Shown: one piece after another, positions 1 to 43,633 of the stretch
Layout: each line of letters begins with the position of its first letter
Numbering within the stretch: the first letter of the stretch is position 1
NCBI GenBank assembly: GCA_905181785.1
Contig: CAJIZC010000013.1
Location: 1 to 43,633 of the forward strand
Source of the DNA: an uncultured Candidatus Poseidoniales archaeon
Lineage (GTDB): Archaea; Thermoplasmatota; Poseidoniia; Poseidoniales; Poseidoniaceae
DNA length: 43,633 nt
Direction of reading: 5' to 3'
Position numbers and translations under genes: made by a program
The notes under the pieces: generated by a model
Told to the model about the DNA's origin: nothing
Seen by the model: the letters and a program-made list of their open reading frames with translations, nothing else
Database searches by the model: none

Positions 1-1726
1 ACAAGTAAGCATTGAGAACAGGTTTCTCATCCAAATGGAAGAAAGAGTATGCAGCCCACCAAGTGATAATGTCAAGGCTGTCTACAAGGTTGGAAACCCC
101 CGAATGCTCTTCACCGTAGTCTTTGCCAGTGGTGTCCATCCATTGTTCCATCTCATCGAGTGTGTCGCATGTTTGGTGATAGCACCAGTACCCATCGACA
201 AGACCACCAAACCCAATGGTTACAGTACCGAGGTTATCTTGGAAACTCGCGTGGTCTGAGCGAGCGGTCACGTCTTCGTAAACAATAATTTCCGGTTTAC
301 CCTTGTCCAACCAATCGTCAACCTTCCACGTGTCATCAGCAAATCCTTCACCGATCAACACGCTTTGTTGCTGCTCGACACCAATTGCATCAGCGCCGAT
401 CCAGAGCGTCAACCCAACCATCTCTGGTTGGTTAATGACATCGTGATCAAGCGACGGACCGAGGTAAACCCGCATTGGCCAGACCTCCTCATCCTTCGGA
501 TACCCATCTGGATCAACCGTTGTTGCTGGGTCGCCATGGGGCGCTCCTCCGCCACCCGGCCAGTTCACACCAGCCATGTCGAGGTTGATGTAATTGGTAA
601 CAGAGACATCTGGATTGTCTTCTTTGACGTAATAATCGGTCCAGTAATCGCTGCCTCGCTTTCCGCCTTCTTCTCCAGACCAGAAGCAGAATACCATTGT
701 TCGGCGCGTCTCGAATGAGGACATGGCTTCAGCGACGGTCAGCACCATGCTTGTACCAGCGGAGTTATCGTAGGCTCCAACCCCAGTCCCATAGGTTCGA
801 GTGCCCGTGATGTGAGGGTCAAGAAGTAAGGCGTTTGCTGGGGGTGCGACGTCGAAGTGTGCTCCAAACACCATCCATTCATCAGGAACTTCATTGCCGT
901 ATCTGAACCCACAGATGTTGTATGATTCTGGATTTTGGTTGCCAAACACATCAGTGAATTCATAGCGCTGAGTGACGACTTCCAACCCAAACGCTTCCAA
1001 TTCGTTGATCAAGTAAACAGCAGCGTCCTCATAGGCAGCATTTGCTTGACCAGCCCATCGGTTCAGATAACCAACGGCACCGTCTGCCAAATCCAGAGGA
1101 TCTGGGCTTTCATCGGTGATGTGGTGGAGGTAATTGTAGGTCGAACGACCGGCGACAAGACCGGTTGAATGGCGCCCCCCTTCATCAGAGGAATATGCGG
1201 GGGCGACGGGTCTAACGAATGTTAACGGGTAGGCGACAGCAGGCCCACCGGTGTCTTCGCTTGAGTTCAGTGTAATGTTCTCTTGGCCCAATCGAACAAG
1301 AGCTCCACCGTCAGCGGATTTGTGACCGCCTTCAGAATACCACGTTGCCCATGATTCGTTTGCATCCCGAATCGGCCAGTTCTCTCGACCATAGTCCCCT
1401 AAAAGAATCAAGCCCATATCGGCTCGTGGTGGGGCGAGCATTGACAGTTGCACTTGCTCACCAGCGCGCAAGTCGACAACGGTTGAGTTGACAACATAAT
1501 TTGTCTCCTCATCGATTATAAGGTAGGGGATGAAGGCAGAGAGGTCTTGCTCAGCAACGATTGTAACGCCTTGAAAAACCCCTGCAGTCATCACCTGAGG
1601 GGTCACCATTGCATCGTCCACAGTCACCATTCCCCCGTCCCCGTTTTCACCGAAACAACCTGCAAGTGGAGCCATGAACATGATCAACACCAACGTGAGT
1701 GCATGAAGCCCGCGAGTGCCCGCCAT
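1..1726 (-). CDS. M28 family zinc peptidase lipoprotein, 3' end off the window
   Basis: The minus-strand reading frame stays open from ATG at 1726 to the left edge, so the C-terminus is missing. The N-terminus is an archaeal lipoprotein signal peptide ending in lipobox PLAGC (Cys about residue 24), so the enzyme should sit outside the membrane on a lipid anchor. The M28 aminopeptidase/carboxypeptidase metal site is readable in order: GAHFD, AYDNSAG, an EEGG pair, NLDMAG, and a late CYHQTCD carrying the last His. By family knowledge this is a two-zinc exopeptidase domain releasing amino acids from peptides; substrate cannot be told. It is a clear paralog of the peptidase at 5362-6960, sharing the order of motifs, the lipobox and a similar pre-domain. 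A GAGG ribosome-binding sequence lies 6-9 bases before the ATG, supporting this start. Confidence 0.9.
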   Translation of the reverse strand, partial: MAGTRGLHALTLVLIMFMAPLAGCFGENGDGGMVTVDDAMVTPQVMTAGVFQGVTIVAEQDLSAFIPYLIIDEETNYVVNSTVVDLRAGEQVQLSMLAPPRADMGLILLGDYGRENWPIRDANESWATWYSEGGHKSADGGALVRLGQENITLNSSEDTGGPAVAYPLTFVRPVAPAYSSDEGGRHSTGLVAGRSTYNYLHHITDESPDPLDLADGAVGYLNRWAGQANAAYEDAAVYLINELEAFGLEVVTQRYEFTDVFGNQNPESYNICGFRYGNEVPDEWMVFGAHFDVAPPANALLLDPHITGTRTYGTGVGAYDNSAGTSMVLTVAEAMSSFETRRTMVFCFWSGEEGGKRGSDYWTDYYVKEDNPDVSVTNYINLDMAGVNWPGGGGAPHGDPATTVDPDGYPKDEEVWPMRVYLGPSLDHDVINQPEMVGLTLWIGADAIGVEQQQSVLIGEGFADDTWKVDDWLDKGKPEIIVYEDVTARSDHASFQDNLGTVTIGFGGLVDGYWCYHQTCDTLDEMEQWMDTTGKDYGEEHSGVSNLVDSLDIITWWAAYSFFHLDEKPVLNAYL

Positions 1727-2076
1727 GTTGCCGCCTCACGCCCGTACTTTCTCAAATCTGCGGCTCGTTGATGGAAATAAATCAAAAGAGGGGCTGCGTT
1801 TTTTCGGCTGGAAAAGAAAAAAACCGTCTTCTAAATTACATATTTACGTTTATAATTACAGTAAAGCGGAAGAGAGTGCTAAAAAACCATCAATTATGGC
1901 CCATGGTTTGATTAAGGTTCATGTTGAACGCTGATGTGATACAATGGGACGCAAACCGAACACAATCCACGTGCTCTTGACCGTAAAACGAAAACCGAAA
2001 CGAACCCGTTACCTCTGGGCCAATGCGATTATCATCGACGATCAAGATTCTCGCTGCCCTCTCATCGAAGGTTGAA
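1727..2076. other. 350-base intergenic region without a supported gene
   Basis: This is the only gap of more than 300 bases. It lies upstream of the left M28 peptidase and downstream of the exported protein at 2077-2751, both leftward. It contains an AT-rich tract at 1815-1866 and a run of T at 1799-1804. Short open frames cross it on both strands, but none has a recognisable domain or a convincing start. It probably holds the promoter of the peptidase and the transcript end of the exported protein. Confidence 0.5.
1774..1786 (-). promoter_or_regulatory. Possible TATA element for the left M28 peptidase gene
   Basis: On the minus strand an AT-rich TTTGATTTATTT stretch lies about 54 bases upstream of the ATG at 1726. 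Initiation about 26 bases downstream would leave a leader of some 27 bases, the same geometry as the paralog at 5362-6960. A second AT-rich candidate with TTATAAA lies at 1848-1856. Neither is proven. Confidence 0.35.
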
Positions 2077-2751
2077 TCACTCTTCCTCGAGGACAAGAGC
2101 CTTGGAAACCAAACGCTCCGGGTCCCTCGAGATGCTGAACGCGAGTCCGAGCGCCCCAATCGCAGCAACCACCATGACGCCCACCAAAACCTCTTGTTGT
2201 GTGACACTTTCACTGGCGGGCTCTACAGTTTGTTGTTCACAACCAATACCAAAACAATCACCAGTGCTCGGCACACCGGCTTCTTCGTGGACGTCCTTCC
2301 ACAACGTCATCGTATGGTTTTGAGTCGAAACAACGCTGCCGTTGATGGCCCGTTCGAACATGTAATCATAGTTCCCCGGTGTAGCGTTCAAATCGAAAGC
2401 ATAGGTGTGTGAAACGGCGCATGACTGATCAGCAAGCGTTCCATTTTCAGTGAGTTCACATGACTCAACAAGCCAAACAGAGATGTTGTCAGTTGCGTTG
2501 TCATAGACCCCATCGCCGTTGAGGTCGATGCTGATTCGAATTGAAGCGTTTTCAGATGTGTCTTTCATTCGAAACACCACGGCGTTTCCCTGAACAAAAT
2601 CACTGTCGGTGATGTTGGCAGGCATCGGCCCGTCAGCGACCACGATGACGTTGTAAGTTTCTTGTTCGTGGGCCGCTGTTTGGCCCATGCAAGCAAGTCC
2701 AACAACCATCACCATTGCGAAGACGGCACCCCTGTGGTTCCAACCGGACAT
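2077..2751 (-). CDS. Exported membrane-anchored protein of unknown function
   Basis: The product has 224 residues. An N-terminal signal peptide (hydrophobic residues about 9-22, ending near TAAHEQ) is followed by an extracellular domain with several N-glycosylation-type sequons. A DLNGDGVYD segment at about 76-84 looks like a calcium-binding loop. A single C-terminal transmembrane helix spans about 187-207, with a short basic cytosolic tail. Two cysteine pairs in the ectodomain could form disulfides. The frame continues upstream to 2838, but that would overlap the divergent gene starting at 2810, and the ATG at 2751 begins a textbook signal peptide, so I use it. I do not recognise the family. 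The ectodomain resembles surface beta-sandwich modules in length and composition only. It is transcribed away from the LVIVD/SCO1 pair across a 58-base gap. Confidence 0.75.
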   Translation of the reverse strand: MSGWNHRGAVFAMVMVVGLACMGQTAAHEQETYNVIVVADGPMPANITDSDFVQGNAVVFRMKDTSENASIRISIDLNGDGVYDNATDNISVWLVESCELTENGTLADQSCAVSHTYAFDLNATPGNYDYMFERAINGSVVSTQNHTMTLWKDVHEEAGVPSTGDCFGIGCEQQTVEPASESVTQQEVLVGVMVVAAIGALGLAFSISRDPERLVSKALVLEEE

Positions 2752-2809
2752 GTTTTGCCCTTCACAGCATAACATAAAGACAAAACGGAAGAGCGGGCCC
2801 GCATGACTC

Positions 2810-4600
2810 ATGGGCGCTAAGGAAACAGGCCTCGGCATTTTTATTGTCGTGTTGCTTTCATGTGCGACGCTGATCGTAAAAGGCCCTGCAGCGCCCGACG
2901 AGCCTGCAGAAACAAGTGGGTTTGATGTTTCAGATCCCTTGTATCAATACGAGGGCCACGATCACTCGAACGCTTCTCAGCACGTCGCCGGTACCGACAA
3001 CATGGCGCTGGTTAATTTCAACCCCCTTACGACACCCGGGAACGCAGAAGTTCAGGTGGCGACAACCCCGGATGGCGAGAGCACGTACGCTTATCTCGCA
3101 GGGTGGAATGACATGCACATCGTTGATGTCACCGATCCAGACAACACCACTGTCGTTGGTGTCTACAATGACCCAAACACTCAGGTTTTAGATGTAAAGT
3201 ACCTCGAGTATAACGGAAGAGAATACATCCTTCAGCAGAACCAACTCGTTGATCCCGGTAATTCAGACCCAAACATTGGCGAATGGGGCGACCCGATTCA
3301 GGTGAGCGTTACCCTCATCGATGTCACTACAAAATCAAACCCCGTTTTTGTCGACAATTGGTATGATGTCGACCACCCAACAGGCCCCCACAACCTCTAC
3401 ACCCACATGATTGATGGAGAATGGTACCTCTTTGTCGCCAACCCCGAATATGAACAATGCAACGATGCCATTGGCGAGGCGTGCGGCGGCGTCACGATTG
3501 CGCACCTCAACCTTGATGGTTCAGCCTCACGAAACCTGCAAGGGGTACCCGCCTCAGGCCTCGGCCACACCATCATCAAGGTTGGAGAATACGAAGTCGC
3601 CTGGGAAACAACCCGTGGCGGCTGGATCTACATTCACGACATGACCGTGCAGCTGTGGCCCGGGGAAGATCCAAACGACCCTCGATACGGTCACACCTTC
3701 ATCTACGGCAGTTATTGGGAAGCAGGTTTGAGGATTGGCGACGTCACGGACGTCCCCCACCCAGTGAATTCACCCGAGGAGTATGTGCTTCATGCGACCT
3801 TGTGTAAAACAGGCCAAGGCAACCCCTTGCAATGCCGATGGCGAGCAGAAGAAGTCGGGCTTTGGATGGACTTCCTCGATATGGATGAGGACGGCCAACC
3901 CGACAGTGGAACAACAGGGAATGAAAACGGTGGCCGAGTGTCTTACATTCACTATGCAGAACCTTTCCCAACCATGGTTGACCTTTCCCACGTTGGTTAC
4001 TCTGACGAGCCAGTGCATATGGTCACGGCCGCAGTCGAAGTGCTCTCAACAAACGTCGGTACAGGCATCATCTACCTCCTCGATACCACTGACTACACCA
4101 TGGAAGACGGACAGTTCAAATTCAAACCAAAATTAATTCGAGATTGGGAAATCCCATACGGTGAAGACCATTGCTACGGCGAAGATTGCGAAGCGTTCCC
4201 CGACAGCGAAGAATGGTTGTTGTTTTCACCCCACAACCTTGACAGTGCCTACTTCGAAACCGATGAAACAACCGATCAGAGTCACGGCGGCGGATGGGAT
4301 GGCCGATTGTACATCTCTCATTACCACGCAGGATTGTGGGTGATCGATGTTGAAACACTCGTCGCACCAACCAACCCAGACGATCGTCGAGCCACGAATT
4401 TTGAAGCGACTGTAGGTTGGTACCTTCCCCACGGCGAAGATGGTACTGAACTCCAATCGAGCTTCTATGACTTCGGTTGGGTTCCGTTCCTCTGGGCGGT
4501 TGAACACCATAACGGCCTGACCTATGCCTCTTGTATTTCCACAGGTTTGTATATCGTGCAACTCGAGGCCGACCTACCCTACCTAGGTACATCGGTGTGA
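2810..4600 (+). CDS. Secreted LVIVD-repeat beta-propeller protein
   Basis: The product has 596 residues with an N-terminal hydrophobic export or anchor segment (about 8-24) and no lipobox cysteine. The body shows repeated blades of the LVIVD type, in which a beta strand runs into a hydrophobic-I-V-D core: MHIVDVTDPDN near residue 102, GLWVIDVETLV near 500, and a last blade ending GLYIVQL. Such repeats build extracellular propellers with unknown ligands. His/Asp-rich stretches (GHDHSN near the N-terminus, GEDHCYGEDC late) could bind metal, which is inference. The next gene begins nine bases after the stop and encodes a SCO1-like protein, so the two are probably cotranscribed and may act together in extracytoplasmic metal or redox handling. 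Confidence 0.85.
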   Translation: MGAKETGLGIFIVVLLSCATLIVKGPAAPDEPAETSGFDVSDPLYQYEGHDHSNASQHVAGTDNMALVNFNPLTTPGNAEVQVATTPDGESTYAYLAGWNDMHIVDVTDPDNTTVVGVYNDPNTQVLDVKYLEYNGREYILQQNQLVDPGNSDPNIGEWGDPIQVSVTLIDVTTKSNPVFVDNWYDVDHPTGPHNLYTHMIDGEWYLFVANPEYEQCNDAIGEACGGVTIAHLNLDGSASRNLQGVPASGLGHTIIKVGEYEVAWETTRGGWIYIHDMTVQLWPGEDPNDPRYGHTFIYGSYWEAGLRIGDVTDVPHPVNSPEEYVLHATLCKTGQGNPLQCRWRAEEVGLWMDFLDMDEDGQPDSGTTGNENGGRVSYIHYAEPFPTMVDLSHVGYSDEPVHMVTAAVEVLSTNVGTGIIYLLDTTDYTMEDGQFKFKPKLIRDWEIPYGEDHCYGEDCEAFPDSEEWLLFSPHNLDSAYFETDETTDQSHGGGWDGRLYISHYHAGLWVIDVETLVAPTNPDDRRATNFEATVGWYLPHGEDGTELQSSFYDFGWVPFLWAVEHHNGLTYASCISTGLYIVQLEADLPYLGTSV

Positions 4601-4609
4601 GGCATCACC

Positions 4610-5356
4610 ATGCGAACCATCACTACAACCCTCCTTCTTACGGCTTCACTCCTCGTTTCCGGATGCTTTGCCCCAGAGTCCTTTGTCGAAGAATCCCCCT
4701 ACCACGGCGAAGCCATTGATCCAGTTGTGGCGGTCGACGATTTCACCCTCAACAACGCTACGGGCGATGTATGGAATTTTGCAGAACAAACAGAAGGCAA
4801 GGTCGTCGTCATCGCTTTCCTGTTCACAAACTGCATCGATATTTGCCCCATCGTGACTGAAAACCTCCGCTGGATGTCAAGCCAATTATCAGAAGAAGAA
4901 CACAACGCGACCGAATTCATCACCGTCACCGTCGATCCGTGGCGTGACGATCCTGCAACAATGCTCGACTGGAAGGAAGGCAGGGGTACAAATTGGAGCC
5001 ACCTCTCCATCAACGATGTCGATAATGAATCTCAAATGAAAGCCATTACAGATTTATGGGTGAACTTTGGAGTCGGACTTTGGATTGAAGAAGTGCCTTC
5101 TGACCTCGCCGAAGAAGAATCTGAAAACGAATCCAGCAACGGCTCTGAAGGCAACTCAAGCGAAGGTACGAGCGAACAATCAGACACGACAACAAGCGCT
5201 CGACACCACCCGGACGCATACAGCGTTAACCACAGCACCGGAACAGTTCTCGTCGACCACCGAGGGCTTCAACAAGTATGGTGGGGCGATAACGATTGGT
5301 TCCCTGATCTTGTGCTCGAAGACGTCCAAGCTCTAATCAACGCTAGAAACGAATGA
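4610..5356 (+). CDS. SCO1/SenC-family thioredoxin-like lipoprotein
   Basis: The product has 248 residues. The signal peptide ends in lipobox LVSGC (Cys19), so it is lipid-anchored outside the membrane. The SCO thioredoxin fold is shown by the copper-binding CxxxC at Cys75-Cys79 (within TNCIDICP), a TVDPWRDDP segment at about 107-115, and the distal histidine at His208 in VNHSTGTVLVD. These three ligands define SCO proteins, which load copper into or reduce the CuA site of cytochrome c oxidase. Between the core strands and the His there is a Glu/Ser/Asn-rich insertion (about 161-200) that SCO1 proteins usually lack. It follows the LVIVD protein by nine bases. No oxidase subunit genes are in the window, so the target is inferred only. 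Confidence 0.88.
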   Translation: MRTITTTLLLTASLLVSGCFAPESFVEESPYHGEAIDPVVAVDDFTLNNATGDVWNFAEQTEGKVVVIAFLFTNCIDICPIVTENLRWMSSQLSEEEHNATEFITVTVDPWRDDPATMLDWKEGRGTNWSHLSINDVDNESQMKAITDLWVNFGVGLWIEEVPSDLAEEESENESSNGSEGNSSEGTSEQSDTTTSARHHPDAYSVNHSTGTVLVDHRGLQQVWWGDNDWFPDLVLEDVQALINARNE

Positions 5357-5361
5357 TTCGT

Positions 5362-6960
5362 TCACAGTTCGTTAGGTACAGGGGCTTGGTCCATGTGCAA
5401 GAACGCATAGACGGCCCACCATGTCACAATGTCCCAAGAGTGGACTAGGTTTGCTTCACCGGTTGCATTATCGGTCGCCATGTATTCCTCCATTGTGGGC
5501 AACTTGTCGCACGTTTTGTGGTAACAAGGATACCCATCGACCACACCGTTCCAACCGAGGGTTGCCACCCCAATCTGTTGGAAGGAATCGTGATCGCTTC
5601 GAGCGGTAGGGCTCTCATAGATGGCAACCATGTCTTGGTAGTTATTTTCCCACAATGGACTTTCGCCACCGGCAGCCCATTCCGCACGGCCGCGCTCAAT
5701 TTGGTATGACAGATCAAACGCATCAGCGCCAATCCATTCCGCCAAATGGTACATTCCTGTTTGGTCAATGACGTCCCCTGTGCCGTCAGGGCCAAGGTAA
5801 ACTGAGAGGGCAAAATCACCAGGATAGTTGATGCCCGCCATGTCGAGGTTGAGGTAATTGCTTACCGTAACGCCGTCGGGAAGATCTCCCGCAAAGGCGC
5901 TGGAGCCCCACAGGCCTTCTTCTTCGGATGACCACAAGCAGAACACCATGGTTCTTCGAGCATCGAATTCAGCTAAGACGCTCGCAGTGGTCAGCACCAT
6001 CGATGTGCCAGCAGCGTTGTCGTAGGCGCCGGTTCGGGTACCATACCCTTGTTGTTCGGTGCCGGGAATGATTGCGGTCGGTGGCGTTGCATAGGGGGCG
6101 ATGTCGAAATGAGCCCCAAAGACCAGCCATTCATCAGGATAAACGGTTCCTGTTTTGTAGCCGCAAATGTTGACCGCCCACAAGGTGCCTGACTGGAATC
6201 GATGAACTTGCACATCAAGCCCATAGCCAACCATGACCCCTTCGAAGTAAGTGATCGCATCTTCATAGGCTGGGTTTCCATTGCCAATCCAACGGTCGAG
6301 GTAGCCAACAGCTCCATCGTAAGGATCGGTTGGGTCAGGTGTTTCATCGGTGATGAAATCCACCCATTCATACACGTCTCGACCGTTGAGCCAACCTCCG
6401 CTTGCGTTGACGCCGTTTTCCTCAGTTAGGTCAGATCGCTGTTCGCGCTCTGTGGTCATTTGCTTGACCACAACATCGCCACCAGTCGAATTTGCTGGGA
6501 TCATCCACGGCCACTCGCCGCCTTCGTCTTCATTTGGCGTCACCATCACCGCAGACCCGCTTGAGCGGTCCATTGTCCAATCCATCCACGACTCATCGGC
6601 TGCCCGAATCGGCCAATTGGTTCGTCCGTAGTCGCCAAGAAGCAGCACAACATCGCTGTTGCGGGGTGGGAATAAGACATTGACACTCACGGTTTCGCCT
6701 TCCATTAAGTCGAACACAGTGCTGTTCTGGGCTCGCAGGGAGCCTGGGTCTTGGACGAAGTAAGGAAGGAAGACGCTCATATCTCGCGCTGCTTTGACGT
6801 CAATTGTCGTCCATTCTCCACCCGGGACCAAATCCGGTTGCACGACGAGGTCTTCAGCATCGGGCAAACCGGCCGCTCCGTTTTCACCAAAGCACCCCGC
6901 AAACGGGGCCGAGAACATCAGTAAAACGAGCAAACCAGCACGTGCATGTTGGGAGCGCAT
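5362..6960 (-). CDS. M28 family zinc peptidase lipoprotein
   Basis: The product has 532 residues from the ATG at 6960. The signal peptide ends in lipobox PFAGC (Cys23). The M28 metal-site motifs appear in order: GAHFD, AYDNAAGTS, SSEEEG, NLDMAGI and the late CYHKTCD. A pre-peptidase region of about 190 residues precedes the catalytic domain. The frame extends upstream to 7020, but a TATA element at 7008-7017 would fall inside that extension, and the shorter start gives a signal peptide aligned with the paralog at 1-1726. Together the two genes bracket the LVIVD and SCO1 genes. The predicted role is lipid-anchored extracellular peptide degradation; specificity is unknown. Its stop lies five bases from the SCO gene's stop (convergent). 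Confidence 0.92.
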   Translation of the reverse strand: MRSQHARAGLLVLLMFSAPFAGCFGENGAAGLPDAEDLVVQPDLVPGGEWTTIDVKAARDMSVFLPYFVQDPGSLRAQNSTVFDLMEGETVSVNVLFPPRNSDVVLLLGDYGRTNWPIRAADESWMDWTMDRSSGSAVMVTPNEDEGGEWPWMIPANSTGGDVVVKQMTTEREQRSDLTEENGVNASGGWLNGRDVYEWVDFITDETPDPTDPYDGAVGYLDRWIGNGNPAYEDAITYFEGVMVGYGLDVQVHRFQSGTLWAVNICGYKTGTVYPDEWLVFGAHFDIAPYATPPTAIIPGTEQQGYGTRTGAYDNAAGTSMVLTTASVLAEFDARRTMVFCLWSSEEEGLWGSSAFAGDLPDGVTVSNYLNLDMAGINYPGDFALSVYLGPDGTGDVIDQTGMYHLAEWIGADAFDLSYQIERGRAEWAAGGESPLWENNYQDMVAIYESPTARSDHDSFQQIGVATLGWNGVVDGYPCYHKTCDKLPTMEEYMATDNATGEANLVHSWDIVTWWAVYAFLHMDQAPVPNEL

Positions 6961-7007
6961 GGCAAACCGTGACCGCTTTCGTTGTTGAACCCAACGGCGT
7001 CTCACAT

Positions 7008-7017
7008 CAATATATTT
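7008..7017 (-). promoter_or_regulatory. TATA box of the M28 peptidase gene
   Basis: On the minus strand the sequence AAATATATTG is centred about 53 bases before the ATG at 6960. Archaeal initiation about 26 bases downstream gives a leader of about 26 bases. It sits within what would otherwise be an N-terminal extension of the gene, which is why the shorter start was chosen. Confidence 0.55.
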
Positions 7018-7109
7018 CATAATTAAAATAGAATCGGAGTTCCGTTCACCGGAAATAGAATTCCAAGAAAAGGCGAACGGTTAAGGGGGGGCAGTTGTCC
7101 GGTTTGAAC

Positions 7110-7919
7110 ATGGCAACGGTTCGTGTGGACCAAAAAGGCCGGGCACTGACCCGAGCGATTCCTGCCTCATTTGACCAAGCAATAGCCAAATTCTTCGGCT
7201 CTGGTCCGACCGATATCGAACTCGCAAAGACCCAGCATTTGGCCTATCGTGAAGCGTTGCTAGCAGCAGGTGTCGAGGTCACAGTCTTGCCTTCTGATGA
7301 CGATTTGCCCGATTCAATTTTTGTTGAAGACCAAGCCGTCGTGATCGATGGGCATGTTCTGCTCCCGGTTCCAGGCCACCCCGCACGTGTTGCTGAGCAA
7401 CCACCAATTGCAGAGTTCGTAACCCGCCAACTTTCAGGCACGCAAGTCTGTCGAATGCACGGTGAAGCTCGCATGGATGGAGGCGACATTATTCGCTTGG
7501 GTGATTTGTTCTTTGTTGGCCGATCTTCAAGGACCAATGATGCAGGCATCGCCGAGCTGCGAGACCTTCTCGCACACCTTGGCCACGAACTTCGCACCGT
7601 CGAAATCCCAGGCCATGCATTGCACCTCACAAGCATCACATCCACTCCAACGGATTCGGTCCTCTTGGTTCCAGAAGGTTACCTTCCAGCCAACGCATTT
7701 GGGGCCCTTCCAGACGGGTGTGAAATCAAGTGGATGCCAAAAGAAGAAGCGTATGGTTGCAACACCATCGGCTTAGCCAACGGCCAAGTTTTGGTGGCCG
7801 AGGGTTACCCAACCGTTCTCACTACAATCAAATCAATGGGGCTTGAACCCGTCGTGCTTGACATGAGCCAAATCCGTGCCGCGGACGGCTCACTCACCTG
7901 CTGCTCGCTGTTCTATTGA
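7110..7919 (+). CDS. Dimethylarginine dimethylaminohydrolase (DDAH)-like amidinohydrolase
   Basis: The product has 269 residues, the length of single-domain DDAH proteins of the guanidino-modifying superfamily. Visible signatures are FVEDQAVV (about 71-78), RMDGGDI (about 121-127), the catalytic His in HALHLTS (His172) and the C-terminal nucleophile motif LTCCS (Cys264/Cys265), which matches DDAH rather than the longer arginine deiminases. The family reaction is hydrolysis of methylated arginine to citrulline plus methylamine or dimethylamine, by way of a thiouronium intermediate on Cys. Substrate choice (methylarginine, arginine or another guanidine) cannot be fixed from sequence. A TTG fifteen bases upstream could also start translation; I prefer the ATG. 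No arginine deiminase-pathway partners (ornithine carbamoyltransferase, carbamate kinase) are adjacent. Confidence 0.88.
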   Translation: MATVRVDQKGRALTRAIPASFDQAIAKFFGSGPTDIELAKTQHLAYREALLAAGVEVTVLPSDDDLPDSIFVEDQAVVIDGHVLLPVPGHPARVAEQPPIAEFVTRQLSGTQVCRMHGEARMDGGDIIRLGDLFFVGRSSRTNDAGIAELRDLLAHLGHELRTVEIPGHALHLTSITSTPTDSVLLVPEGYLPANAFGALPDGCEIKWMPKEEAYGCNTIGLANGQVLVAEGYPTVLTTIKSMGLEPVVLDMSQIRAADGSLTCCSLFY

Positions 7920-7922
7920 GCA

Positions 7923-8396
7923 TCAAACAAAGCGTTGCTTTTCATCATAGACCGTAGCGTGCCAATGCATCAACTGGGCGTTTGCATCCACTTCATCTTC
8001 AACGCTATGTATGTTATTTTCAAACGCCCCAGAGGCGTGAACATCGGCGAAGATTACCCCTTGCTCAGAGGCGATTAATTCCAACGTCTTAGTGTGATCG
8101 AGGTAAACACCGATTTCAAAAACGACAAACGGTGGCCGGTTGGAAGTGAGGTGCTGAAACATAGGTGAGAAGAGAAAACTCGCTAAATCCTCGGTTGTTT
8201 GAAAAGAACACAACATCGACAAGGTTTGCAACAACCCTTCATCTTGGGGCATTAGGGGAGGTTTAGGCTCGTCGATGATGCGAGATTTAACCACCGTTAA
8301 CAGAGGCTTACCTTCGTGCATGGTATGGCGTAGATGGGCCCTCGCATAATGGTACTTCACAAAAAATTCACGGTCACCAAGGCAAATCCACGCCAT
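7923..8396 (-). CDS. Protein of unknown function, overlapping the SDR gene
   Basis: The product has 157 residues, with no signal peptide or membrane helix. Its start lies 23 bases inside the 3' end of the SDR gene on the same strand, so the two are probably translationally coupled. A GTG at 8360 is an alternative start that would remove most of the overlap. Composition is ordinary (mixed alpha/beta, several His), with a hydrophobic strand PFVVFEIGVYLD in the middle. I recognise no family. The stop is three bases from the convergent DDAH-like gene's stop. Confidence 0.65.
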   Translation of the reverse strand: MAWICLGDREFFVKYHYARAHLRHTMHEGKPLLTVVKSRIIDEPKPPLMPQDEGLLQTLSMLCSFQTTEDLASFLFSPMFQHLTSNRPPFVVFEIGVYLDHTKTLELIASEQGVIFADVHASGAFENNIHSVEDEVDANAQLMHWHATVYDEKQRFV

Positions 8397-9051
8397 CGTA
8401 TTGAATGAATTTACCGCTGTCGTTCAAGGTTAAACCTTCGACAACAGCCCGCATCCCTTCGACGCTTTCTGGCATTTCAACAGGCGCTCTATCGCCGCCC
8501 ATGCTCGTTTTGACCCAGCCAGGGTGTAAGATGACGAAACTGATGTTGTCCTCAATCGCTTCCTTCTTCATGGCGACCGTGAACATGTTGAGGGCGGTTT
8601 TACTGGCCCGGTAAGCGTATGACCGGCCCATTTCACAATCATCGATTGAAGCCATCAAACTGCTCGTCATTGCAACCTTTGTTAATTGGTCGTGGGTCAT
8701 CTTCCCATAGAGTGCTTGAACGACGCGAACGGGACCTAGGGCGTTAATGTCCATGACTTCAAGCGCCCATTCATCGTCGATTTCGGAGAGGTTCCGCCAG
8801 CGCCCATCAGCAACACCTGCATTGTTGACGAGCAAATCGATTTGCGAGGGGGCTGCATCAGCGAAGGCTTTGACGGAGTCGTTGCTTTGTACGTCGAGCT
8901 GATGAATGCTTAATTTTTCACAGGCAAGTGAATTCAGGCGGCCCACATCACTTCGGTATCCAGCATACACACTCCAGCCTTCCTCAAGCAGTTGCGCAAC
9001 CCATTCCGCACCAAGTCCACGGTTTGCTCCAGTGATCACAGCAACGCCCAT
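8374..9051 (-). CDS. Short-chain dehydrogenase/reductase (SDR)
   Basis: The product has 225 residues, a classical SDR. The Rossmann nucleotide loop TGANRGLG is at 7-14, NNAG at 76-79, the catalytic Ser at about 130-131 and the YxxxK pair at Tyr147-Lys151. It should be a soluble NAD(P)-dependent oxidoreductase acting on an alcohol or carbonyl. The arrangement resembles the C-factor/sniffer-like carbonyl reductase branch, but the substrate is unknown. The frame is open to 9120. The ATG at 9051 places the first beta strand immediately at the N-terminus, as usual for SDRs, whereas the extension has no homologous character. It is probably cotranscribed with the overlapping downstream unknown gene. 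Confidence 0.9.
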   Translation of the reverse strand: MGVAVITGANRGLGAEWVAQLLEEGWSVYAGYRSDVGRLNSLACEKLSIHQLDVQSNDSVKAFADAAPSQIDLLVNNAGVADGRWRNLSEIDDEWALEVMDINALGPVRVVQALYGKMTHDQLTKVAMTSSLMASIDDCEMGRSYAYRASKTALNMFTVAMKKEAIEDNISFVILHPGWVKTSMGGDRAPVEMPESVEGMRAVVEGLTLNDSGKFIQYDGVDLPW

Positions 9052-9105
9052 GATGTGGCTCAATTGGGACTGATTCAAGAACCTTTCAACCCGGTCTGGG
9101 CCAAA

Positions 9106-9119
9106 GTTATTGTAATACA
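9106..9119. promoter_or_regulatory. Bidirectional TATA-like element between the SDR and YbjQ genes
   Basis: The sequence TTATTGTAATACAA is nearly palindromic around TTGTA/TACAA. On the plus strand its centre is about 24 bases before the ATG at 9136, which fits leaderless transcription of the YbjQ-family gene. On the minus strand it could serve the SDR gene with a leader of about 35 bases. The palindrome might alternatively be an operator. Confidence 0.45.
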
Positions 9120-9135
9120 ACGGGATGGTTAAATC

Positions 9136-9468
9136 ATGGACAACTCCCTAAATATGCCATTTTCGAACACTGAAACGCTCCCAGGGTCGACGATCCTCCA
9201 ATCACATGGCGTCGTAACTGGTTCAACCGTTCGCGCCAAGAATGTGTTCAAAGACATCGGTGCTGGCCTGAAAAACATCGTTGGAGGCGAACTGAAAGCC
9301 TACACAGAATTGCTTCAAGAATCTCGAAATGAAGCGCTGTTCAGAATGTGTTCGGAAGCAGCATCCCGGGGCGCCAATGCAGTGGTGAATGTTCGCTTTG
9401 CCACCTCGTCAGTTGCCGGGGGCGCCTCTGAATTGCTGGCCTATGGCACAGCAGTGACCGTTCAATGA
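9136..9468 (+). CDS. YbjQ/UPF0145 family protein
   Basis: The product has 110 residues and shows the whole UPF0145 (YbjQ, PF01906) pattern: an N-terminal strand with the GVVTGSTVRAKN turn, a mid-section helix around LKAYTELLQESRNEALFRM, and the closing ANAVVNVRFATS...AYGTAV strands. The family forms a small pentameric ring of unknown function, once labelled heavy-metal-binding on weak grounds. It is soluble, without a signal peptide. The next gene encodes a membrane-attached version of the same fold and begins just after this stop, so the two probably form one operon and may assemble together. Confidence 0.88.
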   Translation: MDNSLNMPFSNTETLPGSTILQSHGVVTGSTVRAKNVFKDIGAGLKNIVGGELKAYTELLQESRNEALFRMCSEAASRGANAVVNVRFATSSVAGGASELLAYGTAVTVQ

Positions 9469-9473
9469 GGTGC
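9468..9473 (+). promoter_or_regulatory. Ribosome-binding site selecting the ATG at 9480
   Basis: GAGGTG ends six bases before the ATG at 9480 and overlaps the stop of the upstream YbjQ gene. It favours this ATG over the ATG at 9465 that overlaps the previous stop codon. Confidence 0.55.
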
Positions 9474-9479
9474 ATTCCA

Positions 9480-9962
9480 ATGGAGAATGTTCTGTTACAG
9501 ATTTTTGTTAACCTTCTGCTGAACTCACCATGGATTATCAGCCTTTATGGGTTGCTTGTCTATCAGCCAATGAAGAAAAAAGCGCTGAAGGAACGAGAAC
9601 AAGCCAGCGTGAAATACGGCAGTGCTACGGCTCTTACCACACTCAGCACCCCTTCCAGACCTGATGAGATCCAAGCCTACAAATTGCTGGTTGCGAATGT
9701 GGTGATGTCGCCAAGCTGGATCCAAACTTTTGGTGGCTGGTTTCGTTCCCTCTTTGGGGGGCGCATCAACACCTTCTCTAAACTCCTTGATTGGGCTCGA
9801 AGGGAAGCCAAGCAACGCCTTGTTGAACAACTGGAAGCGTCCGGCTTCGACGAAGTGATCAACGTCCGATTTGAGACAGCAACCCTCACCAAATCCAAAA
9901 ATAGGGATGACAAAACTACAGGGTTCGAAATTCTTGTTTATGGCACTGCAGTAAAGTACTGA
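9480..9962 (+). CDS. Membrane-anchored YbjQ-like protein
   Basis: The product has 160 residues. An N-terminal hydrophobic helix (about 4-26) is followed by a basic segment and a YbjQ-like domain. That domain keeps the family end pattern: a helix RINTFSKLLDWARREAK followed by FDEVINVRFET and a final FEILVYGTAV strand. The N-terminal half of the domain is less typical and has an extra WFRSLFGG stretch. Most UPF0145 proteins are soluble and about 105 residues, so this is a membrane-tethered, longer variant. It follows the plain YbjQ protein by 11 bases. Function is unknown; a hetero-oligomer with the first protein is a reasonable inference. Confidence 0.75.
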   Translation: MENVLLQIFVNLLLNSPWIISLYGLLVYQPMKKKALKEREQASVKYGSATALTTLSTPSRPDEIQAYKLLVANVVMSPSWIQTFGGWFRSLFGGRINTFSKLLDWARREAKQRLVEQLEASGFDEVINVRFETATLTKSKNRDDKTTGFEILVYGTAVKY

Positions 9963-10034
9963 ATGATGGCCTTTTTGAAGGACAAATCATAGGTGGAGTT
10001 CTTGAAGGGCTAGCCTGTGCATGAAGTTGATACT

Positions 10035-10634
10035 ATGGCTGAATCTTCTGATAACAGTTCGATTTTCCGAAAGTGGGCCATGCGCCAATACTGGCGAATG
10101 CAACAAAGTCAGGCGGTTGTTGGTCTGTTGCTGTGGGGCACCACCATCACTCTTCTTGTTTGGCCGTATGTCTCGTGGCGGTTTTCCGATCAATGCTCAG
10201 ATGGGGTTTGCTTCTCATCCTCCTTCTTAGGGGTTCCATCGACGTACCTCGGTCTCGCTTTTATTTTCCTCTCAGTGATGTTTGCGGTGCTCTTGATTGG
10301 CTTTCTCTACGACCGGGTGTTCTCACTTTGGACGGAATGGCGAAGCGTCGATATGGAGCGCAACCCCTACGTGACCTACGCCCTTTCTCCAAACTGGGCT
10401 ATGATGATCGCTCTTCAGGCTGAAACACTGAAGCGCACGGCAAACGAAGATCCGGCCATGATGGCTCAAGCCGATTGGTACCTCAAATGGTGTGAAACAT
10501 ACACAGAGGGCGAAATGTTCGCTCGCTCCGTTCAGCGCTGGGACAAAGACATGGGCGAGACGCCGACGTTTTGGTTCACCAGCGACGAGGCCATGCAGAG
10601 AGCACGAGAATCAGTCTTCGAAGACGAAGCGTGA
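10035..10634 (+). CDS. Small membrane protein of unknown function
   Basis: The product has 199 residues. Two predicted transmembrane helices (about 28-48 and 68-93) enclose a short external loop containing two cysteines (DQCSDGVCFS) that could form a disulfide. The C-terminal half is a soluble, helical, Trp- and Met-rich cytosolic domain ending in an acidic tail. A GTG at 10017 could add six residues; the ATG is preferred. I do not recognise the family. The stop codon directly abuts the stop of the convergent Arg-rich protein gene. Confidence 0.7.
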   Translation: MAESSDNSSIFRKWAMRQYWRMQQSQAVVGLLLWGTTITLLVWPYVSWRFSDQCSDGVCFSSSFLGVPSTYLGLAFIFLSVMFAVLLIGFLYDRVFSLWTEWRSVDMERNPYVTYALSPNWAMMIALQAETLKRTANEDPAMMAQADWYLKWCETYTEGEMFARSVQRWDKDMGETPTFWFTSDEAMQRARESVFEDEA

Positions 10635-10943
10635 TCAGGACTTCTTGCCGGTCAATCCTGAATACCAACGCTTCAGCATGTCGAACAAGGTTTCCCTGCG
10701 GAAGTATTCACCCGTGCTCGGGTCGTACCATGTTCCGTCCCCTTGTTTGATGGGTTGATTGTGTTGGTTATGCTGTTGCTGATGGTTTCGGTGATGGCGC
10801 GGATGGCGAAACTGGTTGTATTGTGGACTACGGCCGCTGGGCCTGTACCTGCGGTTTTGTCGTGTGCTGCTGCTTCTCGAAGAAGAGCGACCCCTACCTG
10901 CGCCCCGAGGCTTGTATCTGCGTCTGCCGCCCGAGGAACCCAT
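10635..10943 (-). CDS. Small Arg/Ser/His-rich basic protein with a GTWYDPSTGEYF tail motif
   Basis: The product has 102 residues. The first 60 or so are low-complexity and strongly basic (RGR, RSS, RRYR, HRNHQQQHNQ), which suggests an unstructured nucleic-acid-binding arm. The last 40 form a short ordered segment with GTWYDPSTGEYF and a helical end, DMLKRWYSGLTGKK. A consensus TATA sequence lies 27 bases before the ATG, so the gene looks real and is probably transcribed without a leader. RNA or DNA binding is inferred from composition only. I know no named family for it. Confidence 0.68.
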   Translation of the reverse strand: MGSSGGRRRYKPRGAGRGRSSSRSSSTRQNRRYRPSGRSPQYNQFRHPRHHRNHQQQHNQHNQPIKQGDGTWYDPSTGEYFRRETLFDMLKRWYSGLTGKKS

Positions 10944-10964
10944 GCTGGTCCCTATCGGCTTTTT

Positions 10965-10975
10965 GATTTAAATAC
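10965..10975 (-). promoter_or_regulatory. TATA box for a leaderless transcript of the Arg-rich protein gene
   Basis: On the minus strand GTATTTAAATC is centred about 27 bases before the first base of the ATG at 10943. Archaeal RNA polymerase would therefore start at or next to the start codon. No ribosome-binding sequence lies between them. Confidence 0.65.
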
Positions 10976-11008
10976 CCTGCCGCCTCAATTGAAACGCTTC
11001 AGTTTTGG

Positions 11009-11863
11009 TCAAAGAGAACCGTAAAACGCTCCGATTTCTACCAAAAGGCCAGCTTCATGAGCGTATTGATTGGAGGGCACCTCAATCATAATCGCGCCCG
11101 GAATCCGTTTGACAATGCTTTTCACATCATCCAATCCGTGCAACTTGTCTGATTCAGCAGAAATAACGGCGCAAGGCACTTTGATGTTCGAAAGGTCTTG
11201 TGGGAGGGAAAAATGAATCAAAGATCGAGCGGAAGACCGCATTCTTGCAGCATTTTGGGCCAACAAAGTACGGCGGTAACGAACCCTCTGACCATCCTCT
11301 TTGACCTTTCGTTCAATGGTCCAAACTGCAAATTTAACCATCCAACTCAATGTGAAATTAGGCAGCGGCGCTCTCAGCAACATGCGTTGCCCGAACGGCA
11401 TTTTGAATTCTTGATTTGGAGCAACGAATATTGAACTCCTTGCCTCAATAATACCCTGCTGCATAGCATCAATAAGAACGGTTGATCCGAGTGATGATGA
11501 GAAAAAGTCGACCTTCGGACCAAGGCTGTAAAATTTGATGACGTCCACAAGGTCTTGTGTGAACTTTTCAACGGTGAAATCTTTTCTGGAACTTCTTGGG
11601 CTCTCAAAAACAGCGCTCGCTTTTTCCCTGCTTTCAATGTAAACGACTGGCCTTTGAGCGACCCATGCTGCCATCAATGACCTCCATCCTTCGAACACCG
11701 AGCCCCACCCGGGAACAAAAACCACCGGGCTGAGGGTTTTTGCGACTTCATCGGCCGGCGTCCAAGTCAGCACTCGCAGCGAAACGCCGCCGCTGACAGC
11801 CACCCATTCTTCCAAACAGGTTGAACCCGGAAGTTCAGGCGCGCCCCCCCAATGTTCTTCCAT
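11009..11863 (-). CDS. Alpha/beta hydrolase
   Basis: The product has 284 residues with the alpha/beta-hydrolase order of features: oxyanion-hole region VVFVPGWGS (about 47-55), a nucleophile elbow FFSSSLGS with Ser124, acid Asp239 in SAESDKLHG and base His269 in QYAHEAG. The elbow reads S-x-S-x-G, with Ser in place of the usual first Gly of GxSxG. No signal peptide is seen, so it is cytosolic. It should hydrolyse an ester, thioester or similar bond; the substrate is unknown. It is a lone gene between the Arg-rich protein gene and tRNA-Leu, all transcribed leftward. Confidence 0.85.
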   Translation of the reverse strand: MEEHWGGAPELPGSTCLEEWVAVSGGVSLRVLTWTPADEVAKTLSPVVFVPGWGSVFEGWRSLMAAWVAQRPVVYIESREKASAVFESPRSSRKDFTVEKFTQDLVDVIKFYSLGPKVDFFSSSLGSTVLIDAMQQGIIEARSSIFVAPNQEFKMPFGQRMLLRAPLPNFTLSWMVKFAVWTIERKVKEDGQRVRYRRTLLAQNAARMRSSARSLIHFSLPQDLSNIKVPCAVISAESDKLHGLDDVKSIVKRIPGAIMIEVPSNQYAHEAGLLVEIGAFYGSL

Positions 11864-11982
11864 TCGGTTTGGAAGGTACGCCTATTGGGAATAAGCGTTT
11901 AGCCGTCCATTGAACATCGACCGCCTCTTGGCGATGGTTATCAAAGCGTCACGCTCAAAACCCTGTTGTGTTGGTATCGGAG

Positions 11983-12066
11983 TGCAGAGGGCAGGATTCG
12001 AACCTGCGAACTCATAGAGACTGGGACCTCATCCCAGCGCCGTTGACCAAGCTTGGCAACCCCTGC
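11983..12066 (-). tRNA. tRNA-Leu (anticodon GAG)
   Basis: The 84-base minus-strand sequence folds as a class II tRNA. The acceptor 5' GCAGGGG pairs with 3' CCTCTGC (one G-T). The anticodon stem CTGGG/CCCAG closes the loop ATGAGGT with anticodon GAG. A long variable arm has a CTC/GAG stem, and the T arm GCAGG-TTCGAAT-CCTGC is perfect. The discriminator base is A and CCA is not encoded, as is usual in archaea. It reads the leucine codons CUC and CUU. No intron is visible at the canonical 37/38 site. Confidence 0.95.
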
Positions 12067-12090
12067 TTCAGCCGTCCCTTATGCCGCGCG

Positions 12091-12098
12091 TATATCAA
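12091..12098 (-). promoter_or_regulatory. TATA box of the tRNA-Leu gene
   Basis: TTGATATA on the minus strand is centred about 28 bases before the tRNA 5' end at 12066, the spacing expected for archaeal initiation at or near the mature 5' end. Confidence 0.6.
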
Positions 12099-12134
12099 TG
12101 ACGCGACAGGACGCCTTTGCTTGCCAAAAAGGAC

Positions 12135-12806
12135 TCACTCTTCCATGAAAATGGAGATTTCTTCCAATGACTTTCGGTGAATGTCTGGGACCTTGGCGCC
12201 CGGTGCTGGATAGCCAACGGGCATAACGAGCATGGCTTCCTCGTGAGAGGGCCGATCGAGTAAATCGCCGAGGAACTTCATCGGCGAAGGGGTGTGCGTC
12301 AACGTGACAAGACCCATGCGGTGCACGGCGTTGATGAACAGACCTGCAGCAATACCACATGATTCGGTAGCATAGTATGTCGGGCCCCATTCACCGTTGG
12401 CCCGAAGGCGTTTTTTCTGCTTGAACAAAACCACGACCCAGGGGGCGTCTGTGAGGTGCTCTTTTACCGCGTCCGTACCGAGCGGCGAAAGCACTTCAGC
12501 CCACGCTTCCGGCATGCGATGATCGTAGGTGCGCCGCTCTTCTTCTTCCGCTGCAATTCTGATTCTTTGCTTCAATTCAGCGTTGGAAACAGCGACCCAG
12601 GTCCAAGGTTGCAAATGAGCGCCGTTTGGTGCAGTGCTGCCAGATTGAATGGCCAATTCAATCAGCTTGCGATCCACCGACTGGGTGGAGAAATGCCGAG
12701 TTGTGCGACGGCTGTTATTTTCTTGATAGGCCAAATTCGCTTGCTCGAGCATGACCCGTTCGGGCAACTTTGCCCAATCGAGCGGTATGAAACCGACTTC
12801 ATCCAT
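12135..12806 (-). CDS. Iodotyrosine deiodinase-like flavoprotein (nitroreductase superfamily)
   Basis: The product has 223 residues. The FMN-binding start RRTTRHFS (33-40) and STAPNGAHLQPWTWV (57-71) are typical nitroreductase-fold motifs. The match is specifically to iodotyrosine deiodinase. The EEEE...Y...K substrate lid is present with Glu90, Tyr94 and Lys115 at the same spacing as the Glu/Tyr/Lys trio that grips the zwitterion of iodotyrosine in the mammalian enzyme. GLVTLTHTP (165-173) and the closing MPVGYPAPGAKVPD also match. By family knowledge the enzyme reductively removes iodide or bromide from halotyrosines using FMN. It lacks the membrane anchor of the animal protein. The physiological substrate here is unknown. 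Confidence 0.87.
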   Translation of the reverse strand: MDEVGFIPLDWAKLPERVMLEQANLAYQENNSRRTTRHFSTQSVDRKLIELAIQSGSTAPNGAHLQPWTWVAVSNAELKQRIRIAAEEEERRTYDHRMPEAWAEVLSPLGTDAVKEHLTDAPWVVVLFKQKKRLRANGEWGPTYYATESCGIAAGLFINAVHRMGLVTLTHTPSPMKFLGDLLDRPSHEEAMLVMPVGYPAPGAKVPDIHRKSLEEISIFMEE

Positions 12807-12851
12807 GTTCCTCTGAAGGGCGGTTGGCCTATCAGTTCTTTTCGAGCATGG

Positions 12852-15299
12852 TTACTGCGTTGGCATTTTTCCACGCATTCGCAACCACGACTCGCTGCCA
12901 AACATCAGCGCATACATTGCAGCAAGCCATAATGTAGGCCGCCCCCAATCATCAACAGCCATCGTTTCCGGCATCATGCCTTGCCCAAACGCAAGCAGAA
13001 CACAAAGCCAAATCAACGTCACCCCGTGAAGCCCCCAACGAACTGTGGACATAATCTGGGATGAGTTTGCCTTCATTTCAGTGATTTCAACCTCGGTCAA
13101 AACGGCCGTCACGCCCTTTAGTTTGTCGAGCGCCGTGCCCCCATTCCATCGAATCTGACCCAAGCGGAAGCGACTGAGAATTTCGATGCCAGTGAACATG
13201 GTCACCCACACCACCACCACTTCAAGGAAGGGTTCAGCCCCTCTCAAATTGAGCGAGCCTTGGCCCGACCAAATGAGAAGCCCCCAAAGCCATGAAACGA
13301 GCACAAGTTGGAAGGTTCGAGCGAATTTTGTGATGCGGTGCAACAATTCTGCGTCGTGAGAAAGCAGCATTTCCAAAGCGATGACCAACGCCGTTGTTCC
13401 GGACAAACCGACGCTGATCAACAACCACCACCAGTCTAAGTCTCCATCCCGCCATGCAAACATCAACGCCACCATGGTCCAGGCAAGCGCCACTACCGAC
13501 GCTAGATTGGCGGCAGCTTGCATTGTGTAGAGTGGATCCCGCCCGTCTCTGAGGACAGCAAATCCACCCATCAGCCGCGTTTCAAAAGCAGAATCATCGA
13601 CAAGCCCGTGTGCAGCGGCCGTCATGCCGCCAACGGCCTTGATGCGAGCGTTACCGACAATCGACTGCGCCTCACCCTGGGCCCATTCTTCATCCAGACC
13701 GTTCGCGTTCCACGAGGAGCCACGGCTGGCAGCATGAGCCGCTCCAGCCCCACGGCTTTTCGTGTTCCCCGCAGATCGCGTTTTCGCCCACGCACGAATC
13801 TCATCCGAAATGATGTCTTCGACTTGATCTTCGTTCAGTGGGGCTCCGTGGTCGGTGTAGAGCCACCGGCATTGAATCGGCACAGGGGCGGGATCAACGT
13901 CTGGCGCCACCATTTGGAATTGACCCGGTCCAAGCGTTGGCAACTGAGCCACCAAGTCTTGATCGCCACCGCTTTCCTTCAATAAGTGCCGAACCTTTTC
14001 GACGTCTTGCGGTTGAGTGAACCGTCCAATGAACGTCGTGTTGGCCTGGGCGAGGATCTTGTAATCGACATCGCTCACGTTTTGTGTTGCCAAGACACAA
14101 GCAACCCCGTACTTCCTCGCTTGCTTGAAAATGAGTTTAATCAAATCCTTTGCGGGAGGATTTCTTGGGTGCGGTGGTAGATAGGGCGCCACTTCATCCA
14201 TGAAAAAGAGCAATTTTAATTCGCCTTCAGCAGGTTGCTGAGTGAGCATCCAATCGTACAACTCGCGAGACAATTCTTGAACGAAATATTGCTTCTGTGC
14301 TTCATCCTGAATGGTATTGAGATAGACAATGTTGAGGGGGATTTTCCCAGGGATTGCAGGCTCGACAAAGGAATCGATATCGATTGGAACTCCGTTTGAA
14401 AACAACAATTGATTGACCCCCGAAGAATAAGCAGAGAGCCGCCGTGCCAGTTCATTTCGAGTCGTTTTGGGCAAGCGCTCTTCAAAGTCGGTGAGCCGAT
14501 GTTCAATCATTACTTCGTCCCAAGGGGGGATTGCGAGCTTTTCTTCACCCTCCTCGATGTCTTGGAAACATTCAGGATAGAGTTTCCGAGTAAATTCTTG
14601 ATTTGGTTCCCGCACCACTCGGGCTAAAGACTGGAAATCACTGACATCCAATCCATGCTTTGTCCCTTCGACAAGCACTTCATAGAGGAAGGGTTTGACG
14701 ATTTTCCCTTGCGCTTTCTCAACATCATATCCGGCTAGACTGGTGAACCCCGCAGCCACCATATCCCATGCCGTGATCGCTTCTTCTGCATCGAGGTTCG
14801 AAGGTGGTGTTCGAAACGGGTCGATGCACAGGGGTAGCCCCTTTGAGCGAAGTGGGGTCCAAATACGAACCTCGCACATGTCCATGAGTTTCTTTGCTCT
14901 CGCCACATCACCGCCCTCTGCCTCCAAATCGGCTGGATTAATACCGAGGGCGAGGCGAGCAAGATCGCCCTGTGGGTCGATAATGAGCGAAGGGATTTTG
15001 GCCAACGCTGCTTCTTCGATCAATGCTTTTGCCATAACGGTCTTTCCAGAACCTGTTGAACCAAGCATGGCGGCGTGGCGTGCAAGGACCATCGATTTGA
15101 TGTCAATAGGCTCACCAGTATCGCGCCTGGTGCCAAGGAACATCCCTTTCGGCTTGTACCTTTTTTGCTTCAATGGCGCATCAACAACTGCAGGAGAAGG
15201 CCGATCTCCAGGGGTGAGAATATCATCGACAAGGTCCGCTAAACTTGGCTCATCCGCTACAGGCATCTCCTCGGAGAAAGCCTCGTCGTCCGATACCAT
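12852..15299 (-). CDS. HerA-like ATPase with a C-terminal multi-helix membrane domain
   Basis: The product has 815 residues. Residues about 45-500 form a HerA/FtsK-superfamily motor: Walker A GSTGSGKT at 80-87, IDPQGD at 108-113, Walker B LLFFMDEVAP at 363-372, sensor-like VLATQN at 402-407, and an arginine-finger-like IGRFTQPQDVEKVRHLL at about 424-440. A Ser/Gly/Ala linker (about 505-560) follows. After it come about six hydrophobic helices (about 595-615, 622-645, 662-678, 690-708, 755-773, 788-802). HerA enzymes are hexameric DNA translocases that work with NurA in end resection; no nurA is nearby. The membrane domain suggests a motor fixed to the membrane, with topology opposite to FtsK (motor first, membrane last). 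Role in DNA or protein export is inference. Confidence 0.85.
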   Translation of the reverse strand: MVSDDEAFSEEMPVADEPSLADLVDDILTPGDRPSPAVVDAPLKQKRYKPKGMFLGTRRDTGEPIDIKSMVLARHAAMLGSTGSGKTVMAKALIEEAALAKIPSLIIDPQGDLARLALGINPADLEAEGGDVARAKKLMDMCEVRIWTPLRSKGLPLCIDPFRTPPSNLDAEEAITAWDMVAAGFTSLAGYDVEKAQGKIVKPFLYEVLVEGTKHGLDVSDFQSLARVVREPNQEFTRKLYPECFQDIEEGEEKLAIPPWDEVMIEHRLTDFEERLPKTTRNELARRLSAYSSGVNQLLFSNGVPIDIDSFVEPAIPGKIPLNIVYLNTIQDEAQKQYFVQELSRELYDWMLTQQPAEGELKLLFFMDEVAPYLPPHPRNPPAKDLIKLIFKQARKYGVACVLATQNVSDVDYKILAQANTTFIGRFTQPQDVEKVRHLLKESGGDQDLVAQLPTLGPGQFQMVAPDVDPAPVPIQCRWLYTDHGAPLNEDQVEDIISDEIRAWAKTRSAGNTKSRGAGAAHAASRGSSWNANGLDEEWAQGEAQSIVGNARIKAVGGMTAAAHGLVDDSAFETRLMGGFAVLRDGRDPLYTMQAAANLASVVALAWTMVALMFAWRDGDLDWWWLLISVGLSGTTALVIALEMLLSHDAELLHRITKFARTFQLVLVSWLWGLLIWSGQGSLNLRGAEPFLEVVVVWVTMFTGIEILSRFRLGQIRWNGGTALDKLKGVTAVLTEVEITEMKANSSQIMSTVRWGLHGVTLIWLCVLLAFGQGMMPETMAVDDWGRPTLWLAAMYALMFGSESWLRMRGKMPTQ

Positions 15300-15390
15300 A
15301 CCGTAGGGAGGGGCGCAGGGGGTCTTGAAGACAGCGACCGCCAGCAGGGCTGGGAAGCAGACTCAAGGGGGTCGGGCAATTCGCCGTTGT

Positions 15391-16497
15391 ATGGAGCGCA
15401 TTCCGACCGGTCGCCCATCATGGAACCAAGAAATGCGCAGTGCCGCTATGGCCGTTTTGGATTCTAAACGTTGGGTCAAAGGCGCTCAAGGTCGCGCCTT
15501 CGGCGAAGCCTTCGCGTCCCACTGTGGGGCGCTGAGTGCGACGCCTTGTCAAAACGGGTCATCAGCGCTATGGGCGGCCCTTCGCATCGCTAACATTGGA
15601 CCTGGTGATGAGGTGATTGTTCCGTCCTACACGTTCATCTCGACCGCGACGTGCATCCTTTTGGTCGGCGCTACACCGGTGTTTGTCGATGTTGAACCGG
15701 ATTATTTCTGCCTCGATATGAACGCAGTTCAAAACGCAATCACCCCCGCCACAAAGGGCGTGATAGGCGTCCACCTTTTTGGCCAACCCTACGATCCAAA
15801 CCTCCTCAGACTCTGTCAACAACACGGGCTGACTTTGATTGAGGACGCCGCCCAAGCCCACGGAGCAACACAACAGTTTGCGGATGGCACAAAGCGAACC
15901 GCAGGGTCGATGGGTGACATCGGATGCTTCTCCTTTTTCCCTTCAAAAAACATGGCAGTGGGGGGAGAAGGTGGCATGCTCACCACGACCCTGCCAGCTT
16001 ACACTGCTAAGATTTCAGGCATCACAAATCACGGACGCAGCCCAGACTTGGAGGCGATGGAGTTGGGTAGCAATTTGCGCATGTCGGAAGTTTCGGCCGC
16101 GATTGGGCTGGAACAATTGAAGCAACTCGACCAGTGGGTGGAGCGCCGTCGCACAATCGCTGCCCTTTACATCGAAGCGATTGAACAAAACCCATTTCTC
16201 CAGCCACCGAAGGTGCGCCCAGGAGCAGAACATGCCTGGCACCAGTTCTGCGTTCATACACCTGCGCCCGAAGCGCTGGTGGCGCATTTTGACCGCCTCG
16301 GCATCGATGCACGGAGGTATTACACGGTGCCAATCCACGAACAAGCGGTTTTCACCCACCACCCGCAACATGACACTGCGCTGCAAGTAACCAACACCCT
16401 TGGCGCTACCCTCGTCGCAATCCCCGTCATGCATGAATTGACCCAGGGAGAAATCCAAAGGGTCGTCCAAGCGTTGAACGAATTCAAGGTTGCTTGA
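15391..16497 (+). CDS. DegT/DnrJ/EryC1/StrS-family PLP aminotransferase
   Basis: The product has 368 residues from the ATG at 15391; an upstream TTG would add a low-complexity extension without family character. The sugar aminotransferase pattern is complete: substrate-entry GRPSWNQEM, PSYTFISTA (79-87), EDAAQAHGA (151-159) with the PLP-pyridine Asp152, and SFFPSKNMAVGGEGGM with the Schiff-base Lys186. By family knowledge it transaminates a keto-sugar nucleotide from glutamate to build amino sugars for surface glycans. No glycosyltransferases are adjacent. A Gfo/Idh/MocA oxidoreductase, which could supply a keto-sugar, lies 4 kb downstream but with unrelated genes between. The end overlaps the convergent CYTH gene by 14 bases. 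Confidence 0.9.
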   Translation: MERIPTGRPSWNQEMRSAAMAVLDSKRWVKGAQGRAFGEAFASHCGALSATPCQNGSSALWAALRIANIGPGDEVIVPSYTFISTATCILLVGATPVFVDVEPDYFCLDMNAVQNAITPATKGVIGVHLFGQPYDPNLLRLCQQHGLTLIEDAAQAHGATQQFADGTKRTAGSMGDIGCFSFFPSKNMAVGGEGGMLTTTLPAYTAKISGITNHGRSPDLEAMELGSNLRMSEVSAAIGLEQLKQLDQWVERRRTIAALYIEAIEQNPFLQPPKVRPGAEHAWHQFCVHTPAPEALVAHFDRLGIDARRYYTVPIHEQAVFTHHPQHDTALQVTNTLGATLVAIPVMHELTQGEIQRVVQALNEFKVA

Positions 16498-17077
16498 CGG
16501 GGCGTCCTGCATGTGCTAACTGAGCGTTGGACCAACTATGATCTCCGGTGATCTCTAGGCCAAGCCAAGGGGGCAATTCTACCGGGTGGTCTTCTTCAGG
16601 CAACTCAACTTCGGCAAGAATTAATCCAGCAAGTTCACCTTCAAACTCATCGACTTCCCAAAGCAGCCCGTCAGCGCCACGCCATTCGTACCTGCGCTTC
16701 GATACTGAAGGATAAGCACCAGTTGCTGCAATTTGATGACCAAGAGCCAACGGCAATCCCCATTCAAGTTCATGGGCGCTGGCGTTGGTGCGGCGGCCCT
16801 TGAGGGTGAACACGGCCCGTTCATCAACAAGGCGCATGCGTGCAATCCAATCTGCTTCGGTTTGAAAGAGTTCCAATTCAGATTCCGCCATTTTTTGGAA
16901 CCGTTTCACGCCCATGTATGACAACCAACCCTCGCTTTGGAGCACTTCATTTGAATGAAGGTAAAATTGGGAGATTTGGCTGGAACCTTCGCCTTCTCGC
17001 CACGGGTGCGTCTCTTGTACGTTGACAAAAAATCGGCGCTCGATTTCGATGTGGCTCTTCCTTGCGCCGAACCCCAT
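16484..17077 (-). CDS. CYTH-domain protein (triphosphate tunnel family)
   Basis: The product has 197 residues. The N-terminal HIEIERRFFV is the CYTH signature ExExK with Arg15 in place of Lys (Glu11, Glu13). Further tunnel strands follow in order: RMRLVDERAVFTLKGR, HELEWGL, KRRYEWRG, and WEVDEFEGELAGLILAEVELP, all alternating charged residues as in triphosphate-binding tunnel enzymes. Family members are class IV adenylate cyclases, thiamine triphosphatases and inorganic triphosphatases that bind triphosphate with a divalent metal. Which reaction this one does is not decidable; the close 'adenylate cyclase-like' archaeal relatives are mostly uncharacterised. It is soluble and monocistronic. 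Confidence 0.85.
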   Translation of the reverse strand: MGFGARKSHIEIERRFFVNVQETHPWREGEGSSQISQFYLHSNEVLQSEGWLSYMGVKRFQKMAESELELFQTEADWIARMRLVDERAVFTLKGRRTNASAHELEWGLPLALGHQIAATGAYPSVSKRRYEWRGADGLLWEVDEFEGELAGLILAEVELPEEDHPVELPPWLGLEITGDHSWSNAQLAHAGRPVKQP

Positions 17078-17190
17078 GGCCTATCTGATGCAGCGATGGT
17101 TTATGATTGTCAAGCCCAATGGCAGAAATCAGAACTTCATTTCCCTTCAGTGAGATCTACATTTTCTGGTGGAGCAACGTTGTCAAATCC

Positions 17191-17219
17191 ATTTACCAAC
17201 TTATTGATATGCACCCCTC
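17191..17219 (+). promoter_or_regulatory. Promoter-proximal element, copy 1 (before the membrane-tethered regulator)
   Basis: The element consists of ATTTACCAAC, two variable bases, ATTGATA, then TGCACCCCT. It begins 43 bases before the ATG at 17234. The ATTGATA part sits at TATA-box distance for a leaderless or very short-leader transcript. The same three blocks recur at 18067-18099 before the beta-propeller gene. Confidence 0.7.
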
Positions 17220-17233
17220 TTAGATTCACAGCG

Positions 17234-18061
17234 ATGAAAGGGGTCTATCTTGTTCGCTTCCTGGCCGCCATGGCTTTATTCTCAATCTGCAGCGGGGCTG
17301 TCCTTTTTGAGAAAGGGGTCGCTCTTAGCGAACCTGATGCACTGGCCGGGGACGAAGGAGAGGGCTTTACCACAGATTCAGACACACTCGAAACAGAGGC
17401 CGTTGAGGAGCCACTCAACGCCGAACCCGAACAACATACGCCATCCGAACAGGACAACCAGTTACCGAATATTCTCTTTGGATTTGGAGGGGGTATTTTC
17501 TCTTCGATGATGTTTGGCTCTCTCTTCTTTGAATTCATACGAATTGTATTTTTCATGTCCTTTCTCACCCCGCTCATAGCAAAAAGAGAATCGGGGGAGG
17601 AGCGAACGGCCGGCCGCATCTTGGGATATGTGGAAGGAAATGCAGGAATTCACTTTTCAGCGTTAAGGGATGGTTTGGGTTTGGCAAACGGGGTGACAGC
17701 ATACCACCTGCAGATTCTTGAAAAAGAGGGATCGATTGTTTCTTGGCGAGATGGAAAGTGGAGAAGGTATGTTGTTTCAACCCTTTCTCCTGAAGAAATA
17801 GACTCAATCCCCCACCCCCTCGTCGGGACCCGACTAGCGATTTTAGAAATTTTACAGCAATCCAAAACCCTTGGTTTGACCGGCAAGGAAATACAGGAAA
17901 AATTATCGATTTCACGCCAATTGTGTTCCCATCATATGGACGCCTTGCGTCGAGCCGATTTTGTACAAAAGGCGAATTCGAAGAGAAAAGCTCCGTGGCT
18001 GCTCTCCGAGAACGGCACGGCGCAGCTCACCTTACTCGGAAAAAAAATTGCGACGTTGTAA
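17234..18061 (+). CDS. Membrane-tethered transcriptional regulator with two winged-helix domains
   Basis: The product has 275 residues. It has an N-terminal hydrophobic segment (5-25), an acidic, probably external stretch (32-78), a second hydrophobic segment (about 79-115) and then two cytosolic winged-helix domains: about 125-183 (GNAGIHFSALRDGLGLANGV, then YHLQILEKEGSI) and about 197-270 (LGLTGKEIQEKLSISRQLCS, then HHMDALRRADFV). The layout fits archaeal ArsR/MarR-like regulators held at the membrane. The frame is open from 16955, but the upstream part runs antisense to the CYTH gene, and the ATG at 17234 lies at the right distance from the promoter element. The acidic loop could sense something outside. 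The shared element before the adjacent propeller gene suggests it controls itself and that gene. Confidence 0.82.
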   Translation: MKGVYLVRFLAAMALFSICSGAVLFEKGVALSEPDALAGDEGEGFTTDSDTLETEAVEEPLNAEPEQHTPSEQDNQLPNILFGFGGGIFSSMMFGSLFFEFIRIVFFMSFLTPLIAKRESGEERTAGRILGYVEGNAGIHFSALRDGLGLANGVTAYHLQILEKEGSIVSWRDGKWRRYVVSTLSPEEIDSIPHPLVGTRLAILEILQQSKTLGLTGKEIQEKLSISRQLCSHHMDALRRADFVQKANSKRKAPWLLSENGTAQLTLLGKKIATL

Positions 18062-18066
18062 AATCA

Positions 18067-18099
18067 ATTTACCAACCCATTGATACCAAGTGCACCCCT
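18067..18099 (+). promoter_or_regulatory. Promoter-proximal element, copy 2 (before the beta-propeller lipoprotein)
   Basis: This copy has the same ordered blocks as 17191-17219: ATTTACCAAC, two bases, ATTGATA, then TGCACCCCT, with about five extra bases before the last block. ATTTACCAAC begins 42 bases before the ATG at 18109, almost the same distance as in copy 1. A second ACCAA follows ATTGAT here. Confidence 0.7.
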
Positions 18100-18108
18100 A
18101 GTGGTGCC

Positions 18109-20403
18109 ATGAAGGCAGAGAAAGTTGTCGCAATTGGCGTTCTTACATTGATGCTGATGTCCGGATGTTTGGGCGCAGTGGACCCGGCAATCGAAAATCC
18201 AACCGTTGAGCTTCCCGAAGATTGGAACACAACCGTTGCTCGCACGACTTCGAGTCCACAATTGAATCAGTTTTCTGATTGCGACGAACTAGAGACGGCC
18301 CTCAAACTTTCGATTGAAGAAGAGGCCCGAACCCAAATCCTGCAAGCCATCGAAGAGCAGTATTCCTACGGCGGCATTTGGATGGAAGACGACATGGCAT
18401 TGGCAGAATCGGCGGATGGTGGCAGTTCCACCCCCACGGCAACACCAAAACGGATCGAAGGGACAGACTTTTCTGGAACAAACAATCAAGAGCAAGGGGT
18501 CGATGAAGCAGATTTTGTCAAAACCGACGGCTACAACATCTACTTCCTCAACGGGAAAAACCTCGTTATATTCGGCGTTCCTGAATTTGGAGAACTGACC
18601 CTTCTTTCCACCACGGCCATCCAAGGGAATCCAACGGCTATGATGCTCGATGGCGATCGCCTGGTTGTCATTTCCTCCGTTTCGACCTGGTCGATCAACA
18701 GCAACGACCCACTCGCTGCAGAACTTGGTTGGGACGACGCTCAAAACACATATCGAACTTCATCACTGACCAAGTTCTCTGTCATTGACGTGTCAAACCG
18801 TTCAGCCCCAACAATGGCCAAAGAGCTCTTCTTAGAGGGCAGTTACATGACCGCCCGTGAAGTCAACGGGACCGTTCGCACTGTGACTCACGCTTGGATG
18901 AACATTCCAGGTCTTCAAACGTGGCTTGACCTTCCAACGGGCTATTGGAGCCTTGATTACGACGACCCATTGCGCCTCGAACTTCGTGAGAAAGTTGGCT
19001 ATCAAACCATTCTCGAGAACCAAATGACGTTGTCAAAACTCGCTCTTGTTGATATCTTACCAAAGGTGTACGAGCGGGTTGACGGAGCGCTCACAATCCA
19101 CACCATGGACGAAGATGCATGCGCCGATTTCGCTGCACCAGGAGACGGCTTGAACAGAGGCTTCAACAGCATCTTCACCTTTGATTTGAACGACGAGAAC
19201 TTTGCCTTCCAGGCCGATCACATCGTCGGAAACTACCCCATGGTTTACGCCTCTGAAGACGTGCTTGTGCTGACAGAAAACGCCTGGGACTGGTGGTGGT
19301 TCTGGGGCAACGACAACATGGATGAAGCCACAAACATTCACACATTCGACATCTCAAATCCCGGCGACACCGTCTACACGGGATCGGGGCGGGTCAACGG
19401 AACAATTCTGAATCAATTTTCAATTTCTGAACACCAGGGCGTCCTGCGCATCGCAGCAACCTCGGGCCAATGGGCACGGTGGTGGATGGAAAACCCCGAG
19501 CCAATGAGCTCGAGCGTTATCGCACTCGAGAGAGGTGTTGATGTGGAGACCGATCAACAGGTGTTGGTCGAAGTGGGTCGCGTCGACAACATCGCTCCCG
19601 AAGAACGAATTTGGAGCGCACGATTCGATGGCGATCGCTGTTACCTCGTCACCTTCCGCCAAATCGACCCGTTGTGGGTCATCGATATGTCAGATGAAAC
19701 CAACCCAACCATACTCGGGGAACTTGAAATCCCCGGTGTCTCGACCTACATCCACCCACTCTCACGCGATCACCTGCTGACCATTGGCATGGGCCCGGGT
19801 GAAGACGGACTCGGACTTGATTGGTCAAACACCCGCTTGTCGTTGTTCAACATCAGCGATCCATCCACTCCTGCGGTTGACGATGTCCTTTCGCTCACCC
19901 CTGTCGCGGATTCAAATAATTCAGGATGGACGTGGTCCTACTCTGAGGCATCATATGAGCACAAGGCCTTCCAATACTGGGCGCCCAAGGGGTTGCTTGC
20001 CGTGCCTCTTTCAACCTACAAGTATGACAGTTGGTATGATGGATATACATACGTCAGCAAACTCATGATTGTCAATGTTTCAGAAGAGACTGGAACGATG
20101 TCGGTGCACGGGGAAGTCAACCACTCAATGTTCTACAATGGCAACGACCGGACATCCTACTACGGAAACCATGACATTCGCCGCTCAATTTTCATGGGCG
20201 ATTTCATCTATGCCATTTCCGCTCAAGGTGTGACGGCCACCAACCTCACAACGATGGAACGTTCATCTTCAATCGAACTGACATATGAGGAACAGTGCTT
20301 CTATTGCGAAGAGGAAGGCTCGGTTGAGACAGAAGGCGAAGATCGGCCAGTTTCTGACTCAGGAACGCCAGCAGAGAGTGAAACTTCTTCTGAATCCAAT
20401 TGA
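18109..20403 (+). CDS. Secreted beta-propeller domain lipoprotein (PF09826-like)
   Basis: The product has 764 residues from the ATG at 18109. The signal peptide ends in lipobox LMSGC (Cys20), so it is anchored outside the membrane. The diagnostic segment NNQEQGVDEADFVKTDGYNI, followed by a FLNGKNLVIFGV strand, is the start of the secreted 'beta propeller domain' family. Repeated LVVISS, FSVIDVSNRS, HTFDISNPGD, WVIDMSDETNP and LSLFNISDPS strands form the later blades. It ends in a Glu/Ser/Thr-rich tail after a CFYCEEE cysteine pair. Ligand and function are unknown. The frame is open from 17923, but that would overlap the regulator gene. Expression is probably tied to the preceding regulator through the shared upstream element. 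Confidence 0.9.
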   Translation: MKAEKVVAIGVLTLMLMSGCLGAVDPAIENPTVELPEDWNTTVARTTSSPQLNQFSDCDELETALKLSIEEEARTQILQAIEEQYSYGGIWMEDDMALAESADGGSSTPTATPKRIEGTDFSGTNNQEQGVDEADFVKTDGYNIYFLNGKNLVIFGVPEFGELTLLSTTAIQGNPTAMMLDGDRLVVISSVSTWSINSNDPLAAELGWDDAQNTYRTSSLTKFSVIDVSNRSAPTMAKELFLEGSYMTAREVNGTVRTVTHAWMNIPGLQTWLDLPTGYWSLDYDDPLRLELREKVGYQTILENQMTLSKLALVDILPKVYERVDGALTIHTMDEDACADFAAPGDGLNRGFNSIFTFDLNDENFAFQADHIVGNYPMVYASEDVLVLTENAWDWWWFWGNDNMDEATNIHTFDISNPGDTVYTGSGRVNGTILNQFSISEHQGVLRIAATSGQWARWWMENPEPMSSSVIALERGVDVETDQQVLVEVGRVDNIAPEERIWSARFDGDRCYLVTFRQIDPLWVIDMSDETNPTILGELEIPGVSTYIHPLSRDHLLTIGMGPGEDGLGLDWSNTRLSLFNISDPSTPAVDDVLSLTPVADSNNSGWTWSYSEASYEHKAFQYWAPKGLLAVPLSTYKYDSWYDGYTYVSKLMIVNVSEETGTMSVHGEVNHSMFYNGNDRTSYYGNHDIRRSIFMGDFIYAISAQGVTATNLTTMERSSSIELTYEEQCFYCEEEGSVETEGEDRPVSDSGTPAESETSSESN

Positions 20404-20413
20404 GGCCGACGTC

Positions 20414-21358
20414 ATGGCACCAACTGTGGGCATTGTCGGGTGTGGGCGTTGGGGGTCTGTTCACCTCCAAGCAGCACTCAGGCTCAAGGCTCAAGGCCAC
20501 CTTGGCCGAGTGGTTGTGGCCGACACCAATGAGGGCCGACGATCAGAGGCTGCCGGTGCGGACGCCACCTATTCGGGACTTTTTGCCATGTGCCAGGCTG
20601 AACCATTAGATCTTGTCCTTCTAGCAACTCCAAACCCCTCGCACGAACCGCTCGGTTTGCTGGTGCTCGGCTTCGGGCTTCGGGCCATCATCGAGAAACC
20701 ATTCGCCTCCTCTCCAGAGGGCGTACAACGTCTTCTTTCCGAGGCTCAAAGAAACGGTTGCTATGTCACTTCAGGCCATTTATTGCGCCACCATGCAGGC
20801 ATTCAAGCAATCGAAAACCTGGTTCGAAACAACGTTCTTGGCGCCACCAAACACATGGAATACACGCGCCAAACCATGCGCCCAAAACCAGAGGGCACAA
20901 CGATCCTCGAAGGGCTTGCATCCCATGGGTTAAACACAGTTGAATTCATGAATAACCAAAACCAGGAACTTCGTCTTTTGTCAATCGACTACCACTTATC
21001 CGATGGAACCTCAACTGAATTGAACCTTGCAACAGGAGCCGTAATTCGTTACGCCATGACAGAGGATGCAAAAGCCGAGGAACACGCTCGAGTCAATGTA
21101 TCTTGGTCTGCAGAAAAAGAAATCCGAGAACTCGCTGTTGTGGGGGAAAAAGGGAGCGCATCCATCGATTTTGGACAACATCAAACCTTCACCTTGAACG
21201 GTGAGAGCCAAGCGATCAACGCAACACACGGGCCTCTTGAGGCTCAAATTTTAGACGCATTGTCAAAGACAGAAACCACGACAGAATCGCGCCTAGAATT
21301 GATGAGCACCGCGCACCTTTTGGAAAACATATTAACGCGGTCGACCCAACAAAACTGA
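20414..21358 (+). CDS. Gfo/Idh/MocA-family NAD(P)-dependent oxidoreductase
   Basis: The product has 314 residues. The N-terminal Rossmann motif VGIVGCGRWG gives GxGxxG at 9-14. LLATPNPSHEP and the signature IIEKPFA follow, with the lysine and proline of the family's EKP motif. The C-terminal half is the alpha/beta dimer and substrate domain. Members oxidise or epimerise sugars and inositols or act on biliverdin; the substrate is unknown here. The start ATG follows GAGG by eight bases and lies ten bases after the propeller gene's stop, so readthrough is likely. The frame extends back to 20285 but into the propeller gene. Confidence 0.88.
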   Translation: MAPTVGIVGCGRWGSVHLQAALRLKAQGHLGRVVVADTNEGRRSEAAGADATYSGLFAMCQAEPLDLVLLATPNPSHEPLGLLVLGFGLRAIIEKPFASSPEGVQRLLSEAQRNGCYVTSGHLLRHHAGIQAIENLVRNNVLGATKHMEYTRQTMRPKPEGTTILEGLASHGLNTVEFMNNQNQELRLLSIDYHLSDGTSTELNLATGAVIRYAMTEDAKAEEHARVNVSWSAEKEIRELAVVGEKGSASIDFGQHQTFTLNGESQAINATHGPLEAQILDALSKTETTTESRLELMSTAHLLENILTRSTQQN

Positions 21359-21406
21359 TGCTTTGGTTTGCGAGTATTCAAGAATTGGATGCGTTTGGCA
21401 TGAGGC

Positions 21407-21760
21407 ATGGGCCTCTCCTACACCACCGTGCAACGCTTGTTTGTTGGCAGCTTTATTGCCTCTGCAATCACATGGTTCACTCAAGACAATTACACCGACG
21501 CAGCCCTTGTGCTGATCGCTCTTTCAGCCCTCATCGGCATTGCATGGGGACTTTCTGAACGGGAGATGACCTTTGAGCACCTCGGGATGAACCAAGCAGG
21601 TGTTCTCACAATCCTCGCCTTTTTCGCTTCAATCGCCCTCTTTGCAGAAGTTGGCATTCGTGTATGGGGCTTTCCAACCACTGGCTCTTACGTCCTCTCC
21701 TTGTTCTTCGTCGGATCGTTTTGGTGGACCAGCGCCCTTATTCAACCGAAGAACAACTGA
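21407..21760 (+). CDS. Small four-helix membrane protein
   Basis: The product has 117 residues, almost entirely hydrophobic, with four predicted transmembrane helices (about 8-25, 31-48, 63-83, 90-111) and short loops. Nothing catalytic is visible, and I know no named family. It follows the oxidoreductase gene by 48 bases on the same strand, so it may be cotranscribed. Confidence 0.65.
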   Translation: MGLSYTTVQRLFVGSFIASAITWFTQDNYTDAALVLIALSALIGIAWGLSEREMTFEHLGMNQAGVLTILAFFASIALFAEVGIRVWGFPTTGSYVLSLFFVGSFWWTSALIQPKNN

Positions 21761-21802
21761 TGCTGGAAACGAACCCCCTCTCTCGCCTGAACAGGGCGAA
21801 GG

Positions 21803-23203
21803 GTGAAAGACCTCAGGCCGAACCATGCATCGATTGATATGGCAAAGTACGGCGACCACCCCGACCTCCCTCAACGGCTCGAAGCCTTGCTTATGGATGA
21901 TGTTCATACCGTTTTCATCAAGGCAGATTGCCCGCCAAGGGTCAAACGCGGTTCGATTGGCCAACTGAAACTCGTTGAAGTCGAGGGCGCAGATGACGGC
22001 AAGTGGGACACGCTGCGGATGGAATCCCTTCAGGAAGAACTTGTTGGGCTCATCGATGAACACCGGCATCGAAGCGACTGCTTTCTCGAAATCGATCGTA
22101 AAGGTTGCCAGGTCCTCCAACTCGGTGATTTGAGAATTTCATGCGCCTGGCCCCCCTTCGCAGATGCCCGAGAAATTACCATCGTCCGTCCCGTAGCAAA
22201 ACTTTCCCTTGACGAGTATGAATTGGATCAACGCTTGATTGACCGCCTTGCAGATCATCACCGTGGCGTGTTCATTTGTGGCCGGCCGGGTTCGGGAAAA
22301 ACCACCCTTGCGCAAGCCATCGCGGAATACCTCGACACCGACGTTGGTGCGATGGTTAAGACAATGGAAGCGCCCCGTGATTTGCAATTGGCTGACCGAA
22401 TCACGCAGTACGCTCCATTGGAAGGCGACTTGGAAAAGACAGCCGAGATTATCTTCCTCGTACGACCTGATTTCGTCATCTTCGATGAAGTTCGCCGAGC
22501 CCGAGATTTCGAAATTTTCGCCGACGTCCGTCTTGCTGGTGTTGGGCTTTTGGGCGTCACGCACGCAAACTCAGCCCTCGAGGCCATTCAGCGTTTGATT
22601 GGAAAGGTCGAACTTGGACTCGTGAGCCAAGTGCTCGACACCATCATTCACGTTGAAGCCGGACAAATCGAGCAGGTCATGGAACTTCGAATGACCGTTA
22701 AACCGCCGACTGGCATGCAAGAGGAACTCGCTCGGCCCGTGATTGAAGTGGTTGAATTCCCAAGCGGGAAGATCACCCACGAAATGTTTGCTTTTGGTTC
22801 GGAAATCGCTGTCGTACCAGTGGAAGGACGCCAAGCAACAGCGCTTTCGCCGATGAAGACGCTTGCCAGAGACCAACTCATTCACATTATCCAACAATGG
22901 GTGGGCGTTGAGTGTAAGGTTCAGTTCAAAGGGGAATCGAATGCGACAATTTACGCCCCACAAAACATGATTTCAACCTTGATTGGCAAGGGCGGGGAGA
23001 ACGTTCGCCAACTTCAAGAAGAACTCGGGGGACTCCACCTCAACATCGAATCCTTCGATGAGATGCCCGATTCGCTGGCAAACGCCTCCAATCCGCACTG
23101 GCGCGACACCTCGGACAAGAGAAGCAAAGGCAGTCGAGCTTGGGAGCAGAATTCCCGGGGTCAAAACCCCCGGAAACCCAAGGGGAAGAAAAACCGTCGG
23201 TGA
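21803..23203 (+). CDS. PINA-like ATPase with KH domain but no PIN domain
   Basis: The product has 466 residues. The order of parts equals archaeal PINA proteins after their PIN domain: a VHTVFIKADCPPRVKRG entry strand (34-50), SDCFLEIDRKGCQVLQLGD (91-109), REITIVRPV (123-131), Walker A GRPGSGKT (160-167), Walker B FVIFDEV (224-230), a GVTHAN sensor, a KH domain with IGKGGENV, and a Lys/Arg-rich tail. PINA proteins are hexameric, type-II/IV-secretion-like ATPases with branch-migration and RNA- or DNA-binding roles. They normally begin with a PIN nuclease domain of roughly 130-180 residues. That domain is absent here, and the preceding gene does not encode it. The start is GTG at 21803 or ATG at 21839; both leave out a PIN domain. 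Confidence 0.88.
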   Translation: MKDLRPNHASIDMAKYGDHPDLPQRLEALLMDDVHTVFIKADCPPRVKRGSIGQLKLVEVEGADDGKWDTLRMESLQEELVGLIDEHRHRSDCFLEIDRKGCQVLQLGDLRISCAWPPFADAREITIVRPVAKLSLDEYELDQRLIDRLADHHRGVFICGRPGSGKTTLAQAIAEYLDTDVGAMVKTMEAPRDLQLADRITQYAPLEGDLEKTAEIIFLVRPDFVIFDEVRRARDFEIFADVRLAGVGLLGVTHANSALEAIQRLIGKVELGLVSQVLDTIIHVEAGQIEQVMELRMTVKPPTGMQEELARPVIEVVEFPSGKITHEMFAFGSEIAVVPVEGRQATALSPMKTLARDQLIHIIQQWVGVECKVQFKGESNATIYAPQNMISTLIGKGGENVRQLQEELGGLHLNIESFDEMPDSLANASNPHWRDTSDKRSKGSRAWEQNSRGQNPRKPKGKKNRR

Positions 23204-23251
23204 TTTTCACCCATTACCCCTTCTTGTAAGGCAATCAAACCGTGGCCCGTA

Positions 23252-23263
23252 GAAAAATATAGG
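23252..23263 (+). promoter_or_regulatory. TATA box before the three-gene membrane/coiled-coil cluster
   Basis: GAAAAATATAGG resembles a BRE plus TATA element. It is centred about 43 bases before the ATG at 23301, which would give a leader of some 17 bases. A further AT-rich TTTTTTAAGTA at 23269-23279 lies at leaderless distance, so initiation could be at either. Confidence 0.55.
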
Positions 23264-23300
23264 GCCGTTTTTTAAGTATGATGAGTTGGGAAAATGGAAC

Positions 23301-23885
23301 ATGACCACGAAGAAAAGTACGGCATCTCACGATGGCCGAGCGCTCGTGAAGTTTCTGTTGGAAAACCGAATGATGATGAGTTGGGTTTCCATTCTCATGA
23401 TTATCTATGCTGTTTGGGCAACAATCGAAGTTCTTACCAACGCAAGCGGCGCCACCTGGTGGCCTCCTAACACCGGCATACCTGCTTCCGACCTCTACAA
23501 AAATCCAGACGCTGTACAGAACATCAACAACGGCTGGATCATCGGCCTCGGTGCTGTTTTCGGGACCGTGGGCTCAATGATTCAATACTTCTACAGGGCC
23601 GCTCCATACGTCGATGCATCGATGCAAGCCACAGCGGCACTCATCATCTCTGCAGTGAAGGAAGACGAAATCCAAGAATCTGCTGAAAAACTTGCCAAAG
23701 AAATTGTAGCGCAGGAGAAGGAAGAGGCAGAGCACGAAGCAGAAGTGGAAGCGGAAGCGGAAGCAGCAGTGGAAGCGGAGGCAGAAGCGGAAGCGGAAGC
23801 AGAAGCGGAACCTGCAGAAGGCGAAGAAGAACACGACGAAAGCGCTGAACCGTCGGAAGAAGAAGGACAGCGACAAAAATTCTGA
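23301..23885 (+). CDS. Two-helix membrane protein with long Glu/Ala-rich cytosolic tail
   Basis: The product has 194 residues. Two transmembrane helices (about 24-46 and 78-98) enclose an external loop with the segment WWPPNTG. Downstream an amphipathic helix (about 100-140) runs into a very acidic EA-repeat tail (about 140-185). The tail is encoded by short GAAGCGGAAGCAGAA-type DNA repeats. A TTG at 23286 could add five residues. I recognise no family. The next gene starts nine bases after the stop, so the two are an operon. The acidic tail could bind the basic faces of a partner protein; this is inference. Confidence 0.72.
   Translation: MTTKKSTASHDGRALVKFLLENRMMMSWVSILMIIYAVWATIEVLTNASGATWWPPNTGIPASDLYKNPDAVQNINNGWIIGLGAVFGTVGSMIQYFYRAAPYVDASMQATAALIISAVKEDEIQESAEKLAKEIVAQEKEEAEHEAEVEAEAEAAVEAEAEAEAEAEAEPAEGEEEHDESAEPSEEEGQRQKF
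23745..23812 (+). repeat. Degenerate GAAGCG/GAAGCA tandem repeat coding for an EA tail
   Basis: Six-base units (GAAGCG, GAAGCA, GAGGCA) are repeated through this stretch in frame, giving alternating Glu-Ala in the protein at 23301-23885. It is prone to length variation by slippage. Confidence 0.7.
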
Positions 23886-23894
23886 GGTGAAAAT

Positions 23895-25934
23895 ATGTGG
23901 GAACATCGATCTGTATCAAACAAAACTTACGTTGAAACCAAACAAATGCGACCAAGCGAATCCTACGTTAAATTGATGGATATCGTCGAAGAAGCAGTCT
24001 CGAAGGCTCAAGTCGATGAATTCGACCACAAAGCCTTCCTAAAGTACATCCCACGCCGCGGTCCATGGGAAGAACTGCCTGGTACTGACAGTTCGAAAAC
24101 CGACCCCAGGGTGCGGTACATCGGCCCAGCACGTGCGCGATTGCTCAACACCAACCTCATTCTTGGATCTTCATGGATTGAAGCAGAGCGATTCAAGTTC
24201 GAGCGGCGTATCTCCAACGTTTCGGAATTCCTCAAGCAAAAGACAATCATCAATGCGAACATGTGGACCCCTAAACAACTCTCGACAACACAAACATTGT
24301 TTTTCTGCTCCACTGGAGACGAAGAACGTATGGGAGGATCATTCCTCACTGGTGACGGACCGGGCGTCGACCATCCATTCCTTGGTGCACCAGAGGGCGA
24401 AGAACCTGAATGGGAACCAATTCTCTGGGGCCTCGGCCACCGTGGCGTTGTCCCCGACTCGGACCCTCTTGACACCTGCTTCTACCCATCGTTGATGCAC
24501 CGGGGTGTATCATTCAACAACCGACTTGGTTGGACTCGATATTCTCCAGCCGGGTTCGGCAAAGACGCAAGCGGCTACATCATGACCCGACCTGGGACAT
24601 GGATTTGGCCTGCAGTCAACGGAAACCGAGAGTCACCAACAGCATTCAACCTGCTTGTGAACCTCCCAGACCGCCGCCTTTCGTTCGGAGAAGAAGGCAT
24701 TACCGATGTCTTCATGACCACGGGCAAGACCTCGCTTTACAGCCTCATGGGCATGATGAGTTCTTCCACGGTCCGACAAATGTTCGGGGCAGGTTCAGAA
24801 ATGGTTCCACTCGAATTCCACTGCATCGAGCCTGGATTGGATGAATGGATTGCAAGCGCCAGCGACGAAGACAAGTACGCCCGTTTGTTCGAAGTGTGCG
24901 CATCCCTTGGCTACATGCTCACCGATCCTTGGATTGGTGGCCTCGGTGGCGGAGCAAAGCGCCGACGCTTACTCCTTTACCCTCGCGACCAAGGCAACTT
25001 GTTGACCTGCGTCAATGCAAGTCAAGTCGCCGATCACGCCCTCAAATCAAACTACGAGGCAACCGTGTTCACCAAACTCGACCAAGCAGATTTCATGAAC
25101 CGCGTCACACGTCGATTCAAGGCCTATGCTGACCTTGTGGCCGCAAGCGATGTTGCTCAAGGTTCCCGCTGGATCAGCCAAGCTGACTTCCACGATGGTG
25201 ACAAGAAACAAGTTGGACCAAACGTTCACTCCATTCTTTCGGTTCGTGGCTATGACGTGATGAGCATGGATGAATACACACAAACCTTCAACGACATCTC
25301 GGCAGCACCAGACCGATTGATGCGCCGATGCGTACAATCAATCGCAACGAACGCTCTCAAGACGGTGTACCCGCTTGCAGATCTAGGTGAAACAGGGGAT
25401 GCAGCACCATATTCGCACATCTTCGGAGCGAAAGACGACAACCCACTTGTGTACTACACAGACATCCGTTTCTTAGTACCAACATCAATCGATAAACTCC
25501 GTAACATCACCGGATCCACCGGTGCAGACCGCGGACGGATGCGAGACGCCTACACCGCTCTTACCAATGCAGATCCAATGACCAGCCTCTCAATCCAAGA
25601 CATTTGCCTACCGTTCTTGGCCGACATGGGCGAAGACTCTTGGCAAACAGGAACCGGGCTCAACGAGAACGAAATCATTGTTGAAGTGACCATGGCAGTC
25701 AACCCTGCCCGAGTTTGGAAGGCCATCCTTGAACCAACAGTCAAGGAAGTGTTCGACTTGCCAAAGGGCAAGAAAGGAACAGCAGCCAACCTGTGGGGCG
25801 ATATCTTCATCGAAAACGAAACCCTTCACGCAAAGATGGAGCGAGACGGCCTTGGCCACTACCTCCGCTTGCTCAAGCTAGCGTTCCACTGGGCCAACGA
25901 CGAAGCCAGAAAAATTCACGGACTGAAGAAGTGA
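23895..25934 (+). CDS. Large soluble protein of unknown function
   Basis: The product has 679 residues, without a signal peptide, transmembrane segment, Walker motif or other catalytic signature I can name. It begins MWEHRSVSNKTYVETKQMRP and contains a glycine-rich GGLGGGAKRRRLLLYPRD segment in the centre, a short TTGKTSLYSLMG stretch that is not a P-loop, and a helical C-terminus ending in basic residues. A GAGG sequence seven bases before the ATG supports the start. Codon use looks even and favours C-ending synonymous codons (AAC, GAC, TTC), as in well-expressed genes, by eye only. It lies between a membrane protein with an acidic tail and a coiled-coil tail-anchored protein, which suggests a membrane-associated complex. 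I do not recognise the family. Confidence 0.85.
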   Translation: MWEHRSVSNKTYVETKQMRPSESYVKLMDIVEEAVSKAQVDEFDHKAFLKYIPRRGPWEELPGTDSSKTDPRVRYIGPARARLLNTNLILGSSWIEAERFKFERRISNVSEFLKQKTIINANMWTPKQLSTTQTLFFCSTGDEERMGGSFLTGDGPGVDHPFLGAPEGEEPEWEPILWGLGHRGVVPDSDPLDTCFYPSLMHRGVSFNNRLGWTRYSPAGFGKDASGYIMTRPGTWIWPAVNGNRESPTAFNLLVNLPDRRLSFGEEGITDVFMTTGKTSLYSLMGMMSSSTVRQMFGAGSEMVPLEFHCIEPGLDEWIASASDEDKYARLFEVCASLGYMLTDPWIGGLGGGAKRRRLLLYPRDQGNLLTCVNASQVADHALKSNYEATVFTKLDQADFMNRVTRRFKAYADLVAASDVAQGSRWISQADFHDGDKKQVGPNVHSILSVRGYDVMSMDEYTQTFNDISAAPDRLMRRCVQSIATNALKTVYPLADLGETGDAAPYSHIFGAKDDNPLVYYTDIRFLVPTSIDKLRNITGSTGADRGRMRDAYTALTNADPMTSLSIQDICLPFLADMGEDSWQTGTGLNENEIIVEVTMAVNPARVWKAILEPTVKEVFDLPKGKKGTAANLWGDIFIENETLHAKMERDGLGHYLRLLKLAFHWANDEARKIHGLKK

Positions 25935-25950
25935 TTGCGCTTCAATCATC

Positions 25951-25958
25951 GAAGGAGG
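25951..25958 (+). promoter_or_regulatory. Strong ribosome-binding site selecting a GTG start at 25966
   Basis: GAAGGAGG ends seven bases before the GTG at 25966. An ATG two bases earlier is out of frame and opens only a short frame. The match decides the start of the coiled-coil gene. Confidence 0.75.
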
Positions 25959-25965
25959 CATTGAT

Positions 25966-27270
25966 GTGTCAGCCACCCTTAACCTCACTGAAGTTTTGTC
26001 TTCATTGCAAGACGCGATGACGAAAGATGGAAGCATCTCTACAGGGCACAGATCGTTTTACACAACCTTCCGCGGTCAAATCGATGCCCACCCAGGGACC
26101 TTCCTGCCAACAGATATCGAGATTCTGATGGAAAACGCTCGTCGCGAGATGGCTGGCGAGGTCAGCGATGAGGACTACGAAGGGTTTGTTGAAGCCGTAT
26201 TGTCTAAAATCGGCATCAAGGAACGGCTTGAGTTTAAAGCGAAAGAAGATGCAAATATGCGCTCTGAAGAAGAAATCGCTGCAATGGTCAAACAGGCAGA
26301 AGAAGAAGCACGGGCCAAGGTCCAAGCAGAATTTAGGCTCAAGGCTGCAGCGGAAGCCGCAGCAAAAAACCCTCCCGCAGCCACGCCAGTCGCAGCCCCA
26401 AGCGCCGGAGATGTCGAAGCAATGGTGAAAGAAAAGGCGGCAAAGGCTGCTGAGGAAGCAAGAAAGATTGCGGAACAAGCAGCAACTAAAGCCGAAACTG
26501 AGTCCAAAGAGCAACTTCGAAAGCAGGAGCATGAAAGTGCGATGGCGGAAATTGAATCCGTCCGTAAGGCAGCCGAGGAAGAAATCACCCGTCTTAAAGC
26601 AGAGACAGAAGCGCAAATCGCTACCGTTGAGGCTGAGCGAGTTCGCGCACAAGCAGAAGCGGCAGCCCGTGCTGCAGAAGTCGAAGCTCGACGTATAGCC
26701 GAAGCCGAATTGGAGCAGGCAAAGAAGCAGGCGGAAGCTGAACTCGAAGCAGCCCAGCAAGAGGCCAAACAAGCTCAAGCCGCCCTTGAAGCAGAAGCCG
26801 AGCGCCTTCGCGTTGAGCAAGAGGCTGCAGCCCGTGCTGCGGAAGACGATGCAAGGCGCGCTGCAGAAGCCGAGGACCTTCGCGTCGAGCAAGAGAAGAT
26901 TCAGGCGGAAGCCGAATTGGATCAAGCGAGGAAGCAGGCGGAAGCCGAATTGGACCAAGCGAGGCGGCAGGCGGAAGCCGATCTTGCAGCAGCCCGCCTG
27001 GAAGCCCAACAAGCCACAGAAGCCCTTCAAGCAGAATCTGAAGCTCTTCGGTCAGAAGAAGCGGCAGAAGCTGAACGCCTTCGCGCAGAGGAGGAAGCCG
27101 CCGCCGCAGAACCAGAAGAGAAGGAAGTGCCCGAACTTCCACCGCTCGATGGCTCTGCCCCCCCACTCCCTCCTGTAGAACAACCCTCTAAAATCAATAT
27201 TCCAGTTGTTTTAGCCGCCTCTGGTGGAGCGATTGCACTCTGTGTAGCCGCCTTCGTCTTCATACTTTGA
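25966..27270 (+). CDS. Ala/Glu-rich coiled-coil protein with C-terminal membrane anchor
   Basis: The product has 434 residues with a GTG start set by a strong ribosome-binding site. Residues 1-95 form a small, probably folded helical domain (GHRSFYTTFRGQIDAHPG, then DYEGFVEAVLSKIGI). Residues about 95-390 are a nearly uninterrupted charged coiled coil of A, E, Q, K and R, with 11-residue periodic units near 315-345. A short Pro-rich stretch (about 390-408) leads to one hydrophobic helix (411-434) at the extreme C-terminus, so it is a tail-anchored protein facing the cytosol. TolA- or IncA-like composition gives weak database similarity to many proteins and no function. It is the third gene of the cluster starting at 23301; the chaperonin follows 61 bases later. 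Confidence 0.8.
   Translation: MSATLNLTEVLSSLQDAMTKDGSISTGHRSFYTTFRGQIDAHPGTFLPTDIEILMENARREMAGEVSDEDYEGFVEAVLSKIGIKERLEFKAKEDANMRSEEEIAAMVKQAEEEARAKVQAEFRLKAAAEAAAKNPPAATPVAAPSAGDVEAMVKEKAAKAAEEARKIAEQAATKAETESKEQLRKQEHESAMAEIESVRKAAEEEITRLKAETEAQIATVEAERVRAQAEAAARAAEVEARRIAEAELEQAKKQAEAELEAAQQEAKQAQAALEAEAERLRVEQEAAARAAEDDARRAAEAEDLRVEQEKIQAEAELDQARKQAEAELDQARRQAEADLAAARLEAQQATEALQAESEALRSEEAAEAERLRAEEEAAAAEPEEKEVPELPPLDGSAPPLPPVEQPSKINIPVVLAASGGAIALCVAAFVFIL
26902..26981 (+). repeat. 33-base direct repeats coding 11-residue coiled-coil units
   Basis: Two nearly identical 33-base units (26902-26934 and 26935-26967) and the beginning of a third encode QAEAELDQARK, QAEAELDQARR and QAEADLAAARL. 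They show recent in-frame duplication in the coiled-coil gene. A related single unit lies near 26719. Confidence 0.8.
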
Positions 27271-27331
27271 AGGCCACAATTTCTTTTCAAGAGAAAGGGT
27301 TCATCTATGCGCTTCACAGCCCATTGAATCG

Positions 27332-28930
27332 ATGGCTCAACCTAACGACGGCTCTGGACGCGCACCTGTTGCGATTGTCCGGCCAACCACTTCCGTAACA
27401 AGTGGCGTTGCTGTGACCCAGAAGTTGGTCAGTGCATCGGTTGCCTTTGGCGATCTTTTACGCGGCACCTTCGGTCCAAATGGTTTAGACAAAATGATGT
27501 ACAAAACCAACGGCCAAACGGCTGTTACAAACGACGGGGCAAAAATAGTCGCCGAACTTCTTGTGAAGCACCCTGCGGCCAAAGCCTTTGTTCAATTAGC
27601 AGAATCTCAGGAAAATGCTTGCGGGGACGGGGTCACGGGCTGCTTAATCGTCGCGAGCGAACTCATGCGTGAAGCAGGCCGCCTTCTCGAAAAAGGCCTC
27701 CATCCGCTGGTTTTGGTCGAAGGGTATCAAAGAGCGTTGGAAGTGACGCTTGAAACGTTAGACTCGAGGGTTGAACGTATTTTACCCACTGATACAGACC
27801 GCCTCTTATCCGTTGCAAAAACCGCCATGATGGGGACGACAGCAGAAACCGGCAGTGACCACCTCGCTCAATGCATTGTCACAGCCGCTCAAACCGTGGC
27901 AAGCGAGTTGGACGGCGTGCTTCATGTCCGAACAGAAGACGTTCGTATGGCAAAACGAGGCGTCGGCGGCATCGGCGACAGCCGCTTGGTTTCCGGACTC
28001 ATACTCGAACGGCGGCTCGACCTCGACCGCCTACCCCGTCACCTCGAAGGCGGCAAGGTGGCCGTACTCTCATGCCCGCTTGAAATTGAATCCTCTTCGA
28101 GGGAAGCTGAAATCGAAGTGACTTCACCCGATCAGTGGGTTGCTTTCATGGACGCAGAAGAAGCGCAACTCGAAGCCAAATCCAAAACCCTGCTTGAAAG
28201 CGGGGCAAACTTGGTGTTCTGTGCAGAAGGCATTGATCCCCGAGTGCTTCACCGATGCGTCGATGAAGGCGTTTTCATCCTTGGCGGCTTGGAGCGGGCG
28301 GGTGCTGAAGATGTGGCTGCGGCAACTGGGGCCATGATGATTGACCACCTTGATTCCCTCGACGCTTCTACGCTCGGCGCATTCAAGACAATGCACATCG
28401 AAACCCTCGAGGGGGACGACTCGCGTCGCGAAAGACTGCATCTTGATGCCGGACCCAAAGCAGGCCTCGCCACAGTCGATGTCGGTGGCGGCGATGGCGT
28501 TGCAAGCGAAGAGGTCATCCGCGGCCTTTACGACGCATTGTGCTCGGTCACAAGCGCTATGGAAACGGGCGAAGTTCTTCTTGGCGGTGGCAGCCTACAC
28601 ATGGCTTCCAGCCTTGCCATCAGAGAATCGGCGGAAGCACAAGGCGGTCGTGAACGCCTCGCTATGGAGGCGTTCGCTCGTGCATTGGAAGCAATCCCTG
28701 CTGTTTTGGCAACAAACGCTGGGCATGACCACCTCGACACGCTTCTGGTTCTCCGCTCCCTTCACCGGGATGGTTCACCCAACAGTGGCGTTCAACACAC
28801 CGGTCAGGCTGGCCCCGTCGAATCGGCGTGGTCCAGTGCGGAAACACTCGCCCACGCCATCGAGGCTGCGTGTGAAACTGCATGCGGGTTGCTGCGGGTC
28901 GACCAGGTCATCTCTGCACGCGGCGACTGA
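27332..28930 (+). CDS. Divergent group II chaperonin (thermosome-like subunit)
   Basis: The product has 532 residues, full thermosome length. The equatorial domain is recognisable: GTFGPNGLDKMMY (46-57), TNDGAKIV (66-73), HPAAK (80-84) and GDGVTG (98-103). So are the late motifs VLLGGGSLHMA, NAGHDHLDTLLVLR and RVDQVISA. Several normally near-invariant positions differ: GPKG is GPNG, NDGAT is NDGAK and GDGTT is GDGVT. The Asp of the hydrolysis motif is still present in LYDALCSV. Such changes suggest an altered ATPase cycle or a specialised subunit in a hetero-oligomer. Family role is ATP-driven folding in a two-ring cage. The preceding coiled-coil gene may be in the same transcript. Confidence 0.9.
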   Translation: MAQPNDGSGRAPVAIVRPTTSVTSGVAVTQKLVSASVAFGDLLRGTFGPNGLDKMMYKTNGQTAVTNDGAKIVAELLVKHPAAKAFVQLAESQENACGDGVTGCLIVASELMREAGRLLEKGLHPLVLVEGYQRALEVTLETLDSRVERILPTDTDRLLSVAKTAMMGTTAETGSDHLAQCIVTAAQTVASELDGVLHVRTEDVRMAKRGVGGIGDSRLVSGLILERRLDLDRLPRHLEGGKVAVLSCPLEIESSSREAEIEVTSPDQWVAFMDAEEAQLEAKSKTLLESGANLVFCAEGIDPRVLHRCVDEGVFILGGLERAGAEDVAAATGAMMIDHLDSLDASTLGAFKTMHIETLEGDDSRRERLHLDAGPKAGLATVDVGGGDGVASEEVIRGLYDALCSVTSAMETGEVLLGGGSLHMASSLAIRESAEAQGGRERLAMEAFARALEAIPAVLATNAGHDHLDTLLVLRSLHRDGSPNSGVQHTGQAGPVESAWSSAETLAHAIEAACETACGLLRVDQVISARGD

Positions 28931-28962
28931 CTCCTTTGGTTCGCTCATTGGGCGTGGTCGTT

Positions 28963-28971
28963 AGGTTCAAT
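28963..28971 (+). promoter_or_regulatory. Possible TATA element of purH
   Basis: TTCAATATC lies about 40 bases before the ATG at 29009, allowing a leader of roughly 13-15 bases. The match to the consensus is partial. Confidence 0.35.
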
Positions 28972-29008
28972 ATCCTCGGACCAATCCATTCGATAACGGG
29001 TACCTTAG

Positions 29009-30652
29009 ATGACCACATCCGTTTCGCCCCGCCCGCGAGCCCTCCTCAGCGTTTATGACAAGACAGGCATCGTTGAATTCGCTACAGCCCTCGCCGCCCT
29101 TGGGTTTGAATTAGCCTCAACGGGGGGAACAGCACGCGTCCTTCGCGCCTCCGGCTTGGACGTCATCGGCGTTTCTGATATCACAGGCCATCCAGAGATT
29201 TTCGACGGCCGCGTTAAATCACTCCATCCTGCCATACACGGCCCCCTGCTTGCACGGCTGGAGACTGAAACGGATCGAGCAGGCCTTGCAGAACTTGGCT
29301 ATGTCCCAATTCAGATAGTTGCCTGCAACCTTTACCCGTTTTCAGACGCAGCGCGCCAAGAACCCGCTCTCGACGACCTCGCTCTTTTGGAAATGGTTGA
29401 CATCGGTGGGCCAACGATGGTGCGAGCTTCCGCAAAAAATCACAAAAACGTCATCATTGCATCCAACCCGGCCCGGTATCCTTCGATTGTTGAGGCCTTG
29501 AACGGGGCAGGTGGCGCAGCAGGCGTGGGCCTTGACCTTCGACGAGCTCTTGCTCTCGAGGCTTACGAACACACAGCAGCCTACGATGCGGCAATCAGCG
29601 ATGAGTTGCATGCCCGTTGGATTGGACGGCCCGAACACAGCGACATCACCGCCGAGCAAACGGCGCGCCTTCCCGATACCTTGCTTGCCACCGCCAAGAA
29701 ATCCCACACCCTCCGCTACGGTGAAAACAGCCATCAGGCCGCAGCACTGTACATCGACCCAAAGGCCTCAGGCCTTCACACGACGCTCGTAACAGCAAAG
29801 GTCGAAGGTGAAAAACCGATGTCGTACAACAACTATTCTGATGCCGATGCAACCCTTCGTTTGTGCCGGGCGCTCTCGACCAACGAATGGCCGCAGACAC
29901 CCCACGTTTGCATCATTGTCAAGCACAACAACCCCTGCGGGGCCGCTTTGGGTTCGACTCAGGTCGAAGCATATGAAGCAGCCTTGGCGAGCGACCCCGA
30001 GTCTGCTTTTGGATCTATTATCTGTTTCAATGAACCTCTTCAACCCGAGACGGCCAAGGCTATGGAACCCTTGTTCATTGAAGTGCTCATGGCACCCGCC
30101 TATGAGCCCGAAGCAAAAACCATCGTAATGGCCAAGAAGAACCGACGCATCCTGACCATCGACTCTCCAAACGACCGCCTCGCTCCACTCGAACGGATTC
30201 TTGTTCGCAAACCAATCGAAGGCGGATGGCTTGTACAGACCGAAGAACCCCCTGTCATCGACTGGGGTAAGGCGAAAGTTGCGACGGAACTGGCGCCAAC
30301 GAAAGCTCAAATCGATAGCATGAAGTTTGCAGTTCGGGTGTGCGAGCAAGTCAAATCCAACGCTATTGTAATGGTTCAAGGCCTAGCAACCGTGGGCATT
30401 GGCCCCGGCCAAACCAGTCGCGTTGAGGCGGTCAAAATCGCCGCACGCCGAGCAGGTCCAAGGGCCGAAGGGTGCGTGCTTGCCTCCGATGCGTTTTTCC
30501 CATTCAAAGATGGACTGGAACAAGCAGCAGACGCTGGAGCGGCCTCGATCGTTCAACCGGGTGGATCAATTCGAGACCAAGAAGTGATTGACGCTGCGAA
30601 TGAGCGCGGCATGTCCATGCTGTTCACTGGCCATCGCTTGTTCAGGCACTGA
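29009..30652 (+). CDS. purH: Bifunctional AICAR formyltransferase/IMP cyclohydrolase
   Basis: The product has 547 residues, the usual full length. The N-terminal MGS-like cyclohydrolase domain shows LLSVYDKTGI, ELASTGGTARVL, DITGHPEIFDGRVKSLHP and IVACNLYPF. The formyltransferase domain shows HTLRYGENSHQ, the catalytic Lys-His in IVKHNNPCG, and the closing AADAGAASIVQPGGSIRDQEVI segment. It performs the last two steps of purine synthesis: AICAR plus formyl-tetrahydrofolate gives FAICAR, then IMP. This bacterial-type fused enzyme is found in only part of the archaea; others use PurP and PurO. purN lies 0.8 kb downstream, which supports a folate-dependent purine route in this organism. Confidence 0.97.
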   Translation: MTTSVSPRPRALLSVYDKTGIVEFATALAALGFELASTGGTARVLRASGLDVIGVSDITGHPEIFDGRVKSLHPAIHGPLLARLETETDRAGLAELGYVPIQIVACNLYPFSDAARQEPALDDLALLEMVDIGGPTMVRASAKNHKNVIIASNPARYPSIVEALNGAGGAAGVGLDLRRALALEAYEHTAAYDAAISDELHARWIGRPEHSDITAEQTARLPDTLLATAKKSHTLRYGENSHQAAALYIDPKASGLHTTLVTAKVEGEKPMSYNNYSDADATLRLCRALSTNEWPQTPHVCIIVKHNNPCGAALGSTQVEAYEAALASDPESAFGSIICFNEPLQPETAKAMEPLFIEVLMAPAYEPEAKTIVMAKKNRRILTIDSPNDRLAPLERILVRKPIEGGWLVQTEEPPVIDWGKAKVATELAPTKAQIDSMKFAVRVCEQVKSNAIVMVQGLATVGIGPGQTSRVEAVKIAARRAGPRAEGCVLASDAFFPFKDGLEQAADAGAASIVQPGGSIRDQEVIDAANERGMSMLFTGHRLFRH

Positions 30653-30696
30653 CCTTCTTGGCAAGGCTTCAAGCCGTGGCTACCGGACGGGGCCAC

Positions 30697-30882
30697 ATGG
30701 GCCATCTTGCTGATATCGATAAATCGTACTTCAGCCACCTTGTGGGTGCATGGAAGATGGCGTTTTGGTTCGCCCTCGGTTCAGTGCGCCTGATTGTTCA
30801 CGGCATCCTTCCGAATTTCGATGAAGACGCTGGCCAAAAAACCGTAGATCATTACCAACCACCAAAGCAGGATCAGGCTTAA
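30697..30882 (+). CDS. DUF6356-like small membrane protein
   Basis: The product has 61 residues. The segment SYFSHLVGAWKMAFWFALGS followed by VRLIVHGILPNFDEDAG has the spaced His, the single hydrophobic span and the VHGILP motif seen in the short DUF6356 proteins. Function of that family is unknown. A TTG at 30658 would add thirteen residues of no family character, so the ATG is used. The stop overlaps the stop of the convergent DUF454 gene in a shared TTAA. Confidence 0.7.
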   Translation: MGHLADIDKSYFSHLVGAWKMAFWFALGSVRLIVHGILPNFDEDAGQKTVDHYQPPKQDQA

Positions 30883-31400
30883 GCGACGGTCGGAACCTTC
30901 CATCCAACCCACCAAATCCCAACAATGGCCACGACGGCGATAAGCGTCTGGCCAAAACCAGGGTCACCTGCTTTTGTGATGCCTACAATGGAAACACATG
31001 AGGCGACGAAAATGAGGGCGCCGATGACCATTTTCGAGTGGAAGGGCAACGCCCGACCAGATCGGTAATATTCCAATAACGCAGGACCAAAGACTCGATT
31101 TGTGAGCAACCAGCGGAACAAGCGTTGACTTGAACGTGCGAAACAGTATGCAGCCAGAACAAGCCAGGAAGTCGTCGGCCACCCCGGGACGACGATTCCA
31201 ATAACCGCGAAGATTACCGCTAATCCACCAACACCAATCCAGAGGATTCTAGCGAGGGGGTTACGCGAAGGTTTGTGTTCGGCAAGCACACGTTTGATGA
31301 CCACTTCATCGCTCTCATGAATCATGTTTGGATGGCCAGATGCACCGTTATCGCGGCGCTCGCCCGGGGCCTTGGGGGTGTCTTCGACCATTGAACTCAT
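30879..31400 (-). CDS. DUF454 (YbaN-like) inner membrane protein
   Basis: The product has 173 residues. After a hydrophilic N-terminal extension of about 50 residues, the DUF454 core appears: ILWIGVGGLAVIFAVIGIVV, then PGWPTTSWLVLAAYCFARSS, and LFRWLLTNRVFGPALLEYYRSGRALPFHSK. Two further helices follow. It has about four membrane helices. The family is widespread and uncharacterised. The extension is longer than in typical members of about 120 residues. It is a single leftward gene, convergent with the DUF6356-like gene. Confidence 0.85.
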   Translation of the reverse strand: MSSMVEDTPKAPGERRDNGASGHPNMIHESDEVVIKRVLAEHKPSRNPLARILWIGVGGLAVIFAVIGIVVPGWPTTSWLVLAAYCFARSSQRLFRWLLTNRVFGPALLEYYRSGRALPFHSKMVIGALIFVASCVSIVGITKAGDPGFGQTLIAVVAIVGIWWVGWKVPTVA

Positions 31401-31479
31401 CAAGGGCTAAAGGGCGAGGAACAAAAAGGAATGGGCGCGAATCCGAAGCGCTCAAGTCCGTAAGGCGGCTGCGCTCAAC

Positions 31480-32124
31480 ATGGCGCACAATCATTCAGGC
31501 TTGAGACGCGCAGATGCGTCATCGCCGATTCGGTGTGCGATTTTGATTTCAGGGTCCGGCTCGGGAATGGAAGCCATGATCCGCCATCAACAAGCAAACC
31601 CAGCATGCGGTCACAGCACGGTTTTGGTTGTGTCAGACAGGCAAGACGCCAAGGGTCTTGAACGGGCCAGAAGCCTAGGCGTCGAATCAATTTACGTCGC
31701 TCTTCCACCGCTAACCGATCGTTCTGAACGGCGTGCACAGCACGAAGCAATGGTACTGGAAGCGCTTGAAAGCTCAGGGGTGGAACTTGTTTTGTTGAGC
31801 GGCTACATGCGCCTTCTAACACCAGTTCTCGTCGACAGATGGGCCCCCCATCTTCTCAACATTCATCCTTCGCTTTTGCCGGCGTTCCCAGGCGCTCATG
31901 CTCATCGAGATGCATTGGCTGCAAAGGCAACAGTATCGGGCTGTACCGTTCATCGGGTGGATGAAGGCATGGATACCGGATTGGTTCTATCACAGCGAAG
32001 GGTTCCAGTGTTCCCGGGCGACGATGAAGCAAGCCTAGCTGAGCGCATCAAGATCGAAGAACATCGGCTGTATCCTTTGGTGGTCGATCGCCTTGTCAAC
32101 CAAACGTTGACTCCGGACGATTGA
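31480..32124 (+). CDS. purN: Phosphoribosylglycinamide formyltransferase
   Basis: The product has 214 residues. The formyltransferase fold is shown by AILISGSGSGMEAMI near the N-terminus, VELVLLSGYMRLL, the catalytic NIHPSLLPAFPG with Asn and His, and HRVDEGMDTG with the catalytic Asp. The reaction is GAR plus 10-formyl-tetrahydrofolate to FGAR, step three of purine synthesis. An N-terminal extension of about 18 residues precedes the first strand. The first loop has GSGSGMEA where many PurN proteins read GxGSNLQA. The 3' end overlaps the convergent mobA-like gene by 29 bases. Confidence 0.93.
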   Translation: MAHNHSGLRRADASSPIRCAILISGSGSGMEAMIRHQQANPACGHSTVLVVSDRQDAKGLERARSLGVESIYVALPPLTDRSERRAQHEAMVLEALESSGVELVLLSGYMRLLTPVLVDRWAPHLLNIHPSLLPAFPGAHAHRDALAAKATVSGCTVHRVDEGMDTGLVLSQRRVPVFPGDDEASLAERIKIEEHRLYPLVVDRLVNQTLTPDD

Positions 32125-32620
32125 AATTTTGCATCTGTTGTTCCAGCCCAGCCATGCTAAGGCTTGGCAGTGTACTAAACATGTGTAAAACAGATGATGG
32201 TTCCATTCCGGGCATCCAGCCTTGCGGGCAATGACTCAACAACGGCTGGCGCCGACCATCAGGGTCAATTGGCACGCCTCCACCCGAACCCAACAAAGCG
32301 TTCAACCCCTCATCGCCAAGCATGAAAGCATCACATGGAATCAATTGAATCGGGCCTTCTACTTCGCCGAAGATCCACTGAAGCACATCCATGAGGGACC
32401 GACAAGACGGAGGGTCAGGCCACACCTCGCCTTCGAACAACCCCGCCCGTTCAGCATGGCCACACAACGTCACCACCCGAACCACCCCGGCCTTCAATGC
32501 GAGGTTTCGCAAGCGGGTGACTCCACCGGCCATCAACGCCTTATCTTCACCCATGCGGGTGCTTTTGCCGCCGGCGAGGATGAACACCGTCGACACATCA
32601 ACCGCCTCAAACAATTTCAT
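32096..32620 (-). CDS. MobA-like molybdenum cofactor nucleotidyltransferase
   Basis: The product has 174 residues from the ATG at 32620. The nucleotide-binding signature LAGGKSTRMGEDKAL (15-29) is the MobA/GlmU-type pyrophosphorylase motif. QLIPCDAFML corresponds to the usual D-M-P-F metal-binding stretch but with Ala in place of Met-Pro. The protein is slightly shorter than typical MobA. The expected role is to attach GMP to molybdopterin; because the PCDMPF motif is altered, another NTP-transferase activity is possible. The start overlaps the small upstream gene by 14 bases, so it is the last gene of a four-gene leftward operon. Confidence 0.8.
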   Translation of the reverse strand: MKLFEAVDVSTVFILAGGKSTRMGEDKALMAGGVTRLRNLALKAGVVRVVTLCGHAERAGLFEGEVWPDPPSCRSLMDVLQWIFGEVEGPIQLIPCDAFMLGDEGLNALLGSGGGVPIDPDGRRQPLLSHCPQGWMPGMEPSSVLHMFSTLPSLSMAGLEQQMQNFNRPESTFG

Positions 32621-32816
32621 CAAGGCCGTCAAGCGCTCGCTCGAGTTCTGCGAGCAAGCTTCGAACCCGTTCCAACAAAGCCCGTCGCTCTCGACTGGAT
32701 CTTGCCTCAGGCAACCATTCCAGCAACCGGCGAACGTCTTGTGCGTCTCGTTCAACTGTCCACTGATAGACGGCTTCGAGAACAGGGTCGTCTGAAGGAA
32801 GGAACCGTTCGCGCAT
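32607..32816 (-). CDS. Small helical protein in the TerB/mobA operon
   Basis: The product has 69 residues. It is charged and predicted almost all alpha-helical (DDPVLEAVYQWTVERDAQDV, then RRLLEWLPEARSSRERRALL), rich in Arg, Glu and Leu. It has no named family. It lies 26 bases after the helical-repeat gene and overlaps the mobA-like start by 14 bases, and this tight coupling is the main reason to believe it. An adjacent TTG is also possible as a start. Confidence 0.6.
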   Translation of the reverse strand: MRERFLPSDDPVLEAVYQWTVERDAQDVRRLLEWLPEARSSRERRALLERVRSLLAELERALDGLDEIV

Positions 32817-32842
32817 CAACAGTCGCTGTCAGCGGCGGGGCT

Positions 32843-33469
32843 TCAATGCTCCTGAGTGAGCAAGCGGGTTCGAATCTTTTCAAACAAATCTCCACCGCGC
32901 GGCGCAGTTGCAATCAATGCACGTGCTCCGCCAAAATCTTCTTTTCTTAACGACAAAAACAACACCGCTACTTGGTGCCACAAGGCGCTTTGACCAGCCA
33001 TAGCAATCAGCCATGCATCGTCTGGAATAGCATGGCCTCCACGAACCATCTCTTCCGCAATCTCAAGCAATGCACCCAGCGGTTCTTGTGCCTCAAATAA
33101 GTGAATCAGCGCCAACCACGGGTCTTCACCAAGTTCGGCTTGAGACATATTGGCAAGTAAAAGCCCGACAAGGGCGAGGTCTTCCTGGCCGTGGCGCTTC
33201 CAAAGGGCGGGAATTAAACGCGCCACCTTACGATGATCGCCACCACCAGAAGTCAAGATCCAAGAAGCGATGGTTCTCAATTCTGGATTTGGGCATCCGA
33301 TGTGAAACGAATATCCGCCACTATGGGCCAATAAATCAGTGGAAGGTTTTGCCATAAGGCCGGGTACACCCGCATGGTAGGCCTGGAGCAGAAACTTCAT
33401 CATTTTTCGACGAGAACGCACCAGTTTAGGCTTGGGATCGGCCAACAAGCGGTCGAGTTGACTGTTCAT
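32843..33469 (-). CDS. Helical-repeat protein of unknown function
   Basis: The product has 208 residues, predicted all-alpha, with repeated helix pairs reminiscent of HEAT or DNA-alkylation-repair-type scaffolds (LRTIASWILTSGGGDHRKVA, ALVGLLLANMSQAELGEDPW, LIHLFEAQEPLGALLEIAEE). No catalytic residues can be assigned. The start ATG overlaps the stop of the TerB-like gene (ATGA), so the two are translationally coupled. The ATGs 66 and 69 bases downstream are possible alternative starts. Confidence 0.7.
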   Translation of the reverse strand: MNSQLDRLLADPKPKLVRSRRKMMKFLLQAYHAGVPGLMAKPSTDLLAHSGGYSFHIGCPNPELRTIASWILTSGGGDHRKVARLIPALWKRHGQEDLALVGLLLANMSQAELGEDPWLALIHLFEAQEPLGALLEIAEEMVRGGHAIPDDAWLIAMAGQSALWHQVAVLFLSLRKEDFGGARALIATAPRGGDLFEKIRTRLLTQEH

Positions 33470-34059
33470 TCGGATCCACCGTCGGAGGCTTTCTTCCGCA
33501 CGGTTTCAAAGATGTCGCCCACCAAGCCAACCGAATCTCGAAGGGTCAGAAGCATCTTGTCGATGACGTTCGGATCTTCGAACTTTTCTTTTACGATCTC
33601 TCGAAGTTCTGTTTCAATCGAGAGGTGCTCCGTTTCATCGATGTCGAATACGGCTCGAAGGTGGGCAAGCACTCGGAATTCATCCCTCGAAAGGGAGGCA
33701 TTGACAATTGCTACCTCAAACACCTTGGTGTATATTCCTCGGGCTTGCTCAGGGCTAATGGCGTTCCCTGGATCGGTTTCGGCCTTGCTTTGGATTGCCT
33801 CATAAATTGCAGCAGGCTCATCTGCTGAGAGGTTGAGGGCGCTTGCCAACTTGATGATTAGGCGCTTCTCCTCTCGAGTTAACACGCCATCCGCAAGCAT
33901 CACCTCGATGGTGCTGCGAAATACGTCCAAACTGCGCGAGGAAGCGGTCGTCACAACCAAACCAATGGGTTCCTGTTCTTGAATCCGTTGCACAACAAAA
34001 CATGTTGTTTTACCGCTTTTGCCGTGAGAGGGTTGAAAAAGGGTTGGCTGCTCGGACAA
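33466..34059 (-). CDS. TerB-like protein with two helical repeats
   Basis: The product has 197 residues. Two TerB-like segments are visible: FRSTIEVMLADGVLTREEKR (about 47-66) followed by LIIKLASALNLS, and VFEVAIVNASLSRDEFRVLA (about 111-130) followed by HLRAVFDID. The first keeps the acidic D-G-x-L-x-x-x-E metal-binding-like loop; the second has lost it. TerB domains occur in tellurite/stress-response systems and in DjlA co-chaperones, and they bind metals or partner proteins. The start is TTG, supported by a near-perfect ribosome-binding sequence five bases upstream. It is the first gene of the operon with the helical-repeat, small and mobA-like genes. Confidence 0.78.
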   Translation of the reverse strand: MSEQPTLFQPSHGKSGKTTCFVVQRIQEQEPIGLVVTTASSRSLDVFRSTIEVMLADGVLTREEKRLIIKLASALNLSADEPAAIYEAIQSKAETDPGNAISPEQARGIYTKVFEVAIVNASLSRDEFRVLAHLRAVFDIDETEHLSIETELREIVKEKFEDPNVIDKMLLTLRDSVGLVGDIFETVRKKASDGGSE

Positions 34060-34063
34060 CTAT

Positions 34064-34072
34064 CCACCTCCC
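34064..34072 (-). promoter_or_regulatory. Ribosome-binding site selecting a TTG start at 34059
   Basis: On the minus strand GGGAGGTGG ends about four bases before the TTG at 34059. No ATG or GTG lies in frame at a useful distance before the TerB-like domain, so this match decides the start. Confidence 0.7.
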
Positions 34073-34182
34073 TTTCACGCAGCATCAGACTCGTCTGAAG
34101 CAGCAGCCAAAGAATTGTCAGGCCAACACGGCCTTATGCCTTTAGAGACGGGGCGGTTGATACCAAAAAAGGAGACATTCAC

Positions 34183-35427
34183 ATGAATAAAAGAAACAAC
34201 TCTGGTGGCCGCAGCGGCGGCAACAAATCGAGCAAGGCGATGAAGTACCAAATTCGCGCTGATATTAAGGTAAACGGAACGGTCCAACGCAAGGACATCA
34301 TCGGGGCCATTATGGGTCAAACCGAAGGACTACTTGGCGACGAATTGGAACTGCGAAAGTTGCAACGAACAGCACGTGTCGGACACGTTGATGTTGAGAT
34401 GGACACGAAGGGCGGAAAGGTCCACGGCATGATTCTCATTCCCTCAAGCCTCGACAACGTTGAAACTGCAATCATTGCATCAGCGCTTGAAACCATCGAC
34501 CGAATCGGTCCTTGCAGCGCAAAGATCACCGTCAAAGAAATCCAAGACATCCGTGCAACAAAGCGCACTGCTGTCGTTGACCGAGCCAAGGAACTCCTGC
34601 TCAACCTCGTCAACTCTGGCGAAGCAGCGTCCAAGACCGTGATTGAAGAAGTTCGATCCGTTTTGACCACAGGAACCGCAACCAGCTTCCACGGCTTGAC
34701 ATGCGGACCGAACATCGAGAAGTCTTCATCCCTCATCATTGTTGAAGGACGAAACGACGTCAAGAACTTGCTTAATTGCGGCGTTAAAAACGCCATCAGC
34801 GCCGACGGCGCCGGTACAATGAAGCAAGAACTCATCGACCTCGCCAACAGCAAGGAAACCGTCATCCTCGGAATTGACGGCGACCGAGGCGGCGAGATGT
34901 TGTTCAGCCAACTCATGGAAATGATGAAGGTTGATTTCGTTGCTCAAGCACCCGTTGGCCAAGAGTGGGAATTGCTTCCACAAAAGACCGTTACAATGTG
35001 CCTCCAAAAGAAGCTTGAAGCTACTAAGTTTGCTCACAACCTCAAGAAGAAGCAAGAAGAAGACGATCAAAAAGCCGGCGTTCCAGACAAGAACTGGGCC
35101 GAAGACATGGAAGAAGAATTCACTGTGGCTGAAGCACCTGCTGAAGTCCACGAAATGTTCGATCACCTCGACAGCCTTGACAAGAACAAGGCAGTCTTCG
35201 TCATGGTAGACGGTACAATTTCCGATCCAGTTGGCCCTTCCACGCTCTCCAAGACTGCAGGCACAACAGACGGCGCAGTTGCCATCGTGTTCAACGGCCC
35301 AGTCAGCGAGCGCACCCTCGAAATCGCCTCTGAATCTGCAATCCCTACCGTCATTGGTACGAAAGCAGGAAAGGGCTTCGTGGAGCGAGAAGACGTTTCT
35401 GCTTGGCTCTCTGAAGTTCACCGTTGA
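34183..35427 (+). CDS. dnaG: Archaeal DnaG (TOPRIM-domain protein)
   Basis: The product has 414 residues, the usual length of archaeal DnaG. After a basic, disordered start (1-20), the N-terminal domain is KYQIRADIKVNGTVQRKDII. The TOPRIM domain has LIIVEGRNDV with the catalytic Glu188, and ILGIDGDRGGEML with the DxD pair Asp232/Asp234. A Lys/Glu-rich helical region (about 270-330) leads to the conserved C-terminal domain. In archaea DnaG can make short primers but is also found with the exosome, where it aids poly(A)-rich RNA binding through Csl4; either role may apply. AGGAG lies about 10 bases before the ATG. It is probably monocistronic. Confidence 0.96.
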   Translation: MNKRNNSGGRSGGNKSSKAMKYQIRADIKVNGTVQRKDIIGAIMGQTEGLLGDELELRKLQRTARVGHVDVEMDTKGGKVHGMILIPSSLDNVETAIIASALETIDRIGPCSAKITVKEIQDIRATKRTAVVDRAKELLLNLVNSGEAASKTVIEEVRSVLTTGTATSFHGLTCGPNIEKSSSLIIVEGRNDVKNLLNCGVKNAISADGAGTMKQELIDLANSKETVILGIDGDRGGEMLFSQLMEMMKVDFVAQAPVGQEWELLPQKTVTMCLQKKLEATKFAHNLKKKQEEDDQKAGVPDKNWAEDMEEEFTVAEAPAEVHEMFDHLDSLDKNKAVFVMVDGTISDPVGPSTLSKTAGTTDGAVAIVFNGPVSERTLEIASESAIPTVIGTKAGKGFVEREDVSAWLSEVHR

Positions 35428-35477
35428 GCGGGCATTGACAACCATCTTCATCTAAGGTGTGGCTTGTAGGTTGCGCC

Positions 35478-36737
35478 ATGGGCGACGCTGAAGAGCAAGA
35501 TTGGTTCGATGAAGACTCCCTTCCGTTTGAAGACGCGCAACCGTCTTCTTCGGAACCCTCAGTTGAAGGCGAAAGCCACGAAGAAGAACCCACGACCTCT
35601 ACGCAAGAAGAGGATGAAGGGTCTCAGCAAGAGGACGAAGTTGCACCCTCAATCGAGGCTCCAACCAAGCCGCATAGCACGCCTTGGGGCCTGCCCATAA
35701 GAGCAGCACCTTTGCTGGCACAAACCGGCGAGGTAGTTACCGAATACCCTCTCAAGCAATCGGTTGACGGACGGACCACGACCTCGATTGTGGTGGACGA
35801 TGTTCTGCTGCGGGTGGTCGACACTGAACTTGGTGACGACGGGCACCGTCGAATGAAAGTCCGACTCACAGTTAAACAAGGCCTCACCGGGTTTAACCAC
35901 CAGCACAACGAACTGATGCACCAGCATCAATTGCTTTGGATTGGATGTTTTGTGGTTGGTTTATGCTTGACGCTCACGCCTTCGGTTGCGTTTGGTGTCT
36001 TGGGGGCGTTGTCGATGATCATCGGGATTCGCAGTTGGATTATGATGCACCTTGAAACACACCATCTTGAATTTTCCAATCAAGGAGGATCCCACGCCTT
36101 GGAACTCAGGGCTTATGGAACAAACCGAGGCTTTTTCAGAGCGAGCATGGCTATGATTGGGCCCGTTATGGCCGATTTCATCCGCACCGGTTCGATGGAC
36201 GTCGACGAGTTGGAAGAATTGCATGCAAGTCTTTTGGCACCGCCAATGGCGCCAATTCCTGAGCCTCAACAAGTTCCAATCATCCAGCCCGAAAGTGCAC
36301 CACCGCCCCCAGAGATCGCCGCGCTGCCCATGGTTGTCAGTGAAACGCCCGTTGGTCCACCGAGCACCCCCATCCCTGCGCCACCGGTGCAGATTCCAGC
36401 GCCACCGGCGGCAATCCCTGCCCCACCGATGGCCATACCGCCACCGCCAAAGCAAATCCCAACACCCCTGCCTGCTGCAGCCCCGGCAATCCTCCCTCCA
36501 CCGCCGGCGCCCGCACCGCAGTTGAGCCCCTTACCACCAGCGCCGGTGCCACCTCCAATGCCTTTGCCAGCAAACCCGGGACTTGCGTCATTGCCAGCTC
36601 CACTCTCCCCGCCAGGGCTGCCCCTGCCGCTCGATGCACCTTTGCCAGCAGCGCCTGAAGTAGCCGTTGCGGGTTCGCCTGTGGAAGAGACACTGAGCAA
36701 AGATGAGCAAAATGAATTGCTCAGTGAACTGTCTTAA
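35478..36737 (+). CDS. Membrane protein with acidic N-terminus and Pro-rich C-terminus
   Basis: The product has 419 residues from the ATG at 35478; a GTG 21 bases earlier is possible. Residues 1-60 are very acidic (E, D, S, Q). A small beta-rich domain (about 80-140) is followed by a transmembrane hairpin (about 152-190) and a basic/hydrophobic domain (about 195-235). A Pro-Ala-Ile/Leu repeat region (about 245-395) has units such as PIPAPPVQ and IPAPPAA. Low-complexity Pro tracts like this act as stiff spacers or binding sites for partner proteins. No family recognised. Its stop overlaps the stop of the large convergent gene in TTAA. Confidence 0.75.
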   Translation: MGDAEEQDWFDEDSLPFEDAQPSSSEPSVEGESHEEEPTTSTQEEDEGSQQEDEVAPSIEAPTKPHSTPWGLPIRAAPLLAQTGEVVTEYPLKQSVDGRTTTSIVVDDVLLRVVDTELGDDGHRRMKVRLTVKQGLTGFNHQHNELMHQHQLLWIGCFVVGLCLTLTPSVAFGVLGALSMIIGIRSWIMMHLETHHLEFSNQGGSHALELRAYGTNRGFFRASMAMIGPVMADFIRTGSMDVDELEELHASLLAPPMAPIPEPQQVPIIQPESAPPPPEIAALPMVVSETPVGPPSTPIPAPPVQIPAPPAAIPAPPMAIPPPPKQIPTPLPAAAPAILPPPPAPAPQLSPLPPAPVPPPMPLPANPGLASLPAPLSPPGLPLPLDAPLPAAPEVAVAGSPVEETLSKDEQNELLSELS

Positions 36738-39517
36738 GCCGATATACCGCCGGCTGATGCCGGGTTCAACTGAGCGATCAATCGAGCTACTTCGTTTTGA
36801 AGGTGAGGCAGATCTGATGCGTCTGGTAAATCTTTGCTGTCGGCCGTCAATGGCACTGGAAAGCCTGGTCCGGGGATCCGATGCAACGCCACGCCGAGTT
36901 GTTCCGCATCGTCCAAGAAGTTTTGAGTCGAGCCAGAATGTCGATGTTCCAACCGTGTTCGCATCCACCTCTTGATTTTGGTTGTGTTTTCAGCAAGGAG
37001 CATCAACAGTTGAGCCCGCATCACATCGTCGCCATCGCCTTGTGGCATCAACCTCAGGCTGAGTCGAAGAAAACGGTCGATGCGCGTGTCGCGAGGCTCG
37101 ATTCCGACGTGCTGCGCCAAACTTCGCCGCACATCCTTTACAGCTTCAACACCTTCATTTTGGATTCGCTTTGACAATTCATCGAAATCAATCGCCTTGA
37201 GAAGGGCAGCCAGACTTTGTTCAATCTCATCGCCCATCGCTGTGGTTTGTACGGTTGCAGCCGGCGTTTGCTCCACTGCGACTTCTTGCAACGGTGCCCG
37301 CTTTGGCTGAGCAGCAGGCTTCACCTCAACGGTGTACTCGGACAAAACTTGGGGCTGAGCAGGCTTACGCTTGGGTTCAGCAGCAACAGGCTTGGCTTGC
37401 TGAACCGCTGCCTTTGGCTCCGCAGGCGTTTCGTTTGGACGTACGATGGAGGCTTGTACTCCGGGGCTTGTACTCCGGGACTCAACAGCAGGCGCATCGC
37501 CGCCTTCCATGGCGTGGAGCATGGCTTCATGAGCGTCACCTAAAGCGTCAGCAGGCATCATTGTCGGGAGCGCCCCGTGCTCGGGAACTGGAAGCAAGGT
37601 TCTTCGGGGCGGCTTTGGGTTCCAAGGGGTAAGTTCGAAAACCTCATCTTCGACTGGACGGTTCGCTAAATGCAGGGCGTAACCAGACACCCGCTCTCCC
37701 AATACCCCAATCTTGAGCGGGTCGCGCATCGATGCTTCAACGTCCAAAGCCAATGCGATGTCCCGGTTCCATGGCAAGCAAATTAACCTTCGAATCAAAC
37801 TGGGGTGCTCTTCGATGTAAGGCCGTGCAGCGTTGAGTTTTCTCGACGCAACAACTGTGTCTTGTTGGGCGACCGCTCTCAGCTCCCCTACCGACCACCC
37901 CGAAGCAGCGAGAACGGACAGTTCTTGGTCCAGTCTTGCCTTTAGGCGTTCGTGAACTTCACCGGCGATCAGCGATGCTCCGGTGCTTGTTGAAGCAATT
38001 GAAGTCCCAAAGGTGCGGACATGAGCAATCTCATTTTCGAACTCAGCTAGAGTGAATGCAGAAGTCGCAGTCGAATCTCCAGCCTTGCCTTGAGCCACAA
38101 GATCGCGCCAATCTTGTTCCAACATTCGACGGTGCCGGGCACCGCGCCTGGCATGGTGTTCAACAAATCGGACGGTGTCCTCGACCACTTCTTCGTCAAC
38201 ATCCAATTCCCTCAACAAATCCATCCGTTGCGCAACATCTTCAGCGCCTTCGAAGGAAACATCAAGCCGATTTAACTGGTCAAGGAGGTCAACGCGCCTT
38301 TGCAGCAAATCTGTGCCTTGCTTGAGGTGAGTGAGGGTTGTTCTCGGATCCAGTTTGAGTTCTTCATGCCACGAATCCATGGTCAATCCAGCATGCTCAA
38401 ACCCTTCGATGCGACCAATGCATTCCAACTCCAAGCGCTTCCAACGCTGATCGAGGTCGTCAACAAAATCGATGAAAGCTTCAGTCTGTTCAAGCAGGCC
38501 GGCGAGTGGGGCTCCGTTTTCAGATTCTTCAGGCCACACTCGAGAAACAGCCTGCCACCGAGACAGCGCCGCAAGATGGCGCTGCAAGGTTGCTTCGATT
38601 TCAGGCAAGTTCGCCTCCCACTCCAGCAATTCTTCAGCCCGAACGCCATCCGCATGAGGGAAACGTATGCCTTTGGCCCGCCAAGTGTTGAGCAACTCAT
38701 TCATCATCGCCATTCGCTGGTGAAGGTTGTCCGCTATGGCTGTGATTTGGAGGCGCAATCCACCAATATCAGCGCTTGGCCCTTGTTTAATCAATCCCGT
38801 TCGACGTTGTTCATGGTGAGCGGCTAAGGCCGGATCGAACGGTGCGATTTGTTCAGCAATCAACAACCGAAGGTCTTCATGGAGGTCATGTAAGTCATGG
38901 AGTCGAGCCACATTGTCAAGGCCTCCAAGGATGTCCATTTGACGGATGCCACCGATGTCATACCCTTCACCCTCCAGCATCGCAGCGGCCTTTTCGATGG
39001 TCGCACGCTGCCTTTGCTCATCTTGTTCCACGGTGTGAAGGGCGGTTTCGATGGCATCGGATTCGCCAGGATAGGCCAACAGCGGCAACATGACGATGGT
39101 GGATGGTTTTGAAGAGGGATCTAAATTGTCGAAGCGGGATAAGAGCCCAGCATGGGCTTCTTCCTTTCTTTCATCGCGCCAGTCCTCTTGGCTGCGGTAG
39201 AGGGCCGGTTCCCAGGGCCGCCACTCCTTTGCCCATGCTTCATATTCCTCGAAAACTCGCTCAGCGTTCATGGGGTCGTTGAGTTCACCCATCCATGTTT
39301 CACCCAAATCGAGGGACTGCTCATCAGCACAACGCCCGAGGTATCCAGCGCGCTCTTGGAGCGAACGCGCCAGTTCAAGTGCGTATTCAAGGTACAACAA
39401 CCGCTCACTGCCAATGGTTTCATCGGCTCCAAGGTAGTCCTCGACGTTGGCAGTAATCCACCCCTCAGCATCCAATTCCATGAGGAGGTCGAAGTACCAA
39501 GGTCGCTCGCCTGCCAT
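36734..39517 (-). CDS. Very large alpha-helical protein of unknown function
   Basis: The product has about 927 residues from the ATG at 39517, or 939 from an in-frame GTG at 39553; either is possible. The N-terminal two-thirds are predicted helical with many Leu/Glu/Arg heptads (coiled-coil or spectrin-like bundles). A disordered linker (about 690-770) is rich in Pro, Ala, Lys and Gln. The C-terminal domain (about 775-910, AALLKAIDFDELSKRI) is again helical. No signal peptide, membrane segment or nucleotide-binding motif is visible. Size, helix content and the linker suggest a structural or scaffolding protein. It is divergent from the membrane-tethered TPR gene (about 190-220 bases apart), so the two may share control. 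I do not recognise the family. Confidence 0.8.
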   Translation of the reverse strand: MAGERPWYFDLLMELDAEGWITANVEDYLGADETIGSERLLYLEYALELARSLQERAGYLGRCADEQSLDLGETWMGELNDPMNAERVFEEYEAWAKEWRPWEPALYRSQEDWRDERKEEAHAGLLSRFDNLDPSSKPSTIVMLPLLAYPGESDAIETALHTVEQDEQRQRATIEKAAAMLEGEGYDIGGIRQMDILGGLDNVARLHDLHDLHEDLRLLIAEQIAPFDPALAAHHEQRRTGLIKQGPSADIGGLRLQITAIADNLHQRMAMMNELLNTWRAKGIRFPHADGVRAEELLEWEANLPEIEATLQRHLAALSRWQAVSRVWPEESENGAPLAGLLEQTEAFIDFVDDLDQRWKRLELECIGRIEGFEHAGLTMDSWHEELKLDPRTTLTHLKQGTDLLQRRVDLLDQLNRLDVSFEGAEDVAQRMDLLRELDVDEEVVEDTVRFVEHHARRGARHRRMLEQDWRDLVAQGKAGDSTATSAFTLAEFENEIAHVRTFGTSIASTSTGASLIAGEVHERLKARLDQELSVLAASGWSVGELRAVAQQDTVVASRKLNAARPYIEEHPSLIRRLICLPWNRDIALALDVEASMRDPLKIGVLGERVSGYALHLANRPVEDEVFELTPWNPKPPRRTLLPVPEHGALPTMMPADALGDAHEAMLHAMEGGDAPAVESRSTSPGVQASIVRPNETPAEPKAAVQQAKPVAAEPKRKPAQPQVLSEYTVEVKPAAQPKRAPLQEVAVEQTPAATVQTTAMGDEIEQSLAALLKAIDFDELSKRIQNEGVEAVKDVRRSLAQHVGIEPRDTRIDRFLRLSLRLMPQGDGDDVMRAQLLMLLAENTTKIKRWMRTRLEHRHSGSTQNFLDDAEQLGVALHRIPGPGFPVPLTADSKDLPDASDLPHLQNEVARLIAQLNPASAGGISA

Positions 39518-39741
39518 CGAATCGTGTTCGTCCAATTGAGCCACCTCAACCACTCAACACGAGCGAGAGCCTTTCAATGTGAGCAAAGATAACACCGGTT
39601 AGGCACTTATTTTCAACCCCATGGCCCATTCCCACGTCCAAAAAACCCCTCCCTCGGCGTGGAGAAAAAGGTCAAAAAAACAGCCCTAAGGCCGTTCGAT
39701 GTTCCGCAGACCATAAAGGTGCAAAGAAGAGGTGGGCGACA

Positions 39742-42036
39742 ATGGACCCGATCACTGCTGCATTTGGACTCGCTTGTATTGCCGCAGGTGGGGGCGCAGG
39801 GTTCTGGCTCAAGAAGGCCGATGAACGCTTGACGGGCGTCTCAGAAACCGCCCTTGTTCTCCAACAGGCGCAAGCCGCACACTTCACTCACCTCAACACC
39901 GAGGTGGCCACCCTTCAGCACCAAGTCAACGAGATGACCAACCTCGTTTCTGCGCTCAGGGCGACCAACCCCGAAATGCACGGTGCGATCCTGGCCCATG
40001 AGATCATCACGGCGTTTGAATCCACACAACCGGGCGACCAAACTCCGGTCAGACAGGCGCTTTCTGCACTCGAATCCCTCGTTTCCCCGATTTCGACAGA
40101 GGCCTCGGTTGGCGATGAAAGCCTGCTCTCTGCCACCTCGGCTTCGCTGCTTGGACGCCTTCTAGCCGCCTTTGATGGACGAGCAACAACCCCGACAGAG
40201 TTGGGACTCAACCCCGTTGCGGCACACAAACTCGGCCATGCTTCACTGTTGCTCGCCCGATTTGATTGGGCTGAATCATGTTTTGGTATAGCCTATCAGT
40301 CCTCACCGGGCAACGCCAACATTCTCGAGGCGTTGGAGCACATTGCGCTGTTGAAAGGCGATGACGAAGTACGACGCCATTGGCTCGAAGCACGCATGAC
40401 GGTTCACCCAGACCAGCCAGATTTGCTCCGGTCTCATGCCCACCTGCTCGCGAAACTCGGCGACGCCGAAGCAGAACGAGACGTGCTTCGACTCGAAGCA
40501 TTGGGCGTCGATACGGCCGCAGACCGCTCTCTTCTCTCTGGACTTCGAGCGCGAGCAGGTTCCCGCTCTGAAGCCCTTGAAGCGATCGAACAGGCCTTGG
40601 CAGAAGACCCTCATCAAGCAGCGGATTGGCTCAGTTACGCTCAACTCCTTGACGAGGAAGGCGAAGCCGGAAAAGCCCACAATGCGGTGGAGCGTTGCTT
40701 GGAACTCGACCGTCAAAGCGGTGAAGCTTGGGGCTTACTCGCTCAACTTCTTTCGCCTCACGCTAACCGTGCCAAAGAGGCACTCAAAGCCGCAACTCAC
40801 GCCGTAGCACTTGATGCCGGGGGCACCGATTTGGTGTTCCTCAAGAGCGACCTGCAGCAAGCAGAAGGCCTCGTTACCGCCGCCGAGGAAACGCTTGAAA
40901 AAGCCCTTTTGAAGAATCCAGCAAACGCAGAGCTGCGCGCTCGTATGGCGGGAAGAAAACTGCTTGAAGGCGACCTTGAACCAGCGCAGAAATTGCTGGA
41001 TGAAACTCCGTTTGGCATCGATCATGCGCTGCTTCATGTCGTGGAAGGACGACTCCACCTCGCTCTGTGCGACAGGGCAAGGGACGGCACGGGTCAAACC
41101 GATGCCGTGTTGCTGGCTGATGCAGTCGCTTCCTTCGAAGGGGCCCTGAAAATGGACCGAGAACTTGGTGTGGCATGGCTCGGACTTGCTCGAACCAAGC
41201 GTCTGTTGAACAACCTTGAAGGCGCCTCTGAAGACATCGATCGGGCCATGCGCCTTCTCCCTCCACAAGATCCATCTGCCTCTGCTGAAGCGGCACTGCT
41301 TGCTATTGAACACAACGATCTCTCAACCGCAACAAAGCACATCGACGCTGCAGATGTCCACGGGAACGCAGTTACCGTCGCTTACGTGCGAGGCAACATC
41401 GCACTACAGCGGGCAGAATTCGAAGATGCGCTTGGTCATTATACCAGCGCCCTCAATCAAGGGCCGAATCACATCCGCGCTAGAATGAACCGATGCAGCG
41501 TTCTCATGGCGCTCAACCAGCCAAAGAAAGCGCTTGATGATGCACAGATTCTTGTCGATCTTGCTCCATCGTTAGTGCTTGCTCGCTTGCGCCGGTCGGA
41601 AGCTCTGATGCAGTTGGGTGAATGGGGACAAGCCAGGGACGATTTGAAGATGGCTTTGGAAGAATCTCCACACCACTACCAAGCCCTGACCAAACTCGCC
41701 TCGTGCTACATGGCTTTGGAACGACCTGAACGGGCTGAAGCGCCTCTGAATGAAGCGATCCGCCTCCAACCAAACTACGCTCCTGCTTGGCACCAGCGCG
41801 GCATGATGTACCTCGATATCAATCGAAACGAAAACGCCCTTGATGACTTCCAGGCCACGGTCCGCTGTGACGGTTCGCACTTTGACGCACGTCTTCGAAT
41901 CGCTGCGATCTTCCACCAGAGCGAACGGTTCGACCAAGCAGAACAGGCATGGCGCGCCGTTCTTGCCATCGACGCTGATCATGTTGTGGCGCGAACCCGT
42001 TTGGCCGAATGCGAAGTTCAGTTGCTGAAAAACTGA
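39742..42036 (+). CDS. Membrane-anchored TPR-repeat protein
   Basis: The product has 764 residues. A hydrophobic Gly/Ala-rich N-terminal helix (about 5-22) is followed by a short coiled coil (about 30-75) and a long array of tetratricopeptide repeats (about 150-764). The TPR pattern is plain, for example in AWGLLAQLLSPHANRAKEAL, GHYTSALNQGPNHIRARMNR and APAWHQRGMMYLDINRNENA. TPR arrays bind peptides and assemble complexes; partners here are unknown. GAGGTG nine bases before the ATG supports the start. The gene faces away from the large helical-protein gene and is followed 39 bases later by the sorbosone-dehydrogenase-like gene on the same strand. Confidence 0.88.
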   Translation: MDPITAAFGLACIAAGGGAGFWLKKADERLTGVSETALVLQQAQAAHFTHLNTEVATLQHQVNEMTNLVSALRATNPEMHGAILAHEIITAFESTQPGDQTPVRQALSALESLVSPISTEASVGDESLLSATSASLLGRLLAAFDGRATTPTELGLNPVAAHKLGHASLLLARFDWAESCFGIAYQSSPGNANILEALEHIALLKGDDEVRRHWLEARMTVHPDQPDLLRSHAHLLAKLGDAEAERDVLRLEALGVDTAADRSLLSGLRARAGSRSEALEAIEQALAEDPHQAADWLSYAQLLDEEGEAGKAHNAVERCLELDRQSGEAWGLLAQLLSPHANRAKEALKAATHAVALDAGGTDLVFLKSDLQQAEGLVTAAEETLEKALLKNPANAELRARMAGRKLLEGDLEPAQKLLDETPFGIDHALLHVVEGRLHLALCDRARDGTGQTDAVLLADAVASFEGALKMDRELGVAWLGLARTKRLLNNLEGASEDIDRAMRLLPPQDPSASAEAALLAIEHNDLSTATKHIDAADVHGNAVTVAYVRGNIALQRAEFEDALGHYTSALNQGPNHIRARMNRCSVLMALNQPKKALDDAQILVDLAPSLVLARLRRSEALMQLGEWGQARDDLKMALEESPHHYQALTKLASCYMALERPERAEAPLNEAIRLQPNYAPAWHQRGMMYLDINRNENALDDFQATVRCDGSHFDARLRIAAIFHQSERFDQAEQAWRAVLAIDADHVVARTRLAECEVQLLKN

Positions 42037-42075
42037 AGCCTTTGCTTCTTGTTGACGCGGTCACAAAGCCTTGAT

Positions 42076-43185
42076 ATGGCGCTCAACCCAGCACAGGGCA
42101 TGGGCTTTGGAAGGCATGTCACACCTACGGTGGCGCTGCTGTTTTTTCTTCTCGTCGCCCGGGAGATTTACCCTTACACAGAACCGCTCAACGCCCAAGC
42201 GGCAGAGGGCTATGGTATCGAAAAAGTTGCTTCAGGGTTCGGTGGCCCAACTTGCTTAACCTGGGTCAGTGAGGAACTCCTCATCATGTGCGACAGAGAT
42301 GGTGGCCGGATTCTTATGCTCAATGCAAGCGATGAATTCAGTGAGACGGCACTCATCACGGGACTCGACCACCCGCACGGGATTCACCTCACCGATGACC
42401 ACATGTATGTTTCAGAAGAGGGCGTGCTGGCAAAATATCAACGCAGCAATTGGACGTTTGATCAGCGAACCATTCTCATTGAAGGTGTACCGAGCGGTAA
42501 CCACCAAACCAACGCCATCAACGCTCTTCCAAACGGGACGTTGATTTGGCACAGCGGCTCCACTTGCAACGTGTGCGAACAGGCAGATGAACGGAATGCA
42601 GCTTTGCTTTGGGTCGATGCCGAAACAGGCGAGCACGGGGTTCTTGCTTCTGGCGTTCGCAATTCATTTGACGGCGTATGGGTCGAAGGCGTAGGTTACA
42701 TCTTCAGCGATAACGGCAGGGATTGGGAAGGCGATCATCCCGGTGAAGAACTCAACATGCTCATCGAAGGGGCTGCTTACGGCTGGCCAGACGATGACCC
42801 CGAACATCCTGTGCCAGAAGGCACGGTGGCGCCGGTGGCCACATGGACCCCCCACACTTCATTGAATGGCCTTGCCTTGCGCCCAGACGCCTCGCCGCTT
42901 CCCGGCCTTAACGCAAGTGAGGGCCAAGGGTTCACGTTGTATGGGACGGTGTTTGGATCTTGGAACACACTGTTGCCACAAGGCCACGAGATTCTTCGAA
43001 TTGACTTCGTTCCAACAAACGATTCAGCCTCAACGCAGCCTGCCGATCTTTGGGATGTTGAGATGACCAGGTTTGCAACCGACGTGGGTACGCCGCTGCC
43101 AATCACCTTCGCACCAGATGGCACGCTGTATTACGCAACCTTTGGTGGTGGCGGGGGCCTCTACCAAATTACGGCGGAACGATAG
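42076..43185 (+). CDS. Exported sorbosone dehydrogenase-like (PQQ-type glucose/sorbosone dehydrogenase fold) protein
   Basis: The product has 369 residues. An N-terminal export or anchor helix (about 16-30, VALLFFLLVA) is followed by a six-bladed propeller of the GSDH type: YGIEKVASGFGGPTCLTWVS, LDHPHGIHLTDDHMYVSEEG, AINALPNGTLIW, VRNSFDGVW, ELNMLIEGAAYGWPDDD and PITFAPDGTLYYATFGG. The NxxxxGxxYGWP and FAPDGTLYY segments are the best family marks. Relatives use PQQ and calcium to oxidise aldoses or sorbosone outside the cell. The His-rich pattern needed for PQQ binding is only partly clear here, so it may be a non-catalytic propeller. A TTG at 42049 is an alternative start. Confidence 0.82.
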   Translation: MALNPAQGMGFGRHVTPTVALLFFLLVAREIYPYTEPLNAQAAEGYGIEKVASGFGGPTCLTWVSEELLIMCDRDGGRILMLNASDEFSETALITGLDHPHGIHLTDDHMYVSEEGVLAKYQRSNWTFDQRTILIEGVPSGNHQTNAINALPNGTLIWHSGSTCNVCEQADERNAALLWVDAETGEHGVLASGVRNSFDGVWVEGVGYIFSDNGRDWEGDHPGEELNMLIEGAAYGWPDDDPEHPVPEGTVAPVATWTPHTSLNGLALRPDASPLPGLNASEGQGFTLYGTVFGSWNTLLPQGHEILRIDFVPTNDSASTQPADLWDVEMTRFATDVGTPLPITFAPDGTLYYATFGGGGGLYQITAER

Positions 43186-43292
43186 TGGCTAGCAACCGCA
43201 TAGGTCCACTGAATCCCCTTTGTACATAATAGAGTAGTAAAATGGGTGTTCAGTCCCCCAGTACACTCGCTACCCTCTGATTAGACGGATCA
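43186..43292. other. AT-richer intergenic stretch near the right edge
   Basis: About 107 bases between convergent genes. A TACATAATAG sequence near 43221-43230 looks like a TATA element on the plus strand but has no gene after it on that strand. Nothing else is recognised. Confidence 0.35.
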
Positions 43293-43633
43293 TCAGACCG
43301 TATTGAATGGGTGGTCTTCAGGTATTTCGTCCCACCCGGTTGGACCCACAACATAAATTGTGTTTTTCGTTTCAACTCTTGCTGTAGCTCTTTCATCATA
43401 TGTTATTCCCTGAATTACTGATGATTTGACCGGCCCTTCACCAAATTTTGGATGAGCATATGCATAGCCTCTCAGTTTTTGATCCGAAATGAGAGCATCA
43501 CGAATAACTACTTCGGGTTTGATTTGCGATAATTCTGAATCTTCGGAACCAATCATGTATTTGGCAAGAGAGCGATAGTCGATTTCAAAATCTAATCCAT
43601 TACCCCTATTTGGAAAGATATTCACAAATTCTT
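43293..43633 (-). CDS. Unknown protein, 5' end off the window
   Basis: The frame is open on the minus strand from the right edge to a stop at 43293, so at least 112 residues of the C-terminal part are visible. It contains LAKYMIGSEDSELSQIKPEV and a final strand-rich TARVETKNTIYVVGPTGW followed by an acidic EIPEDHPF tail. The base composition is visibly more AT-rich than the neighbouring genes, near 40 percent GC by eye. I recognise no family. The GTG at 43625 could be a start, but the open frame continues past it. Confidence 0.65.
   Translation of the reverse strand, partial: EFVNIFPNRGNGLDFEIDYRSLAKYMIGSEDSELSQIKPEVVIRDALISDQKLRGYAYAHPKFGEGPVKSSVIQGITYDERATARVETKNTIYVVGPTGWDEIPEDHPFNTV

Follow-up and report, generated by a model that had tools for sequence, protein, structure and literature searches.

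Archaeal membrane-bound one-component regulators with a helix-turn-helix are represented by ArnR and ArnR1 of Sulfolobus acidocaldarius, which work on the promoters of surface structures via defined promoter boxes; ArnR itself has its helix-turn-helix at the N terminus, a putative HAMP and sensor domain, and its two transmembrane helices at the C terminus (PMC6396743). The window, that is, the whole stretch of 43,633 nucleotides that was analysed, comes from a Candidatus Poseidoniales (Marine Group II) genome and encodes a predicted regulator that is similar in these general respects. Unlike ArnR as described there, however, this protein has predicted transmembrane helices at its N terminus and two winged helices at its C terminus, shows no HAMP domain among its Pfam matches, and has a different proposed operator and target set. 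Given the reversed domain order and the absence of HAMP from the Pfam matches, membership in the ArnR family was rejected. The protein does fit the definition of a transmembrane transcription regulator, a predicted transmembrane region plus a predicted DNA-binding domain (PMC10269533). The main text of that survey contains no mention of "Poseidonial" or "Thermoplasmat", and the putative operator and regulon proposed here go beyond it. CsmR (PMC13286277) is a different, Lrp-type regulator. Searches of the literature on Poseidoniales transcription factors and regulons returned nothing on the regulator described here, and no function was found for PF24266 (HTH_HVO_0163_N) proteins, the one paper found to name HVO_0163 being an acetylome study. 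Compared with other PF09826 beta-propeller proteins, the one encoded here is tied to a regulator by a common promoter element. A short DNA signal precedes the regulator gene and surface-protein genes and is probably read by the membrane-anchored regulator.

The features of the locus are listed in Table 1. The first-pass annotation had described the regulator as a two-winged-helix protein with an acidic loop between membrane helices, and this description is supported. PF24266 (residues 126-188) matched with an E value of 5.6e-14 and 52.4 bits, above its gathering cut-off of 31, and the second winged helix (residues 199-249) was matched by HTH_24 (E value 1.5e-12). A hydrophobic helix at about residues 2-27 and a hydrophobic stretch within about 77-115, both with a 19-residue Kyte-Doolittle mean of at least 1.6, flank an acidic loop at about 30-76 that contains 15 D/E and no K/R in 47 residues. 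The AlphaFold model has long helices at 2-31 and 77-129, but its mean pLDDT is only 66.7 and the topology is therefore a prediction. The start codon at 17234 is supported by an invariant M1 in all 21 aligned regulators, and was favoured on that basis over the upstream ATG at 16955 that would give the longest open reading frame. The protein scored 49.5 bits against the ArsR/SmtB metalloregulator family NF033788 of NCBIfam, below the curated cut-off of 55, and was not assigned to it. A search of PDB sequences gave two weak matches, one to a protein of the ArsR family and one to a regulator of zinc transport. Foldseek, run with the low-confidence model, returned mostly winged-helix regulators at low query coverage, which supports the designation "winged helix" only. 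The propeller protein matched the whole PF09826 (Beta_propel) profile over residues 121-716 with 398.7 bits against a gathering cut-off of 22.4, while NCBIfam yielded no family for it; a putative lipobox, LMSGC, was spotted by eye in the translation.

Table 1. Features of the regulator and propeller locus (positions in the window).
Feature	Position	Strand	Basis or remark
CYTH-domain gene, divergent flank	16484..17077	-	ORF translation and Pfam
Proposed operator, copy 1, TGTCAAATCCATTTACCAA	17181..17199	+	53 nt before regulator ATG; R1 match, E 6.6e-6, own genome
ATTGATA, TATA-position block, copy 1	17203..17209	+	31 to 25 nt before ATG
Membrane-tethered regulator (predicted), 275 aa	17234..18061	+	Pfam, alignment, AlphaFold model, hydropathy
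Proposed operator, copy 2, TGTAAAATCAATTTACCAA	18057..18075	+	52 nt before propeller ATG; overlaps regulator stop; R1 match, E 3.0e-6
ATTGATA, TATA-position block, copy 2	18079..18085	+	30 to 24 nt before ATG
Predicted lipoprotein with PF09826 beta-propeller domain, 764 aa	18109..20403	+	Pfam; putative LMSGC lipobox

Three blocks had been noted in the same order before both genes, and all three lie where they were placed: ATTTACCAAC at 17191 and 18067, 43 nt ahead of the regulator ATG and 42 nt ahead of that of the propeller, ATTGATA as in Table 1, and TGCACCCCT at 17210 and 18091. The element itself is longer than this at its upstream end, and reads TGT[AC]AAATCAnnnnACCAA followed by TTnATA. 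When the two copies are compared over the extended match, TTGTCAAATCCATTTACCAACTTATTGATA and TTGTAAAATCAATTTACCAACCCATTGATA, 26 of 30 positions are identical; 0.0045 such pairs are expected anywhere in the window, and the best of 2000 trials with plain base shuffles of the 60-nt leaders, compared in register, gave 22. Copy 2 had been placed just after the regulator stop codon; in its extended form it overlaps the last codon and the TAA (18059-18061) and so is not wholly past the stop. We do not retain TGCACCCCT as part of the element, since its spacing after ATTGATA differs (0 nt in copy 1, 5 nt in copy 2) and it followed none of 142 sites found by regular expression on the plus strand of 80 named loci from relatives. 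A three-block pattern with a second gap of N{1,12} had copy 2 as its sole match in the genome, copy 1 being missed because that gap disallows zero spacing. ACCAACnnATTGATA alone has two exact matches in its own genome, both inside the window; the remaining 26 matches, few of whose contexts were inspected, carry 2-3 mismatches.

Conservation upstream of orthologous pairs was the test that the first-pass annotation had proposed, and the element is present before both orthologues in two families, where it is common to the regulator and PF09826 propeller genes. An alignment query found 121 relatives, of which 80 were kept as named loci; a scan of genome contigs with one sequence as the query had found no relatives. 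Presence of the regulator was the reason for retrieving them, and the pattern matches counted next cover these stretches only. Among 158 such matches, 137 sit 50-54 nt before an ATG, and these spaced sites precede 72 regulator, 62 propeller and 3 dockerin genes (134 sorted by protein motif; L290, L297 and L312 assigned by hand as two propellers and one regulator). A site with a score of 17.7 or more precedes each of the 66 regulators whose 5' end is complete, and 62 of these regulators have the ATG at 49-56, with the reservation that the training sites of the matrix overlap some of the 66; 60 of 62 propellers pass on both counts. In five divergent loci the propeller retains its site, as does the regulator in all three with a scored 5' end. 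Before the motif alignment, repeated sites were taken out along with 11 loci, namely L055 and 10 propeller promoters without the regulator, and 34 of the 35 remaining sites were retrieved.

The upstream half of the propeller element is lost together with the regulator. In a held-out test, propeller promoters were scored with a matrix built from nothing but 12 family f2 regulator promoters. At a threshold of 13.4, which was picked after the scores were known, a site was found in 27 of 27 genomes that have the regulator (10 of family f1, 17 of f2) versus 1 of 16 that lack it. This scoring covered 43 of the 49 genomes in which a propeller had been matched, the other six having no 5' end, and the absence of the regulator is partly uncertain because the genomes are incomplete bins. 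When a quick tree was made from 41 of the 43 rows (G007 and G055 were omitted as fragments), five to six of six independent pairs were concordant and none was discordant at 13.4 (median p 0.031, with values up to 0.0625); at a threshold of 10, four to five were concordant and none was discordant (p 0.0625-0.125). One regulator-free genome, G022, is an exception with a score of 19.8, and G047 a partial one with 12.6. Ten regulator-free promoters from the genus of the window (family f1) have lost the upstream half but retain the core, ACC in 10 of 10 (ACCAA in 6) and TTGATA in 9. Of 10 propeller loci without the regulator that were checked, 6 have the CYTH gene directly adjoining the propeller, only the regulator being missing there.

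More than two genes seem to carry the site: comparable sites lie ahead of genes for further, apparently exported proteins of lectin-like, choice-of-anchor V and dockerin types. Choice-of-anchor V sites, scored at 28 loci of family f1 only, occur in 5 of 10 regulator-bearing versus 0 of 8 regulator-free genomes (Fisher p 0.036; p 0.008 over all scored genomes). The regulator-free set in these Fisher tests consisted of genomes whose propeller locus was assembled without the regulator, which dropped 10 of 18 genomes here and 11 of 19 for the lectin. Lectin sites did not track the regulator (6 of 11 versus 2 of 8, p 0.35; p 0.20 over all 30 scored of 32 matches, G034 and G018 being left out), and the lectin as a regulator-dependent target is unsupported by co-occurrence. 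In G028 and G030 two sites precede a dehydrogenase-like gene without sign of export.

We consider it very likely that the membrane-tethered one-component regulator controls its own gene and a small surface-protein regulon, with the element as operator. The two cytosolic winged helices would bind the asymmetric site TGT[AC]AAATCAnnnnACCAA, as the co-occurrence of site and regulator suggests, and the bound site would lie just upstream of the TATA-like TTnATA in leaderless-type promoters. Besides its own gene, the regulator would control those for the propeller lipoprotein and a small number of other exported proteins. The regulator would most likely be an activator, a role that we hold with fair confidence, helping to recruit TBP/TFB when its membrane or exterior part senses a cue; both the autoregulation and the signal are inferred.

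The element might instead be a core promoter in general use in Poseidoniales, made up of BRE and TATA and common to many leaderless genes. The passages of PMC5069720 that were consulted gave no transcription start sites for the genes studied here. TTnATA does sit at the position expected of a TATA box in leaderless transcripts, TTTATA is slightly enriched 28 nt before the ATG of control ORFs (4 versus a per-position baseline of 0.03), and the regulator-free f1 promoters retain the core, as described above. Against this, only 4 of 505 control ORFs, chosen mechanically from the window and the 80 loci, have a fixed-offset score of 13.4 or more, and these four comprise three dockerin-family genes and one masked gene taken for a propeller. 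Outside the proposed regulon none of the 505 reaches even 10 with the 19-column matrix at that offset. When ATGs are chosen mechanically, a score of 13.4 at the fixed offset is attained by only 41 of 75 regulators and by 35 of 57 propellers, a handicap that applies equally to the control ORFs. In its own genome the element has four R1 matches at E values of 1 or below, three of them before target genes and the fourth with no ATG at 45-59 nt. The occurrence before many unrelated genes that would have marked a general promoter is thus not what we see; the core-promoter reading is largely refuted for the TGTMAAATCA half, and we regard it as highly improbable overall.

Two other readings concern what acts at the site. 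Another factor could bind it, for example a larger membrane paralogue with the same double winged helix, the small regulator then being a mere target. Such a paralogue, also with PF24266, occurs in 30 of 35 family f1 genomes (frames of 343-920 aa), and among genomes in which no small regulator was found, G025 keeps a lectin site (score 18.6) and G021, G025 and G034 have weak sites before choice-of-anchor V paralogues. The propeller site, however, is lost where the paralogue is kept and the small regulator is absent (e.g. G001, G004, G006, G017, G024, G025 and G033), and we think this reading improbable. It is somewhat unlikely, though a more serious contender, that the regulator acts on the same operator as a repressor, blocking TFB/TBP or RNA polymerase until an envelope signal lifts the block. 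Repressors are frequent among ArsR/MarR-like winged helices, many Foldseek neighbours of the regulator are titled ArsR/SmtB/MarR repressors, and ACCAA would touch the BRE position. Archaeal activators usually sit upstream of BRE/TATA, which is where the regulator-dependent half lies, and the core is the part that survives regulator loss in family f1; both points speak against a repressor. The first-pass annotation had raised the propeller as a possible ligand binder. Within the preferred reading of a membrane-tethered regulator, we tentatively suggest, as an unlikely refinement, that the sensor is split: the regulator's exterior would be the short acidic loop and the sensor the separate propeller lipoprotein, so that the regulator would control its sensor along with adhesin-like exported proteins, and the paralogue with a fused exterior part would be the unsplit form.

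Poseidoniales are reported to outnumber all other planktonic archaea in ocean surface waters and to have no cultured representatives (PMC6461757). The defined operator, together with its candidate regulator and targets, makes gene control in this order testable with purified proteins and metatranscriptomes. If the proposed control is true, the locus would join ArnR as an archaeal example of surface genes regulated from the membrane, and if the split sensor were also true, it would form a surface-sensing feedback loop in abundant planktonic archaea. The element hints at how these uncultured ocean archaea may adjust their surface.

An element that is specific, conserved, set at a fixed distance and associated with the regulator's presence lies before the genes of a membrane-tethered double winged-helix regulator and of its neighbor, a predicted lipoprotein propeller. 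All of the blocks that the first-pass annotation described before both genes are present with their positions exact, and the two copies are identical at 26 of 30 positions, with 0.0045 such pairs expected in the window. Comparison with relatives redefines the element; the annotation's third block, TGCACCCCT, is not conserved among their sites. Across 35 distinct sites the invariant positions are 2-3 (GT), 7 (A), 15-18 (ACCA) and 25 (T), with TGT[AC]AAA[TC]CA preceding and TTnATA following. When 90 non-redundant sites drawn from the 80 named loci are compared, columns -1 to 31 carry nearly all the information, although some columns are invariant by construction because the search pattern fixed them. 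Beyond this main block, column 43, about 10 nt before the ATG, is T in 74% of the 90 sites (L269-L348), a preference that bears some resemblance to the proximal promoter element of archaea.

Features of the source genome (G000) and examples of the larger paralogue
Feature	Location	Length	Description
Regulator	17234-18061	275 aa	PF24266 (HVO_0163 N-terminal HTH) at residues 126-188; second winged helix 199-249
Propeller	18109-20403		PF09826 beta-propeller protein; signal-like N terminus ending LMSGC
Lectin-like protein	G000 C4:17469	1226 aa	C-type lectin and PPC domains
Larger paralogue	G000:C19:11920-12606	883-aa frame	
Larger paralogue, further examples	L371, L373, L379, L388		

The window comes from an uncultured Candidatus Poseidoniales archaeon (Marine Group II). 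The 80 named relatives of the regulator that were kept belong, where named below phylum, to Poseidoniales, Poseidoniaceae, Thalassarchaeaceae or their members, the remainder being titled only Euryarchaeota or Marine Group II. The DNA examined for each covers the regulator and its surroundings, up to about 13 kb in all. These stretches hold 158 pattern matches on both strands, 137 of them with an ATG at 50-54 nt that opens at least 60 codons. A script sorted the 137 into 71 regulators, 60 propellers, three dockerin-like genes and three others, which by translation are two propellers (L290 and the largely masked L312) and a regulator (L297). In a separate count, 62 of the 66 regulators whose 5' end is complete passed on both score and distance, as did 60 of 62 propellers. 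The four other regulators have sites scoring 20.1-20.6 that lack an ATG at 49-56; of the failing propellers, one is a masked stretch and one has a site scoring 10.5.

The first-pass annotation had named a general core promoter as a reading that would undo its proposal. Only 4 of 505 control ORFs score at least 13.4, and none of the rest reaches 10; the four are the masked gene of L312 and three genes of the dockerin family. The start of each control ORF was set mechanically as the first ATG, and under this rule only 41/75 regulators and 35/57 propellers reach 13.4, so sensitivity for the control ORFs is reduced too; even so, the element is no general promoter. Its TTnATA portion fits a TATA box for leaderless transcripts; control ORFs show a small TTTATA peak 28 nt before the ATG.

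A same-strand propeller lies within 600 nt downstream of the regulator in 45 of the 80 named loci; it is downstream at a larger gap in 12, divergent in five and not found in the stretch examined in 18. The divergent loci keep the propeller site (5/5) and, where the regulator 5' end was scored, the regulator site (3/3), and the site pair is therefore not a by-product of a single local duplication.

Protein and profile searches found no orthologue of the small regulator in many genomes, most matches there being a much longer paralogue. Propeller promoters of two families, f1 (taken as Poseidoniaceae) and f2 (taken as Thalassarchaeaceae), were scored against a matrix built solely from 12 f2 regulator sites; training thus excluded family as well as gene for f1, and gene alone for f2. 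In f1, scores of at least 13.4 were found in 10/10 regulator-bearing versus 1/11 regulator-free genomes (Mann-Whitney p 0.0002), and in f2 in 17/17 versus 0/5 (p 0.0005). The exceptions are G022 at 19.8 and G047 at 12.6, just below a cut-off that was picked after the scores were seen; a cut-off of 10 makes G047 positive too. A quick tree built from 41 propellers shows seven changes of regulator state. With the cut-off at 13.4, 5-6 of six independent pairs agree and none opposes (median p 0.031); with it at 10, 4-5 agree and the others are ties (p 0.0625-0.125). The CYTH gene that flanks the regulator in the window adjoins the propeller in 6 of 10 regulator-free f1 loci checked (G001, G013, G017, G022, G024, G025) and was not found within the stretch examined in G004, G006, G008 and G033; in G013, CYTH and DegT are 44% and 62% identical to those of the window. 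A set of 10 regulator-free f1 promoters lacks TGT[AC]AAA (0/10) and keeps ACC (10/10; ACCAA 6/10) and TTGATA (9/10), which suggests that in f1 the upstream half of the element depends on the regulator, whose loss would leave a downstream half that probably belongs to the core promoter. Three regulator-free f2 genomes (G037, G054, G056) have no clear propeller site at all. In G050 (L360), where the small regulator was not found, the propeller match is split into two pieces that lie in different frames, and there is a further match on another contig (C58, C37).

A search with a 34-site model over 59 genomes yielded further sites, of which 37 places were read for the downstream gene. These precede proteins resembling the lectin-like protein of the source genome (a bin of 1.66 Mb in 31 contigs, completeness 79.75%) at 10 places, choice-of-anchor V type proteins at six (an 844-aa protein has 84.5 bits against a cut-off of 42), f2 dockerin-family proteins at five (one with Dockerin_1, 78.4 bits) plus one such at a contig end, the G027 regulator at a contig end at one, and a dehydrogenase-like gene at two, with 12 lacking a convincing gene. 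The best-scoring sites lie 52-54 nt ahead of the ATG, and export of these proteins was judged by eye from hydrophobic N termini. The two dehydrogenase-like cases are L155 (G028) and L168 (G030), where the propeller-like promoter ACCAATTCCTTCATATC stands ahead of a gene whose non-exported product looks by eye like a nucleotide-sugar dehydrogenase.

With genomes of unclear regulator status excluded (10 for choice-of-anchor V, 11 for lectin), choice-of-anchor V sites occur in 5/10 regulator-bearing versus 0/8 regulator-free genomes at 13.4 (p 0.036) and in 7/10 versus 0/8 at 10 (p 0.004), co-occurrence that supports these genes as putative regulator-linked targets. For the lectin gene, co-occurrence does not support dependence on the regulator (6/11 vs 2/8, p 0.35), and G025 is a true contrary case. 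Lectin sites among the excluded genomes are those of G019 and G009, where the contig stops inside the propeller next to the expected regulator position, and G026, where neither regulator nor propeller was found; G021, likewise excluded, has one scoring 18.4.

The longer paralogue forms a second membrane regulator family, with frames mostly of 830-920 aa and a C-terminal PF24266 and winged helix. Its large N-terminal part, probably exterior, gives a BsuPI-like match just below the cut-off. Nine genomes have this paralogue and a choice-of-anchor V paralogue on one contig, 5-9 kb apart. Weak sites precede choice-of-anchor V paralogues in L172 (G034), G021 (C2:302850) and G025 (C39:60459), genomes in which the small regulator was not found, and may point to a cross-acting paralogue.

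Between its two hydrophobic stretches the small regulator carries a 47-residue segment in which 15 residues are acidic and none is basic; across 21 aligned orthologues this segment has 10-22 D/E and 0-3 K/R. The two winged helices would bind the two halves of the asymmetric site. Predicted binding beside the TATA box seems likelier to activate than to repress, and the regulator would control its own gene as well, since a site precedes it. The exterior loop, or a partner protein, would sense the cue. That this partner is the propeller, as the annotation had raised, is a guess we consider rather unlikely; a split sensor is conceivable by analogy, because the paralogue has its large, probably exterior part before the same double winged helix. 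Our search found no literature joining Poseidoniales, transcription factor and regulon. Transmembrane transcription regulators are already known and widespread (PMC10269533), and ArnR/ArnR1 govern surface structures in Sulfolobus (PMC6396743). The domain order of ArnR/ArnR1 is the reverse of that found here, and the Poseidoniales regulator is a variant with this other order.
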